This document shows, in pieces, positions 1 to 64,000 of a stretch of DNA of 64,000 nt (its first letter is position 1; every line of letters starts with the position of its first letter). The position numbers and the translations under genes are program-made. Source of the DNA: Verrucomicrobiota bacterium (GTDB taxonomy: Bacteria; Verrucomicrobiota; Verrucomicrobiia; Limisphaerales; UBA1319); NCBI GenBank assembly GCA_022709905.1, contig JAKLHY010000004.1, forward strand, positions 1 to 64,000, in the 5' to 3' direction. The notes under the pieces were generated by a model. It had not been told where the DNA came from, ran no database searches, and was given only the letters and a program-made list of their open reading frames with translations.

Positions 1-940
1 CCGTGAAGATCAGCCCGTTGACGGCGCCCAGTGCCGAGATGCAGATCAGAGCGCTGATTAGGGCGCCCCCCGCCCGGGGCAGGGCCGTGGCCACCGCATC
101 CGATGCCACAGCGCTGGAAGCGGTCAGGCCGGTATGGCCCAAGAGATAAAGAAAGGCGCTGTTGACCAGCAGATAGAGCAGGATGACCGCGGACGTTCCC
201 ATGAACAGCGCTCGCACGATGTTCCGTCGCGGATTCCTGACTTCAGCCGCGACATAGGCCATCTCATTCCAGCCTCCATAAGTAAACAGAACGAAGATCA
301 GGGCCAGACTGAAGGGGAGCGATCCGGAGGCCGTTCCGGCCGGAGTCGCGCGCGGCTCGGTGAGAAACGCGGTTCCAACGATGAACAACAGCCCCGCTGC
401 CTTGACGGTCGTCAGCAGGTTCTGCGTCCATTTTCCCTCCTTCACCCCCATGACGTTGATGACAGTCAGGATCAAGGTGGCCAGGACGGCGTAAATCTGC
501 TGGCCATAGGGAAAGGCCGAGCCTGCCATTGGATCGTAGATGGCCCGGGCATAAGTCGCAAAAGCAAAAGCCATCACCGCGATGTCGCCCGGACGCACAA
601 TGGCCAGTTGCGCCCATCCGAACAGAAAACCCGCCCACTTGCCGTAGGCGCGTCCCAGATAGACATAATCGCCCCCTTCTTGAGGATAAGCGGTGGCCAG
701 TTCTGCATAGCTCAGCGCCCCGCACAGGGAAAGCAGCCCGCCCAGCACCCAGAGGCCTATGACGCCCCACGCGCCCCCCACCCCCTTGGCAATGTCCGGC
801 GCCATCTGATAGATGCCGGCCCCGATGATGATGCCAACGATCAGACACGTGGAGTCAAACAACGACAGGGCGGCCTGAGGCCTTGCCGGAGACTGGTTGC
901 GGACTTCAGACAACGAAGGAACAGGATTGGGTTGGTTCAT
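1..940 (-). CDS. APC-superfamily amino acid permease (C-terminus outside window)
   Basis: Read from an ATG at 938-940 toward the left edge, this frame stays open for 313 codons and runs off the window, so only the N-terminal part is present. The product begins MNQPNPVPSLSEV and then shows the hallmark first helix of amino acid/polyamine permeases (SLFDSTCLIVGIIIGAGIY), with the unwound GAGIY substrate-binding segment. Further hydrophobic helices follow, including the LSYAELATAYPQEGGDYVYL loop typical of the LAT/YfnA type and a helix with YGGWNEMAYVAAEVRNPRRN. It should be an inner-membrane symporter or exchanger for amino acids; the substrate cannot be told. Its 5' side faces the palindromic element at 966-1246, so its promoter must lie within or beside that element. 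Identification at family level is firm; the fine specificity is unknown. Confidence 0.88.
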   Translation of the reverse strand, partial: MNQPNPVPSLSEVRNQSPARPQAALSLFDSTCLIVGIIIGAGIYQMAPDIAKGVGGAWGVIGLWVLGGLLSLCGALSYAELATAYPQEGGDYVYLGRAYGKWAGFLFGWAQLAIVRPGDIAVMAFAFATYARAIYDPMAGSAFPYGQQIYAVLATLILTVINVMGVKEGKWTQNLLTTVKAAGLLFIVGTAFLTEPRATPAGTASGSLPFSLALIFVLFTYGGWNEMAYVAAEVRNPRRNIVRALFMGTSAVILLYLLVNSAFLYLLGHTGLTASSAVASDAVATALPRAGGALISALICISALGAVNGLIFT

Positions 941-965
941 GGTTCGTCAGCAAGCTTCTCCAGTG

Positions 966-1246
966 TTAAGGGTCCGTGCAAAAAGTAACTTCCGATTTTG
1001 GCGGGAGCGTCGCCGGGTCAGATGCTAGGCGCGTGGGCGGGAGTGTATCCTCGGTGATACTCGACCGTCCACGCAACAACGCAGATGACCCGGCCCCGCC
1101 CCGCCCCAGAGGGCTGCGAGGATTTGGCTCGCTGGCTTCGTTACTCCTCGGTCAGAGACCGCTGCGGGTATCTTCCCTCGTCGAGCCTCGCCAGCGAGCC
1201 AAATCCTCAGCAGCAAAATCGGAATTTATTATTGTACGGACCCTAA
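966..1246. repeat. Nested-palindrome element, copy 1 (two inverted hairpin units inside outer inverted repeats)
   Basis: A non-coding 281-bp structure fills most of the gap between the permease and the giant surface protein. Outer arms at 966-1000 and 1214-1246 are inverted copies (TTAAGGGTCCGT... and the complement of TTAGGGTCCGT...), matching at about 30 of 35 positions. Inside are two hairpins. Unit A has 14-nt arms at 1012-1025 and 1081-1094 (12 of 14 paired) around a 55-nt loop, which itself folds (GCGTGG/CCACGC). Unit B has perfect 19-nt arms at 1118-1136 and 1190-1208 around a 53-nt loop. The unit B loop matches 42 of 53 positions of a loop in the copy at 33468-33742 although the stems are unrelated. 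A 21-bp G+C-rich spacer separates the units. It could be a non-autonomous mobile element or a structured RNA; no protein is encoded. Confidence 0.85.
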
Positions 1247-1328
1247 GGGCCGGATTTTGCGCGGGCGAATCTTATCCAAGAACCTCTTCCTGTGATAGTC
1301 GGAAGTTCGATTTCTGCAAATTTCCCGG

Positions 1329-4300
1329 TTATTCGAGGACCAAACGATAGTATCGATGCGTAACACCTTCGGGAATGACATCGGGCACGTCGATCCTCTG
1401 CGGATTGGAGGTCGGGGGCCATTGGAGGAGTTCCCGCCACGGATCTTCATTCAAAGAGTCTCGGTATTGAAGAATATGCGTGGCGCCCGGTTGCTGGAGA
1501 AAACGAATGCGAATGGCCGGACCCGATGAGTCTTCCCAGGCCGGCATATCGAGGATCGGTGGATCGATATCAGTAAAGACCGCGTCCAATTCCAGATCGA
1601 AACTCAAGTCCGAGCTGGTCCCATTGACCTGATGCATTTCCACGGCCAGGACATTGGCGCCTTCGACGAAAACCGCGGGATTGACGGGGGTTGTCAGGAA
1701 GGTCGATTCATCCTCGCCGCTGATGGCATTCAGAGCCCAGGTTGACCGGGAGACGTCGCCGGCAGGGAGGTTATCGCGGAACACCTCGGTTCCGTTGAGG
1801 TAAGCCACGAAACCGTCATCCCGGATGATCTTCAGCGTGGATTCGCGGATGCCGGCGGCGTTGGTAATGGAAAACGTCTTCCGGAAATAGGTGGTGACAA
1901 ACTTATTGCCCGCATCAGGACCATAGCCAAGGATCGTGGTCTCATCGCCGTCTCCATAACCCAACTGGGTTCGGCCTGCCGCCCATGCCCGGTCGTCAAA
2001 ACCAAGCTGGCGCCAGGCCGTTCCCTGATCCGAGCCATTATCCAGATATTTCCATTCCGCGGCAGTGGGAATGATCGTTCTCTTGGCTGGCGGACGAGTC
2101 AGCACGACCTGAATCAGGTCCTCGGCCGTCAGATCGCCGTCCGAAGCCCTCAGGCGCAGCACAAAGGTGCCAGGACCCGGCACACTGATGCTGGTGTTGA
2201 GTTGATTGGCATCGGCAAACATGACTGTTCCGGGGCCGCTAACCTGGCTCCAGGCGAGGGTCAGAATCCCCGGTTCAGGCAAGGCGTCGTCGATCGCCGT
2301 TCCTTGCAGGAGCATCACAACAGGAAATCGGGCTGATTCGAGTTGCTGATCGGGGCCGGCGTCCACCAGGGGCGGGCGGTTGCCCTGGTTCTCCCAACCG
2401 GGTGAAGCAATGCCCATGCTCGCTCGCCAATTGGCTGGATCGTTTCCATAGGCATCCGATCGGATACGTTCGAGCGATGAACCTTGCCCGGCAGCATGGA
2501 CAGGCCAGGGATCGGTGGAATCATACCGCACCGCGTCGATGGTCACCCAGGGAACCGAGGTCATTCCATGGGTCTCGAAAACCGGCGTGTCGGGCTGCTG
2601 GAGTTCGATGAGTTCACCGTTATCCTGCAGTTGACCCGCATAAGGCCCCAGAATGGTCACCTGGATTGGAACGTTGTTCTGAGCTCGGAATAGGGCCGGA
2701 TCCATAGCCGTGACAAGAAGAAATCCCCGCGCGGGGATGACGACATTCGTGGGGAAGGCGAAGTCCACCCCGGCGATTCGCCACGTGTTCGACGGGTGAA
2801 TCGGATCGAAACACTTCACGGCGGCATCCGTGATGTTTTTCAATTCAATGAATTCGGCCTGGTTCGAGGCCGGATAGTAGTGAATCTCATTGAGGACCAC
2901 CGGTCCCACCCGCGGACCGCTGTTGACCGCACCCCATGTGGCTTCCCGCTGGGCCGGATACTGAATGTCCCCCACGCTATTCGTGTAGCGTCCGAAGGTG
3001 ACTCCGACGGCGGCCGCGCCGAAACGAAATCCGTCGCTGTAACCGGTCAGGTTTCCAGCCGCATTCGCCGAGAAGAGAAAAACCTCATCGCCTTGGGCGC
3101 TCAGAGAGAAGCCGGGATCAATTCCGGGGTTCGGATCAAAGTGGCTTTCGTCGAAGACCAGGTATCCTCCTGGCGGCAGGATCGTGTTGGCGGAGACCGT
3201 GTATTTATGGGGGATTCGAGGATCGTCCGTCAGCCGCCAATAGCTGATGTCAGCGGGTTGCGCGCCGGGATTATACAACTCGATACTGTCGAGCTGGGGG
3301 GGAGCGGTGTGCGACAGCACTTCGTTAATCACCACGGGCGGGATGGAACTCGGAATATCGATCGAGCCTGGTGAGCCACCGATCAGGGTGCTGGGCCCCC
3401 AGCTTTGCGGATCCTGCCAGGTGTCAAAAGCGGCCATTTCGTTCACGATGACCAGCGAGAAACCGTAGCCGTCCGTCGTCAGATTCCAGTCGTTGTCGTA
3501 GGTAAAATCCAGAATCGGTTCGTCCCATCGGCCCACCAAAGTGAGGCGCTCGCCATTACGGGCCAGCGAGTTGGTAAACACGCCGCCAATCGCGATCGAA
3601 GCGCCGTATCGTGACTGAAACGCTGTTGGATTCTTGACCAAGACCATGCGTTGGCCCGGAGCCAATACTCCTCCCGCAAATGTGAAGTCGATTCCACGAA
3701 CGAACCGAATCCCGGTCAGATCCAGCGGGGTGGAGCCCACGTTCTTGAGCTCGATGAACTGGAAGTCGTCCACCGTGTTTGTGTCACCCAGCGCGGGTGG
3801 GGCGGGATGGTACATGAGTTCTGTGATGGCCAGAGGGGGGATTTGGGTGAGAAACGAAGCCACCGCCGGGCCACTCCAATTATTGTTCAGACGAGCGCGA
3901 GCGAAAACCCGGGCATTGGACGAAATCGGCAACGGTTTGCTATAGATAACCGCGCCCGGGGCCGGGGCGCCGCCGGTCGCGCGCGGATCGGTTCCATCGA
4001 GGGAATAATACACGGTGCCTTGGGCCGCGCTCAACGCGACGCTTTCGCCTGGCACAATCGCGCCTCCCGCGCGGCTGAACACTGGCGCTGGCACAAACTG
4101 TTTGTCAATCCATTCAAACCGCCGGCCCACCCAGTTCTTCACCCAAGCCAAAACCTCGGCATAGGTCCGGGCATTGGCCAGTCCGCTGGGATTCGGCCAC
4201 ACGTAAGAACCGAGGCGGGGCCAGCGCTTGAAGTCGCGCGCCTGGGCTTCGTTCAGCAAGGCCGCCATCTCGTCGATCCGGGCTTGAACTCGGGTGCCCG

Positions 4301-7232
4301 AGAGTACGTTCGTGCGCAGGACCGACCAGCGATCGATGATTTTCTGGTTGAAATCCGGATCGCCCGGCTCGGCGATCAGGCGGCGCAGCCAAAGGTGATC
4401 CCCGGATGATATCTGCGACCAATACCAGCCTTCCGTGTATTCTCCCGTCAAATAATCCGCGTTGCCAAAACTCAGGTTCCAGTCCCAAATCGGTCCTATT
4501 CGGATCTTGCCGCCCCGGTCTTTGTGCAGGTAGTTGCTCAGACGATAACCATCGATCTGCTTGGTAAACTCCACGATCCAATGGTTGTCCACAAACGAAT
4601 CCACGTCGATATATCGAGCATAACCCGTTGCGGGGTTCCGCCACTGCGCGCCGTACAGGGCAGCCTCGAACTGGTTCAAGTGGTTGATCAGCCAGTTGCG
4701 TTGCGCGGAAGTTAACTCCGAGCCTTTCGGATCGTGGTACTTCAAATACTGCCCGCTTGACGTGCTGAATCCCATGTCCCCGGGGCTATCCTTGTCTTTC
4801 TTGAAGATATACCCCCCGGTGATCGCTGGTTCTGTGTCGTCATTCGGCCCCAGTTTTGCGATGTCGACCCGGCCTTCATCGATCTTGATCTTCTCCAGGA
4901 GCAGGTAAATGCCGACATAATCATTGTAGCCGACCTTCCCCGAGGGATCCGAACCGCCCTCGGGGCGCGTGCCGTTCAGAAAGACCTCGACGTGCCGCCG
5001 GCGCACGGCGTAATGCCCCATCTGTTCAAAGAGTTCGTGCGCGAGAAAATCATTGAGGAAGGTCTTGTCATTGTAAGTATTGAGCAGGACCCAGTCGGAC
5101 TCGGCCGGCATGCCCAGCAGCGAGGCGTTGCGATCCTGGTTGTCCTCGTCCCGGATCTCGACGTTGTACGGTTTCTTGGGAAAACCCCATGAGGTTTGCC
5201 CCCGTCCCTCGATCCCGATGCGGCCGTGGAAATCGGGTGGGTCCACCAGAGTGGCCACGCCGCTGGGTTGAGACACATCGATCACGGTCAAGGAGGCATC
5301 TACCAGGGATGCCATATCCGGGCTGATGGACCGGCCGTACGCATTGACCACAACCAGCGGCAATCGAGAGCTGAAACTCCGGGTGTCAAGATCCAACAAC
5401 GTGTAAATGGCGGTGACCGGGGCGCTGGGCGTCAGTCCCGGAACAAAAGCCCGGGCTCGAATGGCCACCGAGTTGCTGATTGCAAGGGGCGCTGTGTAAA
5501 GCGCCGAGTTTTCCATCGGGATTTTGTTGTCGAGCGTGTAACGGATCACGGCGCCGGGCGTGCTGGAAAAGAGGCTGACCACCAGGTTGCTGGTGTAAAT
5601 CCCGCCCGGCATCGAAAACTGAACCGGAGTGGCCGGAGCCGGTCGAGGGGTGACATTGGGTTGTCCCGGCGTGGCCGGTGCGAAATAGCCGTAGGCCACG
5701 CCCTCGCTCTGAAACGCCACCAGTTCGGCCAGGATCAGAAAATCACCGCCCGCAAGGGCCTCGTTGAATCCTTGAATCGCGAACACGTTGGCCCCCTCGC
5801 GAAGCTCCGCCCGATGAACCGTCAGATCGATGATTTCCCAGTCCCGCCCCGAGTGACTCGAGGTTGCGGTGGAGTTCCAGGTCGGCGTCGCGGGCGCGTT
5901 GCGTCGAGCCACTTCCACGCCATTCAAGTAGGCAACAAAACCGTCGTCATACTTGATCTTTAGGCTCAGGGACCCTTTCGCTGTCGGGTTCGTGACCTGA
6001 AAGGGGAGCCGGATTTGGGCCGAACTGCGCCGGTTCAGCATCTGTGACTGCGCATCGGTCCGAATATCCGAGCGATAACCCGATCCCAGCCCGCCGGTCA
6101 TCGGAGTCGATGCGACCGCCAATCCGCCCTGAGCCGTGTCGCCGATCAGACGAAAGCTGGATTCGTTCCAGAAACTGAAAGCCCCCTTGGCCCCCCAAAA
6201 CTCGAGCTCGGATCCGCCTCCGCGCTCGTAAAACACCAGTCGCAACGGATAGGTCCCCGCCGCCGGAACATTGAATGTCGCCAACGTGTCTCCCGGCCCT
6301 CGAGGATCAGGATAGGCCATTTCATAACTCCCAATCTTAAGCCCGAAACCATCGTCGCTGTTGACTCCGAATGTCCATTGGCCCGCAGCCGGAATCGTGA
6401 GTGTCGCAGTCGCTTCGACCACGAAATCCTCCACATCCTCGTTCGGGTTGAGTCCCGGAAAGGACTCGTTATCAAAGTAATAGCCATCTCCGCCCGAGTT
6501 AAAGAAGTTGATCACACGCGTATTGGCCGTGAACACGGCCGCCTGTAGGGCAGGGGAGGCAAGGACCTGTTCGGCCTCGGACAGGCTGCTGACCATGCCG
6601 GCGGCTTTGACGGTTCGGACCGCAAATCCCGGGACCACCGTCTCGAAGCCCACCCCATTGGTGCCGGCCGTCCAGGCGCTGTCGTTGAAGGCCGGACTGG
6701 TCCAGGCGAGACCCAGGGAATCATCGTCGGGGATCCGGATTCGGACCGGCGCGTTGCTGGCAATCAGCACTGTGGACTGGCCTGTACCGTAAGAAATGTC
6801 CGGGTATTGCGCTGGATAGGCGGGCCACAACTCCGAGGCCACCGTCTGGCCGTCGGGCTTGACGAGGGCCAGGTATTCGCCTTCTCGAGAAAGTCCGAAA
6901 CTTGTATGCAGCGGCGCCCCCGCCGCGCGTCGGTCTTTACCCGATGAAAACACCACCAGAAAGGCATGTGGATTCAGGTTGGTGGCCGGAAACTGCCACC
7001 GGGAAAGGTTGTTTGTGTCATCCGTCAACCACCAGCCCGCCAGATTTACGGCCTGTTCGCCGGCATTATAGATTTCAATCCAGTCTGAATACTCGCCGTC
7101 CTCATCGGCCAGGCTGGTGCTGTTCGCGGCCATAAACTCCGAGAGGATCAGTTCTTCGGCAGCCGCAAGCCGCGTGGGGACGAAAGCCAGAACGACCGTC
7201 AGACTCAGCAATAATCGCATTTTGTGGCGCAT
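1329..7232 (-). CDS. Giant secreted lamin-tail / CotH-kinase / PKD multidomain surface protein
   Basis: A protein of about 1967 residues, starting at MRHKMRLLLSL (7232; an ATG at 7220 is also possible) with a signal peptide ending near LAAAEE. Upstream in-frame codons look non-coding and were left out. In order it shows a lamin-tail-like domain (LILSEFMAANSTSLADEDG), a PA14-like beta region (SDDGFGLKIG), chitobiase-type Ig repeats (VIRYTLDNKIP; VYYSLDGTDPR), a CotH kinase-like domain with GRGQTSWGFPKKPYNVEIRD, YLLLEKIKIDEGR and the acidic DWNLSFGN, further lamin-tail domains (ITELMYHPAPP; INEVLSHTAPP; LNEIHYYPAS), a PKD-like domain (VDAGPDQQLESARF) and a C-terminal jelly-roll-like segment. 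Such proteins are common in Verrucomicrobia and Planctomycetes. They are exported and their substrates are not established. CotH proteins of spores phosphorylate coat proteins; whether this domain is active is not shown here. Confidence 0.85.
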   Translation of the reverse strand: MRHKMRLLLSLTVVLAFVPTRLAAAEELILSEFMAANSTSLADEDGEYSDWIEIYNAGEQAVNLAGWWLTDDTNNLSRWQFPATNLNPHAFLVVFSSGKDRRAAGAPLHTSFGLSREGEYLALVKPDGQTVASELWPAYPAQYPDISYGTGQSTVLIASNAPVRIRIPDDDSLGLAWTSPAFNDSAWTAGTNGVGFETVVPGFAVRTVKAAGMVSSLSEAEQVLASPALQAAVFTANTRVINFFNSGGDGYYFDNESFPGLNPNEDVEDFVVEATATLTIPAAGQWTFGVNSDDGFGLKIGSYEMAYPDPRGPGDTLATFNVPAAGTYPLRLVFYERGGGSELEFWGAKGAFSFWNESSFRLIGDTAQGGLAVASTPMTGGLGSGYRSDIRTDAQSQMLNRRSSAQIRLPFQVTNPTAKGSLSLKIKYDDGFVAYLNGVEVARRNAPATPTWNSTATSSHSGRDWEIIDLTVHRAELREGANVFAIQGFNEALAGGDFLILAELVAFQSEGVAYGYFAPATPGQPNVTPRPAPATPVQFSMPGGIYTSNLVVSLFSSTPGAVIRYTLDNKIPMENSALYTAPLAISNSVAIRARAFVPGLTPSAPVTAIYTLLDLDTRSFSSRLPLVVVNAYGRSISPDMASLVDASLTVIDVSQPSGVATLVDPPDFHGRIGIEGRGQTSWGFPKKPYNVEIRDEDNQDRNASLLGMPAESDWVLLNTYNDKTFLNDFLAHELFEQMGHYAVRRRHVEVFLNGTRPEGGSDPSGKVGYNDYVGIYLLLEKIKIDEGRVDIAKLGPNDDTEPAITGGYIFKKDKDSPGDMGFSTSSGQYLKYHDPKGSELTSAQRNWLINHLNQFEAALYGAQWRNPATGYARYIDVDSFVDNHWIVEFTKQIDGYRLSNYLHKDRGGKIRIGPIWDWNLSFGNADYLTGEYTEGWYWSQISSGDHLWLRRLIAEPGDPDFNQKIIDRWSVLRTNVLSGTRVQARIDEMAALLNEAQARDFKRWPRLGSYVWPNPSGLANARTYAEVLAWVKNWVGRRFEWIDKQFVPAPVFSRAGGAIVPGESVALSAAQGTVYYSLDGTDPRATGGAPAPGAVIYSKPLPISSNARVFARARLNNNWSGPAVASFLTQIPPLAITELMYHPAPPALGDTNTVDDFQFIELKNVGSTPLDLTGIRFVRGIDFTFAGGVLAPGQRMVLVKNPTAFQSRYGASIAIGGVFTNSLARNGERLTLVGRWDEPILDFTYDNDWNLTTDGYGFSLVIVNEMAAFDTWQDPQSWGPSTLIGGSPGSIDIPSSIPPVVINEVLSHTAPPQLDSIELYNPGAQPADISYWRLTDDPRIPHKYTVSANTILPPGGYLVFDESHFDPNPGIDPGFSLSAQGDEVFLFSANAAGNLTGYSDGFRFGAAAVGVTFGRYTNSVGDIQYPAQREATWGAVNSGPRVGPVVLNEIHYYPASNQAEFIELKNITDAAVKCFDPIHPSNTWRIAGVDFAFPTNVVIPARGFLLVTAMDPALFRAQNNVPIQVTILGPYAGQLQDNGELIELQQPDTPVFETHGMTSVPWVTIDAVRYDSTDPWPVHAAGQGSSLERIRSDAYGNDPANWRASMGIASPGWENQGNRPPLVDAGPDQQLESARFPVVMLLQGTAIDDALPEPGILTLAWSQVSGPGTVMFADANQLNTSISVPGPGTFVLRLRASDGDLTAEDLIQVVLTRPPAKRTIIPTAAEWKYLDNGSDQGTAWRQLGFDDRAWAAGRTQLGYGDGDETTILGYGPDAGNKFVTTYFRKTFSITNAAGIRESTLKIIRDDGFVAYLNGTEVFRDNLPAGDVSRSTWALNAISGEDESTFLTTPVNPAVFVEGANVLAVEMHQVNGTSSDLSFDLELDAVFTDIDPPILDMPAWEDSSGPAIRIRFLQQPGATHILQYRDSLNEDPWRELLQWPPTSNPQRIDVPDVIPEGVTHRYYRLVLE

Positions 7233-7445
7233 AAAATTGGTTCCGAGCCAAGAGATATGCCCGGTGCCTGCAAGCCTGTAAAAGCAAATCGCATGCCGGG
7301 AGATTCCGATGAACCGTCGGTTTCCTGACCTGTGCCGCCGGATCCGGCAGAACGCCTCAAGGGTTCCTGACGCTGACTTCCCCATTGCTTCCGAGCAGAT
7401 TCTTTGGCATGAGAAAGGGGCGCGAGGGATAATCCGGCGCAATAT

Positions 7446-9041
7446 ATGAGAAAGTTTTTGTTGATTTGGGCTGGTTTGTGCGTGGCTGTTTTGTCTGGCT
7501 GCCGCTCCGGGGCGCCGGAAATGCGAAAGACAAGTCCCGCATTCGACGCCTATTTCGTGGGCTTGGACCGGCTGGGAAGCGAAACGAACTCAATGCGATT
7601 CAGGGAGGTCGTGGCTCTGAAGGAAAGCCAAGCGGTGGAGAAGCTCATGGAACCGGGCCTTTCCCGCTCTCTTTTGGATTGCCTAAAGACCGGTTGGCCG
7701 GGATTGGCAAGCAGCCATAGCCCCAGCCTTGATTCGCTCTGGACCGACCTTAAACACAGCGAAGGCCGTCTCACGGTGTTCACCCGGGAAAAGCAGATGG
7801 ACGAATGGATGCTGGCCCTTCGGCTGAAACCGGAACGCGCGGCTCTTTGGAGCACTAATCTCTGGCGAATTGCCGCCACCGGCACCGGGGCGCAGGCCTC
7901 AGGAACGTTGGCTGGATTTCCCGGATGGGCTCTCCAGATGACCAACCCGGCCGGCACCGTCCGCTTTACCACCGTCGGCAATTGGAGTGTCATTGATTGG
8001 TTCAGGAACCGGCCCGCCGCCGCCGATCGCCTCGTCCAACAACTCAAGACTTCCGATTCCCTCAAGGCTCCCTCGACGAACTGGCTGGAGATCGCCTTCG
8101 ACAGGAATCTTCTGCCGCCCAACTTCTTCCCGGGGTGGTTGAATGGCTTGTTGCCGGATCCCAGCGCCCGGGGTGTGCTCTCTGTCTCGGGCCACGGCGG
8201 TTATCTTCGATCCCGGGTCAAGATCCAATACGACCGCGATCAGAAGTGGCAGCTCGAACCCTGGCAGATCCCCACCAATATCATCATGGATCCCATGGTC
8301 AGTTTCACGGCGCTGCAGGGATTTGGTCCCTGGCTGGCCTCTCGGGAAAAGGTGCGGTTGCTCGAATTGAATCCTCCGCCCAACCGGGCTTTCGTATGGG
8401 CATTGGCTGATACTCCATTCCAGACCTATGCCGCCTTGCCTGTCCAGGAAGGTCCGGACACGTTGCCGCACCTGGCCCAACGGTTGCCGGACTTCATTCG
8501 GGCCTGTTTCCCTCCCCGAGGCGTGGGCGAGGTCATCATGCTTACCAACCAGCCCGTGATCCAGTGGAGTGGCCTTCCCTTTGTGATTCCGTATGTTTCC
8601 ACCGCCAAGGCCCCCTCGGGCCAGTATCTGGTTGGGGGGCTTTTCCCCACCGTGCTGACCAACACCACGCCGATGCCTCTCGAGTTGGCCGCCCAGGTTC
8701 AGGGACGCACCAACCTGTTGTTTTACGATTGGGAAATTACTCAGGAACGCCTGCTCCAGCTCCAGATGCTGGTCCCTCTGCTGAGTCTCCTCAGCCCGGA
8801 GGATCTCCAGTCCCCTGCCGCCGCCCAGCCACGCGGGCATCAGGAGATCATCGCCGCATGGATCAAAGCCATGGCCCCTCAGCTCGGGAATAGCGTCACC
8901 GAGGTCGTTGCAACCTCCCCCCGGGAAATCCAGGTCGTGCGAAAATCGCATCTGGGCCTGAGCAGCGTCGAGATTATCGCCCTGGCCCGATGGCTCAATC
9001 AGTTGCCGCCCGTGGCGGTCCCCAATCCCGTCAAACCTTGA
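7446..9041 (+). CDS. Putative lipoprotein of unknown function
   Basis: A 531-residue protein beginning [19 protein letters not shown], a lipoprotein signal with lipobox LSGC and the lipidated cysteine at residue 19, so it should be anchored to a membrane. The rest has alternating beta-like segments with many Trp and Pro residues and no motif I recognise. It is divergent from the giant surface protein, with about 210 bp between start codons. It is followed 13 bp later by pdxJ on the same strand, suggesting co-transcription but not a shared function. A long open frame on the opposite strand (7899-9092) is a shadow of this GC-rich gene. Its reality as a gene is well supported by the signal and length; function is unknown. 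Confidence 0.75.
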
Positions 9042-9054
9042 ACGATCCGTTCCC

Positions 9055-9801
9055 ATGCTGAAATTGGGTGTCAACATCGACCATGTCGCCACGCTCCGGG
9101 AAGCACGCTACCGGGGGCGGGGCGGAGGCGAGCCCGAGCCTCTCGAGGCCGCCCGCCTCTGCGAAAATGCCGGAGCTCATGGGATCACCGTCCATTTGCG
9201 TGAAGATCGCCGCCATATCCAGGACCGTGATATCTGGAAACTCCGAGGAGCCATCCAAACCCGGTTAAACCTCGAAATGGCCAATGTGCCCGCCATCCTC
9301 GAAATCGCCCTCAAGCTCAAGCCCGACATCGTCTGCCTTGTCCCCGAACGACGCCAGGAAGTCACGACCGAGGGTGGATTGGATGCTGCCGGACACTGTT
9401 CTGACCTTGCTGAAACCCGGCGAAAATTGAATGCCTCCGGCATCGAGGTCAGCCTCTTTATCACCCCGGATCCGGAACAGATTCGGGCGGCATCCCAGAT
9501 CGGGAGTCAGTTCATCGAATTGCACACCGGCGCCTATGCGGAAAGTTACCATGAAATCGCCCGGCGGGATTTCGAATTGAACCGGCTCATGGCCTCCGCC
9601 GAATTCGCCCATAGCCTGGGTTTGCAGGTGAACGCCGGACATGGCCTGAACTACCATAATCTTCCGTCCCTGCTCCGCGTTCCCCACCTCGTTGAGCTGA
9701 ACATTGGTCATAGCATCATCAGCCGCGCGGTCCTTGTCGGCATGACCCAAGCCGTTCAAGATATGCTGGCCTTGATGGCTCCCTATCGCCCGGGGCAATG
9801 A
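9055..9801 (+). CDS. pdxJ: Pyridoxine 5'-phosphate synthase PdxJ
   Basis: The 248-residue product has the usual PdxJ length and its signature opening [16 protein letters not shown], followed by DPLEAA-like [18 protein letters not shown] and [14 protein letters not shown]. Later blocks ([53 protein letters not shown]) are the conserved phosphate-binding and active-site segments of this TIM barrel. PdxJ condenses 3-amino-1-hydroxyacetone phosphate with deoxyxylulose 5-phosphate to pyridoxine 5'-phosphate in the cytoplasm. It lies 38 bp upstream of acpS, the same pdxJ-acpS order found in many proteobacteria, so the two are probably one operon with the upstream lipoprotein. Assignment is secure. 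Confidence 0.97.
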
Positions 9802-9839
9802 TTCTCATGCGCAATCACGCGTTCGAGGTTTCGTAAACC

Positions 9840-10217
9840 ATGATTTTAGGTGTCGGCATTGATCTGATCGAAGTCGATCGAGTGGAACGAGTCCGCGAGA
9901 AGTTCGGGGATAAGTTTCTGAATCGAATCCTATTGCCCGAAGAAATCCGTTATTGCCTGCAATTCCTCAAGCCCGGCCCCCATATTGCCGCCCGCTTTGC
10001 CGCCAAGGAGGCCATTTCCAAAGCCTTCGGTACCGGGATCGGCCGCCAGCTTTCCTGGCATGACATGGAAGTGCAACGTCGCGAATCCGGCGAACCTTAC
10101 GTCCAACTCCACGGCCCTGGACAAGCCCTCCTCCAAAACCGAAAAGCCCGCGCCTTGCTGATCAGCTTGAGCCATACCGCCACCTACGCCACCGCCATCG
10201 CCGTCCTCGAGTCCTGA
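9840..10217 (+). CDS. acpS: Holo-[acyl-carrier-protein] synthase AcpS
   Basis: A 125-residue protein of standard AcpS length, opening MILGVGIDLIEVDRVER, where the IGxDxxxxxR-type motif binds Mg2+ and CoA, and carrying the second signature RFAAKEAISKAFGTGIG. It transfers 4'-phosphopantetheine from CoA to apo-ACP in the cytoplasm, enabling fatty acid synthesis. The C-terminal SLSHTATYATAIAVLE block completes the domain. It follows pdxJ by 38 bp on the same strand. A CoA-pathway gene (coaB) is also in this window at 27.6 kb but is not linked. Assignment is secure. Confidence 0.97.
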   Translation: MILGVGIDLIEVDRVERVREKFGDKFLNRILLPEEIRYCLQFLKPGPHIAARFAAKEAISKAFGTGIGRQLSWHDMEVQRRESGEPYVQLHGPGQALLQNRKARALLISLSHTATYATAIAVLES

Positions 10218-10248
10218 GCCCCATCGGCAGGCCCAAGATAGTCCTCTC

Positions 10249-10416
10249 GTGTGGCAGCATTTGAAGCGGCGTTGGGATGCTCAGGCCGAAGTCAGCCAGG
10301 AGTTCGCCCGGTCCTATTTTTCCGGCCACTGGGGGATTACCGATGACGACTTTTATCACCGGCTGTTTTCCCTGAAGCCCGGGCCGCTTGCCGAGGTCCC
10401 GGCCGTTGGCGATTGA
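10249..10416 (+). CDS. Possible small protein (55 aa), GTG start
   Basis: A short frame from GTG at 10249 encodes 55 residues, beginning VWQHLKRRWDAQAEVSQEF and ending LAEVPAVGD. It begins 31 bp after acpS and ends about 40 bp before the FNR-type site of the next gene. Composition looks protein-like (charged helix, then aromatic segment YFSGHWGITDDDFYHRLF), but there is no Shine-Dalgarno sequence and I know no family for it. It could be a real small gene co-transcribed with acpS or the remnant of a longer one. Confidence 0.35.
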   Translation: MWQHLKRRWDAQAEVSQEFARSYFSGHWGITDDDFYHRLFSLKPGPLAEVPAVGD

Positions 10417-10457
10417 GATCATTTTCCGATCGTGGCTTTTGCGGCGCGCGGCACGTT

Positions 10458-10471
10458 TTGACTTGGATCAA
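10458..10471 (+). promoter_or_regulatory. FNR/NnrR-type binding site upstream of the YgbA_NO gene
   Basis: TTGACTTGGATCAA is one base away from the perfect FNR-family dyad TTGATNNNNATCAA. If it acts as a class II activator site (centre at -41.5), transcription would start near 10506, and a -10-like TAGATT sits exactly at 10494-10499. A near-identical site precedes the cupin gene at 39875-39888. The regulator itself is not in the window. Confidence 0.65.
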
Positions 10472-10585
10472 GGACCCAAGCCCATTCCTCCTTTAGATTG
10501 GAGCGCAATGGCAGAAAACCTTGATCCAATTTCGCAGGGGGAATCGTTCCTGATCCCGTCTGGGGATGGAGGCAAGAGGCCGTCG

Positions 10586-10909
10586 ATGCATTTGTCGGGC
10601 CGGCTCGCCCGGGAATACCGCACGCTTCAGGCCCTGGTTGCCTGCTATTGCGCCGACCACCATTCACCGGAAGGAGCCCTCTGTTCCGAGTGCCAGGATC
10701 TGCTGGCTTACGCCGCACGGCGCTTGGCGCGTTGCCCTTTCCAGAAGAAGAAACCCAGTTGCGCAAAGTGTCCGGTCCATTGCTATGCCCCGAGGCAGCG
10801 GGAACGGGTGCGAATGATCATGCGTTACGCCGGTCCCAAAATGCTCTGGAAACATCCCTTTTTAGCGCTTCTGCATCTCCTCGACGGATGCCGCCGGGTG
10901 CGCCCTTAA
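10586..10909 (+). CDS. YgbA_NO ('nitrous oxide-stimulated promoter') family protein
   Basis: A protein of about 107 residues with a striking cysteine pattern: YCADHH, then LCSEC, RCPF, CAKCPVHCY and finally MRYAGPKMLWKHP. This is the signature of Pfam's YgbA_NO family, small cytoplasmic proteins induced by nitric oxide; ygbA in E. coli belongs to the NO-responsive NsrR regulon. Biochemical function is unsettled, but the cysteines suggest metal or Fe-S binding. Start choice: the frame is open upstream (ATG at 10508), but the predicted promoter would place +1 at about 10506. The ATG at 10586, with AGAGG seven bases upstream and a family-like N-terminus (LAREYRTLQ), fits better. An interspersed repeat begins at its stop codon. 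Confidence 0.88.
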   Translation: MHLSGRLAREYRTLQALVACYCADHHSPEGALCSECQDLLAYAARRLARCPFQKKKPSCAKCPVHCYAPRQRERVRMIMRYAGPKMLWKHPFLALLHLLDGCRRVRP

Positions 10910-10968
10910 ACCGCAAATAAAAAGACTTAACCGCGAATGGACGCCAATAAACGCGAATCATGGCAGGC
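10908..10968 (+). repeat. Interspersed repeat, copy 1 (CCGCGAATGGACGCC family)
   Basis: About 60 bp reading AAACCGCAAATAA, then ACTTAACCGCGAATGGACGC, CAATAAACGCGAATCATGGC. Closely similar blocks lie at 17815-17890 and 37420-37500, all in the same orientation and all intergenic. The unit contains internal near-repeats of CGCGAAT/CGCCAAT. It starts at the stop codon of the YgbA_NO gene. No open frame is conserved; function is unknown. Confidence 0.85.
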
Positions 10969-11057
10969 TAACACTCCCGCGACACTTCGGGGCGTCTTCG
11001 GTGCGGTTTCGGGCTCGGTTCGCTTGCTTTCGGTCGGGAATTTGCTAGGGTGAGATC

Positions 11058-11714
11058 ATGAAAAAAGTGGGTGTGATCCTTTCGGGATGCGGCGTGTTTG
11101 ACGGCGCGGAAATTCATGAATCGGTATTGACGTTGCTGGCTTTGGACAAGGCGAACGCCCAGGCGATCTGCGCCGCCCCCAACATTCCGCAACATCATGT
11201 CCTCAATCACTTGACCCAGAAGGAATCGGTCGGAGAGAGCCGGAATGTCCTGGTGGAGGCCGCGCGTTTGGCGCGGGGCAGTATCTTGCCGCTGGACAAA
11301 CTCCAGGCGGACCAGATCGATGCCGCCATTGTTCCCGGAGGATTTGGCGCGGCGAAAAACCTGTGTGATTTTGCCTTTCGCGGCGCGGCCTTTTCGGTGT
11401 TGCCCGAGCTGGCCCAATTGCTGCGCGCCCTGCACCAGGCGGGCAAGCCGCTGGGATTCATCTGCATCGCCCCCGCCATTGCCGCGAGTCTGTTTGGCGG
11501 CGAGGGCGTGCAGTTCACGATTGGAAGCGATCCCGGCACGGCCGAGGCGCTTGAGAAAAACGGCGCCAAACACACGCGCTGCGCCGTCACTGAAATCGTC
11601 ATTGACCGCCGTCTCAAGATCGTGACCACCCCTGCCTATATGCTGGCGCGATCTATTTCGGAAGCTGAAGCGGGGATCTCCAAACTCGTGCGGGCTGTGC
11701 TTGATATGGCTTGA
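11058..11714 (+). CDS. elbB: ElbB-type isoprenoid-biosynthesis-associated glyoxalase (DJ-1/PfpI fold)
   Basis: The 218-residue product opens KKVGVILSGCGVFDGAEIHE, the diagnostic start of ElbB, and contains the glutamine-amidotransferase-like IVPGGFGAAKNLCDFAF and the nucleophile region PLGFICIAPAIAA, with a cysteine where DJ-1/PfpI proteins carry theirs. The TKEIVVD-like segment (VTEIVIDRRLKIVTTPAYML) is also typical. E. coli ElbB has weak glyoxalase activity and was linked to isoprenoid synthesis genetically; the physiological role is uncertain. It is a single gene, convergent with the polysaccharide cluster that begins at 11738. Length matches the family (about 217 residues). Confidence 0.93.
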   Translation: MKKVGVILSGCGVFDGAEIHESVLTLLALDKANAQAICAAPNIPQHHVLNHLTQKESVGESRNVLVEAARLARGSILPLDKLQADQIDAAIVPGGFGAAKNLCDFAFRGAAFSVLPELAQLLRALHQAGKPLGFICIAPAIAASLFGGEGVQFTIGSDPGTAEALEKNGAKHTRCAVTEIVIDRRLKIVTTPAYMLARSISEAEAGISKLVRAVLDMA

Positions 11715-11737
11715 AGAACCGCCGATCAAACAATTGA

Positions 11738-13189
11738 TCAAGGCCGGATGGGGCTGGGCGACAGCATTTTGGGAGGCAATTCAAGCGTTGTGCGGCCTCG
11801 AGTGTTGGCTGGGTTCTCGAGGATTGAATGACGATCCAACACCCGCCGCCTCCGCCACCAATCCAAGCGGGCTGTCACAGCCAAGAAAATGAACCAGAGC
11901 AGGGCGTTCCGGGGTTGCGCCAGCACATGCTCGAAAAAACTCTCCAGGTAGTTCACCAGGCAACCCACCGTGACACCACTGATCAAGGATCCGATATGCG
12001 TGCCCTTGAAATACATCACGGAACGCAGTCCCTGCCACAGAAAACTGGCCAGAAAAACTCCGAAAATGATCAGCGAGTGAAATCCATTTTCCGACAGGAT
12101 CAGAAACCAATGGCTTTCCACCAGCGCATAGCTGCTGTCGTCGCGCACCCGGTGCCCGGCCTCCATTTGCCATTGGGCCATGTCGGCGGAATACTCATTG
12201 GGAGGGGTGACGGCCAGCACCCAGTTGTTCCACCCGATGCCCAAAGGATGGTCTTTCGCCATTTTCCACGAGATCCGATTCATCACCGCGCGCAGGTCCT
12301 CGCGGCTCTCGGTCCCCTCCGCCCGCACCCGGCCCAGGAATGTGTCCATGGCCTTCAGCCCTCCGAACAGCAAAGCGACCAGCAGCAATCCCGATAGAGC
12401 CGCGGTTCGGATCGAAGGCCTTGCCAGCGTGAAGCCCCCGATCAGAATGAGTGTGCCCAGAACAAAAAAAGCCGCGCCCGCCCGGGAAACGGTCAGCAAC
12501 GTGATGATCGCGCAGCCGGCAAACGCGCCCAAATAGAGGCGGCGGTGTTTGCCCTGGGGATCCAATCCAAGAGCTAGGAACACCATGGCCACCATGTTCG
12601 AGAACATCACCAGGCTGTTTTGGTGTTCAAAGGTGCCCGCCACCCGATAAATCCCATCCCCGTAACGCATCTTGAGCACCACAAGCAGTTCCCAGAGCAT
12701 CACCCACGCCATGACACGCGTGAAAAAAAACAAATCCTCTTCCCGCTGGAAGTAGTTATAAGCGACAACCAGCACCAAACCCAGTTTGCCATACTTCCAG
12801 ACCGACATGGCCACCAGAATCTTGTCGGGCGCGTTGATGACCGATATCGCGGCTCCCGCACAGAACAGCAGGTAAAGCCAGAGCCCCCTCGGGAACCAGA
12901 CAAACTTGACCCGGTGTTTTAAAAGGAGCGCCCCCAGTAACGACAGCAACACGGCTTCGTAAAGGTAGAAATGAAACCCGCGAACATGGCCGCGATAGGT
13001 CTCGATCGAGTGCAGTGTCAGACCAAGGTCGTTGGGCGCGATCAGGCCGCCGATCGTGAGAAAACAGAGCAAGCCAAAGGCCCAGCGCTGAAAAACCGGG
13101 CGCCAATAGAGCAGGAAAGCGCCTGCCGGCACCCCCACGCACAGGACCCCGGCGATCACACCAGCTTTGACTAGCTCTTTGAGTTCCAT
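11738..13189 (-). CDS. O-antigen ligase / polysaccharide polymerase-like membrane protein
   Basis: A 483-residue polytopic membrane protein with roughly ten hydrophobic segments and, between later helices, a long extracytoplasmic loop containing HPLGIGWNNW and VESHWFLILSENG. The conserved histidine-bearing loop of the Wzy_C/WaaL family lies in this position. It should polymerise or ligate lipid-linked oligosaccharides at the outer face of the inner membrane. It is the last gene of a minus-strand exopolysaccharide cluster that also holds a sugar transferase, a GT4 enzyme and a nucleotidyltransferase-like protein. Polymerase and ligase cannot be told apart from sequence alone. Confidence 0.8.
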   Translation of the reverse strand: MELKELVKAGVIAGVLCVGVPAGAFLLYWRPVFQRWAFGLLCFLTIGGLIAPNDLGLTLHSIETYRGHVRGFHFYLYEAVLLSLLGALLLKHRVKFVWFPRGLWLYLLFCAGAAISVINAPDKILVAMSVWKYGKLGLVLVVAYNYFQREEDLFFFTRVMAWVMLWELLVVLKMRYGDGIYRVAGTFEHQNSLVMFSNMVAMVFLALGLDPQGKHRRLYLGAFAGCAIITLLTVSRAGAAFFVLGTLILIGGFTLARPSIRTAALSGLLLVALLFGGLKAMDTFLGRVRAEGTESREDLRAVMNRISWKMAKDHPLGIGWNNWVLAVTPPNEYSADMAQWQMEAGHRVRDDSSYALVESHWFLILSENGFHSLIIFGVFLASFLWQGLRSVMYFKGTHIGSLISGVTVGCLVNYLESFFEHVLAQPRNALLWFIFLAVTARLDWWRRRRVLDRHSILENPANTRGRTTLELPPKMLSPSPIRP

Positions 13190-13214
13190 GGGCTCCTGGC
13201 AACAATCTGGCCGT

Positions 13215-13598
13215 TTAAAGACGGGGCGCGTCTCCAGCCAGCAGTCGGCGAATTTCGTGTTGGAGCAGGGTAGGGCTGAACGGTTTGCTCAACAGCAGAG
13301 CGGCTCCCTGGGCCTCGGCTTCCTGGCGTGTAAGGGTCTGACCCTTGGCGGTGATCAGGATGACGGGAATGTGCTGGGTCGTTTGGCGGCGCTTCAATTC
13401 GCCCAACGCCTTCAAGCCATCCATCTCCGACATCATCACGTCCATTACGATCAGATCGGGCTGCCTGGCCTCGGCTTGTTCAATGGCCTCCCGGCCGTTG
13501 CGTGCCGAGATGATTTGAAAACCGGCCCGTTCCAGATTGAATTGAATCAGGCGTACCATGAAAGGCTGATCGTCCACGATGAGAATTGTCTCGGCCAT
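13215..13598 (-). CDS. Single-domain response regulator (receiver)
   Basis: A 127-residue CheY-like protein made only of a receiver domain. The acidic pair is in ILIVDDQ, the phospho-acceptor is Asp53 (LIVMDVMMSEMDG), the conserved Thr is in VILITAKG and the Lys in LLLSKPFSP. With no output domain it must act by protein contact. It sits 12 bp downstream of the phosphatase gene 13611-15410, which is preceded by a STAS protein, so its likely partner is that partner-switching module. Receiver-controlled RsbU-type phosphatases are well known, although here receiver and phosphatase are separate polypeptides. Confidence 0.93.
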   Translation of the reverse strand: MAETILIVDDQPFMVRLIQFNLERAGFQIISARNGREAIEQAEARQPDLIVMDVMMSEMDGLKALGELKRRQTTQHIPVILITAKGQTLTRQEAEAQGAALLLSKPFSPTLLQHEIRRLLAGDAPRL

Positions 13599-13610
13599 GA
13601 TGAAAGGGGT

Positions 13611-15410
13611 TCACGAAGATTGACCCGCCGCACTCGGTTCGCCCGCCAGGATAAGGAACGTCTGATCGTCCATGGGAGAGACCCCAGTTTGGAACCGGGT
13701 GAGTTCTTCAATCAGTTGCTGTTTGAGCTGCCCGGCGCTTTGGCCAATGCCGACAGAGGATTTCAGCCATTGAATCAGACGGTTTTGTCCGAAGGACTCG
13801 CCGTTCGTGTTGCTGGCATCCGCCAAACCGTCCGTATAAAGGAAAACGCGGCTGTCGGGCTTGAGTTCGGCAATGTCTTCCTGAAACAGCGTGTCGGGCA
13901 GAATCCCCAGCGGCATGCCTTCGGGGGTCAACGCCTTGACTTGAGGCTGATCGGCGCAGGCGATAAGCACCGGACAATGCCCGGCGCTCGCCGTGACCAA
14001 CCGCCGCTCCCGGATGTTGACATAAACCAGGGCCGCTGTGATGAACATGTCCACCCCTGACAACTCCGCGAAGAGCAGATGATTCACGCGGGTCATCAGG
14101 GCGGACGGTTGGCTGGTCAGTTCCGGCATCGCCCGAAGCAAGATGCGGAGTGTCGCGGCGAACATGGAGGCAGGAATGCCCTTGCCCATGACATCCGCAA
14201 TCACCAATAATACAGAGTGACTCGACAGGCGAAGCACATCGTAGAAATCCCCCCCGACCTGTCGGGCGCTCTCACAAAAACCCGCCAGGCTGAATCCAGG
14301 CATCTGCGGCAGTTCCTTCGGCAACAGCGAACGCTGGATGTTCTTGGCAATCTCGAGTTCCCGGGAGACCAGCCGGTTGTTAATTACTTCTTCCTGGAAC
14401 CGGGCGTTGACCACCTGGATGGCGAGAAAATCGGCAAACGTGTGGACCACGTTCTGGGGCGCTGAAGTGAACGGCCTGGCCGTCAGCGATTTGCCGATCG
14501 TCAGTGTCCCAATGAGTTCCTCGCCGAAAACCAGCGGGTGGGCGAATCCCTGGCTCTGACGCGCCCAGGAGGCCAGGGGATCTTTGGGATTCAACGGCTT
14601 CTGCTGGTCAAACCAATGATCCTGCCGTTCCAGTCCCGCCTTGAGCTCCAACGATTCCTCCAGCTGTTCCTTTCGGTTTAAGTCCAGTGGCGTATTGATT
14701 TCCAGTCCCTCGGACGTGGCTGCGGTGACCAGCCGCATACCGTTTTTTAACCTGAGAACGAACCAGTCTGCCGCCGTGATCTGCAGCAGGTCGTTAAGCA
14801 GTTGATGTGAAAAATCCGATACCCGGCTGTTCTTCACCAGTTCCGAGCTGTAGCGGAAGATCGTGGAAATGCTGTCGTAACAGGAACTCAATTCCTCGAG
14901 CATGTCCCGAATCATCAGCTCGTTTTCGGCGTTCTGAAGGATGCGTTGTTGGTCGATCTTTTCGAGATCCTCCGGCGCGGAGGCAATCCGCCCCCGGGAC
15001 ATCACCATGCAGTTGCCATCCCGATTGCGGAAGTAAACCACCCGGTCCATCAGCGAGGCAATCAGGAAGAGTCCGCGGCCGCCTTCCGAGTGATCCGCCG
15101 GCAGCTCGATTTTGTCCGGCCATTCAAATCCCGCCGTATGATCCAAAACCCGAATCTCGACATGGTCCGCGTCACACAAGACCTCGACTTCCATCGAAAG
15201 ATGGCGCGCGTCCTCGGGAATGTGATGGAGGGCGTTGTTGCACGCTTCAACCAGGGCCAGTTCGCAGGCGCTCAGTTCCAGTTCGCCCCAGCCATGGGCC
15301 GTGATGAACTCACGAGCCTGCCTGGCAACCAGCCGTACCGCCAAGAGATCCGGCGGGACCCTGGTTTTCCACTGCAGGGCCGCCCTAGATGTCTGATCGC
15401 ATGGAGGCAT
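13611..15410 (-). CDS. RsbW-like kinase domain + GAF-like + SpoIIE/RsbU PP2C phosphatase
   Basis: A 599-residue regulator with three parts. Residues about 20-145 form an anti-sigma-type HATPase: N-box ELALVEACNNALHH, then DHTAGFEWPD and the glycine motif SEGGRGLFLIASL. Residues about 180-330 resemble a GAF sensor. Residues about 355-590 are a PP2C/SpoIIE phosphatase with IQRSLLPKELP, GGDFYDV and the metal-binding ADVMGKGIPASM. The HATPase would phosphorylate, and the PP2C domain dephosphorylate, a STAS protein such as the one encoded 4 bp upstream. Having both activities on one chain, flanked by STAS and receiver genes inside a polysaccharide cluster, suggests post-translational control of polymer production or of a sigma factor encoded elsewhere. 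Confidence 0.9.
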   Translation of the reverse strand: MPPCDQTSRAALQWKTRVPPDLLAVRLVARQAREFITAHGWGELELSACELALVEACNNALHHIPEDARHLSMEVEVLCDADHVEIRVLDHTAGFEWPDKIELPADHSEGGRGLFLIASLMDRVVYFRNRDGNCMVMSRGRIASAPEDLEKIDQQRILQNAENELMIRDMLEELSSCYDSISTIFRYSSELVKNSRVSDFSHQLLNDLLQITAADWFVLRLKNGMRLVTAATSEGLEINTPLDLNRKEQLEESLELKAGLERQDHWFDQQKPLNPKDPLASWARQSQGFAHPLVFGEELIGTLTIGKSLTARPFTSAPQNVVHTFADFLAIQVVNARFQEEVINNRLVSRELEIAKNIQRSLLPKELPQMPGFSLAGFCESARQVGGDFYDVLRLSSHSVLLVIADVMGKGIPASMFAATLRILLRAMPELTSQPSALMTRVNHLLFAELSGVDMFITAALVYVNIRERRLVTASAGHCPVLIACADQPQVKALTPEGMPLGILPDTLFQEDIAELKPDSRVFLYTDGLADASNTNGESFGQNRLIQWLKSSVGIGQSAGQLKQQLIEELTRFQTGVSPMDDQTFLILAGEPSAAGQSS

Positions 15411-15414
15411 GTGC

Positions 15415-15717
15415 TTAGCGCTTCGCGATCTCGAATATCCGATGCATTCGCGTCAGTTCCAGAATCTGCTGCACCGGCGCGGTCGGATTCAGCAGTCGCA
15501 CCAGGCCGTTGCGCGCGCACATGGTTTTATGCAGGGCTATGAGGGATCCCAGTCCGCAACTGTCGATGAACGAAGTCCGCGACAGGTCGATTTCAATCAG
15601 TTTGAGTCCAGACGGAACCGAGTTTCGCACTTGATCGCGAAACAGAGTGGCATTGGCCGCTCCCAATTCTTTAAGCTCGGTGATCCGCATCAGTTTGCCG
15701 TCGATTACCATTTTCAT
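15415..15717 (-). CDS. STAS-domain anti-sigma factor antagonist (SpoIIAA/RsbV type)
   Basis: A 100-residue single STAS domain. The phosphorylation loop is SRTSFIDSCGLGSL, with Ser53 in the position phosphorylated by RsbW/SpoIIAB kinases. It begins 7 bp after the nucleotidyltransferase-like gene and ends 4 bp before the kinase/phosphatase gene, so it is co-transcribed with its presumed modifier. Unphosphorylated, it should bind a partner (anti-sigma factor or a biosynthetic protein). No sigma factor is adjacent; the nearest is the ECF factor at 35 kb. Confidence 0.9.
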   Translation of the reverse strand: MKMVIDGKLMRITELKELGAANATLFRDQVRNSVPSGLKLIEIDLSRTSFIDSCGLGSLIALHKTMCARNGLVRLLNPTAPVQQILELTRMHRIFEIAKR

Positions 15718-15724
15718 AAAGTCA

Positions 15725-17032
15725 TCATTCCAGGGGCATCGCCTCCTCCGGTCGGGAATCGGCCAGTTGAGGCGGCCGCCGGAAACGTCGTGCTAATACC
15801 CGCAATAATATCCAAAGGTCCATGCGCCAACCCGCCTGCACGGCGTAATAACTGGCATGAGCCCGCGCTTCATCTCCAAAGGCGTCCGAACAACCTTCGG
15901 CATCCGCCAACGAAACCAAACCAATCGGCGCGGTCAACCATAACCGCTCGAAGTCATTCGACAACTGGGCCGCCATCCCCGGACTCAGCGGACGGTTTCC
16001 AACCCACGCAAACTCCCCCCGAACCACCTGCCACAGTTGCGGCCAGCGCCTGCCCCAGCCCTGATGATGCGGGAATTCGTAATAGACCAGCGTGTTGAGT
16101 TCGGACGACATGCCCGCCGGGCAGGGACGAACCGCCACCTGAGGGATTGAAAATGGCTGTTTCTTCCGCCACGCGCGCCAAGCCACCCACAAGGCATACG
16201 GACTGGTCAGGATCAAAAAGATCAAGGCCAAAATCCGCCCCAGATAGCTGCCCGCCGGCCGGCGGTCCCGAGATCGATGAAGACTGCACAAGATGAATCG
16301 ATCCGGCACCCTGACCTGGGATTCACTTGCCCAGTTCAACAGGCGGTTCCCCCAGACCATCGACTGCCGGACTTCGGCAAGCATCCCGACAAAAGTCTCG
16401 GGCCCGACCAGGCTGTCGGTGATTTCGGACGCCGCTTCGATGACCACTCGATCTTCAAGAATACTCCTCGGGCCAATCACCGTGTCGGGCCCCACCCACA
16501 CATTTTCTCCCAGCCAGCAGGGCGCCCTCAGTTCGGCACTCGGCGCCACCTGTGTTCTCAATCCCGCCCAAACACCCGGCCTGATCTCCCGCGCTCCCAA
16601 TCGAGCCCGATACGCGGGTGATTCCAGCCATTCAAGGGTCCCCTCGAACCAGTCCCGGCCACTGCCCAAAAGCTCCCGGGAATTCGAGCCCGGCAACCGG
16701 TCCATCAAGATGACATCATCCGGTTCGGGAAGCCAACCGGCGTTCTCCGATTTCCGATATTGCTCGCGGGCCTCCCGCGGCGAGAACTCTTTCAAGGCCG
16801 GAACCACTTCGACCCGCATCCCCCACCGCCGGCCATCGCCCACATGGCGCCTGACTTGTTCCGGACGGTCTGTCGCCAGGATCAGCGCCTGTTTCGCGCC
16901 CCGGTGCGCCAAATACTCGAGCCAATGATCCACCAGTGCTCTCCCCAAAAAGGGTGCCAGCACCACAGGAATCGTCCCGGTCCAAAACCTGAGTTTTGGC
17001 TTCTCCCCTGGGCAGATCAACACCGCTTTCAT
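15725..17032 (-). CDS. Nucleotidyltransferase-like / left-handed beta-helix protein fused to a degenerate sugar-transferase domain
   Basis: About 435 residues. The N-terminus MKAVLICPG... (start at 17032; an ATG at 17047 overlapping the previous gene is also possible) resembles NDP-sugar pyrophosphorylases but lacks their G-G-x-G-T-R loop. Residues about 165-240 show hexapeptide-like turns (CWLGENVWVGPDTVIGP). After one or two hydrophobic segments (LALIFLILTSPYALWVAW) the C-terminal part mirrors the neighbouring sugar transferase: WPQLWQVVRGEFAWVGNRP here against LPQLFNVVKGDMSLVGPRP there. The upstream catalytic KFRSM-type and Asp-Glu motifs are missing or altered. It is translated right after the sugar transferase (stop and start within 14 bp). 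I infer a non-catalytic or modified partner of that enzyme. Confidence 0.7.
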   Translation of the reverse strand: MKAVLICPGEKPKLRFWTGTIPVVLAPFLGRALVDHWLEYLAHRGAKQALILATDRPEQVRRHVGDGRRWGMRVEVVPALKEFSPREAREQYRKSENAGWLPEPDDVILMDRLPGSNSRELLGSGRDWFEGTLEWLESPAYRARLGAREIRPGVWAGLRTQVAPSAELRAPCWLGENVWVGPDTVIGPRSILEDRVVIEAASEITDSLVGPETFVGMLAEVRQSMVWGNRLLNWASESQVRVPDRFILCSLHRSRDRRPAGSYLGRILALIFLILTSPYALWVAWRAWRKKQPFSIPQVAVRPCPAGMSSELNTLVYYEFPHHQGWGRRWPQLWQVVRGEFAWVGNRPLSPGMAAQLSNDFERLWLTAPIGLVSLADAEGCSDAFGDEARAHASYYAVQAGWRMDLWILLRVLARRFRRPPQLADSRPEEAMPLE

Positions 17033-17033
17033 C

Positions 17034-17762
17034 TCAGTAGGCGCCATGACCGGTTAACACGGCGGGAACGGTCTTCAGTAGAATCTTCAGATCCCCCCAG
17101 AAACTCTGGCTCTCGATATACTGCACATCGAGCCTGACTTGGCCCGAAAAATCGATTTCGCTGCGCCCTCCGATCTGCCAGAGACACGTGATCCCTGGCA
17201 CGACCTCCAGACGCCGGCGGTCCTCGGGCCTGTAAAGCTCCACTTCCCTCGGAATTGGCGGCCTGGGACCCACCAGCGACATGTCGCCCTTCACCACATT
17301 GAACAGCTGCGGCAGTTCATCAAACGACAGCTTCCGCAACCACTTGCCCACCCGGGTGACTCGAGGATCATTCTTCATTTTGAAGGTCACGCCTTGTTCA
17401 TGCTGGTTTTCGGCCAGCAAGGCTCTCAAACGCGACTCGGCATCCACAAACATCGATCGGAACTTATACATCCGGAACTCGCGCCCATGCTTTCCCACGC
17501 GCCGCTGAATGAACAGCACTGGCCCATGGTCCTCCAGCTTGATGAGCAAGGCAATTATGAGGAGCAGGGGATTCAATAGGATCAGCAGGCCAAGGGTCGC
17601 CACGACGTCAAACACCCGCTTGATCAACAGCGCTCCGCCCAATACGAACTTCCACGTGAGGCGCTTCCAGCGCACACGCAAATCCAGCCGCCAGCGCCCC
17701 CACGGGGTCTGAGCCATGGCGTATCTCTCTGTCAACAGAGACTTCAGGCCGTCGTCCGTCAT
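17034..17762 (-). CDS. Polyprenyl-phosphate sugar phosphotransferase (initiating sugar transferase, short form)
   Basis: A 242-residue protein with one membrane hairpin (KRVFDVVATLGLLILLNPLL) followed by the complete bacterial sugar transferase domain: KLEDHGPVLFIQRRVGKHG, MYKFRSMFVDAE, DPRVTRVGKWLRKLSFDELP, KGDMSLVGPRPPIPREV and GITCLWQIGGRSEIDF. It should transfer a sugar phosphate from a nucleotide sugar to undecaprenyl phosphate on the cytoplasmic face, starting the repeat unit. It lacks the four-helix N-terminal region of WcaJ/WbaP types, so it is a minimal PglC-like form. Its 3' end overlaps the following gene. The cluster's repeat copy 2 lies just upstream. Confidence 0.93.
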   Translation of the reverse strand: MTDDGLKSLLTERYAMAQTPWGRWRLDLRVRWKRLTWKFVLGGALLIKRVFDVVATLGLLILLNPLLLIIALLIKLEDHGPVLFIQRRVGKHGREFRMYKFRSMFVDAESRLRALLAENQHEQGVTFKMKNDPRVTRVGKWLRKLSFDELPQLFNVVKGDMSLVGPRPPIPREVELYRPEDRRRLEVVPGITCLWQIGGRSEIDFSGQVRLDVQYIESQSFWGDLKILLKTVPAVLTGHGAY

Positions 17763-17814
17763 GCACGCAGTTTAATCGGATTCAAACCTTTGCGCAACCG
17801 CCAGGAAAGACCCC

Positions 17815-17890
17815 AAACCGCAAATAAAACGACTGAACCGCGAACGGACGCCAATCAATGCGAATCATGGCCGGCCAAAGGCGAAGGTCC
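17815..17890 (+). repeat. Interspersed repeat, copy 2
   Basis: Reads AAACCGCAAATAAAACGACT, GAACCGCGAACGGACGCCAA, TCAATGCGAATCATGGCCGG and continues to GAAGGTCCTAAAG. It shares this longer form with copy 3 at 37420-37500 (GAAGGCCCTCAAATG), so the full unit is about 75 bp. It lies in the 158-bp gap upstream of the sugar transferase and downstream of the GT4 gene. Confidence 0.85.
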
Positions 17891-17920
17891 TAAAGTGTTT
17901 TCGGAGACACAGGCTGTTGC

Positions 17921-19138
17921 TCACAGCTGGGCATTCGGATCGTCCGCCCCGCAGGGGCCTTCCGTCGCGACTTGGCTGAGTGTTCTCTCGAGATTCCGCA
18001 GGGATTCATCATAATTGTAATCCCGGCTGATACGATTCAAGCCGCGCTGGCCCAGGGTCTGAGCCAGATCCTTATCGTTGAGCAATCGCTCCACCCGGCC
18101 GGCAAAAGCCGCCTTCTCCATCCAAGGAACCAGGTATCCATTGTAACCGTCGGTCAGCCAGTCCTTGATTCCGCCCGCGTCAAAGGCCACCACTGGCAGC
18201 CCGTAACCCATGGCCTCCAGTCCACTCAAGCCAATGGGTTCCGGCCACAGGGAGCTGATCACAACCGCCGAACATTCCCGATAGTATTCCCTCAACTCCT
18301 GCGGGGAAATCCAACCTCTGAATGAAACCCGATGCTGCATTCCTAACCGCTTCGACAATCGCTCACAGTAGGCTCGATGGCGGCCTTCCCCCAGAATGAC
18401 GCACTCGAAGTGCGTTCTGACCAGGGCCAAGGATTCCAGCAGCACATCGACTCCTGCGCCCCGGGTAATCTGTCCCGAGTAAAGTATCAAATTCCGATCG
18501 CAGAAGCTGCTCTGAATCGGATTGTCACTGGGACGGGGAATGGGCGGGTGGACCTCAATCCGCCGGCCGTCAAATCCGTTGAGCAGCAGTTGTTCCTTCA
18601 TGTAATGGCTCGCAACCAGCATCCGGTTAAAGCGCTGATTCAGCATCACCTCTTTCTTCTTGGATGACAAGCTGTTCCATTGGAACGGCAAACGGCCTTC
18701 CCGAGCCCCAATCAGAAACGCGCCGCATGGAAAAACACAGTAACGAGATACGGGACGCATGCAAATCCGGCGGCTGAATGGCGCATATCGATAGCGTCGC
18801 ATGCAATAAAGATCATGGTCGTGCACCATCCGTGCCAGGGGCCGTCTCGAAGAAACCAAGGCCCTCAAGACCGAGAGATCACGCAATTGATGGACAAAGA
18901 CCACGTCCGGCTTGAATCGATCAAGAGCGTCCAACATCGACCGGTTTTTACCATGGCTTGTGAGCAAGTAGCGATGGCTGAAGGTTCGGTCCCACTCTGC
19001 TCGATCCATCCCGTTCCCAAGCCCATGAATAATGCCGATTTCATGGCCCCGCCGCTTGAGTTCAGTCGCGGTCAGGAGCAGACTTCCGTCTGCTCCCGCC
19101 CCCCCCCCAAATCGGTCATGAACATAGAGTAGCTTCAT
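17921..19138 (-). CDS. Glycosyltransferase family 4 (GT-B retaining)
   Basis: A 405-residue enzyme opening MKLLYVHDRFGGGAGADGS. The ATG at 19138 is preceded by AGGGAAGAG, which decides it over in-frame codons further upstream. The C-terminal Rossmann half shows NLILYSGQITRGAGVDVLLE, VILGEGRHR, the HRVSFRGWISPQELREYY acceptor block and the nucleotide-sugar motif WPEPIGLSGLEAMGYGLPVV, with the two glutamates of the E-x7-E motif. It probably adds a sugar to the lipid-linked repeat unit of the exopolysaccharide made by this cluster. Donor and acceptor are unknown. The neighbouring epimerase gene lies 91 bp upstream on the same strand. Confidence 0.9.
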   Translation of the reverse strand: MKLLYVHDRFGGGAGADGSLLLTATELKRRGHEIGIIHGLGNGMDRAEWDRTFSHRYLLTSHGKNRSMLDALDRFKPDVVFVHQLRDLSVLRALVSSRRPLARMVHDHDLYCMRRYRYAPFSRRICMRPVSRYCVFPCGAFLIGAREGRLPFQWNSLSSKKKEVMLNQRFNRMLVASHYMKEQLLLNGFDGRRIEVHPPIPRPSDNPIQSSFCDRNLILYSGQITRGAGVDVLLESLALVRTHFECVILGEGRHRAYCERLSKRLGMQHRVSFRGWISPQELREYYRECSAVVISSLWPEPIGLSGLEAMGYGLPVVAFDAGGIKDWLTDGYNGYLVPWMEKAAFAGRVERLLNDKDLAQTLGQRGLNRISRDYNYDESLRNLERTLSQVATEGPCGADDPNAQL

Positions 19139-19229
19139 CTCTTCCCTCATGCCCCGATAAGGAGCATCCAATCGCTCCGCGTCCGGCGATCCGAGGCGTT
19201 GGAGGGTTCTGAACTTGCATAGAGGCGGG

Positions 19230-20144
19230 TCATGGACGCAAGTACCTCGAAATCCCGGCACGAAAGGACCGGGGCTCCAATCCGAGAATCTCGCGGGCAG
19301 GCTGTATATCGCCAGTATTCGATTCCTCCAACATCGCCAGTTGATCCCGGGTCAGAGGAGGGGGGTAATTCAGCAGGCCTCCCATGATCCATTCACAGCC
19401 CAACGCTAAAGGCCAAAGTAGTCCTGCCGGAATTCGGAACTGCCTCCGCGGCCTGCCCAGCACGTCCTCAATCGTCTCGAAAACCTGCCGAAGACTGAGC
19501 GCTTCCGGTCCGCCGAGATCGAAAGTCATGCCATGACTTCGCACTTCCTCAAGACACCGCTCAAAACAGAAAGCGACTTCATCCACGCCTAACGGCTGCA
19601 TTCGCCCCCTGCCACTGCCGAGGACAGGCACCCAGGGAAAGCGTTGAATGAGCTTGGCCAGCGTGTTGACAAACTGGTCCCCCGGCCCGTAGATGATCGA
19701 CGGCCTGAAAATCGTGTAATCCAGCCCGCTCCGCCGGACCAGTTCCTCCGCTTCCCATTTGGTTTGGTGATACCGGGAAATCGCTTCCGGGCGAGTGCCC
19801 AGGGCGCTCATATGAACGAACCGTCGCACCCCCTCCTGACGCGCTGCCTCAAGCAAAAGCCGCGTGGTCTGAACATGTGCCTGGGAATAGGTCCGCGATC
19901 GTGTCGGGGCAATAATCCCAATCAAATGAATGACAGCCTCGGTTTCCCGCATCGCCTCGCGAAGCCGGTCGGGCCGGTCGAATGTGCTTTCAACCCTTTC
20001 CACCCGTTCCATCCGGGCCAGCGCTGTCGCCCGGGACGAATTCGATCGTCCAACCATGGCGCGCACCCCATGGCCTTTGTCCACCAGTTGACGCACCAGG
20101 GCGTTTCCGACAAAACCGGTTGCACCTGTGATCAGGATCTTCAC
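19230..20144 (-). CDS. NAD(P)-dependent epimerase/dehydratase (NDUFA9-like extended SDR)
   Basis: A 304-residue extended short-chain dehydrogenase. The Rossmann motif is ITGATGFVGNALVRQL and the catalytic pair is the Y-x3-K of SRYHQTKWEAEELV. FRPSIIYGPGDQFVN and GRGRMQPLGVDEVA are typical of the atypical NDUFA9/YwnB-like group, which often acts on quinone or sugar-nucleotide substrates. I chose the GTG at 20144, two bases after the stop of the upstream cyclophilin gene, since MKILITG-type starts are usual; a TTG at 20150 is the alternative. Context with glycan genes favours a sugar-nucleotide role, but that is inference. Confidence 0.82.
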   Translation of the reverse strand: MKILITGATGFVGNALVRQLVDKGHGVRAMVGRSNSSRATALARMERVERVESTFDRPDRLREAMRETEAVIHLIGIIAPTRSRTYSQAHVQTTRLLLEAARQEGVRRFVHMSALGTRPEAISRYHQTKWEAEELVRRSGLDYTIFRPSIIYGPGDQFVNTLAKLIQRFPWVPVLGSGRGRMQPLGVDEVAFCFERCLEEVRSHGMTFDLGGPEALSLRQVFETIEDVLGRPRRQFRIPAGLLWPLALGCEWIMGGLLNYPPPLTRDQLAMLEESNTGDIQPAREILGLEPRSFRAGISRYLRP

Positions 20145-20146
20145 TC

Positions 20147-21013
20147 TCAATATGCGATACGGACTCGATAATAGCGCCGGTTTTGAGACGAATCAGCATC
20201 GACAAATTCCTGTTGAGTTCCATCCCCCACCACGGTTTTGACAACTTGCCATTGCGGGGGAGTCAGAACCGAACTGGCTTCCACATGGTTGGCAACTCCA
20301 GCCACGCTCGGCCAGGACACCGTCGTCTTGCCATCCTTCCCCCGTCGGAGGGTGACCTCCAGCAATCGGATTTCAAAATACGTTAAGTCCGGATAGAATG
20401 GCGGAGTGAAGCCGGTGTAAAGCACCGGAAGATGGCTGAATACCGCCGCGGAGTTTCCATACCATTGGGTCATGTCCACGATGCCCGCTCCCATTTCCAA
20501 AGCCCGCCAAAGCAGCAAGACGTCCCGTCCGCGCTTGACCTGGCCGAAGACGGTGAATCCACCGTTCTGCGTATCCAGGACGGCGGAGTTGTTGGTTAGA
20601 TTGAAAAACCATTGGCTGGTTGCCGAGTGCGGGTTTCCAGCGATCTTCGCCATGGCAATCGTCCCAAATTCATTCGAAATTCGCCGCCCGCGATTGAACT
20701 CGTTGGTGATGGGCCCAAACGATGGCACGGCGGAATACCGGGTGAATGGCTCATACAGGTTCGTTTGCGCCACCGAGTAACCTCCCCCTTGCACGACAAA
20801 GTTGGGTTCACACCGGTGAAGGAAGGACCGATCGTAGGCCCCGGCCCGCGCTAATTTGACAAAGTTGCCCACCGTGAGCGGTTTGTCCTGATCGAACAAT
20901 ACCACTTCCATCTCTCCGAACGGGACCTGAAACCAAGCCAAGGTGTCCGCGCGAATCGGAGAAAAAACCGCGGCTCCGATCAGCAACGAACAGATAGGCG
21001 GCAAAATGCGCAT
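20147..21013 (-). CDS. Secreted cyclophilin-type peptidyl-prolyl isomerase
   Basis: About 288 residues from the ATG at 21013, which gives a clean signal peptide (MRILPPICSLLIGAAVFSP). A longer frame to 21091 is open but would place a second hydrophobic stretch ahead of it. The cyclophilin core contains LTVGNFVKLARAGAYD, HRCEPNFVVQGGGY with the catalytic Arg, FGTIAMAKIAGNPHSATSQW, FFNLTNN and FTVFGQVKRGRDVL. A C-terminal extension of about 90 residues has a beta-rich pattern ending RRYYRVRIAY, like domains seen at the ends of other exported proteins of this phylum. It should assist folding outside the cytoplasm. Its stop is coupled to the epimerase start. Confidence 0.9.
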   Translation of the reverse strand: MRILPPICSLLIGAAVFSPIRADTLAWFQVPFGEMEVVLFDQDKPLTVGNFVKLARAGAYDRSFLHRCEPNFVVQGGGYSVAQTNLYEPFTRYSAVPSFGPITNEFNRGRRISNEFGTIAMAKIAGNPHSATSQWFFNLTNNSAVLDTQNGGFTVFGQVKRGRDVLLLWRALEMGAGIVDMTQWYGNSAAVFSHLPVLYTGFTPPFYPDLTYFEIRLLEVTLRRGKDGKTTVSWPSVAGVANHVEASSVLTPPQWQVVKTVVGDGTQQEFVDADSSQNRRYYRVRIAY

Positions 21014-21102
21014 GAACCGAACGTGGCCTGAGAACGCTCCAATTGCAATCGGAATTAGAAAGGCGTTGAGGGGATTCAAAAACCGAGTCATGCTGCTGCC
21101 CT

Positions 21103-22146
21103 ATGGTTTTGCCACCAACGGTTGTTGACAGGCCATTGCCGGCTTTCTTCCAGCGGAGCCTGGAAAATGGACGCCTCGGTCACGCCTACCTGTTGACAGG
21201 CGATCGCCTGGACTGCGTCGAGGAGACCGCCCGCACACTGGCGCAAGTGTTGAATTGCGAGAATCCAATCGGCCGCCTGCCAGCAGGATACGGCACCGCC
21301 CCTTGTCTCCAATGCACCGCCTGCCGGCGCATCAGCACCGACAACCATCCCGACGTCCTATGGTGGCGGCCTGAATCCAAACTCAGGATCATTACGATCG
21401 ACCAGGTGCGTGAGCTGCGGAAAACCGTTTATCTTAAACCCCTCGAAGCCAGATACAAAGTCGCTGTGATCGTGGCCGCGGACCGCCTCAATGCCCAAGC
21501 CGCCAACGCGTTCCTGAAAACATTGGAAGAACCCCCGGAAAAGTCCATTCTGCTCCTTCTCACCACCGAGCCTCAGCGGATTATTGAGACCATCATGTCT
21601 CGATGCCTCCGCCTGGCCTGCGAGAACCCTCACGCTGCATCCCCCCTCCCTGAATCCCCCTCCTATCTGCGGAAATTCAGCGAGGGTGTCCTTCAAGAAA
21701 CCGGTCGTGAGCTGTTGTCACGTTACCGCCTCCTGGGCATTCTCCAGCAGCATCTTGCCGAGGCTCGTGAACGCGCGCAAACCGAGCTCACCGCCCGTTC
21801 GCCGCTCGAAAAATACGAAGACGCCGATCCCGGTCTTCGTGAGAAATGGGAACAGGAACTGGCCGCCGCCATGGAAGCCGAATACCGATTGCGGCGTGCC
21901 GAAATGCTCGCCCAAGTCCATGCCTGGTTGAGGGATATCTGGCTGGCTACCCTTGCGGCAAGCCCAGCCCTCTTCCTCCATGCCTCTTTATCATCCACCA
22001 CCGAGAAGATTGCCCATCGCCTCGAATCCGAGGCCGCGCTCGAGAACCTCCGCATCCTGGAAAAAACCTGCCGCCTCCTGCAAACCAACGTCCAGGAGGC
22101 CCTGGCGCTGGAAGTCTGTCTGCTGCGGCTGAATTTTGGCCGTTGA
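21103..22146 (+). CDS. holB: DNA polymerase III, delta' subunit
   Basis: A 347-residue clamp-loader protein. RLGHAYLLTGDRLDCVEE replaces the Walker A motif, as is usual in non-ATP-binding delta'. Four cysteines of the zinc module follow (LNCEN ... PCLQCTACRRI). HPDVLWW, IDQVRELRK and AQAANAFLKTLEEPPEKSI are the classic DnaX/HolB blocks, and IETIMSRCLRL carries the SRC motif that contacts ATP of the neighbouring subunit. It functions in loading the beta sliding clamp. It is divergent from the cyclophilin gene, and rpsU follows 101 bp later on the same strand. Confidence 0.92.
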   Translation: MVLPPTVVDRPLPAFFQRSLENGRLGHAYLLTGDRLDCVEETARTLAQVLNCENPIGRLPAGYGTAPCLQCTACRRISTDNHPDVLWWRPESKLRIITIDQVRELRKTVYLKPLEARYKVAVIVAADRLNAQAANAFLKTLEEPPEKSILLLLTTEPQRIIETIMSRCLRLACENPHAASPLPESPSYLRKFSEGVLQETGRELLSRYRLLGILQQHLAEARERAQTELTARSPLEKYEDADPGLREKWEQELAAAMEAEYRLRRAEMLAQVHAWLRDIWLATLAASPALFLHASLSSTTEKIAHRLESEAALENLRILEKTCRLLQTNVQEALALEVCLLRLNFGR

Positions 22147-22191
22147 CAGGCGGCTGACGGAAACTTAGGCTCCACCGCACGACTGAAGCTC

Positions 22192-22218
22192 CCAGGGCGC
22201 CGCGAATGGCGCCACTGG
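22192..22218 (+). promoter_or_regulatory. Hairpin in the rpsU leader
   Basis: CCAGGGCGCC at 22192-22201 pairs with GGCGCCACTGG at 22208-22218 (one bulged A) around a GCGAAT loop, giving a ten-pair stem that ends 10 bases before the rpsU Shine-Dalgarno sequence GGAGAGGAG. There is no T-run, so it is unlikely to be a terminator of holB. A translational control element or an mRNA-processing site is possible. Confidence 0.4.
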
Positions 22219-22247
22219 AAAGGGTCATGGAGAGGAGTTGAGTTAAT

Positions 22248-22445
22248 TTGACTGAGATTAGAATTAAAAAAGGCGAATCCCTCGAAAAGGTCCTGCGCCG
22301 CTTGAAAAAACGCCTGGATCGCGAAGGGGTCTTGAAAGAAGTCAGGGGCCATCGGTATTATGAGAAGCCGAGTGAAAAACGCCGTCGCAAGATGAAGATG
22401 GCGCGCTTCTCTGCCATGTTGAGCGCCCGGTACGCGGACCTGTAA
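22248..22445 (+). CDS. rpsU: 30S ribosomal protein S21
   Basis: A 65-residue basic protein beginning with TTG (TTG ACT GAG ATT), read as MTEIRIKKGESLEKVLRRLK. The core RYYEKPSEKRRRKMKMARF matches bS21, including the conserved Y-x-K-P-S segment and the arginine/lysine-rich helix. It binds the 30S platform near the anti-Shine-Dalgarno region. The strong GGAGAGGAG 10 bases upstream decides the TTG start, since a TTG at 22238 is closed at once by TAA. A rho-independent terminator follows the stop codon at 22467-22508. Confidence 0.95.
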   Translation: MTEIRIKKGESLEKVLRRLKKRLDREGVLKEVRGHRYYEKPSEKRRRKMKMARFSAMLSARYADL

Positions 22446-22466
22446 CCGGTTTGAACCATAATACAG

Positions 22467-22508
22467 GCCGAGTGCTGTTGGTTGGCAAAACCGCACTCGG
22501 CTTTTTTG
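22467..22508 (+). terminator. Rho-independent terminator of rpsU
   Basis: GCCGAGTGC at 22467-22475 pairs perfectly with GCACTCGGC at 22493-22501, with an inner GGTT/AACC pairing in the loop, followed immediately by TTTTTTG. The next start codon lies only four bases after the end of this T-rich tract, at 22513. Confidence 0.9.
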
Positions 22509-22512
22509 TTTT

Positions 22513-23427
22513 ATGTATTCCCTTTCCACCTGTTGGAATTCCAGCCGGCATACCGACGGACGTGCCATGTTGCGCGAAATCCGGGAGCTGGGATTTGAAT
22601 ACGCCGAACTCAGCCACGGCATCCGAATCAGTCTGCTCCCGGGCGTCTTTGAAGCCGTCGATGCCGGGGAAATCCGGATCTCCTCCCTCCATAACTTCTG
22701 TCCCCTCCCGATCGGAGTAAACCACGCCGCCCCAAACATCTTCAAGTTTACCTCGCTCGATACTCGAGAACGCGAAAACGCCTATCGTTACTCGGTCAAA
22801 ACCATCGAAACCGCCGCCCGCGTCAAGGCCCCCGTCGTTGTTCTTCACCTCGGATGCATCGAGATGAAGGATTATACCGACAAGTTGATTGCCCTCGTCG
22901 AGGCGGGACTCCGGGAGTCACCCAAGTTCGAAAAGCTCTGCGCCGAGGCCATTTCCAAACGCGAGGCCCGCAAGGAAAAACACGTTCAGCTCGCCAATGA
23001 AATGGTCCTGCGCCTCGCGGATCATGCCCAGCGACTCGGAGTCCGGCTCGGCGTTGAGAACCGGGAAGCCGTCGAAGAAATCCCCCTCGAGGAGGATTTC
23101 CCCTGGTTCTTCCAGGAGCTTAATCATCCGGCTATCGGCTATTGGCACGATACCGGCCACGCCCAGATCAAGGAAAATCTCGGGTTCATGAACCACGTCA
23201 TCCACATGGAAAACCTCGCCCATCGCCTTCTGGGCTGCCATATCCATGACGTTCAGTTTCCAGCCCGGGATCATTGCCCTCCCGGCACGGGAGTGATCGA
23301 TTTCGCCTCGTTGCGTCCGTTCATTCAGTCCCACCATCTCCGAATCCTTGAAATGTCACCCGGAGTTGAAGCCGAGGAGATCCGTCAGGGTTTGCTTCAT
23401 CTGAAGTCAATCTGGGGAGAAACGTGA
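22513..23427 (+). CDS. Sugar phosphate isomerase/epimerase-like TIM-barrel protein
   Basis: A 304-residue protein of the AP-endonuclease-2/xylose isomerase-like superfamily. It opens MYSLSTCWNSSRH and has barrel strands with metal-ligand candidates: LGFEYAELSHG, HNFCPLP, VVVLHLGCIEM, GVRLGVENREAVEEIP (Glu), AIGYWHDTGHAQIKEN (His-Asp-x-x-His), LLGCHIHDVQ (His) and LRILEMSPG (Glu). This is a complete metal site, so enzymatic activity on a sugar is likely; the substrate is unknown. The ATG lies four bases beyond the rpsU terminator, so the message has little or no leader unless transcription reads through. It overlaps the next gene by four bases (GTGA). Confidence 0.88.
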   Translation: MYSLSTCWNSSRHTDGRAMLREIRELGFEYAELSHGIRISLLPGVFEAVDAGEIRISSLHNFCPLPIGVNHAAPNIFKFTSLDTRERENAYRYSVKTIETAARVKAPVVVLHLGCIEMKDYTDKLIALVEAGLRESPKFEKLCAEAISKREARKEKHVQLANEMVLRLADHAQRLGVRLGVENREAVEEIPLEEDFPWFFQELNHPAIGYWHDTGHAQIKENLGFMNHVIHMENLAHRLLGCHIHDVQFPARDHCPPGTGVIDFASLRPFIQSHHLRILEMSPGVEAEEIRQGLLHLKSIWGET

Positions 23428-24512
23428 CCAAGCCAAAAGCCATTTGGAGCCTGCTGTGGCGGCTGACCATATGCGGGCTTCTGCTGGCGTGGATTTTCCA
23501 CAGGATCTTCACGCAGGAAGGCCGCCTCGCCTTGCAGGCCCTGGGACAGGAGTTCGACCAACTCTCCCGGCCGGAACAGTGGCGCGCCGCCTGGCACTAC
23601 GGCCCTCGCGAGTTGTGGCACACTCTGAACCTGGTCCATCCGATCGCCTTCATCCTCTCCCTCCTCTTCATGGGACTCACGATTTTCATTGGGGTTTGGC
23701 GCTGGCGCCTGGTCATGCAGACCCAGGGGCTCCATCTGCCAGCCGGCCGCGCCCTGGAAATCTCCCTGGTCGCTCATTTCTTTAACTCCTTTCTTTTGGG
23801 CTCCTCCGGAGGAGACTTGATCAAGGCCTACTATGCCGCGCGCGAAACCCACCACCAGAAACCCGAAGCGGTCATGACGGTTCTTGTGGACCGGATCATC
23901 GGTCTTTTTGCCATGCTGACGTTCGCCGGCTGTATGATGGTTCCCAACCTTTCCTTGCTGAGGTCACACGAACGATTGGCTGCTCTGGCCGGTCTGATCC
24001 TCCTTATGATGGTTGGCTGCGCTGTCTTCCTGTTGATCGCCTTCTGGGGAGGATTATCCCGTCATTGGCCGCAGGCCCGGCACTGGCTTCGGGCCTTGCC
24101 CAAAGGCGATTTGCTCGAGCGCGCCCTCGACGCAGCCCGGCGAATCGGCCGGGAACCCGTCATGCTGGCGAAAATGCTGGGTGTGTCCATGATCCTAAAC
24201 CTGGCCTGCGTGGGTCAAGTGATGGCTTTGGCCTTCGGACTCGACCTGCATCTGTCCCCGCCGGTTTTGCTGCTGGTCGTCCCCATCATCATTTGCATCT
24301 CGGCCATCCCGATTACCCCCAATGGTCTCGGAATTCGAGAGAACCTGTATGTCCTGATGCTGGCTGTGCCCGAAATCAATACCCCGGCCACCTCGGCCCT
24401 CTCCCTGTCCCTGCTCGCCTATGCCGGCAGCCTGATCTGGAGCCTCGGCGGCGGGGCCGTCTACCTTTTTCTTCGGGACCGCCAACACCTTTATGAAGTC
24501 ACTCATTCCTGA
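23424..24512 (+). CDS. Flippase-like / lysylphosphatidylglycerol-synthase transmembrane-domain protein (UPF0104)
   Basis: A 362-residue polytopic membrane protein starting with GTG and overlapping the upstream TIM-barrel gene. It has about eight hydrophobic helices and the family motifs WRWRLVMQTQG, NSFLLGSSGGDLIKAYYA (SGGD-K block), VLVDRIIGLFAM (D-R) and ISAIPITPNGLGIRENLY (PNGLGxRE). These define the AglD/YbhN-like family, some members of which affect lipid-linked sugar or phospholipid translocation. Here it is translationally coupled to a putative sugar enzyme, which may hint at a shared glycolipid role. Specific substrate unknown. Confidence 0.87.
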   Translation: MTKPKAIWSLLWRLTICGLLLAWIFHRIFTQEGRLALQALGQEFDQLSRPEQWRAAWHYGPRELWHTLNLVHPIAFILSLLFMGLTIFIGVWRWRLVMQTQGLHLPAGRALEISLVAHFFNSFLLGSSGGDLIKAYYAARETHHQKPEAVMTVLVDRIIGLFAMLTFAGCMMVPNLSLLRSHERLAALAGLILLMMVGCAVFLLIAFWGGLSRHWPQARHWLRALPKGDLLERALDAARRIGREPVMLAKMLGVSMILNLACVGQVMALAFGLDLHLSPPVLLLVVPIIICISAIPITPNGLGIRENLYVLMLAVPEINTPATSALSLSLLAYAGSLIWSLGGGAVYLFLRDRQHLYEVTHS

Positions 24513-24588
24513 TTCTCCATTCTCCTGGAACTGATAAACTGATAATCCAATCTCGGACCGATAACCAACCTCCCCGCTTTCCTTCATC

Positions 24589-25953
24589 GTGAATCCCCGC
24601 TGCCCCTCCTTCGCGGAACCGTCTGAAATGCAAACAGCCGCCCGGGAAATCGTGCGGCGTTTGCGTGGGACCGGCCACGATGCCTATTGGGTCGGGGGGT
24701 GCGTGCGCGATTTCCTGCTCCAACAAAAACCCAAGGACTACGATATCGCCACATCCGCCCGTCCCGAAACTGTTCTCGCCCTTTTCCCTCAATCCCGGCC
24801 CGTCGGACGACAGTTCGGCGTGGTGCTGGTCAGCCTCAATCGCATCTGGTTCGAAGTCGCAACCTTCCGATCCGAATCTGGCTACGAAGATGGCCGGCAT
24901 CCCTCCCGTGTGGCCTTTGGTGATGCCCAGGCTGATGCCCGACGCCGCGATTTTACCATCAACGGACTGTTCTTCGATCCCATGACCGGCCGAGTCTTCG
25001 ACTGGGTCGATGGTCAGCAGGATCTGCGCGACCGATTGATCCGTACCATCGGTGATCCCCAGGAGCGATTCGCCGAAGACCATCTGCGCTTGCTCCGCGC
25101 CATTCGGTTCGCCGCCACTCTCAACTTCTCCCTCGAAGCCGATACCTCCAATGCCATCCGGCTTTTGGCGCCCCGAATTCGCCTCGTCAGCGCTGAACGA
25201 ATCCGCGATGAACTCCTCCGGCTTTTCCTCCCTCCGCATGCCGCCCGGGGATTGGATGGCCTCCGGCATAACGGCCTGCTTGACCACGTGCTTCCCGAAG
25301 TGGCCGCCACGATTCCGTGCGAACAACCCCCGGAGTCTCATCCGGAAGGAACCGTCTACCAGCACCTGCTCAAAATGTTGACCGTCCTTCCCGCCAACGC
25401 CTCGTCCGTCCTCGTTTGGGCCGTTCTCCTCCATGATATTGGCAAGCCAGCCACGGCCAGTCGAGATCCCATCAGTCAGTCCATCCATTTCTTTCGCCAT
25501 GAACAAGTTGGAGCCACCCTCGCCGGCGCACTCTTAAAACGGCTCCGCTTTCCACGGCGGCGCCTCGAGGAAATTACCACTTGCGTGCGAATGCATATGC
25601 AGCTCAAGGATGCTCTCCAGATGCGCAAGGCCACCCTGCGCCGCATGCTCCTGCGCCCAACCTTCCCCACCGAACTCCAATTGCATCGCCTCGATTGCCT
25701 CGCTTCCCACGGCCAGTTGGACATTTACCAATTCCTTCAGCGCGAAAGCGAAGCCCTTCGTCGAACGCCAACCCTCCGCCCCCCCCTCCTGACCGGACGC
25801 GACCTCCTGGACATGGGCATGCAGGAAGGCCCTCACCTGGGATCGCTCCTCGCCGAAATCCGCGAAAAACAGCTCCAGGACGAACTCAAAACCGCGGAGG
25901 AAGCCCGTCGCTGGGTCGGGGATCGCCTCGGCGCCACCCCGAAATCAATCTGA
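24589..25953 (+). CDS. CCA tRNA nucleotidyltransferase / poly(A) polymerase family protein with HD domain
   Basis: A 454-residue class II nucleotidyltransferase starting at GTG 24589 (an ATG at 24628 is possible). The catalytic region is VGGCVRDFLLQQKPKDYDIA, with the two aspartates of DYD; then FEVATFR, RRRDFTINGLFFDP, RFAEDHLRLLRAIRFAATL and a helical neck. An HD domain follows (VLLHDIGKPATA; HFFRHEQVGATLA). The HD module is typical of bacterial CCA-adding enzymes with phosphatase activity and of related poly(A) polymerases. It should mature or repair tRNA 3' ends in the cytoplasm. It is followed 43 bp later by the NtrC-type regulator. CCA-adding versus poly(A) activity is not decidable here. 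Confidence 0.92.
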   Translation: MNPRCPSFAEPSEMQTAAREIVRRLRGTGHDAYWVGGCVRDFLLQQKPKDYDIATSARPETVLALFPQSRPVGRQFGVVLVSLNRIWFEVATFRSESGYEDGRHPSRVAFGDAQADARRRDFTINGLFFDPMTGRVFDWVDGQQDLRDRLIRTIGDPQERFAEDHLRLLRAIRFAATLNFSLEADTSNAIRLLAPRIRLVSAERIRDELLRLFLPPHAARGLDGLRHNGLLDHVLPEVAATIPCEQPPESHPEGTVYQHLLKMLTVLPANASSVLVWAVLLHDIGKPATASRDPISQSIHFFRHEQVGATLAGALLKRLRFPRRRLEEITTCVRMHMQLKDALQMRKATLRRMLLRPTFPTELQLHRLDCLASHGQLDIYQFLQRESEALRRTPTLRPPLLTGRDLLDMGMQEGPHLGSLLAEIREKQLQDELKTAEEARRWVGDRLGATPKSI

Positions 25954-25996
25954 ATTTTTTCCTGATATTTTTCGCCCAATCGTTCAGGCTCTGCCT

Positions 25997-27466
25997 ATGG
26001 ATCGACTGCTCTTGATCGATGACGAGACCGATGTGCAATATTCGTTTCGCCGCATCTTTGATTCGCCGTCCGTCGAAATCATCTCCGCCAACAACGGCGA
26101 AGAAGGCTTGAAACTTGTGCCCAAAGCCCAGCCCGATCTGGTCATCATGGATATCCGCCTCGGCGGAATCAACGGTTTGGAAACCTTGCGGCGCATCCGC
26201 CAAATCGCCCCCAAGTTGCCCGTTATCATGATGACCGCCTACGGCACCACCCAAACCGCCATCGAGGCTATGAAACTCGGCGCGTATGATTACCTCCTCA
26301 AACCCTTCGATGTGCCGCGCCTGAAGGAAGTCGTCTTCAATGCCTTGAAAGCCTCCCAAGACATGAGGCAAGTCGTCTCCTGCCAGCCGTTGCTCGACTC
26401 CGACGACTACTCGGCCAGCATCATCGGCCGCACCAACCCCATGCAGAATGTCTTCAAAACTATTGGTCAACTGGCCACCTCCAACGCCACCGTCCTGATT
26501 ACCGGCGAAAGTGGCACCGGCAAAGAATTGGTCGCACGAGCCATCTACCATCACAGTCAACGCAGCCATCAACCTTATCTCGCCATCAATTGCGCCGCTA
26601 TCCCGGAAAACCTCCTCGAGAGCGAACTCTTTGGCCACGAAAAGGGCGCCTTTACCGGCGCCAATGCCCAAAGGATTGGCAAGTTCGAACAATGTCACCA
26701 GGGCACCCTCTTCCTGGATGAGATCGGCGACATGAGCCTCTCCACCCAAACCCGAATCCTCCGGGTGCTCCAGTCCGGTCAGTTCGAACGTGTTGGCGGC
26801 AACCAGCCCCTCCAGGTCGATGTCCGAATTATCGCTGCCACCAATAAACCCCTCGAAAATGCCGTCGCCACCCGGCAGTTCCGGGAAGATCTTTTCTACC
26901 GGCTGAATGTCGTGCGACTCCATCTGCCTCCCTTGCGCGAACGTCGCGCCGATATCCCCCTGCTCGTCGATTATTTTCTCAATAAATATGCTCGACAGCA
27001 AAAAGCGCCCAAAAAATCCATTGCACGCGAAGCGGTCGACATCCTGCAAGCATGCCCCTGGCCCGGTAACGTCAGAGAGCTCGAAAATGCCGTCCAACGA
27101 GCCTTGGTGATGGCCAAAACCGACCTCATCCTGCCTCAGGATCTCCCGCTCGAAATCACCCAAAACCGCCTTGCTCCCGTCGAGCCCCGTCTGCGGCCCA
27201 AAACCCAACCGCCCGCCTTGCCCTCGACTCTCGGCCCTTCCTCCCCCGCCGACCTCGAATCCCTCACCCGCCTGCTCTTCGAATGGGCCCGGCGGGATGA
27301 CCAGCTTAAGATCATCCCCGCTGTCGAGCGCCTCCTGGTCATCCAGGCCCTCAAGGCAACCCAGGGGAATCAGGTCAAGGCCGCTCAACTCCTCGGCATC
27401 ACCCGCGCCACCCTCCGCAAACGCATCGCCAAATTCAAAATCCGCAACGATATCATCGTCGAGTAA
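25997..27466 (+). CDS. NtrC-family sigma-54-dependent response regulator
   Basis: A 489-residue transcription activator. The receiver (residues 1-120) has LLIDDE, phospho-acceptor Asp52 (VIMDIRLGG), VIMMTAYG and YLLKPFD. The AAA+ domain (about 145-375) has Walker A ITGESGTGKELVARA, the sigma-54-contacting GAFTGA loop (HEKGAFTGAN), Walker B GTLFLDEIGDM and the arginine-finger region FREDLFYRLNVV. The C-terminus is a Fis-type helix-turn-helix (AAQLLGITRATLRKRIAKF). It should remodel sigma-54 holoenzyme at promoters elsewhere. No cognate kinase is directly adjacent; the kinases at 29-33 kb are candidates. A nested palindrome lies just downstream. Confidence 0.95.
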   Translation: MDRLLLIDDETDVQYSFRRIFDSPSVEIISANNGEEGLKLVPKAQPDLVIMDIRLGGINGLETLRRIRQIAPKLPVIMMTAYGTTQTAIEAMKLGAYDYLLKPFDVPRLKEVVFNALKASQDMRQVVSCQPLLDSDDYSASIIGRTNPMQNVFKTIGQLATSNATVLITGESGTGKELVARAIYHHSQRSHQPYLAINCAAIPENLLESELFGHEKGAFTGANAQRIGKFEQCHQGTLFLDEIGDMSLSTQTRILRVLQSGQFERVGGNQPLQVDVRIIAATNKPLENAVATRQFREDLFYRLNVVRLHLPPLRERRADIPLLVDYFLNKYARQQKAPKKSIAREAVDILQACPWPGNVRELENAVQRALVMAKTDLILPQDLPLEITQNRLAPVEPRLRPKTQPPALPSTLGPSSPADLESLTRLLFEWARRDDQLKIIPAVERLLVIQALKATQGNQVKAAQLLGITRATLRKRIAKFKIRNDIIVE

Positions 27467-27524
27467 ACCGAAACATCACGCCCTCCCCATGCAGCCCTCG
27501 ACTGGCTCAGACAGCCATACGGCG

Positions 27525-27602
27525 TCGCGACAATATTTATCGCAGCTACGAACTAATTTGTCGCGACAAAAAATATCGTGGCTGCGATAAATATTGTCGC
27601 GA
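27525..27602. repeat. Nested palindrome between convergent genes
   Basis: A 27-bp inverted repeat (27525-27551 and 27576-27602, one mismatch; arms contain CGCGACAATATTTATCGCAG) surrounds a 24-bp loop, which itself contains a perfect 14-bp palindrome, TTTGTCGCGACAAA, at 27557-27570. TCGCGA therefore occurs three times. It lies between the 3' end of the NtrC-type gene and the 3' end of coaB, where a bidirectional terminator could sit, but there is no proper T-run. It may be a protein-binding or recombination site or a relic of a small mobile element. Confidence 0.8.
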
Positions 27603-27643
27603 TATCTATTCAGGGCTTAAGGGAACCGCTCGGTAGGGGGGGA

Positions 27644-28309
27644 TTACCGGGAGGCTATCCAGGCGTAGACGCTATGTTCCAGGGCTTCAAACAGCGTTTT
27701 TGCGTCGGGAAGAGGCCGAGCCGATCCGTCCGAGCCGACCAGGCAAAAGCCTGGTCCATACGCCGGGCCATTGGCTACACAGGCGTTGGTGCGGCAGCGG
27801 GCAATTTGCCGGCGCGCCTGCATGATCACGGTGTCGTGCGCTCCATCGACTTCGTATTTCCATCCGACGAGGCAGGCATCTGGAAACCAATCGCGGAAGT
27901 ATTCGATGAGCTTGGGGGTGGGCAGCAGCTCGGCCAGCAAGGGACCTTCGCTGGTGCTGATTTTGCCTGCGGCCACATCCTGGAGGTTGCCGTCTGGCGT
28001 GCGCCGTGAAATCCGGCCGAAGGCGAAGTCGCTGACGGCGGCAGCATGGAACACCGCCTCGACGCCTTGGTTTTGTCGGCGGCATAGCCGTTGTCGGAGG
28101 TCATCCGTGGTCGTGAAGTGCTCCAATTCCTGAGCCTGCAGCTCCACACGACACGAACTGGCCTGCCCGAGCAATAGGAGAACCTGGTGGCCGCGCGCGA
28201 CGAGGTGGTTGGCCAGTTTTGAACCCAGAGTGCCCGTTGAGAAATTGGTCAATCGTCTGACCTGATCGAGGGGTTCGAAAGTGGGGCCGGCGGTAATCAG
28301 GCATTTCAT
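27644..28309 (-). CDS. coaB: Stand-alone phosphopantothenoylcysteine synthetase (CoaB domain)
   Basis: About 221 residues from ATG 28309, whose MKCLITAGPTFEPLDQVRRL is the canonical start of the CoaB domain (ITxGxTxExID-like). Further blocks are NFSTGTLGSKLANHLVARGH, VFHAAAVSDF, KISTSEGPL, LVGWKYEV and a nucleotide-binding TNACVANGP (NxxVAN-type). It ligates cysteine to 4'-phosphopantothenate. The usual N-terminal flavoprotein decarboxylase CoaC is absent: sequence upstream in frame up to 28546 does not resemble it and has no better start. CoaC must therefore be a separate gene elsewhere. It is divergent from the signalling operon at 28564, with 254 bp between. Confidence 0.88.
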   Translation of the reverse strand: MKCLITAGPTFEPLDQVRRLTNFSTGTLGSKLANHLVARGHQVLLLLGQASSCRVELQAQELEHFTTTDDLRQRLCRRQNQGVEAVFHAAAVSDFAFGRISRRTPDGNLQDVAAGKISTSEGPLLAELLPTPKLIEYFRDWFPDACLVGWKYEVDGAHDTVIMQARRQIARCRTNACVANGPAYGPGFCLVGSDGSARPLPDAKTLFEALEHSVYAWIASR

Positions 28310-28563
28310 GGTATCTGGCAGCGACTTTATTTCAGGCGGAGGAATCCTGTCACCGAAAAACGCGGGGCTTGATGCCGGGACGGACAGCCCGCGCTCAAGT
28401 TTTACTCCGGCATACCGATAGAGAAACTCGAGAGCCGGAATCGGCGGGGGAGGGCAGTCCCAGACCAATGAGAGCGCGTTTCCGGGCACTGAAAACACGG
28501 CCTTGGATTTGGGTGTGGGTGTGGAAACGCCTTTCTTCGAGGCCAAAGTGAATCCACCTCGGC

Positions 28564-28914
28564 ATGCCGAAGATCAAAACAGAATCGCTGCGGGAAAACA
28601 TGGTGGCCGCGACGGATGTCAAGAACATGGACGACATGTTGTTGATCCCGGCGGGCACCCGACTGACTGAGAAACACATCAATATCCTCCTGACGTGGGG
28701 CATTGAGGAGGTTGTCGTGGAGGCGGGAGACCAGGTGAACGAACCGGTGGATCCGCTTCGGACGATCCCTCCCGAAATGCTCCAGAGAATCACCGCCGAT
28801 GTCCGGAAACGGTTTCGGAGCCTGGATGACAGCAGTCCTGTCCAACAGGAAATCCTGCGTTTGGCGATTCTCCGTCGTGTGATGATGACGCTTGCTCATG
28901 GGACATCCCATTGA
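28564..28914 (+). CDS. Small protein resembling the N-terminal domain of HD-GYP proteins
   Basis: A 116-residue protein with the sequence LRENMVAATDVKNMDDMLLI, PAGTRLTEKHINILLTWGIE, EVVVEAG. This beta-rich pattern is the short N-terminal domain that often precedes HDOD or HD-GYP catalytic domains; here it is encoded alone. It overlaps the following HDOD gene, so the two likely work as a pair, a split version of a usual fusion. It has no enzymatic motifs. It opens a four-gene operon of signalling proteins running to 33484. Confidence 0.75.
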   Translation: MPKIKTESLRENMVAATDVKNMDDMLLIPAGTRLTEKHINILLTWGIEEVVVEAGDQVNEPVDPLRTIPPEMLQRITADVRKRFRSLDDSSPVQQEILRLAILRRVMMTLAHGTSH

Positions 28915-29761
28915 AAATCTGATTGCCGGCGTGCCAAGCCTGGGATCCTACGCCAGTGTGCTGGCGGAGATCGAGGCTGTGCTGGACAATCCGCAAAGCA
29001 CCTTGACCGATGTGGGCGAGGTTATTGAAAAGGATCCAGATCTGACGGCCCGTTTGTTGAAGCTGGGCAACAGTTCTTTCTACGGATTTCCGTGCCGGGT
29101 CGAAACCGTTTCGGAGACCATCAGTCTGATCGGAATCCAGCAGGTGCAGGATTTGATCACGGTTTCCACGGTGGTGGAGATTTTTGAGGGAATATCCGCT
29201 GATCTTGTCAACATGAAATCGTTCTGGCAGCACAGCCTGGCTTGCGGTGTGGCGGCGCGCCAACTGGCCTTGAGCCGGCGGATGCCCAAGCCCGAGAAGC
29301 TGTTTGTGCTGGGATTGCTGCACGATATCGGACGCTTGGTGCTTTACGCCCAGGATCCGGAGAAATCGCGATTCGTGTTCAAGGCCTACCCGTTGTCGTC
29401 CGAGTCTCTCCGAGAAACGGAGCGGGAGGTCTTGGGATTCGATCATACGGAGATTGGCGAATGTCTGTTGCGGGCCTGGAATTATCCGGCCAACCTAGTG
29501 GCGGGCGTGCGTTATCACCATCATCCTTTATCCGCCGGCGCCTTTCAACTGGAGGCATCGATCACTCATGTTGCCGATCACCTGGTCAACGCGATGCAAT
29601 GGGGCAGTTCGGGGCAAAGAGTTGTGCCAACACTTCATGACAAGGCGTGGGAACGTTTGAACCTGCCGCCCGATGTCTTGGAGTCGGTTGTCACGGCCAT
29701 GGATGACCAGTTGGCGGCGGTGGAAAAGGCCTTTCTTCCGGCCAAGGGAGGGACCGGGTGA
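28898..29761 (+). CDS. HDOD-domain signalling protein
   Basis: A 287-residue protein with the HDOD core: [54 protein letters not shown], then [31 protein letters not shown] and VRYHHHPL. Unlike many HDOD proteins it keeps HD-type residues (LLHDIG), so catalysis cannot be excluded. HDOD proteins act in bacterial signalling, often with two-component systems. I chose ATG 28898 over the TTG at 28892. It overlaps the genes on both sides (17 bp upstream; TGATG downstream), which implies tight co-translation. Confidence 0.88.
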
Positions 29762-32256
29762 TGGAAGAGAGCTCGCAGTCCATCTTTGCCGATTTTTTCA
29801 AGTCTGGCATCGACCGGTTACAGCAAGGTGGGCAGCCGAACGATGATCTCCTGGGGCTGTTCACCGCCCTCGAGTATTTCCAGCGCGATATTAAGACCCA
29901 GCAAGGCATCTCGGGGATTCTCCAGGTGGCCAGTCATTATTTGGCCGGGCTGAGGTTGTTCAAGACATCGGCCTTCTTTCTGGTGAATCCGAATGACTTC
30001 AGCTTCGAAGCGGCGCTCTGTCTTCCGGCCGCCGAGACGAACCTGATCGAAAGCCTTGTGGGCGAACAGATCAAGAGCGGCCGTTTTTCCTGGGCCTTGC
30101 GGCAGGGGCGGCCGGTATTTTTCAGCCCGGAGAAGTCCAATTCGCGGTATCGGGGATTGCTGCACGCGCTGGGGATTGCCAATCACACGGTCGGCATGTT
30201 TTGTGGTCTGATGCGAGAGGAGGCCAGTGCGAGCCAGGAGATCAGCTACCGGTTGCTCTCGATCATGCTGGGCACATGCGCCGACGCCCTGGTGGTGGCC
30301 CGCAACACTGCCGATCTCAAAAACAGGATTTTGGCCACGAACCACGATCTGCAGCGAACCCTGCGGGAGAATGAGGTGCTGGCTCGGATCCCCGCCGAAA
30401 GCCCTTATCCGGTCATGCGCTTCAGCCGCAAAGGCCAGGTCCTCTACAGCAATGCCGCCGGACAGGCGGTCCTCCAGGCTCTCAACTGCCAGGAAGGCGA
30501 TTTCCTGACGGGCGATTGGAGCGAACTCCTGGAGGCCTCGTTTGACGCCGGCGGAAAGCGAGAGTTCGAATGGCGTTGCGGAGAGCGGGTGTTCGTGTTT
30601 GTGGTGGCGTCCGTGGTCGAAGCCGGGTATGCCAATTTTTACGGACTGGACATCACCGCCCGCAAGAACGCCGAGGCGGAGGCCCTCCAGGCCAAGGAAT
30701 CCGCCCAGGCCGCCTATCGGGCGAAGAGCGAGTTTCTGGCCAACATGTCTCATGAGATCCGCACCCCGATGAATGCCATTCTGGGCTTCGCGGATCTCCT
30801 GGGCCATGAGTTAATCCTCCCGAAACATCGCAAATACCTCCAGGCCATTTCTTCCAGCGGACGCGCCTTGCTTGCTTTGATCAACGACATCCTGGACCTC
30901 TCCAAAATCGAAGCCGGCAAGATGATTGTCAAATTCGAGCCTGTCTGTTTGCCCCAGATCATCGAGGAGGTCCAGCACATCTTTTCCCAGAAGGCCAAAG
31001 AAAAGGGCCTGCAGATCGCTGTGCGCCTGGATGCGGAACTGCCCCGGGACTTGATGCTGGATGAAGTTCGGTTTCGGCAGATCCTCTTCAACCTGGTGGG
31101 CAATGCGCTGAAATTCACCGACCAAGGCTCGGTCATCATCCGCGCCTGGCCCGGACAGGTGTCTCCAGGCTCTCTGCATCGCAGCATTTTTCTTGAAATT
31201 GAAGATACGGGCATGGGCATTCCCTTGGACCAGCAAGAGCTGATCTTTCAGTCGTTTTCCCAGGCCAGCGGGCAGAGCACCAAGAAATATGGCGGCACGG
31301 GATTGGGCCTGGCCATCACGCGGCGTCTGGCTCAGATGATGAACGGAACGGTCACCGTCACGAGCCAGCCGGGTCAAGGCAGCACGTTTCGCGTCGAGTT
31401 CAAGGACGTTGAGGTGGTCCCGGTTGCCGTGACTTCGATGCCCGTCGAAAAAGCCAGGGATACGTTGTCCCAGTTCGAGCCCGCGACCGTGCTGATTGCC
31501 GATGATGCCGAGCTCAACCGGGATTTGCTGCGGGGATTGTTCGAGGCAGGCGGCCACTGCCTTGTCGAAGCCACCAATGGCCAGGAAACGCTCGACGCCG
31601 TGCGCCGCCATCATCCCGACATTATTCTCCTTGATATGCGGATGCCGGTGATGGACGGCTTTGAAGCGGCGGCCCGGATGAAGGCCGATGCCAGCTTGCG
31701 CCAAATTCCTGTGATCGCCATTACGGCTTCCACCATCAAGGAGGAAGAGGCCAAGGCCAAGGCGCTCTGTGATGGTTTCGTCCGCAAGCCCTTTCAAGAG
31801 CGGGAAATCGCCGGCGAACTGGCCCGATTCCTCAAGGTCAAATCTTCGGAGCCGATCGAACCCCGCGACCAGGCTGAGGCGGCGGCGCCCGCTGATCCAG
31901 ATTCGACGCAGGAAGACTCGACCGCCACCTGGCCCGTTCTTTTGGATCATCTGATCCGGGAACAACAGCAAACTTGGCCGGCCCTCTGTCAGACTCTGGC
32001 TGTCCGCCGTATCGGCTTGTTTGCCCAACAATTGCGGCATTGGGGACAAAGCCATCGAGCTTCCGCCTTGAGCTGCTACGCGGATCGATTGCTGCAGCAG
32101 GCTCAGGAACTCGATCTGGATCATCTTCCCAGGACGCTGGCCGATTTTCCCGCCGTCATCGCAAATTTACAGGACCGCCTTGTGGCCCGGTCCCTTGGCA
32201 GCGAATCCGCCCTGTCTTCTTCCCTGCCCCTCGGGCATGTTGTCCCGACTCATTAA
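29761..32256 (+). CDS. Hybrid sensor histidine kinase (GAF-like sensor, HisKA, HATPase, receiver)
   Basis: An 831-residue soluble kinase starting at the ATG of the TGATG overlap. An N-terminal GAF-like region (about 40-190) and a PAS-like region (about 205-290) precede the H-box [20 protein letters not shown], then N-box [20 protein letters not shown] and the G2 box [18 protein letters not shown] receiver follows ([31 protein letters not shown]), and a C-terminal tail of about 120 helical residues with a possible Hpt-like character but no clear phospho-histidine motif. No transmembrane helix is seen, so it senses cytoplasmic signals or partners. The next gene encodes a receiver-kinase, likely its phosphorelay partner. 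Confidence 0.93.
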
Positions 32257-32263
32257 GTAAACT

Positions 32264-33484
32264 ATGAATGCTACCTCCGCCATGATTGCTCCGCCCGAAT
32301 TCATCCTCGATGACAGTGACGACGTGAAGTCGTCCAGTGCCATTGTTCTCATCGTGGATGACTGCACCAGGAACATCCAGATTGTCGGTTCGATCCTTAC
32401 AGAGGCCGGCTATGAAGTCATGCCGGCCACCAGTGGACGCCAGGCCTTGGCGCGTATCGTCAATCAGTTGCCGGACCTGATTCTTCTGGATCTGATGATG
32501 CCAGAAATTGACGGCATGGAAGTCTGCCGCCGCCTGAAAAATGACCCGGCCACCCAGGAGATTCCTGTGATTTTTTTGACTGCAAGTTCCGAAACGGGCC
32601 ACCTGGTCGAGGCCTTCGAGTCTGGCGCGGTCGACTACGTGACCAAACCTTTCAACGCCATGGAACTGCTGGCTCGGGTGAAGACCCATCTGGAACTGAA
32701 ACAGAACCGCGAAGCCTTGCAGCGTTACGCCAATCAATTGCGCGAAATGAACAATGAGAAAAACGAACTGATGTCCATTGCCGCCCACGATTTGCGCAAT
32801 CCCCTGAACAACCTGATGAGCTGCATTGAAATGATCCGCCCCGAATCCAGTCCCGCAGATGAACGTCAGGAATCGTTGTTTGAAATTATGACCAATTCGG
32901 TCGATCACATGCTGCAATTGGTCAATAACCTCCTGGATGTGAATGCCATCGAGTCCGGCAAATGGCAACTCAACCTGACCCGGTGTGATTTGCGGGAGAT
33001 TCTGGTGGATGTCGTCAACAGCTACGACAACAAGGCCGCCGCCAAACAACAATCGCTCATTCTGGATTGTCCCCTGACCGCATTGCCAGCCGACCTGGAT
33101 TTCACAGGCGCGACCGAGGTGATCGGCAACCTCATTTCCAACGCCATCAAGTATTCGCCTCCCGGCAAGGCCATCCAGATCCGTGCCGACTCCAATGAAG
33201 ACCGGATCCGCATCGAAGTCCAGGATCAAGGCCCCGGCCTGACCCCTGAAGACAAGACCCGGTTATTCGGCAAATTTGCCCGATTAAGCGCCCGGCCGAC
33301 GGCCAACGAGCCATCCACAGGATTAGGGCTGTCCATTGTGAAAAAAATGGTGGAACTGATGAATGGGTCGGTGGGCTGCGAGAGTGAACCCGGACACGGC
33401 GCCACGTTTTTCGTCGAGTGGCCAACCCCCGAATCCGATCCACTCCCGGAACCTTCCTCGGTTGAGTTATACACGACGTCATAA
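32264..33484 (+). CDS. Receiver-histidine kinase (REC-HisKA-HATPase)
   Basis: A 406-residue protein in which a receiver (IVLIVDDCTRN; LILLDLMMPEIDGME; VIFLTASSE; YVTKPFN) is followed by a coiled linker and a kinase: MSIAAHDLRNPLNNLMSCIE (H-box), LISNAIKYSPPGKAI (N-box), DQGPGLTPEDK, and STGLGLSIVKKMVELM (G2). It begins 7 bp after the hybrid kinase. Receiver-first kinases usually have their activity set by upstream phosphorylation. The last codons (LYTTS-stop) lie inside the left outer arm of nested-palindrome element copy 2, so the present C-terminus may have been shaped by that element. Confidence 0.93.
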   Translation: MNATSAMIAPPEFILDDSDDVKSSSAIVLIVDDCTRNIQIVGSILTEAGYEVMPATSGRQALARIVNQLPDLILLDLMMPEIDGMEVCRRLKNDPATQEIPVIFLTASSETGHLVEAFESGAVDYVTKPFNAMELLARVKTHLELKQNREALQRYANQLREMNNEKNELMSIAAHDLRNPLNNLMSCIEMIRPESSPADERQESLFEIMTNSVDHMLQLVNNLLDVNAIESGKWQLNLTRCDLREILVDVVNSYDNKAAAKQQSLILDCPLTALPADLDFTGATEVIGNLISNAIKYSPPGKAIQIRADSNEDRIRIEVQDQGPGLTPEDKTRLFGKFARLSARPTANEPSTGLGLSIVKKMVELMNGSVGCESEPGHGATFFVEWPTPESDPLPEPSSVELYTTS

Positions 33485-33742
33485 ATAATTGCGCATGCCG
33501 TTGATCGGGAGAGGGCTATATGGCGAGGCACGACGAACGAGCATACCCGTTGCGGTCTGTGAGTGAGGAGAAACGAAGCCAGATGGCCCTCTCCTGATCA
33601 ACCCGCAGGGCGGCGGTCTTTTTGGCACCGGACTTTGTTGCTCGTCAGTCAAAGATCCCTGCGATATTCTCCTTCCTCGCTTCGCGTCCGGCACCAAAAA
33701 TCTTCGCCGCGGCATACGCAAGTATTTATGACGTCGTGTATA
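33468..33742. repeat. Nested-palindrome element, copy 2
   Basis: A 275-bp non-coding structure with outer arms at 33468-33500 and 33710-33742, inverted copies at 31 of 33 positions (TATACACGACGTCATAAATA...). Inside are two hairpin units in opposite orientation. The first has 22-nt arms at 33503-33524 and 33578-33599 (19 of 22 matching) around a 53-nt loop. The second has 15-nt arms at 33619-33633 and 33686-33700 (13 of 15) around a 52-nt loop. The first loop, reverse-complemented, matches the unit B loop of copy 1 at 42 of 53 positions (shared GAGGC.CGACGA, ATACCCG, GCGGTCT and AACGAA). Stems and outer arms share no evident similarity with copy 1. The left arm overlaps the end of the upstream kinase gene. 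Confidence 0.88.
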
Positions 33743-33939
33743 GGCCCTTCGGAATTTTCAAACAGGCCCTAAGCTGCGCGGATTACCCCCCTCGCCCAGG
33801 CCGCCTTCCTCCGCGTGCCCGCACGCGGCAATCCCTGAAATTTTTGTAACCTGACACCGGGTTTGCGGGAATATCCAGGTAACGGCTGCCCTCGAACGGC
33901 GCCGGTAAACACCGGATGATGAACTCGAAAGGTCGAACC

Positions 33940-34950
33940 ATGAAAAACTTGTTGGGAAGTCTGCTTTTGGTGCCAGGCTTGATGATAACCATGCAGGCGG
34001 CTCCTCTGCGGCAGGAGCTCGTGCCAGCTGATGCCAAATGGCTGGTTCATATTGATGTGGACAATTTCCGAAGCACACGGCTGGGGCAGATTCTTATCAG
34101 TCAAATGGTCGATAAGAAACTGGAACAGCCACTGGCCGAGGCCAAAAAGAACCTCAACCTGGATTTGGATCCCAAGAAGATCCATTCGTTCACCGCATTC
34201 GGAACGGGCTATCAGAAACCCCCCGATGCCAATGGCATATTAATCATCCAAACCACCCTCGCCGTCGTCGACATCGCCCATGACCTGCTCAAGCGACAGA
34301 CGAATCTCACACAAATGACCACTGGCCCGCTCCAAAAACTCCAGGATGAGCCCTTCGCACTTTTTTCGTTAAAAAACGAAGTCTTTTTCTCGCCCCAATC
34401 CTCGGGACTGTTGCTGGTTTCCAAATCCCGTTCGCAACTGGAACAAGCCTTGCAGGTGGTTCAGGGCAAGACCGGCCATATGAAAACGAGCGGTGTGTTC
34501 GCAGACTTCCCGGCCATCGGCAACAGCTTCTTCTTCTTGGGAGTGGCCGAAGGATTCAACACTATGAACTTAGGAGGAGACAAAGAGGGCGGTGGCATCG
34601 GCACCCATTTGCCGCCCCAGGCCAAGATTCTGCAAACGGCGCAAGGTGGCCAGTTGATGATGGGTGAACGCCAGAAACAGGTTTATATCAGCTTGGCCCT
34701 CAAGGCAAAGAACCCGGAAGGCGCGGGCCAGATGCAGCAGGTGATCCAAGGCATGGCTGCTCTCCTGGCCTTAAGCCAGGCCAATAATCCCAACGCCTTT
34801 CTCCCCGTGATCCAGGTGACCACAAACCATCGGATGGTCAACGCCAGTGTCGAATACCCGGTGACCAATGTGTTGAAAATGATTGGCCAGAAGCATCCCG
34901 AGATCGATATTAATATCCATCTGGAATCCGAATCCAAGAAACAACCCTGA
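33940..34950 (+). CDS. Secreted protein of unknown function
   Basis: A 336-residue protein starting at ATG 33940 (AAAGG upstream), with signal peptide MKNLLGSLLLVPGLMITMQA. The mature part begins PLRQELVPADAKWLVHIDVD and has repeated strand-helix patterns ending in a basic tail. It resembles, in style, the exported proteins of this phylum that begin by describing a per-residue 'VPADA' segment (DUF3352-like), but I cannot name a family with certainty. It precedes an ECF sigma/anti-sigma pair by 110 bp on the same strand and could be a target or partner of that system. The 198 bp between it and palindrome copy 2 show no other gene. Confidence 0.7.
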   Translation: MKNLLGSLLLVPGLMITMQAAPLRQELVPADAKWLVHIDVDNFRSTRLGQILISQMVDKKLEQPLAEAKKNLNLDLDPKKIHSFTAFGTGYQKPPDANGILIIQTTLAVVDIAHDLLKRQTNLTQMTTGPLQKLQDEPFALFSLKNEVFFSPQSSGLLLVSKSRSQLEQALQVVQGKTGHMKTSGVFADFPAIGNSFFFLGVAEGFNTMNLGGDKEGGGIGTHLPPQAKILQTAQGGQLMMGERQKQVYISLALKAKNPEGAGQMQQVIQGMAALLALSQANNPNAFLPVIQVTTNHRMVNASVEYPVTNVLKMIGQKHPEIDINIHLESESKKQP

Positions 34951-35060
34951 ACCGTGCGTTGGTGATTTCCGTGAACCCTGAAACGCTGACGGGGCGTGTC
35001 GATGAGCAACTTGACAGGAGCGTCCGGGGAAGACGAATCTGAGAAAAACCGCAGGCATCC

Positions 35061-35612
35061 ATGACAACGGTTGAGGAATGTGAAATAAAAAGTCCCGAGG
35101 AATTAGCCGGTCAATGCCAGGCCGGTTGCCGGGATGCCTTTGAACTCCTGGTCCGTCAATATGCCGACCGGATTTTTCATTTCATTCTTCGGTGGTCAGG
35201 CAACCACGCTGACGCCCAGGATCTCACTCAGGAGACCTTCCTGAAAGCGTATCGCAGCATACATCGCTTTGACACGACCTGCTCCTTTACCGCCTGGATA
35301 TTCACCATCGCGAGAAACACCGCGATTAACCATTGCCAGCGCACACCCAGATTCGATCCCTTGCCCGAAGATCACAGGTCCAGCGCCCCTGATCCCGCCG
35401 AGCAATTGGAGGTATCCGACGCCCAATCTTCCTTGTGGACCGTCGCCCGCCGGCTGAAAAAGAAGCAGTACGAAGCCCTTTGGCTGCGGTATGGTGAGGA
35501 CTTGGATTTAACGGAGATCGCGCGGGTGATGCGGACCAACACCCTTCATGTTCGCGTGCTGCTGCATCGGGCCCGCCGCGAATTGGCCCGACACTTAACC
35601 CATCGTCATTAG
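35061..35612 (+). CDS. ECF-type RNA polymerase sigma factor
   Basis: A 183-residue sigma-70-family factor with region 2 (ADRIFHFILRWSGNHADAQD, LTQETFLKAYRSIHRFD, FTAWIFTIARNTAINHCQR) and region 4 (EALWLRYGEDLDLTEIARVM, HVRVLLHRARRELARHL). No region 1.1 or 3 is present, as expected for the ECF group. It should direct RNA polymerase to stress- or envelope-response promoters. The next gene, four bases downstream, encodes a membrane protein with a cysteine motif that is probably its anti-sigma factor. Confidence 0.92.
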   Translation: MTTVEECEIKSPEELAGQCQAGCRDAFELLVRQYADRIFHFILRWSGNHADAQDLTQETFLKAYRSIHRFDTTCSFTAWIFTIARNTAINHCQRTPRFDPLPEDHRSSAPDPAEQLEVSDAQSSLWTVARRLKKKQYEALWLRYGEDLDLTEIARVMRTNTLHVRVLLHRARRELARHLTHRH

Positions 35613-35615
35613 CTT

Positions 35616-36212
35616 ATGATACCGGCAATGCTGAACTGTTGGCTCCATCGCCGCAATGCGCGGCGAGCCTTGGATCTCGGTCTCAACCCGCCTCTCAAAC
35701 TGCAGCGGCATTTGGCTCAATGCCCGGCGTGCCGGTCCTTTTATCAGACGGAACTGAGGGTGATCCATCACCTGAGACAATCCGCCGCAGCCGATCGCGC
35801 CAGCGCGCCCCCCTTTCTCGAAACCAGAATCCTGAGCGCCCTTTCACGATCCGAATCGATCCGGGAACCCGCGCCAGTCGGATTGCGACCGCTCGCATTT
35901 ACCGCCACCGGCCTGGCCTGCGTCCTGCTGGCCGTTCTGCTCTTTTTATCACAGCAACCCGGATCCCATCCACCGGCCATCACGCGTTCCGGCAGTCCGG
36001 ATCCTCATAATCCGATCCAAGCCCTCGAGCAGCATTGGACGGTAGTGAACCGCGAACTATGGCTTTCGGTCAATGCCCAGTGGGAAAATCCCCTCGCGTC
36101 GGAACTCCAGTTGGTGGTCAGCGACGTGAAAACGGCTGTCAACGCGCTTGCGGACAACTTCCTTCCCGCCTCGATCCGGCAGAATCGGGATTTGTTTCCT
36201 CCCAATCCCTGA
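35616..36212 (+). CDS. Probable membrane anti-sigma factor
   Basis: A 198-residue protein with an N-terminal zinc-finger-like motif (LQRHLAQCPACRSFY, a H-x3-C-x2-C pattern as in ZAS anti-sigma domains), one transmembrane helix (FTATGLACVLLAVLLFLS) and a C-terminal periplasmic part of about 85 residues. It follows the ECF sigma gene by only three bases, the usual arrangement for a cognate pair. By analogy the cytoplasmic domain would hold the sigma factor until a signal triggers release. The sequence is otherwise unfamiliar, so the call rests on motif plus context. Confidence 0.7.
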   Translation: MIPAMLNCWLHRRNARRALDLGLNPPLKLQRHLAQCPACRSFYQTELRVIHHLRQSAAADRASAPPFLETRILSALSRSESIREPAPVGLRPLAFTATGLACVLLAVLLFLSQQPGSHPPAITRSGSPDPHNPIQALEQHWTVVNRELWLSVNAQWENPLASELQLVVSDVKTAVNALADNFLPASIRQNRDLFPPNP

Positions 36213-36219
36213 GTCGAGA

Positions 36220-37368
36220 TCACCAATTCAGCTGGTCTTTGCCCGGAAGTTTCGGAAATTTCGCGTGGGGCTCGGTCTGATACCAGTAAGCCACTGAAGC
36301 GACATCGTCCACCAATTGGAGGTAGCGGCCGCCCTCTTGCCAGCCCAAGGCCTGGATGGTCACCCGAAGGTCCTGGCCAAAACGAACCGGATCGCCGATA
36401 TGCCAACGATACAGACCAAACCGCTGGCCGGGCTCGTAAATCTTGTCGGGCGGAATGACCTGGGCCAATCCCGAATAAGGCGTGGAAAACATCTGGTATT
36501 TTTTGGTTTCCCGGTTTTCAAAATTGTACGAACCGCAAAAATAATCCTCGGTCCCTGTGCCGCAGATCGTCGGAAACTCGCGATCGCCATCCATGTAGAA
36601 CTTGATCTCGCCCTCGCCCCACCAGCCGGGACTGAACACTTCCCAAGCCATGTAGGTGCCCACGTAATGACCCTGGCCCTGGACGCCATCGAGGATGGTA
36701 TACATGCCTTTGGTCTTGAGTCGGTCTTCGCGGCGGAATTGGGCGTGGAAATACCCGGCGTCCTTCGGAATCTTTGTCAGAGTGTAATTGACCTGGTAAT
36801 AGAGGACCATGTCCTTATCATCGATATTTTCCAGGGTGATGCGGGCCTTCTTTCGGAAGGGCATGGGCCAGTAACAGTTGAAGGCGCTGCCGGGATTGAC
36901 GCAGACCGCCAGGGAATTGATTTGGCAATACTGCCCCCAGCCGCAGGCAAAAAAGTCGCCCACCGGGCATTCCACCGAAGGTTCGGTCTCGTTGTCCCAG
37001 TAGAACCGCAGGATGGAACGTCGCCAATTGCCGGTCGGTGTCATCCAGATCTGCTGGATGCACCCAGGCCCTTTGATATCTCCCAAAGTAAAAGTGGTTC
37101 CGGCCTTGACGACGACCGAGGGAGAGACCTTCCACGTTTGGCCCAGGTCCCGTGAGGCATTCTTGCCGGTGCCTTCAGTGGCCATTCCCGCCTTGCCCTT
37201 TTCCCCGGTGAAATTCTCGGGGCAGATCGATCGGGATTGGGCTTTCGAGGTGCGATACAGATTGCCCAGGTTAAGATCGAGACCGGTGAACTCCTCGGCT
37301 GCGTTCAAAGCTAAAGCGCTGCCAAAAAGGACTGAGAACAGCACAATGGAGATTTGGTGATTATTCAT
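36220..37368 (-). CDS. Secreted DUF2961 / GH172-type protein
   Basis: About 382 residues from ATG 37368 (GGATG upstream), with signal peptide SIVLFSVLFGSALALNAAEE. The family pattern of DUF2961 is clear: GPGCIQQIWMTP, LRFYWDNETEPSVECPVGDF, FACGWGQYCQINS, CYWPMPFRKKARITLEN, GEGEIKFYMDGD and the hallmark TICGTGTEDYFCGSYNF. DUF2961 proteins correspond to glycoside hydrolase family 172, which includes difructose-anhydride-forming and arabinofuranan-degrading enzymes; the glutamate in GTGTEDYF is in the catalytic region. It likely acts outside the cytoplasm on a furanosidic glycan. It stands alone and converges with the anti-sigma gene. Repeat copy 3 lies upstream. Confidence 0.9.
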   Translation of the reverse strand: MNNHQISIVLFSVLFGSALALNAAEEFTGLDLNLGNLYRTSKAQSRSICPENFTGEKGKAGMATEGTGKNASRDLGQTWKVSPSVVVKAGTTFTLGDIKGPGCIQQIWMTPTGNWRRSILRFYWDNETEPSVECPVGDFFACGWGQYCQINSLAVCVNPGSAFNCYWPMPFRKKARITLENIDDKDMVLYYQVNYTLTKIPKDAGYFHAQFRREDRLKTKGMYTILDGVQGQGHYVGTYMAWEVFSPGWWGEGEIKFYMDGDREFPTICGTGTEDYFCGSYNFENRETKKYQMFSTPYSGLAQVIPPDKIYEPGQRFGLYRWHIGDPVRFGQDLRVTIQALGWQEGGRYLQLVDDVASVAYWYQTEPHAKFPKLPGKDQLNW

Positions 37369-37419
37369 GGGGCATCCTGTTCCTTTTGAACGGGAAATGC
37401 AAAAGCAAAAGATCCGACC

Positions 37420-37500
37420 TGAACCGCCAATAAAACGACTGAACCGCGAATGGACGCCAATAAACGCGAATAATGGCAGGCCGAATACGAAGGCCCTCAA
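37420..37500 (+). repeat. Interspersed repeat, copy 3
   Basis: Reads GAACCGCCAATAAAACGACT, GAACCGCGAATGGACGCCAA, TAAACGCGAATAATGGCAGG, then GAATACGAAGGCCCTCAAAT. It is the closest match to copy 2 and, like it, sits upstream of a minus-strand gene. The rest of the 207-bp gap between the GH172 gene and prfC shows nothing else I can identify. Confidence 0.85.
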
Positions 37501-37575
37501 ATGTTGGGAACAACGATGGAATGTCTGGGATTCAGCCCGTCGGACATAGCCGCGATCCGAAGTGTCGCTGGAGTG

Positions 37576-39207
37576 TTAGGAGACCGCGACCTCGAGGCTG
37601 ACCGGGCGGCGGGAAGACAGGGGCTGAACCAGGAGAGTGATTCGCGGATGGCGCTCCTGGAAATGCCGAAGCGCCCAGTCCTCCGCAAACAGCAAGACCG
37701 TCTGGCCCTCGCCATCGGTCGCCATCCGGCTGCCGGTGGGGAGTTCCATGGATTTGCGATCGTTCTCATCCACGGATGACGCGATCCATCGGGCGATGCG
37801 CCACGGCGCCGGTTCCAGGCGTGATTCCGCCCCGTATTCCGTCTGCAAGCGGTATTGTACGACCTCGAACTGGAGGGGGCCCACGGCGGCGAGCAGGGGC
37901 ACGCGCTGCGTGGCATCCTTCAGAAGGAGCGATTGCACCACTCCTTCCTGAAGTAGTTGGTCGAGTCCCTCTCGGAAGCGTTTGAATTGCGCGGTATTCG
38001 CGCTGTGCAGCCAGGCAAAACACTCCGGACTGAAACGCGGGATCTCGTCGTAGACCAGGCTGCTGTCTTCCGCCAGGGTATCGCCAATGCCAAACTCGCC
38101 GTGTCCCACCAAACCGACCACGTCGCCAGCGTAAGCTTCATCGATTGTTTCGCGTTCGCGGGCGAACAGCTTATGAGAGCTGGATAACCGGACGCGCTTG
38201 CCGGTGCGGGTGTGAATGACAGTCATGTCGCGCGTGAACTTGCCTGAGCAGACGCGGACAAACGCCAGTCGATCCCGGTGCTTGGGATCCATGTTAGCTT
38301 GGATCTTGAAAATGAAGCCCGAAAAGTCCGGGTCCTGCGGCTGAACCATCCGCCCGATTGCCGGACGCGATTTTGGCGGGGAGGCCTTCTCCAAAAAGGC
38401 GTCCAGCAGCAGTTGCACGCCGAAATTATTCACCGCACTTCCGAAAAACGCCGGAGTCAGCTTGCCCGCATTCACGGCCTCCGCATTAAAACCGGCGCCC
38501 GCCCCTTCCAGCATGGCCATCTCCTCAACCACCCGCCGGTAGACATCGGGCTCCATCCGTTCCTGGACCTGGGGATCGGTCAGATCCAAGACTGTCACCG
38601 GTGCCCGGAATGCCCCTCCGGGCACGCGCTCAAAAAAGTGCACCTGCCGGCTCAGCCGATCGTAGACCCCCCGGAATGAGGTCCCGTCCCCCAGCGGCCA
38701 GTTCATCGCGTAAGCATGCAACCCCAGGACATTCTCCAGCTCGTCCAGCAACATCAGGGGATCCCGCGCCGGCCGGTCGAGCTTGTTGAAAAATGTGAAA
38801 ATCGGGATGCCGCGCTGACGGCAGATCTCAAACAGCTTCCGGGTCTGGCTCTCAATCCCCTTGCCGGCATCAATCACCATGATGGCGGAATCCACCGCCG
38901 TCAGCACCCGATAGGTGTCCTCCGAGAAATCCTTGTGCCCCGGGGTGTCCAGCAGGTTGACACAATAATCCCGGTAATTGAACTGAAGCACCGTCGAACT
39001 GATGGAGATGCCGCGCTTTTTTTCCAGCTCCATCCAATCGGAAGTTGTCGCCCGCTGGTTTTTTCGGGCTGTGACGGATCCCGCCAACTGGACCGCACCG
39101 CCGTAAAGCAGCATTTTCTCCGTCAAAGTCGTTTTGCCCGCGTCGGGATGCGATATGATCGCAAATGTCCGGCGGCGCTGTATTTCAGCCATGCTCTCTT
39201 CGCTCAT
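37576..39207 (-). CDS. prfC: Peptide chain release factor 3
   Basis: A 543-residue translational GTPase (start ATG 39207; ATG 39192 is possible). G1 is AIISHPDAGKTTLTEKM, G2 lies in RGISISSTVLQF, G3 is LLDTPGHKDFSEDTYR and G4 is FFNKLDRPARDP. The insertion LLYGGAVQLAGSVTARK is diagnostic of RF3 rather than EF-G. The C-terminal part includes FGIGDTLAED and PLLAAVGPLQFEVVQYRL. RF3 recycles RF1/RF2 after peptide release. Length matches E. coli RF3 (529). It is monocistronic in appearance; the cupin gene lies 285 bp upstream on the same strand, in a gap with a short hairpin (39340-39356) and no gene. Confidence 0.96.
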   Translation of the reverse strand: MSEESMAEIQRRRTFAIISHPDAGKTTLTEKMLLYGGAVQLAGSVTARKNQRATTSDWMELEKKRGISISSTVLQFNYRDYCVNLLDTPGHKDFSEDTYRVLTAVDSAIMVIDAGKGIESQTRKLFEICRQRGIPIFTFFNKLDRPARDPLMLLDELENVLGLHAYAMNWPLGDGTSFRGVYDRLSRQVHFFERVPGGAFRAPVTVLDLTDPQVQERMEPDVYRRVVEEMAMLEGAGAGFNAEAVNAGKLTPAFFGSAVNNFGVQLLLDAFLEKASPPKSRPAIGRMVQPQDPDFSGFIFKIQANMDPKHRDRLAFVRVCSGKFTRDMTVIHTRTGKRVRLSSSHKLFARERETIDEAYAGDVVGLVGHGEFGIGDTLAEDSSLVYDEIPRFSPECFAWLHSANTAQFKRFREGLDQLLQEGVVQSLLLKDATQRVPLLAAVGPLQFEVVQYRLQTEYGAESRLEPAPWRIARWIASSVDENDRKSMELPTGSRMATDGEGQTVLLFAEDWALRHFQERHPRITLLVQPLSSRRPVSLEVAVS

Positions 39208-39492
39208 CTCACAAATCCTGGGCGATCCTGTTCCGTCAGGAAATCCGGAAGGCCCGCAGTCGCAGGCGGTTGAAAACCATTCTCCTGATTCCATCCCCTT
39301 CGAGAGAAACCCGGAATTCGGCATGCCTCTTAGCGCGATTTGGCTGTGGCAGCCAATATTCGCCTTTTGCGACGGCGTGAGTTCCTACACTACCCCCGCC
39401 TGGCATGGCAATACGGAAATTCCGTTCACCACATGCCCTTACTTGCAGGTTTTATGGCTCCCGGCAGACGAAAGCCCCTTTGTGGACCGATC

Positions 39493-39825
39493 CTAAGACC
39501 GGATCATGATGAGGAGCATCTTGAAGCGTTTCAATGCTTTCAGCGCGTGAGGCTGATGGGCGGGCATGAGGAGCAGTTCTCCCGCTTTCACCGAATGCGG
39601 CTTCCCTGCCACCGCGATTTCCGCCTCCCCATCCAGAATCTGGACCAGGGCGTCGAAGGGCGCGGTGTGTTCGCTTAATCCCTGCCCCGCATCAAAGGCA
39701 AATACAGTCACGCTGCCGGTTGATTTCTTGAGGATCTCGCGGCTGACCACAGAGCCTTCCTGATATTGCACCAGGTCCGCCAGCAGAACAGGCCCTTGAG
39801 TTGTCTGTTTTGATGTCGCTTCCAT
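39493..39825 (-). CDS. Small cupin protein behind an FNR-type promoter
   Basis: A 110-residue single-domain cupin from ATG 39825. Motif 1 is TAPFDALVQILDGEAEIAV and motif 2 is GELLLMPAHQPHALKAL, with histidines available for metal binding (SEHTAP; PAHQPHAL). The preceding VTVFAFDAGQGLSEH matches stress-related small cupins found in many anaerobes and denitrifiers. Substrate unknown. A perfect FNR-family box is centred 57 bp upstream of the start codon, so expression is probably controlled by oxygen or nitric oxide. The gene stands alone. Confidence 0.85.
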   Translation of the reverse strand: MEATSKQTTQGPVLLADLVQYQEGSVVSREILKKSTGSVTVFAFDAGQGLSEHTAPFDALVQILDGEAEIAVAGKPHSVKAGELLLMPAHQPHALKALKRFKMLLIMIRS

Positions 39826-39874
39826 AGTCGGTCTTCTTTTTGCGCTTAACCTAACCGATTTCGCCTGCTCAGTT

Positions 39875-39888
39875 TTGATCCAGATCAA
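39875..39888 (-). promoter_or_regulatory. Perfect FNR-family box upstream of the cupin gene
   Basis: TTGATCCAGATCAA is a perfect match to the dyad TTGATNNNNATCAA used by FNR, ANR, DNR and NnrR proteins. Read on the minus strand, a -41.5 position would place +1 at about 39840, 15 bases before the cupin ATG, leaving room for AAGAAGA as ribosome-binding site. The -10 region (TAGGTT/GGTTAA) is weak, as is common for activated promoters. See the similar site at 10458-10471. Confidence 0.72.
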
Positions 39889-40020
39889 GATTGCGAATAC
39901 CCACCGCAACTGTTTTCAGCCACTTATTGTCGCCAATCTTCACGCATTCAAAGGATTTCAGCTTTACGGGTACGCATCTACGACTATTTTAAATCAATAA
40001 AAAGGCTCAAAGGTTTTTCT

Positions 40021-40051
40021 ATTCGTGGTAATTAGTGAAGATTGGCGGTTA
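40021..40051 (-). repeat. Degenerate copy of the interspersed repeat
   Basis: On the minus strand this reads CTAACCGCCAATCTTCACTA followed by ATTACCACGAAT. It matches about two thirds of the core AACCGCGAATGGACGCCAAT, AAACGCGAAT of the three good copies, in the opposite orientation. The surrounding gap (39826-40306) otherwise holds the FNR box and AT-rich sequence with no gene I can support. Confidence 0.5.
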
Positions 40052-40306
40052 GTCCCACTTGTTCGCCGACTGCTTCCTTTCCGTCGGACGGTAAACCCAG
40101 GAGTTGACCCGCCGCCGTCCGGATTTTGGCCGCACCCCTTTCCCATTTCTGGGACCAAGCCATCCCTCAAACGGACTCCCATTGGCTGTTGAACTGAAAG
40201 AGTCCAGGCGTTTCTCATTAATTGAGAATGGATTAGCCAAGGATAAATGGCATGGCTCGGAATTTGCTATATGAAAAAGTGGCCATCGGAATGCCGAAAA
40301 CAAAAC

Positions 40307-42757
40307 ATGAATGACCTTCGTTTTGCCCTCCGGATGCTGTGGAAAAGCCCTGGTTTCACCGTTGTCGCGATCGTGACGCTAGCCTTTGGGATCGGCGTTA
40401 ACGCGAACATCTTCAGTCTCGTGAGCGTGTTCTTTCTACAACCGCTTCGGATTCGTAATCCCCATGAAGTCGTAATGGTGCTCCAGCGTAGTGACAACCT
40501 CGGCCTGCCTCACGGTTTGTCCTATCCAGACTTCAAGGACTTGCGGGACCGCAACCAGGTGTTCAGCGATCTGACGGCCAGTTTCCCCTCGCCGGCGCAT
40601 ATCGGCATGGCAGGCCTCGTCCCCGAGCGCACCTGGGTGGAGGTTGTATCTCCGAACTACTTCGCCTTTGCCGGCGTAGGTGTCGCCCTTGGACGAACCT
40701 TCCGGGTGGATGAGGGCGAACGGGCGGGCGATGTGCCGGTCACGATCCTGAGCCATCGTTACTGGCAGCGACGGTTTGGCGGCGACCCCCAGATCGTGGG
40801 CCGAACCATCCAGCTCAATGGAACGCCATTCATGGTGATCGGGGTTACCCCGGAGAACTTCGGAGGGATGCACTGGGCGATGGCCTTGAGCACGTTTGTG
40901 CCCAGCACCTTCGCACCCCAGTTCCTGAGTGGTGGGGAGCAAATGCTGACCCAGCGCGGCACGCCGATGTGGCGGCTCTTTGCCCGGCTGAAGCCGGGGA
41001 TTAGCCTTGGTAAGGCACGTGCTGAGATTTCTGGTCTGGCGGATCAGATCAAGAAGGACTTCCCCGATCAGCACAAGGGGATGCGTTTAATGGTGATCCC
41101 GGAGACGCATTGCCGGCCTGATCCGGTGTTTTCGGATTTTATGTGGGTATTTACTGCGGTTTTTGCCGGTATGGTCGTGATGGTTCTTTTCATCGCCTGC
41201 GCCAATGTGGCGAACCTGATGTTTGCGAGGGCTCTCTCCCGTCAGCACGAGTTTAGCCTGCGCGCCGCGATCGGGGCGAGCCGGTGGCAGTTGATCCGGC
41301 AACTCCTTGTCGAGAGCTTGGTGGTGGCGGCGGTTGCGGGAGCTATTGGTGCGCTCTGTGCCGAGGCGGGTGGGCAGATGCTTGCCCAGTTTACACCACA
41401 GTCGGATATTCCCATCAACACGGATCACTCCTCCGATTGGCGGGTCCATCTCTTCACCGCGGGCCTCGCCGCCGTGGCCGGGATTGCCACCGGACTGATG
41501 CCCGCTTTGAAGGCTTCAAAGTTCCAGGTGTTCGAAATGCTAAAGGAATCCGGCACCGGACGGCTCAGCTCGCGCCGGCATCCGTTCCGGAACCTGCTGG
41601 TGGTGGTCCAGGTGATGTCATCGCTTGTCGTGCTGATCTGCGCCGGGCTGTTTCTCCACAGTCTGAGTCGGTTCAAGGATGCCCCCATAGGCCTGCAGGC
41701 TGACCACCTATTGATAGCCTCGGTGGACCTTGGGCTCCAACGTTACAGCGACGAGCGAGGGCTGCAGTTCCAGCGTCAGTTGCTCGAACGGATCAGGGGG
41801 CTGCCCGGCGTGGTCGCGGCCGGTGTGGCACAACGCGTGCCCTTCGACACTGGATTCGGCATGCAGGAGGTGCAGGCCGAAGACAGCGATCCCAACGCTG
41901 CCGACCAATACGTGGCCGTGGGCGAAAACACGGTATCTACGGGCTATTTCCATACCGCCGGGACACCCCTGCTGCGAGGGCGCGGCTTCACAGCCCAGGA
42001 CCACACGGACACGCCACGGGTGGTCGTGGTCAACGAGACTCTAGCACGCAAATTCTGGCCCAATGAGGATCCCGTGGGCCGCCGTCTTCGGTTCCGTGGC
42101 AGCCCACAGTTGGCCGAGGTAGTCGGTGTCGTGCCCACCGGCAAGTACTTGATGCTGGGCGAAGATCCTCGCCCCTACTTATTCCAGCCGATGGAACAGA
42201 GCTACCGGTCGCCGATTACTCTGCTGGTGCGGACCTCCGTGGAACCTGCCAGTTTGAGCGACGCCGTGCGGGCCGAGGTGAGCGCACTCGATCCAAACTT
42301 GCCGCTGTTCAACCTCCGGACGTTCGAGGAACACATACGGACCAGCGCGCTCGCACTCATGCCGATCCGGATGGGAGCAACACTCGCGTGCGTGCAGGGC
42401 GTGATAGGCCTGTTCCTGGCAATCATGGGGCTTTACGCTGTTGTGTCCTATGCAGTGAATCAGCGGACGCAGGAAATCGGCATCTGGATTGCGCTAGGGG
42501 CACGGCAATGGGACGTCCTGCGTCTGGTGGTGCGCGAAGGCATGCGTTTGACGCTCATCGGAGTCGGATGCGGTTTGATCATCGCTGCCGGGATCAGCTT
42601 CGTGTTCGCCAAGGTTCTCTATGGCGTTCAACCGCTCGACGGCTCGGTTTTTTTTGCCGTAACGCTCCTGCTAGCGGGCGTGGCGGCATTGGCGTGTTAC
42701 CTGCCGGCCCGGCGAGCGACGCAAGTGGACCCGAATGTGGCGTTGCGATGCGAATGA
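40307..42757 (+). CDS. MacB/FtsX-like ABC transporter permease (orphan ADOP type)
   Basis: An 816-residue membrane protein starting at MNDLRFALRMLWKSPGFT (40307). It has the duplicated FtsX architecture: an N-terminal helix (FTVVAIVTLAFGIGVNANIF), a large MacB_PCD periplasmic domain (about 50-240), three helices, a second helix plus periplasmic domain (about 420-640), and three final helices ending YLPARRATQVDPNVALRCE. This layout with the RFALRxLxKSPGFT opening is that of the large permeases called ADOPs in Acidobacteria. The ATPase that should energise it is not adjacent. Likely cargo is a macrolide-like compound or lipoprotein; unknown. Several hundred such paralogues can occur per genome in related phyla. 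Confidence 0.9.
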   Translation: MNDLRFALRMLWKSPGFTVVAIVTLAFGIGVNANIFSLVSVFFLQPLRIRNPHEVVMVLQRSDNLGLPHGLSYPDFKDLRDRNQVFSDLTASFPSPAHIGMAGLVPERTWVEVVSPNYFAFAGVGVALGRTFRVDEGERAGDVPVTILSHRYWQRRFGGDPQIVGRTIQLNGTPFMVIGVTPENFGGMHWAMALSTFVPSTFAPQFLSGGEQMLTQRGTPMWRLFARLKPGISLGKARAEISGLADQIKKDFPDQHKGMRLMVIPETHCRPDPVFSDFMWVFTAVFAGMVVMVLFIACANVANLMFARALSRQHEFSLRAAIGASRWQLIRQLLVESLVVAAVAGAIGALCAEAGGQMLAQFTPQSDIPINTDHSSDWRVHLFTAGLAAVAGIATGLMPALKASKFQVFEMLKESGTGRLSSRRHPFRNLLVVVQVMSSLVVLICAGLFLHSLSRFKDAPIGLQADHLLIASVDLGLQRYSDERGLQFQRQLLERIRGLPGVVAAGVAQRVPFDTGFGMQEVQAEDSDPNAADQYVAVGENTVSTGYFHTAGTPLLRGRGFTAQDHTDTPRVVVVNETLARKFWPNEDPVGRRLRFRGSPQLAEVVGVVPTGKYLMLGEDPRPYLFQPMEQSYRSPITLLVRTSVEPASLSDAVRAEVSALDPNLPLFNLRTFEEHIRTSALALMPIRMGATLACVQGVIGLFLAIMGLYAVVSYAVNQRTQEIGIWIALGARQWDVLRLVVREGMRLTLIGVGCGLIIAAGISFVFAKVLYGVQPLDGSVFFAVTLLLAGVAALACYLPARRATQVDPNVALRCE

Positions 42758-42935
42758 CTCGCCGCAGGTGTTGGGATTACTCAGGGGCCGGCAAAAGTCC
42801 GTCCATCGCCGAACGTCAGTCCCATAATTTTGAATATACAGGAGTGATGCTCGCACCGCAGACCAGTGATGCAGTCGTCATCCTTCTGTCATCGATTTCA
42901 ATTGCGGAGCGCGAACAATCCATCCGGGTGGAAAA

Positions 42936-42967
42936 GTCCAGATTGGCAGAATTGGACGTCTTTTTTT
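42936..42967 (+). terminator. Possible weak bidirectional terminator
   Basis: GTCCA at 42936-42940 and TGGAC at 42953-42957 form a short stem followed by GTCTTTTTTT on the plus strand; on the minus strand the same stem is followed by TTTT. It lies between the permease (plus) and tRNA-Pro (minus), where termination from both sides would be useful. The stem is only five pairs, so this is tentative. Confidence 0.35.
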
Positions 42968-42985
42968 GTAAGTGATTGGGGGAGA

Positions 42986-43063
42986 TGGTCGGAGCGACAG
43001 GATTTGAACCTGCGACGTCTTGGTCCCAAACCAAGTGCTCTAGCCAGGCTGAGCTACGCTCCG
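42986..43063 (-). tRNA. tRNA-Pro (anticodon TGG)
   Basis: The minus strand folds as a complete tRNA of 78 nt including an encoded CCA: acceptor CGGAGCG paired with CGCTCCG, D-loop region TAGCTCAGCCTGGCTAGAGC, anticodon stem CTTGG/CCAAG around loop TTTGGGA (anticodon TGG, reading CCA) and T-arm with GGTTCGAATCC. The identity base G37 after TGG fits proline. It lies 49 bp downstream of the DUF1080 gene on the same strand. Confidence 0.96.
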
Positions 43064-43112
43064 AAGCGCCTTAAGCATATGCCATAGATGACCAAACGGA
43101 AGCAATGCATTT

Positions 43113-44312
43113 CTAGCGCCTTTTATCCCAGCCCTGGGCTTTGATGATTTGGTCCAGGCCGGTCGAAGGCGCGAACGAATCCGGAAAGATCTTGAACCGG
43201 ATCATGTATTTGAAGGCGCCATTGACGTTGAGGACTTCGTCTTTCTTTGTCTTGAGGTTATCGACCGGCAGGTTTTTCAAATTAGTCACGTATTGCTCGG
43301 CCATTTGGATCACCTGCGAATAAGCGGATTCGTCCTTCTCGTAAACCAGAGATTCCATCAGGCGCAGCATGTAAGGCAGGGAATTCGATGAATCCTTGAG
43401 GGCCTCAGCGTCTTTGCGGATATCCGATGCGATCGCCTTGCGCTTGGTCATGGTGGCTTCGACTGACAACCATCCGTCGGTGCCGCCTTCCACGGCGCGC
43501 GGGGGGAGTTCCCGATACCAGATATTTCGAAACCGCGTTGGATTGCCGTGATCCTGCAACTGGAGCGGCCCCTTTTCGGGGAACGGGCCTGGCTTCGAGC
43601 GGCCCATATGCCCGGTGCCGCCTTCGAGGACGGCATGATCCTGGGCCAACACGCCATTCACGAAAACCGTGACATATCCGGGATCCAACACTTGGCCATC
43701 CTTATAAACAGGCCGGCGAAAGACGATATCGTAGACCTGGAACTCGCCCGGCGGCCTGAGAGCATTGGCCATCGGGGGGTGCACGCCATACACCGAACCC
43801 GCCCCCCCATCCGCGTAGGTCGGGTTATTGTAAACATCGAGCACCTGGATCTCAACCCGGCCCATGAGGAAGATGCCGCTATTGCCGCGTCCCTGGCTGT
43901 CGCCTTGGACCTTGGCCGGGGCGGCCCATTCCACGTGAAGCTGGCAGTCGCCGAACTTTTCCTTGGTTCGAATATCGCCCGTCTTGGTGACTTCCATGTA
44001 ACCGTCCTTCACCAGCCACTTGGCTGGCCCCCCGTTTCGACCGGCGGATTCCCATTGGGAAAGGTCGCTCCCGTCAAAAAGCACGATGGCATCTGAAGGC
44101 GGCTTTCCCGCTTGATCAGGACTACTGAACGTGCCGGGCGTGACGATTTTGGGCTGGGGCCGATTCCGATCGTGGACGGCCCAAGGATGATGGTCATCTG
44201 GGGCGTCCCCATAAAAAACGGGGCCGGACAAGACCCCGTAACTGGTGGCGCCAAAGAAGGTCAGCGCAGATACTGCGGCAAACCGATACAAAGCCATGGC
44301 AAGATCATTCAT
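43113..44312 (-). CDS. Secreted DUF1080 (3-keto-disaccharide hydrolase/lyase-type) protein
   Basis: About 399 residues from ATG 44312 with a signal peptide (ALYRFAAVSALTFFGATSYG). The DUF1080 domain (LamG-like jelly roll, about 75-290) shows AIVLFDGSDLSQWES, DGYMEVTKTGDIRTKEKFGD, CQLHVEWAAP, RGNSGIFLMGRVEIQVLD and RFRNIWYREL. The family includes enzymes acting on 3-keto-glycosides after oxidation of the sugar. A helical C-terminal extension (about 110 residues) is less usual. The MATE exporter, a Tat-exported TIM-barrel protein and a sugar isomerase-like protein lie next to it, consistent with a periplasmic oxidative glycoside route, though this is inferred. Confidence 0.88.
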   Translation of the reverse strand: MNDLAMALYRFAAVSALTFFGATSYGVLSGPVFYGDAPDDHHPWAVHDRNRPQPKIVTPGTFSSPDQAGKPPSDAIVLFDGSDLSQWESAGRNGGPAKWLVKDGYMEVTKTGDIRTKEKFGDCQLHVEWAAPAKVQGDSQGRGNSGIFLMGRVEIQVLDVYNNPTYADGGAGSVYGVHPPMANALRPPGEFQVYDIVFRRPVYKDGQVLDPGYVTVFVNGVLAQDHAVLEGGTGHMGRSKPGPFPEKGPLQLQDHGNPTRFRNIWYRELPPRAVEGGTDGWLSVEATMTKRKAIASDIRKDAEALKDSSNSLPYMLRLMESLVYEKDESAYSQVIQMAEQYVTNLKNLPVDNLKTKKDEVLNVNGAFKYMIRFKIFPDSFAPSTGLDQIIKAQGWDKRR

Positions 44313-44369
44313 GGCGTCAGAATGGCATTCCAGCCGGCCTGGCGTCAATCGTGGACCCACTGCCGGATT

Positions 44370-45734
44370 TCAATTCTGGTGGATCGAGGTCAGCCGATGG
44401 AAACGCCAGGAGAGCCCGAGGGCGGTTGTGCCGAGTCCAACGGCCAGTCCGATCCAGATGCCCGCCGCTCCCAACTGGCAGGGAAAGGCCAGAAGATAAC
44501 CTGTGGGCAAGGCCAAGAGCCAATAGGCTAATCCGGCCACCAGGACCGGGATCCGCACATCGTTTAATCCTCTTAAAGCCGAAAGCGCAGCGACTTGAGT
44601 GCCGTCAGCCACCTGAAACAACGCGGCTAGGAAAAGCAGATGTGCCGCCAGGGCAATGACCGATGGTTCTTTGACAAACAATCGGGCGATGGGAGTTCCC
44701 GCGCTGATAAAGAGGATTCCAAACATCCCCATAACGCTGGCGGCCATCATAATCGACAGCAGACCGATCCGGTGTTTCCGATGATGCCGTCCGGCCCCGT
44801 GGGCCTGTCCCACGCGGATGCAGGAGGCCATGCCGATGCCCAGGGCGAACATGAAAGAAGTTGCGGCGCAAGTCATCGCGATCTGGTGGGCTGCCATGGC
44901 TTCGGCATGGATCCAACCCATCATCAGTGCGGCCAACGAAAAGGCCCCGATTTCGAGCAAATGTTGAGCGCCGACCGGCCAGCCAATCGTCAACAACCGG
45001 CGAAACCAAAGTCTTTGACAGGGGGCTTTCCACGAGGCCGGATGAAACGAGCGCATGACCGGCGTATAGAAGAGGTAGCCGAGAAAACAGCCGGCCTGGA
45101 TCAAACGCGTTATGAGAGTGGCCCAACCCGCCCCCTCCAAACCCATCGCCGGCAAACCCCAGTGGCCAAAAATCAAGATCCAGTTCAGCAGGACATTCAG
45201 CAAGACGCCGCCCAGCAGGATCAGGTTGGGGATCCACGGACGATTGACGGCCTCGCTGAACTGACGGCACCCATGGCTGATCAGGGCTGGCGCCAGCGAC
45301 GCGGCGAACAACAGCAAATATTTGCCGGCCGCCGCCACGACTTCCGGCGGTTGACCGAACCGCGACAGGAGGGGATGCATAATAGCAACCCCAGCGGAGG
45401 CCCCAATCCCCACCATTGTCGAAATCACCAAACCGTGTCTGAGCACCTCCCCGGTTTCCACCGGCTTTCGCGCTCCAAAAACCTGGGCGGTCAAAACCGC
45501 GATCGACGACAACAGCCCCAGGGAGAAGATGAACGGCAAATGGGCCAGGGTATTGACAAAGGAAGCTGCCGCCAGCGGCACGACCCCTACACGTCCCACC
45601 ATCACGGTATCCGCCAGGCCGATCAGCATCTGGCTGATCATCCCCGCCATGATCGGCACCGCCAGACGCGCGATCGGTTTGATCTCGCGCGTCCAACGGC
45701 GGACTTCAATGGCTTTTGCCAGGGTCATATGCAT
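44370..45734 (-). CDS. MATE-family multidrug/metabolite exporter
   Basis: A 454-residue transporter with twelve predicted helices. Family landmarks include IARLAVPIMAGMISQMLIGLADTVMVGRVGVVPLAA split across helices 1-2 (in this order), the repeat in the second half (WPVGAQHLLEIGAFSLAALM), HQIAMTCAATSFMFALGIGM and the conserved ASCIRVGQAHGAGR loop. It should export cationic compounds in exchange for Na+ or H+. It is 57 bp upstream of the DUF1080 gene on the same strand and may be co-transcribed with it; a functional link is not shown. Start ATG at 45734; an ATG two codons later is equally possible. Confidence 0.93.
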   Translation of the reverse strand: MHMTLAKAIEVRRWTREIKPIARLAVPIMAGMISQMLIGLADTVMVGRVGVVPLAAASFVNTLAHLPFIFSLGLLSSIAVLTAQVFGARKPVETGEVLRHGLVISTMVGIGASAGVAIMHPLLSRFGQPPEVVAAAGKYLLLFAASLAPALISHGCRQFSEAVNRPWIPNLILLGGVLLNVLLNWILIFGHWGLPAMGLEGAGWATLITRLIQAGCFLGYLFYTPVMRSFHPASWKAPCQRLWFRRLLTIGWPVGAQHLLEIGAFSLAALMMGWIHAEAMAAHQIAMTCAATSFMFALGIGMASCIRVGQAHGAGRHHRKHRIGLLSIMMAASVMGMFGILFISAGTPIARLFVKEPSVIALAAHLLFLAALFQVADGTQVAALSALRGLNDVRIPVLVAGLAYWLLALPTGYLLAFPCQLGAAGIWIGLAVGLGTTALGLSWRFHRLTSIHQN

Positions 45735-45864
45735 TTTTGTCGGCCCCGATGTTTAGGGCGGGATGATCATGCATTCCGTGCTTGGCCGAGACAAGGTTTG
45801 CGTGGTATACAAGGCGGAAATTCGCCGCCGCAACAAACAACAACCCTTATCCAAGCCACTGAAC

Positions 45865-46839
45865 ATGTCGACCGAACTGAATCGTCGTGCCTTTGTCAAA
45901 GGCGCGCTGCTGTCCACCGCTGGTCTCGCCCTGACTCTTGATTCTCAGGGACAGAACCCTCCTCCGGCTTCCGGATCGATTTCACCAGCCGTCGGCGGCA
46001 TGCCGAGAGGCAAGATTAGCAATCTCGAGGTCAGTCGATTGTTGTTGGGAGGCAATCTTCTGACGCACTACACCCATAGCCGGGATCTTCAGTATGTGTA
46101 TCGCTTGGCGGAACACTACAATACGGACGAGAAAATCATGGAAACACTGGCGCTGGCCGAGAAGCATGGGATCAATACGCTCTCCATGCATAATCCTCAC
46201 CATCCGATGTCGGTTCTTCGCCGGTATCGGAAGGAGCGCGGAGGCAAGATTCAGTGGATCATTTGCCCCACCGCCCAAATCGACGCGGATCTCGGCTTTT
46301 ACAAGAAAGAGGTCGAGAGCCTGCTCGACGACGGTTGCGAGGCCATCTATGTCTGGGGTGTTCACAGCGACGCGTTGGTGGCCAAAGGAAAGATCGATCT
46401 GCTGGCCAAGGCGGTGGAATTGATCAAGTCCTACAAGGTGCCGGCAGGAGTCGGCGCGCACGCCCTCGATGTTGTCAAGGCCTGCGAAAAGGAAGGAATC
46501 CGGAACGATTTTTACATCAAGACATTTCACCATCACGATTACCCCACCGGCCCGAAGCCGGACCAGATCAAGGGGGCGTACAGCGAGTTTCCCGGATACT
46601 GGTGCTCTCACCCCCGGGAAACCGCCGAGTTCATGGGATCCATTTCCAAGCCTTGGATTGCCTTCAAGGTCATGGCCGCCGGCGCCATTCCCCCCAAGAG
46701 CGCCTTTCCGTACGTCTTTTCTCGCGGCGCGGATTTCATTCTGGCCGGCATGTTCGACTTCGAGATCGCGGAAGACGCCGAACTCATCAAAGGATCTTTG
46801 GCCGGGGTCAAGGACCGCAGCCGCCCGTGGTGCGCTTGA
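45865..46839 (+). CDS. Tat-exported TIM-barrel (aldo/keto reductase-like) protein
   Basis: About 324 residues from ATG 45865, with a twin-arginine-type signal (NRRAFVKGALLSTAGLALTL). The mature protein has a barrel pattern starting GKISNLEVSRLLLGGNLLTH, the opening typical of aldo/keto reductase-like proteins, then EHGINTLSMHNPHHPM, WIICPTAQIDADLGFYKKEV, AIYVWGVHSDALVAKG, GVGAHALDVVKACEK and FYIKTFHHHDYP. The usual AKR tetrad Tyr-Lys is not obvious. Proteins of this type occur in planctomycetes and verrucomicrobia near sugar-degrading genes; function is not established. The sugar isomerase-like gene follows 24 bp later and is probably co-transcribed. Confidence 0.75.
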   Translation: MSTELNRRAFVKGALLSTAGLALTLDSQGQNPPPASGSISPAVGGMPRGKISNLEVSRLLLGGNLLTHYTHSRDLQYVYRLAEHYNTDEKIMETLALAEKHGINTLSMHNPHHPMSVLRRYRKERGGKIQWIICPTAQIDADLGFYKKEVESLLDDGCEAIYVWGVHSDALVAKGKIDLLAKAVELIKSYKVPAGVGAHALDVVKACEKEGIRNDFYIKTFHHHDYPTGPKPDQIKGAYSEFPGYWCSHPRETAEFMGSISKPWIAFKVMAAGAIPPKSAFPYVFSRGADFILAGMFDFEIAEDAELIKGSLAGVKDRSRPWCA

Positions 46840-46863
46840 GAAGCGACTTACAGGGAGTCGAGT

Positions 46864-47718
46864 ATGATCCGGCAATTCTGGGTTCTCTGGTTGGCCGCGG
46901 TGGCCGGCGTTGCAGTGGACGTCAGCGCGACCGAGGCGCCGCGGTCCTTTCCGTTTTTTGCCCTGTGCATGGACACGCATGATTCGCGGAAGCGGTCCTT
47001 GTCCGAGCAGGCCGCGCTGTTGAAGGAATTGGGTTACGATGGAGCTGGGCACCTCTGGATCGACAACCTCCCCGAGCGAATCCAAACCCTCGATTCGTGC
47101 GGGCTCCGGTTGTTCCAGGTTTATGTTCGGATGGACATCGCGGAGAATGCCGCGCAACCTTACGATCCCCGATTGAAGGACACTCTGCCGTTATTGAAAG
47201 GACGCCACACGCAATTGGCCCTCATCATTTCGGGGGGAAAACCGTCCGATGAATCTCGAGATCCCCGCGTTGTCCAGTTGTTGCGGGAAATCGCCGATTT
47301 GGCCCGGCCCTGCGGCGTGTCGATTGCGCTGTATCCGCATGTGGGCGATTGGCTGGAAAGGGTCGAGGACGCCTGGCGTATCGCGCAGAAAACCGATCTG
47401 GAGAATGTCGGCTTGATGTTCAACCTCTGTCACTGGTTGCGGGCGGAGGAATCCCGGGATTACGCAACGTTGCTCAAGCGGGTTAGATCCCGGCTCGTCG
47501 CCGTCACGATTAACGGCGCGGATGTCAGGGACGATCAACCCGGCTGGGCTCGATACCTCCAGCCGTTGGATCGAGGGACGTTTGATCAGCGCGCATTCCT
47601 CCGCGCCCTTCATGAGATCGGCTACCGGGGCCCTGTCGGACTTCAATGTTACGGTCTGGAGGGCGATGCCCGCGACCACCTCTCACGTTCCATCACTGCC
47701 TGGCGTCGTCTGAATTGA
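46864..47718 (+). CDS. Exported sugar isomerase/epimerase-like TIM-barrel protein
   Basis: A 284-residue protein with GGGAG-like ribosome-binding sequence (AGGGAGTCGAGT) before its ATG, and signal peptide MIRQFWVLWLAAVAGVAVDV. The barrel shows DTHDSRKRSLSEQAALLKEL, GYDGAGHLWID, LALIISGGKPSDESRDP, GVSIALYPHVGDW, VGLMFNLCHWLRAEES and GPVGLQCYG. The residues expected to bind metal in the xylose isomerase-like family are partly present (H in YPHVG and LCHW, but the usual glutamates are replaced), so activity is uncertain. Secretion is unusual for a sugar phosphate enzyme and points to free or glycosidic sugars as substrate. It pairs with the Tat protein upstream. Confidence 0.82.
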   Translation: MIRQFWVLWLAAVAGVAVDVSATEAPRSFPFFALCMDTHDSRKRSLSEQAALLKELGYDGAGHLWIDNLPERIQTLDSCGLRLFQVYVRMDIAENAAQPYDPRLKDTLPLLKGRHTQLALIISGGKPSDESRDPRVVQLLREIADLARPCGVSIALYPHVGDWLERVEDAWRIAQKTDLENVGLMFNLCHWLRAEESRDYATLLKRVRSRLVAVTINGADVRDDQPGWARYLQPLDRGTFDQRAFLRALHEIGYRGPVGLQCYGLEGDARDHLSRSITAWRRLN

Positions 47719-47742
47719 TGGCGACGTCCGGCTTGGCGTCCC

Positions 47743-48234
47743 TCAACCAGGCTGGTCCTTCAGCAGTTGCCTCAAGGCGGCCACGTCAAGCTGGTCTTTT
47801 TCTCTCCAAGAATTCTGCTTAATCGAGATCAGGTCTTCGGCCCCTAAAAAAGGAATTCGGACGCCCTCAGCGGCCAAATAGCGCAGCCGGGGTCTGAAAT
47901 CCTCCATCGATTTGCCCTGTATCCGCGTAAAAATATCGAGGTCAAACTCCTCCATGACGCGAATCGAACCTTCTTGCGGAGCGAAATCGTCGATGCTCAG
48001 TTCCCGAGCCCAACCCTCTCCCCATCCTGCAAGAGAATCGAGCAGCTTGCGAAGGTTCTCGGGATTGTCATCGACCAGGATATCAACGTCCACAGTGACC
48101 CGGGGGTAACCATTCAAGATCACCGCCAGTCCTCCCACGACGGCATAGTCAATCTGATCTCGAGCGAGGACGGCCAACAACTTTTCGAACCGGGAAGAAT
48201 TCGCGTTCGCTTCGTCTGAGGGTTCCGGGGGCAT
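47743..48234 (-). CDS. Nucleotidyltransferase-fold protein (DUF6036/AbiEii-like)
   Basis: About 163 residues from ATG 48234. The core DYAVVGGLAVILNGYPRVTV followed by DVDILVDD has the G-G-x-A and D-x-D motifs of the minimal nucleotidyltransferase superfamily, and LGAEDLISIKQNSWREKDQL matches the C-terminal block of toxin-type nucleotidyltransferases. Such proteins often work in two-gene systems with a small partner. A 66-residue frame overlapping its 5' end by 86 bp is the candidate partner. Upstream in-frame sequence to 48540 has poor coding character and was excluded. Assignment to fold is firm; a toxin role is inference. Confidence 0.82.
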   Translation of the reverse strand: MPPEPSDEANANSSRFEKLLAVLARDQIDYAVVGGLAVILNGYPRVTVDVDILVDDNPENLRKLLDSLAGWGEGWARELSIDDFAPQEGSIRVMEEFDLDIFTRIQGKSMEDFRPRLRYLAAEGVRIPFLGAEDLISIKQNSWREKDQLDVAALRQLLKDQPG

Positions 48235-48349
48235 ATTTTTCGACAAAATCAACCATCTCTTCGACGCACGCCAACCGCTGGAGTGGTGTTGCCGGTTTGC
48301 CGACGCATTTGCGAACCGGCTGCTGTAACGGCTCGATCCTGGCGGCCAT
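48149..48349 (-). CDS. Small protein overlapping the nucleotidyltransferase gene
   Basis: A 66-residue frame starting ATG GCC GCC AGG at 48349, encoding MAARIEPLQQPVRKCVGKPA, TPLQRLACVEEMVDFVEKYA, ending RRSEREFFPVRKVVGRPRSR with a short tail. The acidic helix VEEMVDFVEKYAPG looks like real protein and precedes the nucleotidyltransferase start, with an out-of-frame overlap of 86 bp. Small helical partners encoded ahead of nucleotidyltransferases are common in toxin-antitoxin-like pairs. There is no clear Shine-Dalgarno sequence, so the gene is plausible but unproven. Confidence 0.5.
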   Translation of the reverse strand: MAARIEPLQQPVRKCVGKPATPLQRLACVEEMVDFVEKYAPGTLRRSEREFFPVRKVVGRPRSRSD

Positions 48350-48484
48350 GGGGTAATACTAAGGGTCCGCTCGCCGCGAATCAACGTTCGATTTACTTCG
48401 CTCGAACTCGCCATTGGACACATCCCCCGACCTGTGGAACAGTATGAAAAATTTAGGATGCTAATCTTGAACATAATCAAAACT

Positions 48485-50449
48485 ATGAAGTATCCCTTTT
48501 CGATTTGGTCTTTCGTGTTTCGGTGTTCGGCGGGGATCATTTTGTTCGGCTGGGGGGTGAGGGCCGAGGTGGTGACTCTCCAATATGAGCAGGCGGCCTC
48601 GCCTTTGGGGCCCTGGGTGGCGGTCGATCCCGCTCAGGTGAAGGCATTGCCTGACGGCACAAGCTCGGTAGTTTCGTCGGCTCCCCAGACCTATTACCGG
48701 TTGCGGATTCAGAAGAATGGAGAGATCGGAGCGCTGCCTCTTCTGCCGATTCAAGAGGTTTCGAAAGCGTCGCTGGACGTCGCGATCCGTCATGTGCAGG
48801 CCGTGGTCCAATCTACGGAGAACGGCGCGGCGAGCGACGAGGCTCTGGCGTGGCGGGGAGCGGTTTTTGCGCCTTTCGTCGGTTCGTTGTTGGCGGGGGA
48901 CGGCAGCGTGCGATCCGCTTATGTCGAGATCAAGGTCATGGACTCTGGCGAGGCCCGAAAGCCGGATGGGTTTCTGGCTAATTCTTCCGATGAACCCGAG
49001 ACCAGCGATCGCGGCTATATGATTGTCTCTTTGGATCGCAGTGACTTGCCGGTATTGGAGTATAACACGACGGGGCCGACGCCGACGGAAAGATTACTCG
49101 AGCGATGTGGCGGGAAGACTCCCGCTCGGATCATCCGGTATGGCCCGACATTTTGGGCGGCGGAGGACGAAGCGGGCAACCTGATAGGCAACCTGGGCAC
49201 CGAGCCTCCGAAGATACCGGCCGAATACGTGAACTACATGGACCGTGTTTACACGGGGGAAATCGACAGCGCGCGGGGCATCCTCCAACTGCCGCCGGAA
49301 TTGAAATTGAAACTGGGCCATTATGCCAATTATCTGGAATTGAAATCGGATTTGGAGCGTAATCCAGTGCACCAGCTTATGCGTGAACGCCGCGCACAGC
49401 TTGCCGGATTCTTGTGGGACCTGGAAGAAGGCAAGCGTCCGCAGATTCTGGAAATGCGTCTCGGTGAGACCAACATCTTCTTGCCGGAGATACAGATCGG
49501 CGATTATGCGCTGCACTGGGAAGAGAACGAGAGGCCGCTGGCTGACATTACGATCTTGCGGACGGGGGGCTTTCGGGCGGTGGCCAGGCAAGCGGGATCG
49601 GCACCGCTCACCCTGAGGACATCCAAGGGATTGGAATCTTACGTATTATTGGTGCGTTCCTCGTTGGTGGGCAGGACGATCACGGCCCAGGCGGATTCCA
49701 CGCCTTATTGGCGGAGCTTCACGTGGGTGGCGGGAGAAGGCTGGGCCGATCAGGCGCATTACTATCAGTTGCGGAGCGATAATTGGTGCAACCTGGTGGG
49801 TTGCGGTCCGACGGCCCTGGCCATGCTGTTTGCCTACTGGGATCGACAGGGGGTCGAGAGCGCTTTTTATTATGGATCGGGCAATACCCTTTACAATTCT
49901 CTCCGGCTCAGCGATGCCCCTCAGGAACTTGACAGTTCCAGTGAGCCGAAGATTCGTCTTCTGTATAATAATCTCCATGATCTTTGCGACGTGATCTGCA
50001 ATCCCTTTGGCAACGACGGGGCGACGTGGCCTGGGGACTTGATCGAAGGCTTTTACGGTTATCTTTATCCTGTGGCTTATGACGCGGGGCCCTATTCATT
50101 GATTTACGGAAAGGGCAACAACCTGATCAACATCTCATGTTCCTGGGCTTGGGATGCGTGGGGGAGCGACTGGCAGGAGTCGGGGCGGCGCGTGGCCGAA
50201 GGCATTAGGAAGGGACGGCCGGGCGTGATTGGTCTGGGCTGGCTTTGGCATTATGGAGTTGCGTATGCTTACAAACGCAAGGAGTTGGTGGCGAATGTGG
50301 GTGGTCAGGTAATTGTGCTGCAAGTGAATCGGTATCTCAAAGTCAACGAAGGCTGGCGGGACATGTCCCCGTCCTGGTATAGCGCATACGATGTTTTTCT
50401 CGGATTGAGCTGCTCCCTTTCCCAGGCCCGCGCACCGCAATTGCCCTGA
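48485..50449 (+). CDS. Secreted C39-like cysteine peptidase-fold protein
   Basis: About 654 residues from ATG 48485 with signal MKYPFSIWSFVFRCSAGIIL. The first 400 residues are beta-rich with no familiar domain. The C-terminal region contains NWCNLVGCGPTALAMLFAYW, where the cysteine near residue 440 in GCGPTA occupies the nucleophile position of C39/papain-like folds, and LGWLWHYGVAYAYKRKE near 588 supplies the histidine. The final RYLKVNEGWRDMSPSWYSAY matches the end of this fold (Asn/Asp and Trp). It is probably an exported peptidase or inactive relative; the substrate is unknown. It is flanked by unrelated genes and the plus-strand start has no ribosome-binding sequence. Confidence 0.75.
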   Translation: MKYPFSIWSFVFRCSAGIILFGWGVRAEVVTLQYEQAASPLGPWVAVDPAQVKALPDGTSSVVSSAPQTYYRLRIQKNGEIGALPLLPIQEVSKASLDVAIRHVQAVVQSTENGAASDEALAWRGAVFAPFVGSLLAGDGSVRSAYVEIKVMDSGEARKPDGFLANSSDEPETSDRGYMIVSLDRSDLPVLEYNTTGPTPTERLLERCGGKTPARIIRYGPTFWAAEDEAGNLIGNLGTEPPKIPAEYVNYMDRVYTGEIDSARGILQLPPELKLKLGHYANYLELKSDLERNPVHQLMRERRAQLAGFLWDLEEGKRPQILEMRLGETNIFLPEIQIGDYALHWEENERPLADITILRTGGFRAVARQAGSAPLTLRTSKGLESYVLLVRSSLVGRTITAQADSTPYWRSFTWVAGEGWADQAHYYQLRSDNWCNLVGCGPTALAMLFAYWDRQGVESAFYYGSGNTLYNSLRLSDAPQELDSSSEPKIRLLYNNLHDLCDVICNPFGNDGATWPGDLIEGFYGYLYPVAYDAGPYSLIYGKGNNLINISCSWAWDAWGSDWQESGRRVAEGIRKGRPGVIGLGWLWHYGVAYAYKRKELVANVGGQVIVLQVNRYLKVNEGWRDMSPSWYSAYDVFLGLSCSLSQARAPQLP

Positions 50450-50524
50450 ACTACAGATTGAGGCCGGGCAAGATCCGACGCGGAGGGCCGACGTGGTTTG
50501 GAAATAACCTTGTTGGATGGATCT

Positions 50525-51163
50525 TCATTGTTCCATCGATCCGAAATACCTCAGCCCGTCCCGGAACAGCAAAAGGGCAAATGCGATCAGGCAGAATCCC
50601 AGGCCTTGCAGGATCAGGGAATAATTGCGGCCCGATAAAAAAGTTCGTGACCGTCCGGCGAGCAAGGCCAGCACCGTTTTGGATCCACACAAAAAAGAAT
50701 AGAAGATCGCAAAAAAACAGCACACGACGATCCAGCCCGAGGATTGGGCCTTGGTGAGAGTAGCGGCGCCGACGGTGAACCAGAACAGCCAGGGGCTGGG
50801 GCTGAGCAGATTGGTGAGGATACCTTTGCGCCAGGACAGGGGAGGAGTACTGTTGCCGGCGGATGTCAGGTCCAAGGGCCTAGCTTTCAGGCTGTCCCAT
50901 GCCAAATAAAGCACATAGGCTCCTCCGGCAAGAGACAACACGCCCAGGAGCGTTTTAAAGTGAGCCAGGCTTGTGGCCAGCAGAAGCGCACAGAGAATGA
51001 TGGGGGCATCGGTGATCAGAGGGGCCAAAGCCGTTTTGCAGCCTTCACGGGTTCCGTGCCTGAGAGTTTGTGAAAGCACCAGCGCCATGAGGGGGCCTGG
51101 CGATAGCCCCGCCGACAAACCCAGGAGCGTGGCCGAGACTACCATTTCTTGCAGCTCGGTCAT
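50525..51163 (-). CDS. LysE/RhtB-family exporter
   Basis: A 212-residue membrane protein with six hydrophobic segments. The family opening is ATLLGLSAGLSPGPLMALVL, the SPGP motif being diagnostic; ALAPLITDAPIILCALLLA, GGAYVLYLAWDSLK and FWFTVGAAT complete the pattern. It should export amino acids or related metabolites across the inner membrane. The ATG at 51163 is preceded by an in-frame GTG, so the start may be one codon further out. It lies 43 bp after the release-factor-like gene on the same strand, so both may be in one transcript. Confidence 0.92.
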   Translation of the reverse strand: MTELQEMVVSATLLGLSAGLSPGPLMALVLSQTLRHGTREGCKTALAPLITDAPIILCALLLATSLAHFKTLLGVLSLAGGAYVLYLAWDSLKARPLDLTSAGNSTPPLSWRKGILTNLLSPSPWLFWFTVGAATLTKAQSSGWIVVCCFFAIFYSFLCGSKTVLALLAGRSRTFLSGRNYSLILQGLGFCLIAFALLLFRDGLRYFGSMEQ

Positions 51164-51206
51164 CACGCCATGTTTTCGGTTTCGAGGTTATCTTTGACGG
51201 ACAGGT

Positions 51207-51620
51207 TCATTCGAGTTCCACCCGTCGGCGCGATATTTTCTTGGAGGCCTGGTGTGCCTTATCGGCCAGGATCCGTTGTTTTGCGGCTCGACTTCGGCCT
51301 CGTTTTGCGCGCCGGAGCTTTTCGCGCCGGGCTCGTTCCGCGTCTTCAAGGCGCTTGCGCAGGGCTTCAATCTTGTTGAGCAGCAAATGCCGGGCGAGAA
51401 AACGGTTCAGCCCCTGTTGCCGGCTAGACTGGCACTTGACCCGTAATCCGGTCGGCCGGTGGCTCAGCATGACACAGGTCGAGGTTTTGTTGACATTCTG
51501 GCCTCCGTGTCCACCAGACCGGACGAAGGTCTCTTCAATCTCCGTTTCCTTCACGCCTAACGCCCTCATGCGTTCGGTCAATTGATGTTCTTGTTCCCGG
51601 GGCCAGGATCCGTCATTCAT
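51207..51620 (-). CDS. Peptide chain release factor-like protein (ArfB/RF-1 domain)
   Basis: About 137 residues from ATG 51620. The catalytic loop is [20 protein letters not shown], with the GGQ that triggers peptidyl-tRNA hydrolysis, followed by [20 protein letters not shown] and a basic, helical tail ([20 protein letters not shown]). There is no codon-recognition domain, so like ArfB it may rescue ribosomes stalled without a stop codon. The basic tail would enter the mRNA channel. Distinct from the RF3 gene at 37.6 kb. It is divergent from the membrane-protein gene at 51885; the 264-bp gap between shows no gene. Confidence 0.9.
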
Positions 51621-51884
51621 GGTGGCCCTATGGAAATCGAATTGTCCCCCCCAAAGCAAGCCGGAGCTTCGCAGGCCGTCGCAACGAGAGAAAACCCTAT
51701 CTCCTCTGAATCCGGATGGCTTTCCAGAACAAATGCATCATTGACAAACAGGCGGTCCGCGTAATTCTGTTTATGAAACCATGCGCCACACTCAACGCGG
51801 GCAACCTCGAGGCCATTTGAGGAACCATCCGTTTATTCCGTTGTCCCCCTCCTGCCGAAGGGTCAAACGATTGTCTTTCACTCG

Positions 51885-53366
51885 ATGAGTTCTCCCCAAT
51901 CCATTGCGCCTCCCGCGGCCGATCAGGCCATGACCTCGCGTGGCGGGGAACCGTCTTTAGGGCTCGTGATGGTCTTGGCGGCCATGGCGGGCGGACTGGG
52001 GTGGGGGATCCGCGGCCAATACGGCCATGAGACCGGGGCCATGATCGCGGGGGCTTTGGTGGGGCTGACTCTGGTGTTGTTGCTCGGTCGAGACTTAAGT
52101 TCTCTGACGGCGGCCCGAGCGGTGGCCTGGTGCACTGTGGCGATTGGATTCGGCGGTTCCATGACTTATGGACAGACTATTGGCCTCACTCAGGATGCAG
52201 TGCTGATTGGACAGTGGTCCGCCTGGTGGTGGGGGATGCTGGGGTTGGCGGTCAAAGGCGGTCTGTGGATTGGTTTTGCCGGGGTGTTTTTGGGGATGGG
52301 CCTTGGCGGAATTCTGTATCGGCCCGGTGAACTTCTGATGCTTGTGGGCGTGATGCTGGGGATGTTCTTTCTGGGAGTTTGGCTTCTGAATTCGCCTTTT
52401 GATCCTGATCAACAGGTTCTGCCTGCGTTATATTTTTCGGAGAGTTGGCGATGGAAACCCGGCGGTCATCTTCATCCCCGGCGCGAGGTTTGGGGCGGGC
52501 TTTTAGTTGCGTTGATCACGTTGATGGTCTACGTCCATTATTGGCGACACGATCGTCTGGCCCGCAACCTGGGAGGCTGGGCCATCGTGGGGGGCGTCGT
52601 GGGATTTCCGCTGGGACAATGCCTCCAGTCGTTCCATGCGTGGAATGTGGTCCTTTTCCAGCAGGGGATTCCAGGACTGTGGAATCCCGCTTGGAATTCG
52701 TTGATCAACTGGTGGAATTTTATGGAGACGGTTTTTGGCGGGGTGTTTGGCGCGGTGATGGGATTAGGTTTATGGCGCAATCGCTGCGGGATCAGGCAGC
52801 CATCGCCATCGTTCGAGGCCGCATTTCCGACCGGCACCGAATGGTTTCTGATTGCCTTGCACGTGCTATTGTTGATTTCTGGAGAAGTCCTGGATCTTGG
52901 CTACAGCGAGATCGGATTGGTTATGGGGATTATTCCGTTAATCGGCGTTGCGGGTGGCAGTCGATGCCCTTTTCTGCTCATTATGCCCGTTACGTTGATA
53001 CCGATTGCCCTCAAAACGGCGATGCAACTCAAAGCCGGAAGCTTCCCGATGCCCTCTCTTTTCATCTGGCTGGTTTTCTGCGGACTGCCTTTGAGTCTCA
53101 GTATTCTCGCTGCGGTGGGGTCCATCCGTAAGTCCAGAGGAGGGGCGGGGGCGTTGAGTTACACTCGGGAGACTTTGTTGTGGGCGACGTGGCTTTACTT
53201 CGGACTCAACTTTGCTGTTTTTCGTTTTCCCTGGCCCTGGAGTCCTTGGACCGCACGCACGCCGAACGCCCTTGTCTTTTTCGTCTGTGCGTTGGGATTA
53301 ACGGCGTGTGTCTGGCGCAGGGGAGGCGCAGGGATGGTAAACCACAGGAAGGCATCATCCTCATGA
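51885..53366 (+). CDS. Polytopic membrane protein of unknown function
   Basis: A 493-residue protein with about eleven or twelve hydrophobic segments, rich in Gly, Trp and Leu (GLGWGIRGQYGHETGAMIAG; WSAWWWGMLGLAVKGGLWIG; WVGLF-like helices). GWGIRGQYGHETGAMI near the N-terminus and RREVWGGLLVALITLMVYVH are its most distinctive parts. I know no named family. Its stop codon overlaps the start of the AraC regulator (ATGA), so the two are translationally coupled and may act in the same pathway; with the fucose genes downstream, a carbohydrate-related transporter is possible but unproven. Confidence 0.75.
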   Translation: MSSPQSIAPPAADQAMTSRGGEPSLGLVMVLAAMAGGLGWGIRGQYGHETGAMIAGALVGLTLVLLLGRDLSSLTAARAVAWCTVAIGFGGSMTYGQTIGLTQDAVLIGQWSAWWWGMLGLAVKGGLWIGFAGVFLGMGLGGILYRPGELLMLVGVMLGMFFLGVWLLNSPFDPDQQVLPALYFSESWRWKPGGHLHPRREVWGGLLVALITLMVYVHYWRHDRLARNLGGWAIVGGVVGFPLGQCLQSFHAWNVVLFQQGIPGLWNPAWNSLINWWNFMETVFGGVFGAVMGLGLWRNRCGIRQPSPSFEAAFPTGTEWFLIALHVLLLISGEVLDLGYSEIGLVMGIIPLIGVAGGSRCPFLLIMPVTLIPIALKTAMQLKAGSFPMPSLFIWLVFCGLPLSLSILAAVGSIRKSRGGAGALSYTRETLLWATWLYFGLNFAVFRFPWPWSPWTARTPNALVFFVCALGLTACVWRRGGAGMVNHRKASSS

Positions 53367-54268
53367 GCGATCATATGCCAGTCCTGGGCCTGGAAACCTT
53401 GACCTCACTTGATCTGAGGATTCAAGCCGTTCAACGGATTGCAGCGGGTCAATGGTGGAATTTCCGGCGGGTCATCAGCCCGTTTTCGCGGCTTTGGCTC
53501 ATCCTGGATGGCCGGGCGACCGTGCGCCAGGAGGGACAACGTTTTGATCTGCGATCCGGGATTTTGCACCTGGTGCCGGCGTTCACCGAACACGATTGTT
53601 TTTGTCGTCGTTATTTCGATCATTATCATCTTCATTTCACCGCGAGATTGCCGGCTGGAATTGATCTCTTTTCTTTGATCCGATGCGATGCGCAACTACC
53701 GGCGCCCCCCCAGGCGTTGGCTTGGTTTCAGCGGTTGGATGCCATCTACCCGGATCGAAAGCTGCCGTGCTTCGACCCGTTTCGGGAGGAATACCAGGAA
53801 TTCCCGGCGCGGATGGAACAGACCCGTCGGGATGCGCCTCCCGCCCAATGGCTCGAAGCGCAAGGCCTTCTCCGATTGCTGGTCGCGCCTTATCTCGCTT
53901 CCGCCAGCGGACTGGAAGGCGTTCATGCCCGAGTGACCCAACGGTTTTTGGCGGTGCAGGTTTATATTCACGAGCATATGCACGAGCCGATTGCCTTGAG
54001 TCACCTTGCCCATGTGGCCGGATTGAATCCCACCTATTTCTCGGATCGCTTCAACGAACTGGTGGGGGTCCGGCCTTTGGCGTATCTGGCTCGCCGGCGC
54101 ATGGAACGAGCCCAATACCTTCTGGCCACAACCCCTGCTGCGGTTAAGGAAATCGCCTATGCGGTGGGCCTCCCTGATCCGGCCCATTTTTCGCGGATGT
54201 TCAGCCGGTTGTGCGGGCATTCTCCCTCGGAATACCGCGACACCCATGGATCCAGACCATCCGCTTAA
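53363..54268 (+). CDS. AraC-family transcriptional regulator
   Basis: A 301-residue regulator starting at ATG 53363 inside the ATGA overlap. The N-terminal part is a cupin-like sensor (SRLWLILDGRATVRQEGQRF; RSGILHLVPAFTEHDCF), which would bind a sugar. The C-terminal 100 residues carry both helix-turn-helix motifs: IALSHLAHVAGLNPTYFSDR and VKEIAYAVGLPDPAHFSRMF, then GHSPSEYRD. Just downstream are fucI and the alpha-L-fucosidase, so control of fucose use is the likely role, with fucose or a derivative as effector. That link rests on position only. Confidence 0.92.
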   Translation: MSDHMPVLGLETLTSLDLRIQAVQRIAAGQWWNFRRVISPFSRLWLILDGRATVRQEGQRFDLRSGILHLVPAFTEHDCFCRRYFDHYHLHFTARLPAGIDLFSLIRCDAQLPAPPQALAWFQRLDAIYPDRKLPCFDPFREEYQEFPARMEQTRRDAPPAQWLEAQGLLRLLVAPYLASASGLEGVHARVTQRFLAVQVYIHEHMHEPIALSHLAHVAGLNPTYFSDRFNELVGVRPLAYLARRRMERAQYLLATTPAAVKEIAYAVGLPDPAHFSRMFSRLCGHSPSEYRDTHGSRPSA

Positions 54269-54484
54269 GGAATATCCCTGGGGCTGTGATCCTGGTTTTG
54301 TTAGTGGATTATGGAATAAAAGAAAGGGAAAATGATTCGTGGGCTGAGGGGGGCATCCGAAAGGCTTGGGTGCTTCTAAGGCTCTTGTGAATGGGCTGAG
54401 ATGCGAAGGCGAAGTGTTGCTATCCACAAGTGCTGGCCTGTGATTAATCCAAGCTTTCTGTGCTTCAGCCAAACGAATAAGTTG

Positions 54485-54504
54485 GCCGGTTCGAAGGAAC
54501 CGGC
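54485..54504 (+). promoter_or_regulatory. Perfect short hairpin upstream of fucI
   Basis: GCCGGTTC pairs perfectly with GAACCGGC around a GAAG loop, 72 bp before the fucI start codon. It lacks a T-run, so it may be an operator-like dyad or a transcript-stabilising hairpin rather than a terminator. The 308-bp gap between the AraC gene and fucI contains no other feature I can support. Confidence 0.4.
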
Positions 54505-54576
54505 TATTCTGTTCCTGTTCAATTGCCGTGTCCGAGAGCCGCATGATGATTTTGTTTAACAAAGGTTAATTAGACT

Positions 54577-56376
54577 ATGAAAACGAACCAGCCTGTTAAT
54601 CGTCTTATTGGAGACATGCCCAAGGTCGGAATCCGACCGGCCATCGATGGCCGCCGCAAAGGCGTGCGTGAATCGCTCGAGAAAACCACGATGGCCATGG
54701 CCCGTTCCGTGGCCCGGCTCATCGAGAGCAATTTGAGACATTCCAACGGATTGCCGGTGGAATGTGTGATGGCCGATACCTGCATTGGGGGCGTGGCTGA
54801 GGCGGCGATGGCCGCCGAAAAGTTCCGGAAAGAAGGCGTCGGCGTTTCACTGACCGTCACGCCCTGCTGGTGTTACGGATCTGAGACGATGGACATGGAT
54901 CCGATGACGCCCAAGGCCATTTGGGGATTCAACGGCACCGAGCGGCCGGGCGCTGTTTATCTGGCCGCCGTGAGTGCCGCGCATACCCAGAAAGGCTTGC
55001 CCGCATTCACCATCTATGGCCGCGACGTTCAGGATGCCGGCGACACCACCATCCCTGCCGACGTGCGCGATAAGATTCTGCGCTTCGTCAAGGCCGGTCT
55101 CGCCACCACCACCATGCGCGGCAAGTCCTATCTCTCCGTCGGCGCCGTTTCCATGGGCATCGCCGGTTCCATTGTGAACCAGGATTTCTTCGAGGATTTT
55201 CTCGGCATGCGCGTCGAGTGCGTTGACATGAGTGAATGGGTGCGGCGCATCGAGGAAACCATCTATGATGAAGCCGAGTTTCGGCGGGCCTATGATTGGA
55301 CGCGGAAAAACTGCCCGGAAGGCCGTGATCATAACAAGAATCCGCACAGCCGGAAGCGCAAGGATTGGGAATGGGAGTTTGTGGTCAAGTGCGCCCTCAT
55401 CATGCGCGATCTGATGGTGGGCAATCCGCGCCTGGCCAAGTTGGGTTTTGGCGAGGAAGCCCTGGGCCACAACGCCATCCTGGCCGGTTTCCAGGGCCAG
55501 CGCCAATGGACGGATCACTTTCCGAATGGCGACTTCCTGGAGTCCATCCTGAATTCGTCCTTCGACTGGAATGGCATTCGCGAGCCCTATCTTGTGGCGA
55601 CTGAAAACGATTGTCTGAACGGCGTCTGCATGTTGTTTGGGCATCTGCTCACCGATACCGCCCAGATCTTTGCCGATGTGCGAACGTATTGGAGTCCCGA
55701 TGCCGTCAAGCGGGTCACCGGCCAAAATCTCGCTGGGGTTGCGGCCCACGGAATGATCCATCTAATCAATTCGGGCGCGGCCGCGCTCGATGGTTGCGGC
55801 AAGCAGTTGAAAAACGGGCAGCCCGCGATGAAACCTTTCTGGGAGATAACCTCCAAGGAAGCCTTGGATTGCCTGGCGGCGACCACCTGGCCGCCCGCCA
55901 ATTGTGAGTATTTCCGTGGCGGCGGTTTTTCCAGCGCGTTTGGAACCCGCGCCAACATGCCGGCAACCATGTTCCGGTTGAATATGGTGAAAGGCCTTGG
56001 ACCCGCGCTCCAGATCGCCGAAGGCCAGTTTGTCGATCTGCCTGCCGACATCTACCGCGTCCTCGAAGAACGGACGGATCCCACCTGGCCGACCCATTGG
56101 TTCGTTCCCAACCTCACGGGGCAGGGAGAATTCCGCGATGTTTACTCGGTGATGAACGCCTGGGGCGCCAATCACGGCGCGATCAGCTACGGCCACGTTG
56201 GCGCCGAGCTGATTACGCTGGCCTCCATGCTGCGCATCCCTGTCTATCTTCACAACGTGCCGCGCCAAGACATTTTCCGGCCGTCCGCGTGGACCGCCTT
56301 TGGGGCGGCGGAGCCTGAAGGCGGTGATTTTCGCGCGTGCGCCAACTTTGGTCCTCTCTATCGGAAGTCGCTATGA
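54577..56376 (+). CDS. fucI: L-fucose isomerase
   Basis: A 599-residue enzyme of FucI length (E. coli 591). Blocks include [20 protein letters not shown], the Cys-rich [64 protein letters not shown] (the metal-ligand Glu and Asp region) and [20 protein letters not shown] (His). It interconverts L-fucose and L-fuculose using Mn2+ in the cytoplasm. It overlaps the alpha-L-fucosidase gene by four bases (ATGA), so release and isomerisation of fucose are encoded together. Fuculokinase and aldolase are not in the window. AAAGG lies 12 bases upstream of the ATG. Confidence 0.96.
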
Positions 56377-57800
56377 AAAACAGAATCCTCGCCTGGACGC
56401 TTGCCTCACTGGCGCTGGTCGCTCAAATGGCGCCGGGGGCGGAAACCAGTTCCCAGCGGGACGATCGGATGGGCTGGTGGCGTGAGGCCCGTTTTGGGAT
56501 GTTTGTGCACTGGGGCCTTTATTCCGGCCTGGCCGGCACGTGGGAAGGAAAACCTGTGGGCACCCGGGGAGGCATGGAGTGGATCCAAAACCACGTCAAG
56601 GCCGACACGGAAACGTACGCAAAGGCCGCCATTCCCCTGTTCAAACCCAAACCGGGTTTTGCCCGGGAATGGGCGCGTTTGGCCAAACAGGCCGGCTGCC
56701 GTTACCTCGTGTTCACGACCAAGCACCACGAGGGCTTTGCGCTGCATGATTCCGGGGCCGGCGATTACGACGCCGGCTCCGTCCTTCACCGGGATCTGGT
56801 GAAGGAAATCGTCGAGGCCGCCCGCGCCGAGGGAGTGCGCATCGGTTTTTATCACTCGGTGATTGACTGGCATCATGATCAGTATGCCTACGCCCTGTCG
56901 AAACAGCTGCCGCATCCGCTCAAGGGCAGGCCTTATCCCAATGCCGAACGCGATCACAACCGGTATTTGGAATACCTGCGGCAGCAGGTGAATGAATTGA
57001 CCTCGAATTACGGACGGGTGGATGTCCTGTGGTGGGATTACAGCGCCCAGGATTTCCAGGGAGACGAAGCCTGGCACGCCTTTGATCTCATGAAATTGGT
57101 TCGGGCCAAACAACCGGCGATCATCATGAACAACCGTTTGTTTCGCAGCCGCGAAGCCGGCTGGGCCAGCATGGGAACCGAGGGTTACCTGCCGCAGCTC
57201 GATCCGAAATACGGGGATTTCATCACGCCCGAACAGCACATCCCTGCCACCGGCATGCCCGGCGTCGACTGGGAAACCTGCATGACGATGAACACCACCT
57301 GGGGTTACAGCGCTCATGATCACGCCTGGAAATCCGACCGCGAAATGATTCGGAACCTCATCGATATCGCGAGCAAGGGCGGCAATTATCTGCTCAATAT
57401 CGGCCCGAAAGGCGACGGCTCCGTTCCCGAGGAAAGCATCAAATCCCTGCAATCCATCGGCGCCTGGATGCGCGCCAATGGTGAGTCCATTTACGGAACC
57501 ACGGCCAGTCCGTTCGAAAAGCTGAGCTGGGGCCGCTGCACCCAAAAGAAACTTGCTGGGGGCAAGACGCGGCTTTACCTCCATGTCTTCGACTGGCCCG
57601 CCGATGGCCGGCTCGTTTTGCCCGGACTCGAAAACAAATTGCGACGGGCGTCACTCCTTGATGGCGGCCAAAAGGTCAAAGTGAAAAACGAAAACCAGCG
57701 CATCGCGCTCACACTGCCCGCTCGCAATCCCGATCCCAATGCCACCGTGATTGCCTTGGACATCTCGGGCTCGCCCAAGGTTGCCGCCCCTGATCCTTAG
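56373..57800 (+). CDS. Secreted alpha-L-fucosidase (GH29)
   Basis: A 475-residue enzyme with signal peptide [20 protein letters not shown]. The GH29 barrel shows [60 protein letters not shown] and the nucleophile strand [14 protein letters not shown], with the catalytic aspartate in WWDYS as in other family members. [20 protein letters not shown] closes the catalytic domain and a beta-sandwich follows ([20 protein letters not shown]). It should release terminal alpha-L-fucose from glycans outside the cytoplasm, for example from algal or mucin-type polymers. It is translationally coupled to fucI and lies downstream of the AraC regulator. Confidence 0.95.
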
Positions 57801-57966
57801 TCCGCAGGACGCGGGAATAGGGTGTTCAATGCATGAAACAATGGCGCAAACCGCGGTTCGGGATGTTGAATGATTGGGGCGTTGAAGCGGTGCTCGCTGA
57901 GTCAGGAGACTCCGCCTGGGGGCAGAAGCGGTTTTGCGGCTTTCGCGAGGTGATTTTGGTGGCGCC

Positions 57967-58683
57967 ATGAAAGCTTCCGCGGCGATCGTCCTGAGTATTC
58001 CAGCCTGTTTGTGCGGATGCCTGGCCATCGCGACCCGTTATCTTGGGATCGTTCCGTCCGGGTTGTCGGGGTGGTTGACGCCGCTGACCACCTGCCTGAT
58101 TCTGGTGTTGGCGGTTGCTGCCCGGCCCTTTGCGGATCGTCGATATCGATGGGGCATCATCATCGGACTCGGTTTTTCCATCGGAGGCGATACTTTTCTC
58201 ATGCTGCCAGGCGACCATTTTCTCGCTGGCCTCGCGAGTTTCCTGGTGGCTCATCTGTTTTATCTCTGGGCGCTGACATCGGGGCATCGCATGGCCGCCT
58301 CCCGTGTCCCATTTGTGATATGGGCATTCATCGGGACGATCGTCGTGTTGTTTTTGTGGCCGGGCATTGACGTTTCCCTTCGCTGGCCTGTGATCATCTA
58401 TGCTGGGGTCCTTTTAGCCATGGCTGCCCAGGCTGCCAGCCGAGCAATGACAGCCGGAGATGCCGCTGCCTGGGCTGCAGCCGTTGGGGGGGCGTTCTTT
58501 GTCGCATCCGATATGCTCCTTGCGGTCCGGAAATTTCATGGACCCATTCCTGCCGGCCATGTCCTGGTGTTGGGAACCTATTTTCTGGCTCAGTGGTTCA
58601 TCGCTTTGTCCTTGGTTTGCCGGCGGTCAACTATCCAGCCTGAGGCAGGCCTTATCCCCTCGAAAACCGCGCAACTGCGCTGA
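57967..58683 (+). CDS. YhhN-family membrane protein (lysoplasmalogenase-like)
   Basis: A 238-residue protein from ATG 57967 with about eight hydrophobic helices. Motifs are GLGFSIGGDTFLMLPGDHFL (GD-x-F-L-M), FLVAHLFYLWAL and AVGGAFFVASDMLLAVRKFH (SD-x-LLA-x-x-KF), the conserved set of the YhhN/TMEM86 family. Human TMEM86B and related proteins hydrolyse lysoplasmalogens; bacterial members are less characterised. It lies 166 bp after the fucosidase on the same strand, in a gap without other features, and is probably unrelated to fucose use. Confidence 0.9.
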   Translation: MKASAAIVLSIPACLCGCLAIATRYLGIVPSGLSGWLTPLTTCLILVLAVAARPFADRRYRWGIIIGLGFSIGGDTFLMLPGDHFLAGLASFLVAHLFYLWALTSGHRMAASRVPFVIWAFIGTIVVLFLWPGIDVSLRWPVIIYAGVLLAMAAQAASRAMTAGDAAAWAAAVGGAFFVASDMLLAVRKFHGPIPAGHVLVLGTYFLAQWFIALSLVCRRSTIQPEAGLIPSKTAQLR

Positions 58684-58772
58684 AATCGGCCCACAGTGCC
58701 CGCCAGCCTTCATGCTTCACGCGAAGCATCACAACCTGGAGCACGGCCTTGCGGGTTCCGTCTAATCACACC

Positions 58773-59111
58773 ATGAAACCGTACAGAGTAATGACGGCAT
58801 GGATGATGTTGGCATGGCTTGCGTTTGGGGGGGGGGCTCGAGCGCAGCCTCAGACCAACCTGGTTGTGGTGAGAAAGACCTTCAAATCCAGCAGCCAGCG
58901 GCACGCTCAACCTGTTCCCCCGCTGAGGCCTGGCCTCTATGAATCTCATCCCTACACCTGCATCATTCTTGTGCCCGAAATCCACGCTGACGAAAGGGCC
59001 ATCGCGAATGCAACGGTCCATGGCGTAACCGCCATGCCCATTATCAAGCCCAATTTGTGGCTGGTCCCACGATCCCCCGGGAAAAGCCGGCCGTCGGTAA
59101 ACGCCCGGTAA
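58773..59111 (+). CDS. Small secreted protein of unknown function
   Basis: About 112 residues from ATG 58773, with signal peptide VMTAWMMLAWLAFGGGARAQ. The mature part (PQTNLVVVRKTFKSSSQRHA, then GLYESHPYTCIILVPEIHAD and AMPIIKPNLWLVPR) has a strand-loop pattern and a Tyr/His-rich segment but no family I recognise. A longer frame on the opposite strand (58952-59281) looks less protein-like. The gene could pair with the Tat-exported protein that follows after 184 bp. Confidence 0.5.
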   Translation: MKPYRVMTAWMMLAWLAFGGGARAQPQTNLVVVRKTFKSSSQRHAQPVPPLRPGLYESHPYTCIILVPEIHADERAIANATVHGVTAMPIIKPNLWLVPRSPGKSRPSVNAR

Positions 59112-59295
59112 TCCTCGGCGTCATCTCCATCCGGATTATTCTTCGGGCAGTGACTTCGAATCAAATGGATGGTCTGGCGGCTGAGGGCCGGCGCGGCCGG
59201 TTGCGGCGTTTCTCGGGGGGCCGGTTGGCTTCGGCCCAGGTGATCATGGCCCAGATTTGCTTTGGAGCGCAAAATTGGCAATTCTTGTGGAACTG

Positions 59296-61551
59296 ATGAA
59301 CACGACGAAACATAAACCGTCAGAACTGTCGCCCTCGGGCAGGATAGATCCCAAGTGGCCTCAGCGGGGAGTTGGGGGGATTGGCCGTCGGGACCTGCTT
59401 TTGGGGTTCGTCTCCGGCAGCGCGCTGTTACTGTTGCGGTCGGTGGTTCGGGGGCAGAGCGTGTCCGGTGAGGACAGCACTTTGATTTCGCTCGCCCAGG
59501 ACGGATATCCCCATCCGCTGATAGGCGCGCCAGAGGACCCGAGCGACTGGCCGGCGTGGCGGAAAGCGTTGGAGAAGTTTCGCGAGGAGGCTCGTGTGAA
59601 ACTCCACTATACAGACGCGCTTTACCGGCGCGAGGAATTCGGCTGGGTGCCGTCGTGTTTCACCTGTTGTTTTCTCATGATGAATGACGAGCGGTTTCTG
59701 GATGCGCGCAAGGGCTGTTACCGTGTCGAGCCGTTTCTCGAGTCGGAGGCAAAGCGGTTTGGGGGTTACGACGCCGTCGTGCTCTGGCAGGCGTATCCTC
59801 GGATCGGCCTGGACGATCGCACGCAGTTCGATTTCTATCGTGACCTGCCGGGCGGCCTTGGTGGTTTGCGCGACGCGGTTCGCCGGTTCCATCGGAGCAA
59901 GGTCAAGGTCTTCCTTTGCTACAATCCCTGGGACACAGGCACCCGGTCGGGTGGAGAGCACCACTTGGAGACCCTGACCCGGATGGTGGGCGATCTGGAG
60001 GCGGATGGCATCTTCCTCGACACAATGGACAAGGCCGGGGGGGAGTTTCGCGAAAGGCTGGACTCGATCCGAAAAGGCGTGGCGCTGGAAGGGGAGATTG
60101 CGCTGCCCATGTCCAGCCTCCACGATCATCATCTGTCGTGGGCGCAATGGTTCAAGGACAGCCCGGCGCCCGGCGTATTGCGCAACAAATGGTTCGAGCG
60201 ACGGCATATGCAGCACCAGATTTCCCGATGGGCGGAAGATCACACCGACGAACTGCACATGGCCTGGATGAATGGGAGCGGGATGATGGTCTGGGAGAAC
60301 GTTTTTGGCCAGTGGGTGGGCTGGAGCGCCCGCGACCAGTCCATCCTGCGCGCCATGCTGCCGATTCAGCGCGAGTTTGTCTCCCTGTTCTCCGGCGAGG
60401 ACTGGATCCCGCTTGTGCCGACCGAGCAGGCCGGTGTGTACGCTTCGCAATGGGGCCGGGGTGATTTACGTCTTTGGACCCTGGTCAATCGCACTCGTGG
60501 AATAGCGCAAGGCCGACTGTTGGCCGTCGAGGCACAGCCGGGGCAGTCGTTCTTCGATCTCGTCAGCGGACAAAGGGTGGATGGAATTATGTCTGATAAT
60601 CGTCGCATCCTGACTGGCCGAATTGCGCCGCGCGGCATCGGTTGTTTTCTGGCCGTGACGCGGCGGTCGCGCCCTCGAAATCTTCACTCTCTGTTGGTTT
60701 GTCAACGCAGTCTGCATCGTCAGCGAAGCGAGGATTCGACGTCTGGCAAATCCGAGGCCATCCGGACGCCCGTGCGGAGGACCCGGCTTTTCACACAACC
60801 GCCGCCAGGCATGGCAAGAGTGCCCGGAACACAATGCGTGATGACCGTTGAGTTTCAGGTCCGTGAAGTTGGGTTTTATGCCGGACACACGACTCGGCCT
60901 CTTACGGGCTCGTGGCTGCATCAGAAGTCCTCGTTCAAGCGCGAGGTGTCTCTTTCGGATTTTGCCATGGACGAAACGCCAGTGACCAATCGTCAGTTCG
61001 CAGAATTTCTGGAGTTCTCAGGGTATCGGCCTGGGATGCGGGAGAATTTTCTGAAGCATTGGGTGAACGGGAAAATCCCCGCCGATTTGGAGGATCATCC
61101 AGTCGTGTATGTGACGCTGGATGACGCGCGGGCCTATGCAACCTGGGCGGGCAAGCGGCTTCCGACCGAGGAAGAATGGCAGTATGCGGCCCAGGGACCC
61201 GATACCCTTGCCTATCCGTGGGGCAACACCGACGATCCCGGCTGCCGGAACGGCGGGGAAAAAGGCGGCACAACACCGGTTCGAGCTTACCCCGGCGGAC
61301 GGTCTCCTTTTGGAATTTATGACCTATGCGGGAACGTGTGGGAATTGACGGAGAGCCAGCATAGCGATGGCCGCAATCGTTTCCTGATGCTGAAAGGAGG
61401 GTCGTATTATCGCGCCAATGGTTCGGTCTGGTATTTTGATGGCGGCCCGCAACCGAACCGGCATTTGGCAAAACTGCTTCGTTTTTGGCCGGGCGTGGAT
61501 CGCTGTGGGACGATCGGTTTTCGGTGTGTCGTGGATCTTGGCCTCACGTGA
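59296..61551 (+). CDS. Exported fusion of a TIM-barrel glycosidase-like domain with a sulfatase-modifying (FGE) domain
   Basis: A 751-residue protein from ATG 59296 with a twin-arginine signal (GRRDLLLGFVSGSALLLL). Residues about 70-440 form a barrel with VVLWQAYPRIGLDDRTQFDF, KVFLCYNPWDTGTRSGGEHH, DGIFLDTMDKAGGEF (a possible acid residue on a barrel strand) and LHMAWMNGSGMMVWENVFG. A linker of about 60 residues is Arg-rich. Residues about 505-751 are an FGE/SUMF domain: MDETPVTNRQFAEFLEFSGY, PVVYVTLDDARAYATWAGKR, LPTEEEWQYAAQGPDTLAYP, FGIYDLCGNVWELTES and CGTIGFRCVVD. In this phylum FGE-like domains are often stand-alone carbohydrate or cofactor-binding modules. Which activity it has is unknown; no sulfatase gene is nearby. 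Confidence 0.75.
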   Translation: MNTTKHKPSELSPSGRIDPKWPQRGVGGIGRRDLLLGFVSGSALLLLRSVVRGQSVSGEDSTLISLAQDGYPHPLIGAPEDPSDWPAWRKALEKFREEARVKLHYTDALYRREEFGWVPSCFTCCFLMMNDERFLDARKGCYRVEPFLESEAKRFGGYDAVVLWQAYPRIGLDDRTQFDFYRDLPGGLGGLRDAVRRFHRSKVKVFLCYNPWDTGTRSGGEHHLETLTRMVGDLEADGIFLDTMDKAGGEFRERLDSIRKGVALEGEIALPMSSLHDHHLSWAQWFKDSPAPGVLRNKWFERRHMQHQISRWAEDHTDELHMAWMNGSGMMVWENVFGQWVGWSARDQSILRAMLPIQREFVSLFSGEDWIPLVPTEQAGVYASQWGRGDLRLWTLVNRTRGIAQGRLLAVEAQPGQSFFDLVSGQRVDGIMSDNRRILTGRIAPRGIGCFLAVTRRSRPRNLHSLLVCQRSLHRQRSEDSTSGKSEAIRTPVRRTRLFTQPPPGMARVPGTQCVMTVEFQVREVGFYAGHTTRPLTGSWLHQKSSFKREVSLSDFAMDETPVTNRQFAEFLEFSGYRPGMRENFLKHWVNGKIPADLEDHPVVYVTLDDARAYATWAGKRLPTEEEWQYAAQGPDTLAYPWGNTDDPGCRNGGEKGGTTPVRAYPGGRSPFGIYDLCGNVWELTESQHSDGRNRFLMLKGGSYYRANGSVWYFDGGPQPNRHLAKLLRFWPGVDRCGTIGFRCVVDLGLT

Positions 61552-61577
61552 GACTGCCAAGGACGGCGAGGGATTGG

Positions 61578-64000
61578 CTATTCTTCCTTGAGGACAATGG
61601 GGCTGGATTGGAGGTTCACGCGATGCTGCGTGATCTTGCCTCGGGGCCAGCGCACCTCGATCTGGTCGACTTCACCGGTTGTGCCCAGGCCAAACCGGAC
61701 GGTGGCTTCGGATTGGGAAAGATACCCGCCGCCAGCGTAAACCTCGGCGGTCTGCATTCTTCCCCCTTTCAGTTTTAATATAATTCTGGATCCAACGGCA
61801 GTTGGGTTGCCGCGTTGTCCCTGGAGTCTCACGCCAAGCACTCGATTGGTGCGGTCAACGGTGTTCTCGAAGGCACGGAGTTCTCCCTGGTTTACACCGA
61901 CGACACAATCGATCCAACCATCGCCATTGAGATCTCCGGTGGACATCGCGCGGGCATTCGCGGCGATCAACAAGCCGCTTCGATTCGGCCAAAGGGGAAC
62001 GAAATGACCATCGCCGCGGCCGGCGAGCAACAGCCCAACGCCCCCGTTCAGGCGTCCAGTTTCGCGGTGAGGACTGTGGCTGTTGTGAGCGAGGATGAGA
62101 TCCAGATGTCCATCGGCGTCAAGGTCGGCCAAGGCGATGCCATGGACGGGAGCAACCTGGGCCAGTCCGGGTAATGCCCGAAAGGCGAACTTGCCCTGTC
62201 CATCATTGATCAGAACGCCGGACTCGGCGGTGTTCACCTCCAATTTGGGCGTGGATTCCAATAGGTCTGTCCCGAGGATGTCAGACAGCGTTGCCGAAGC
62301 GTAAAGGTGGTGGGTGGGAAATTTTTCGTTGAGACCCGGGACAATTTTCTCGAGGGCGCTTTTGCCTCGCAGGGGCATCAAGCCTGACGAGGTTTTGATA
62401 ACCTCAATTGTCTGAAGGCGGCCATCGCCAGCGAAATCGCCATAGTAAAGCTGGAGCGGTTCACTGGGTGCTGGCCGATATCGGCTGTTCAATCCCAGGT
62501 TGCCCACGGCAAAATCGATGTCGCCATCGTGATCGACATCACCCGGGGCAATGCTGTTCCACCAGCCCAGGCAGGAAGCCAAGCCGGCGTCTTGGGTGCG
62601 TTCGACGAGAAAGCCGTTTAGATTCTGAAAAAACCGAATCGGCCCCCACTCGGTCGCCACCAGCAAGTCCGGCCAGCCGTCAGCATTCGTGTCGGACCAG
62701 ACCGCCGCTGTCACCATGCCTGCCTTGAGGAGTCCGGGCGCCCGGCTTTCGGTAATGTCAGTGAACTTGCCGCCATCATTGTTGAAGAGGCGGCTGGGAG
62801 GGGCCTGAGGATAATGGCCCGGGATTACGCGTCCGCCCACGAAAAGATCCAGATCGCCATCGCGGTCGGCATCCGCCGCAACGGCTGTGCTTCCGCTTTC
62901 TCGCAAGTCAGGAACGGCATCGACCGGAGCGGGCAGGAAGCGTTCATTTCTGTCGTTGAGGTAAAGACGGTCGCGCAGAACCTCCTGATTGGTTTGGACC
63001 TCGACGCCACCGGTGACCACGAACAAATCCTGGAATCCATCTCCATTGGCATCCAGGAAGAGAGAGGCCATTTCATCGGCTGAAGCGCTGAAGGCAGGCT
63101 GGGGGGACTGCTGGAACTTCCCGGATCTATTGCCAAGATAGAGGGATCCCGGATGACCGGACGATCCGCTGAGATAAAAATCGCAGCACCCATCGGCGTT
63201 GACATCGCCGAAAGCCAGGCCGGGGCCGAGTTCAGAGAGCTTCCAAGGGAGCAAGGGCTGATGGGCAAAATCGTCGTAGATCTCCTCTTCGTGACGGATG
63301 TCTGAAGGGCTATGAGCCGGGGCAAGCCACGTCCGGGTTATGGGTGGAGGCTTGGCTTCCACGGAGCGCGGTGTTCCCTCGGAGACAATAAAAAGGCGAT
63401 CGGCCGGCAGATCGCGGAAGATGTCCTGATGCTGGTCCGGCCAAATCACGACGAGCTCATCGATGCGTGAATCTTGTCCCAATCCGAAATGCGCGACCGG
63501 TTCCGTCGCAGACATGAAACCGTGGGCCAGGGTGACATAGCGCATTTGTTGGCCCGAGGCGGTCATCAGCCGGATCGTGGCCCCGATGCCGAACCGATTC
63601 AGGCTTCGACCGACCAGCCGGATTTTCACCTGGTGATGAAGAGAGGCGTGATTGCGGTGCAGGCGAGCGGGGGCTTCGAAATTGTTGACGACAAGATCCA
63701 GGTCGCCGTCGTTATCCAGATCGGCCAGAGCGGCCCCAAAGCTGGGCCCCTTCTGGTCGAGGCCCCAATCTTGTCCGACGCTTTGGAACCGGCAATCCCC
63801 GAGGTTCTGGAACGCCAGGTTTTGATCGGCGCGCACGGCCTGGCTCCGCCAAAAGGGCGTAAACTGGGCCGGGGGGAGCGCCTGGGCCCTCAGGGCGAGA
63901 TCGATATCCATCCAGTCGCGCGTCATGCCGTTGGGCACGAACACGTCGATCCGGCCATCATTATCGAGGTCTCCGGCGACAATCGACCAGGTCCAGTCGG
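61578..64000 (-). CDS. FG-GAP/VCBS-repeat protein with ASPIC/UnbV domains (N-terminus outside window)
   Basis: The frame is open to the right edge, so the start is beyond it; an internal GTG at 63944 is not a credible start because the Asp-rich repeat DLDNDGRIDVFVPNG continues across it. At least nine FG-GAP-type calcium-binding repeats follow (ALADLDNDGDLDLVVNNF; LAFGDVNADGCCDFYLSGSS; VAADADRDGDLDLFVGGR; SIAPGDVDHDGDIDFAVGN; IALADLDADGHLDLILAHN; ARAMSTGDLNGDGWIDCVVG). Two ASPIC/UnbV segments are present: one before residue-level position 63300 (RFGIGATIRLMTASGQQMRY) and one at the C-terminus (AVGSRIILKLKGGRMQTAEV). These propeller proteins are exported; roles are mostly unknown in this phylum. 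Confidence 0.88.
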   Translation of the reverse strand, partial: DWTWSIVAGDLDNDGRIDVFVPNGMTRDWMDIDLALRAQALPPAQFTPFWRSQAVRADQNLAFQNLGDCRFQSVGQDWGLDQKGPSFGAALADLDNDGDLDLVVNNFEAPARLHRNHASLHHQVKIRLVGRSLNRFGIGATIRLMTASGQQMRYVTLAHGFMSATEPVAHFGLGQDSRIDELVVIWPDQHQDIFRDLPADRLFIVSEGTPRSVEAKPPPITRTWLAPAHSPSDIRHEEEIYDDFAHQPLLPWKLSELGPGLAFGDVNADGCCDFYLSGSSGHPGSLYLGNRSGKFQQSPQPAFSASADEMASLFLDANGDGFQDLFVVTGGVEVQTNQEVLRDRLYLNDRNERFLPAPVDAVPDLRESGSTAVAADADRDGDLDLFVGGRVIPGHYPQAPPSRLFNNDGGKFTDITESRAPGLLKAGMVTAAVWSDTNADGWPDLLVATEWGPIRFFQNLNGFLVERTQDAGLASCLGWWNSIAPGDVDHDGDIDFAVGNLGLNSRYRPAPSEPLQLYYGDFAGDGRLQTIEVIKTSSGLMPLRGKSALEKIVPGLNEKFPTHHLYASATLSDILGTDLLESTPKLEVNTAESGVLINDGQGKFAFRALPGLAQVAPVHGIALADLDADGHLDLILAHNSHSPHRETGRLNGGVGLLLAGRGDGHFVPLWPNRSGLLIAANARAMSTGDLNGDGWIDCVVGVNQGELRAFENTVDRTNRVLGVRLQGQRGNPTAVGSRIILKLKGGRMQTAEVYAGGGYLSQSEATVRFGLGTTGEVDQIEVRWPRGKITQHRVNLQSSPIVLKEE

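Follow-up and report, generated by a model that had tools for sequence, protein, structure and literature searches.

A twin-hairpin body shared by gene-less elements with IS630-type and IS5-like ends in a Verrucomicrobiota genome

Introduction

A nested palindrome lies at the 3′ end of a histidine-kinase reading frame (32264-33484) in the DNA analysed here, a window of 64,000 nucleotides from a Verrucomicrobiota bacterium. What kind of element is it, what moves it, and what is its internal structure for? Our best explanation, held with good confidence, is a gene-less MITE with IS630-type ends and TA flanks, probably mobilised in trans by an IS630 transposase, whose twin-hairpin body is also held between IS5-like ends. 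Two of the alternatives weighed below, a body acting as DNA and stems repaired by template switching, contest the role of the body alone, and their odds overlap with those of this explanation.

Layout of the Element

The whole element spans 33470-33740 (271 bp). Its left terminal inverted repeat, of IS630 type, occupies 33470-33500 on the forward strand and its right one 33710-33740 on the reverse strand, as judged by arm pairing and, for the left end, by similar ends at IS630 loci. Both ends are flanked by TA (33468-33469 and 33741-33742, read directly from the sequence), presumably the two copies of the target site, although TA is its own reverse complement and such flanks are thus indistinguishable by sequence from a longer inverted repeat. 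The left end also furnishes the stop codon of the upstream histidine-kinase frame (33482-33484).

Between the ends lie two hairpin units, each with a variable stem and a conserved core carrying tandem G.A sites. Unit A (33501-33602, forward strand) matches our covariance model with 90.7 bits (E 1.4e-19) and unit B, in the opposite orientation (33610-33709, reverse strand), with 77.7 bits (E 2e-16), values that are partly built in, as both units belong to the seed alignment of the model. The preliminary description had reported outer arms matching at 31 of 33 positions and two opposite hairpins whose loops measure 53 and 52 nt. The repeat finder and the sequence bear this out: the outer arms (33468-33500 and 33710-33742) pair at 31/33 positions (94%), the repeat finder places the arms of hairpin A at 33500-33524 and 33578-33602 around a 53-nt loop, and those of hairpin B, which it did not list, were found by eye at 33619-33633 and 33686-33700 around a 52-nt loop. 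A spacer of about 20 nt had been given as well; the spacer exists, but measures 16 nt between the hairpin arms, or 7 nt (33603-33609) between the model matches.

The interior holds no complete open reading frame of at least 100 aa in an ORF scan. Since the element has no gene, its mobility would need an enzyme supplied in trans.

Copies in the Host Genome

The host assembly comprises 8,168,781 bases in 347 contigs (98.37% complete, 5.27% contamination). Searching it with the element at the DNA level gave 57 matches, a count that includes the window and single arms; many of them are limited to hairpin parts. A full second copy, 99% identical, was found at G000:C321:1247-1521; it departs from the first at 3 of 271 positions, its surroundings are unrelated to those of the first, and it too has TA/TA flanks. 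A left half copy lies at C8:835-904. At least two places (L044:1496-1551 and L048:1496-1552) carry body-less palindromes in which two ends of type T3 stand back to back; these may be elements whose hairpins were lost.

The covariance model, R1, had at least 150 matches in the host genome at E <= 0.01. Those listed were assembled into 103 elements, 47 of them pairs of units and 56 single matches, at least some of the latter having a partner unit outside the listed matches. All 47 pairs have the same inverted layout, with a gap of 6-8 nt in 46 and of 12 nt in one. The element had been described as dispersed and without a protein, and the copies throughout the genome, together with the ORF scan, agree with this. 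An ordinary, immobile RNA structure of the histidine-kinase transcript would explain a stable fold at the 3′ end of that gene, but it is hardly credible in view of the 103 elements genome-wide (among the matches listed) and the near-identical copy at an unrelated site. By rough ORF calls, 30 of the 103 elements lie between convergent genes and 21, 21, and 15 in the other layouts, a mild convergent excess, with 9 within a long ORF and 7 at a contig edge; the calls are too rough for this count to be informative.

Ends were recognised by a motif search covering the 75 nt beyond each hairpin edge and the 5 nt within it, with at most 5 mismatches per end and six end types. Both ends were recognised in 75 of the 103 elements (among the matches listed), and the other 28 were left out of the end and flank counts. 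IS5-like ends were found in 55 of the 75 (T1, 24; T1b, 13; T5, 10; T4, 6; mixed, 2) and IS630-like ends in 20 (T2, 18; T3, 2), the family of T1, T1b, and T4 (TNA) and of T2 (TA) being assigned solely from flank type and similarity. Sixteen of the 18 T2 elements depart from the T2 motif by 4-5 of 19 positions at each end. The flanks follow the ends: 50 of the 55 IS5-like elements have identical 3-bp TNA flanks (TA only in 2, no match in 3), and all 20 IS630-like elements have TA/TA. All 75 elements measure 270-276 bp.

IS630-Type Ends

A search of named genomes with the arm pattern returned nine loci. In one of them (L081) two arms starting 683 bp apart surround a 196-codon open frame. The first 176 codons of this frame, counted from its start, match HTH_29/32/33. 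These families are found in IS630 transposases, a link that the NCBIfam matches at L089 and L090 bear out. The L081 protein had a match in 61 of 146 genomes of the order, the host included. Elements of about 1.1 kb at L089 (G002), L090 (G074), and L091 (G024) have ends 4-8 mismatches from the 26-nt T3 arm. The L089 and L090 ORFs match the NCBIfam model for IS630, NF033545, the DDE halves scoring 108 and 122 bits and the HTH halves 97 and 99 bits, so that two of the four ORFs reach the cut-off of 100 bits; Pfam DDE_3 and HTH_29/32/33 are matched as well. The L091 ORF was placed as a homologue through its 54-55% identity to the L081 protein. At L208, from another class of the phylum, the twin-hairpin architecture recurs (84.4 and 74.3 bits), and one arm of that element is identical over 25 nt to one end of the IS630 fragment L081. 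Judged by sequence, then, the outer arms of the element are IS630-type ends. An IS630 helper with T3 ends was not found in the host assembly, where three DDE_3 matches all lack T3 ends and the relatives of the L081 protein are one protein of 27% identity and one fragment of 37% identity.

The preliminary description had instead proposed an enzyme of the RAYT type. A REP-like element mobilised by a Y1/RAYT transposase would fit the high copy number and the palindromes in opposite orientation, and the host genome does have 13 Y1_Tnp matches; however, target-type flanks and IS630- or IS5-type ends belong to DDE transposases, not to Y1/RAYT enzymes, and we consider this origin very improbable. Nor was a Y1/RAYT gene flanked by the loop sequence, as had been suggested, found among the 13 matches: two loci have model matches within about 1.5 kb, on one side only. 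These amount to three elements, a slight and weak excess over the roughly 0.5-0.7 expected for about 100-150 elements in 8.2 Mb. At the closest Y1_Tnp locus (C301), the two elements have IS5-like ends and TNA flanks of their own.

Ends of the RIT or tyrosine-recombinase kind, considered for their A/T-rich arm, were rejected, as the host has no trio of adjacent full-length genes and the ends are IS630-like. The host has 20 Phage_integrase matches, three of them within 6.2 kb on C6, two of which are short pieces, and contigs with T3 arms have no Phage_integrase match. Scanning the pattern loci with a crude motif for tyrosine recombinases gave one frame in L077, taken for chance. The end sequence is not printed in the accessible part of the RIT paper (PMC3414803).

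IS5-Like Sister Elements

A second copy of the body in the window (970-1243, 274 bp) has IS5-like ends of type T1 and TAA flanks (967-969 and 1244-1246). Its units lie at 1002-1104 (forward strand, 80.5 bits) and, in the opposite orientation, at 1113-1213 (reverse strand, 108.8 bits). It had been described as sharing the layout of the element at 33470-33740 but not its arms, and this is what we observe: ends and stems are unlike, and the hairpin cores align. Nearby, 1329-7442 encodes a 2037-aa ORF with CotH kinase and lamin-tail domains. Elsewhere in the window, 27525-27602 forms an inverted repeat with 27-nt arms, which start with TCGCGACAATATTTATCGCAGC, and 24 nt between them; the hairpin model has no match there.

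A candidate enzyme family for the sisters was found at L184 (G055), where an IS5-family (IS5_3) transposase (NF033580, 227 bits, cut-off 110; DDE_Tnp_1 and DUF4096) is bounded by ends 1-3 of 17 positions off the T5/T5b motifs. The L184 element itself is flanked by TGA and TAA, which do not form a clean duplication. The TNA-target group of IS5 is, we assume, the IS1031-like one. A remnant of a T5 (IS5-like) end, with 5 mismatches of 29, adjoins the element at 33742-33770; from this sequence, the element may have inserted beside or within an older sister.

One Body between Several Ends

Comparing one representative per end type, the bodies of IS630-like (T2, T3) and IS5-like (T1, T1b, T4, T5) elements are 61-72% identical, with z of 9-17 against 100 shuffles. 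The subterminal sequence GCTATACATTCG is common to T1b elements with TNA flanks (for example C13:32559 and C301:30174) and to the T2 elements with TA flanks at C315 and C337, whereas their outermost letters differ, which looks like an exchange of ends. In a hybrid element (G000:C288:29583-29792), the left end is of type T1b and the right end of type T1.

The hairpin model had no match in 18 loci, among them three elements and two fragments of IS630, the IS5 element, the host DDE_3 loci, and solo arms. With the hairpin absent from the three complete IS630 elements and from the one IS5 element, the body is not a simple deletion remnant of a parent transposon in the cases examined. The proposal that the loop is recognised by the transposase is not supported: the same core lies between different end types, and the complete IS630 and IS5 elements examined do without it. 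Together these observations suggest that the folded body, rather than any one transposon, keeps being copied.

A Conserved Fold

The seed alignment of the model contains 24 distinct hairpin units from the host genome and its relatives, namely unit B of the window and 23 chosen by script, unit A included. The script required an AGGC/AAC core and at least 14 of 18 stem positions paired (G.T counted), and removed near-duplicates; some of the pairing in the seed is thus due to selection. RNAalifold returned 31 pairs for this alignment, with two-sided changes in 27. In an alignment of 106 units (101 distinct) fitted to the covariance model, 93.2% of cells are standard pairs, against 63.6% in shuffles; there are 845 two-sided cells, where shuffles give 271 ± 15 and slid versions never exceed 200; and the covariation score is 0.700, against 0.197, with none of 500 shuffles as high. 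The case for the fold rests on these three measures, because the number of pairs with two-sided change (27/31) is not discriminating, shuffles averaging 26.0 and 166 of 500 reaching 27. Further pair types discriminate weakly (87, against 81.2 in shuffles, 19 of 500 of which reach 87).

The conserved loops had been singled out as the key portion of the element. Conservation between unrelated stems is indeed the important signal, but the "loop" is not bare: it forms an inner helix with three tandem G.A sites, at columns 34-35/80-81, 37-38/76-77, and 42-43/72-73. Among the 24 units, the two pairs of each site are G.A in 17 and 21 (site 1), 14 and 18 (site 2), and 23 and 20 (site 3), and sites 1 and 2 are swapped for standard pairs in some units. 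The stems differ among subfamilies and yet stay paired.

Stems that are complementary only through repair of palindromes by template switching, around a core kept by shared ancestry, would give a fold without a function. Template switching is known to perfect imperfect palindromes, the bodies show sequence homology, and some stretches of the outer stem are found in more than one end type. This process does not, however, predict the tandem G.A sites or their replacement by standard pairs, and where the stems differ the core can still be recognised. It also fails to predict a strand bias among the stem mismatches: on the sense strand G.A outnumbers C.T by 22 to 3 (18 stem clusters at 70%, not fully independent of one another), as expected if the sense strand folds. 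We therefore consider this account unlikely. The corresponding comparison of G.T and A.C, with stems clustered at 70%, gave 13 and 8, which is not significant; a bias of 35 to 8 on 49 whole-unit clusters was discarded as support, as it fell to these values with stem-only clusters.

RNA folding of the sense strands gave z of -7.4 for unit A and -6.7 for unit B, with none of 200 shuffles folding equally well in either case, and z of -10.5 for the whole element, again with none of 200 shuffles as good. The antisense strands gave -5.2 (A) and -3.7 (B), and the sense strands recover the consensus better. With default DNA parameters, folding did not recover the consensus inner helix of the two units of the element.

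RNA or DNA

We favour RNA as the form in which the body probably functions, since each strand of an element carries one sense hairpin. The same MITE could instead have a body that acts as DNA, its hairpins joining the ends as cruciforms or on single-stranded DNA and aiding synapsis or copying, with no RNA role. The constant element size makes action at the DNA level a serious rival: a length of 270-276 bp in 75/75 elements across end types looks geometric (the ends having been sought within a limited distance of the hairpin edges), as does the gap of 6-8 nt between units in 46/47 pairs, and tandem G.A pairs are stable in DNA too. Against this, DNA folding misses the inner helix that RNA folding of the sense strands recovers, the absence of hairpins from the IS630 elements (three) and the IS5 element examined suggests that their transposases do not need them, and relatives contain elements, identified by eye, with a single hairpin. 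On balance we find a DNA-level role somewhat improbable.

Taking up the MITE with a body folding as RNA again, we envisage that an IS630 transposase would bind the ends, excise the element, and insert it at TA, and that most of the recognised sisters would be moved in trans by IS5-type enzymes. Bodies would pass between sets of transposon ends by recombination or capture, and the body is predicted to act as a folded single strand, RNA being the likeliest form. As units A and B point in opposite directions, a read-through transcript from either side has one sense hairpin, which might make the insertion tolerable through mRNA end protection or attenuation; alternatively, it could be a binding site for a host factor.

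A bolder reading, which we put forward tentatively and which may well prove too broad, is a transposase-agnostic mobile fold: a tandem-G.A twin hairpin, selected as a folded strand, that swaps ends and rides whichever DDE transposases are active in Verrucomicrobiota (IS5, IS630, others), the unit of selection being the fold. MITEs are usually viewed as deletion derivatives of one insertion sequence, whereas here one body stands between two unrelated end types, its stems rewritten while pairing and its tandem-G.A core kept. If the fold is selected, this would be a directly testable case in which a non-coding module survives its transposase and takes up another, and there may be a new structured RNA family represented a hundred or more times in a genome.

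Comparison with Known Systems

The element resembles the MITEs of IS630 (Tc1/mariner-like) in its IS630-type ends, TA flanks, lack of genes, dispersal, and length below 300 bp. It differs from them in its body, which in the examined cases does not derive from IS630 by shortening and is a structured twin-hairpin module common to elements with other ends; an interior derived from the parent IS, a common and not strictly defining trait of MITEs, was not found here. MITEs of the IS5 family likewise resemble the sister elements in IS5-like ends and 3-bp TNA flank copies (50/55), but the body is common to IS630-like elements, and the element at 33470-33740 itself has TA flanks and IS630-type ends.

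The BOX elements of Streptococcus pneumoniae are modular, structured, and gene-less and occur in many copies, and compared by description the present elements are alike in all these respects. To our knowledge, BOX elements have no link to the ends of two transposase families. REPINs and BIMEs with RAYT (TnpA-REP) share the inverted palindrome pairs, the high copy number, and the lack of genes. They have neither terminal inverted repeats nor duplicated targets and rely on a Y1 transposase, in contrast to the DDE-type ends and flank copies found here (TNA in 50/55, TA in 20/20). PMC3733652 describes a GTAG or CGTC tag that marks the base of the REP palindrome.

An open-access literature search found no title or abstract opening describing this twin-hairpin body or a MITE body common to IS5 and IS630 ends. 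Rfam gave tRNA only over the window, and no match at E <= 1 over the hairpins in eight loci.

Distribution

R1 has matches in 39 of the 96 related genomes and is more thinly spread across the phylum, with 16 of 239 genomes drawn, the host excluded in both cases and with the stricter filters used for sets over 40 genomes; none of the genomes drawn was of the same genus. The element had no match in plasmids (E <= 1e-5), the twin hairpin of a relative had none in plasmids and phages (E <= 0.01), and one strict pattern had no exact match in viral contigs. Beyond the phylum, the model was run on nine fetched loci, with no match for those within the 18-locus test.

Several of the fetched phylum matches lie, by eye, within longer palindromes that resemble further MITE types with other ends, and single-hairpin elements are present in some relatives. 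At L155, two of these, with ends like TTCTAATGCGCGTTCA, lie about 540 bases apart (859-960 and 1501-1601). Palindromic elements with still other ends and a related core were also seen by eye at L159, L163, L210, L215, L216, and L219. The palindromes with other ends suggest that the end types number more than the six scored. A cluster of six tRNA matches was observed at L041:432-1015, a few hundred bases from the twin-hairpin element of a relative.
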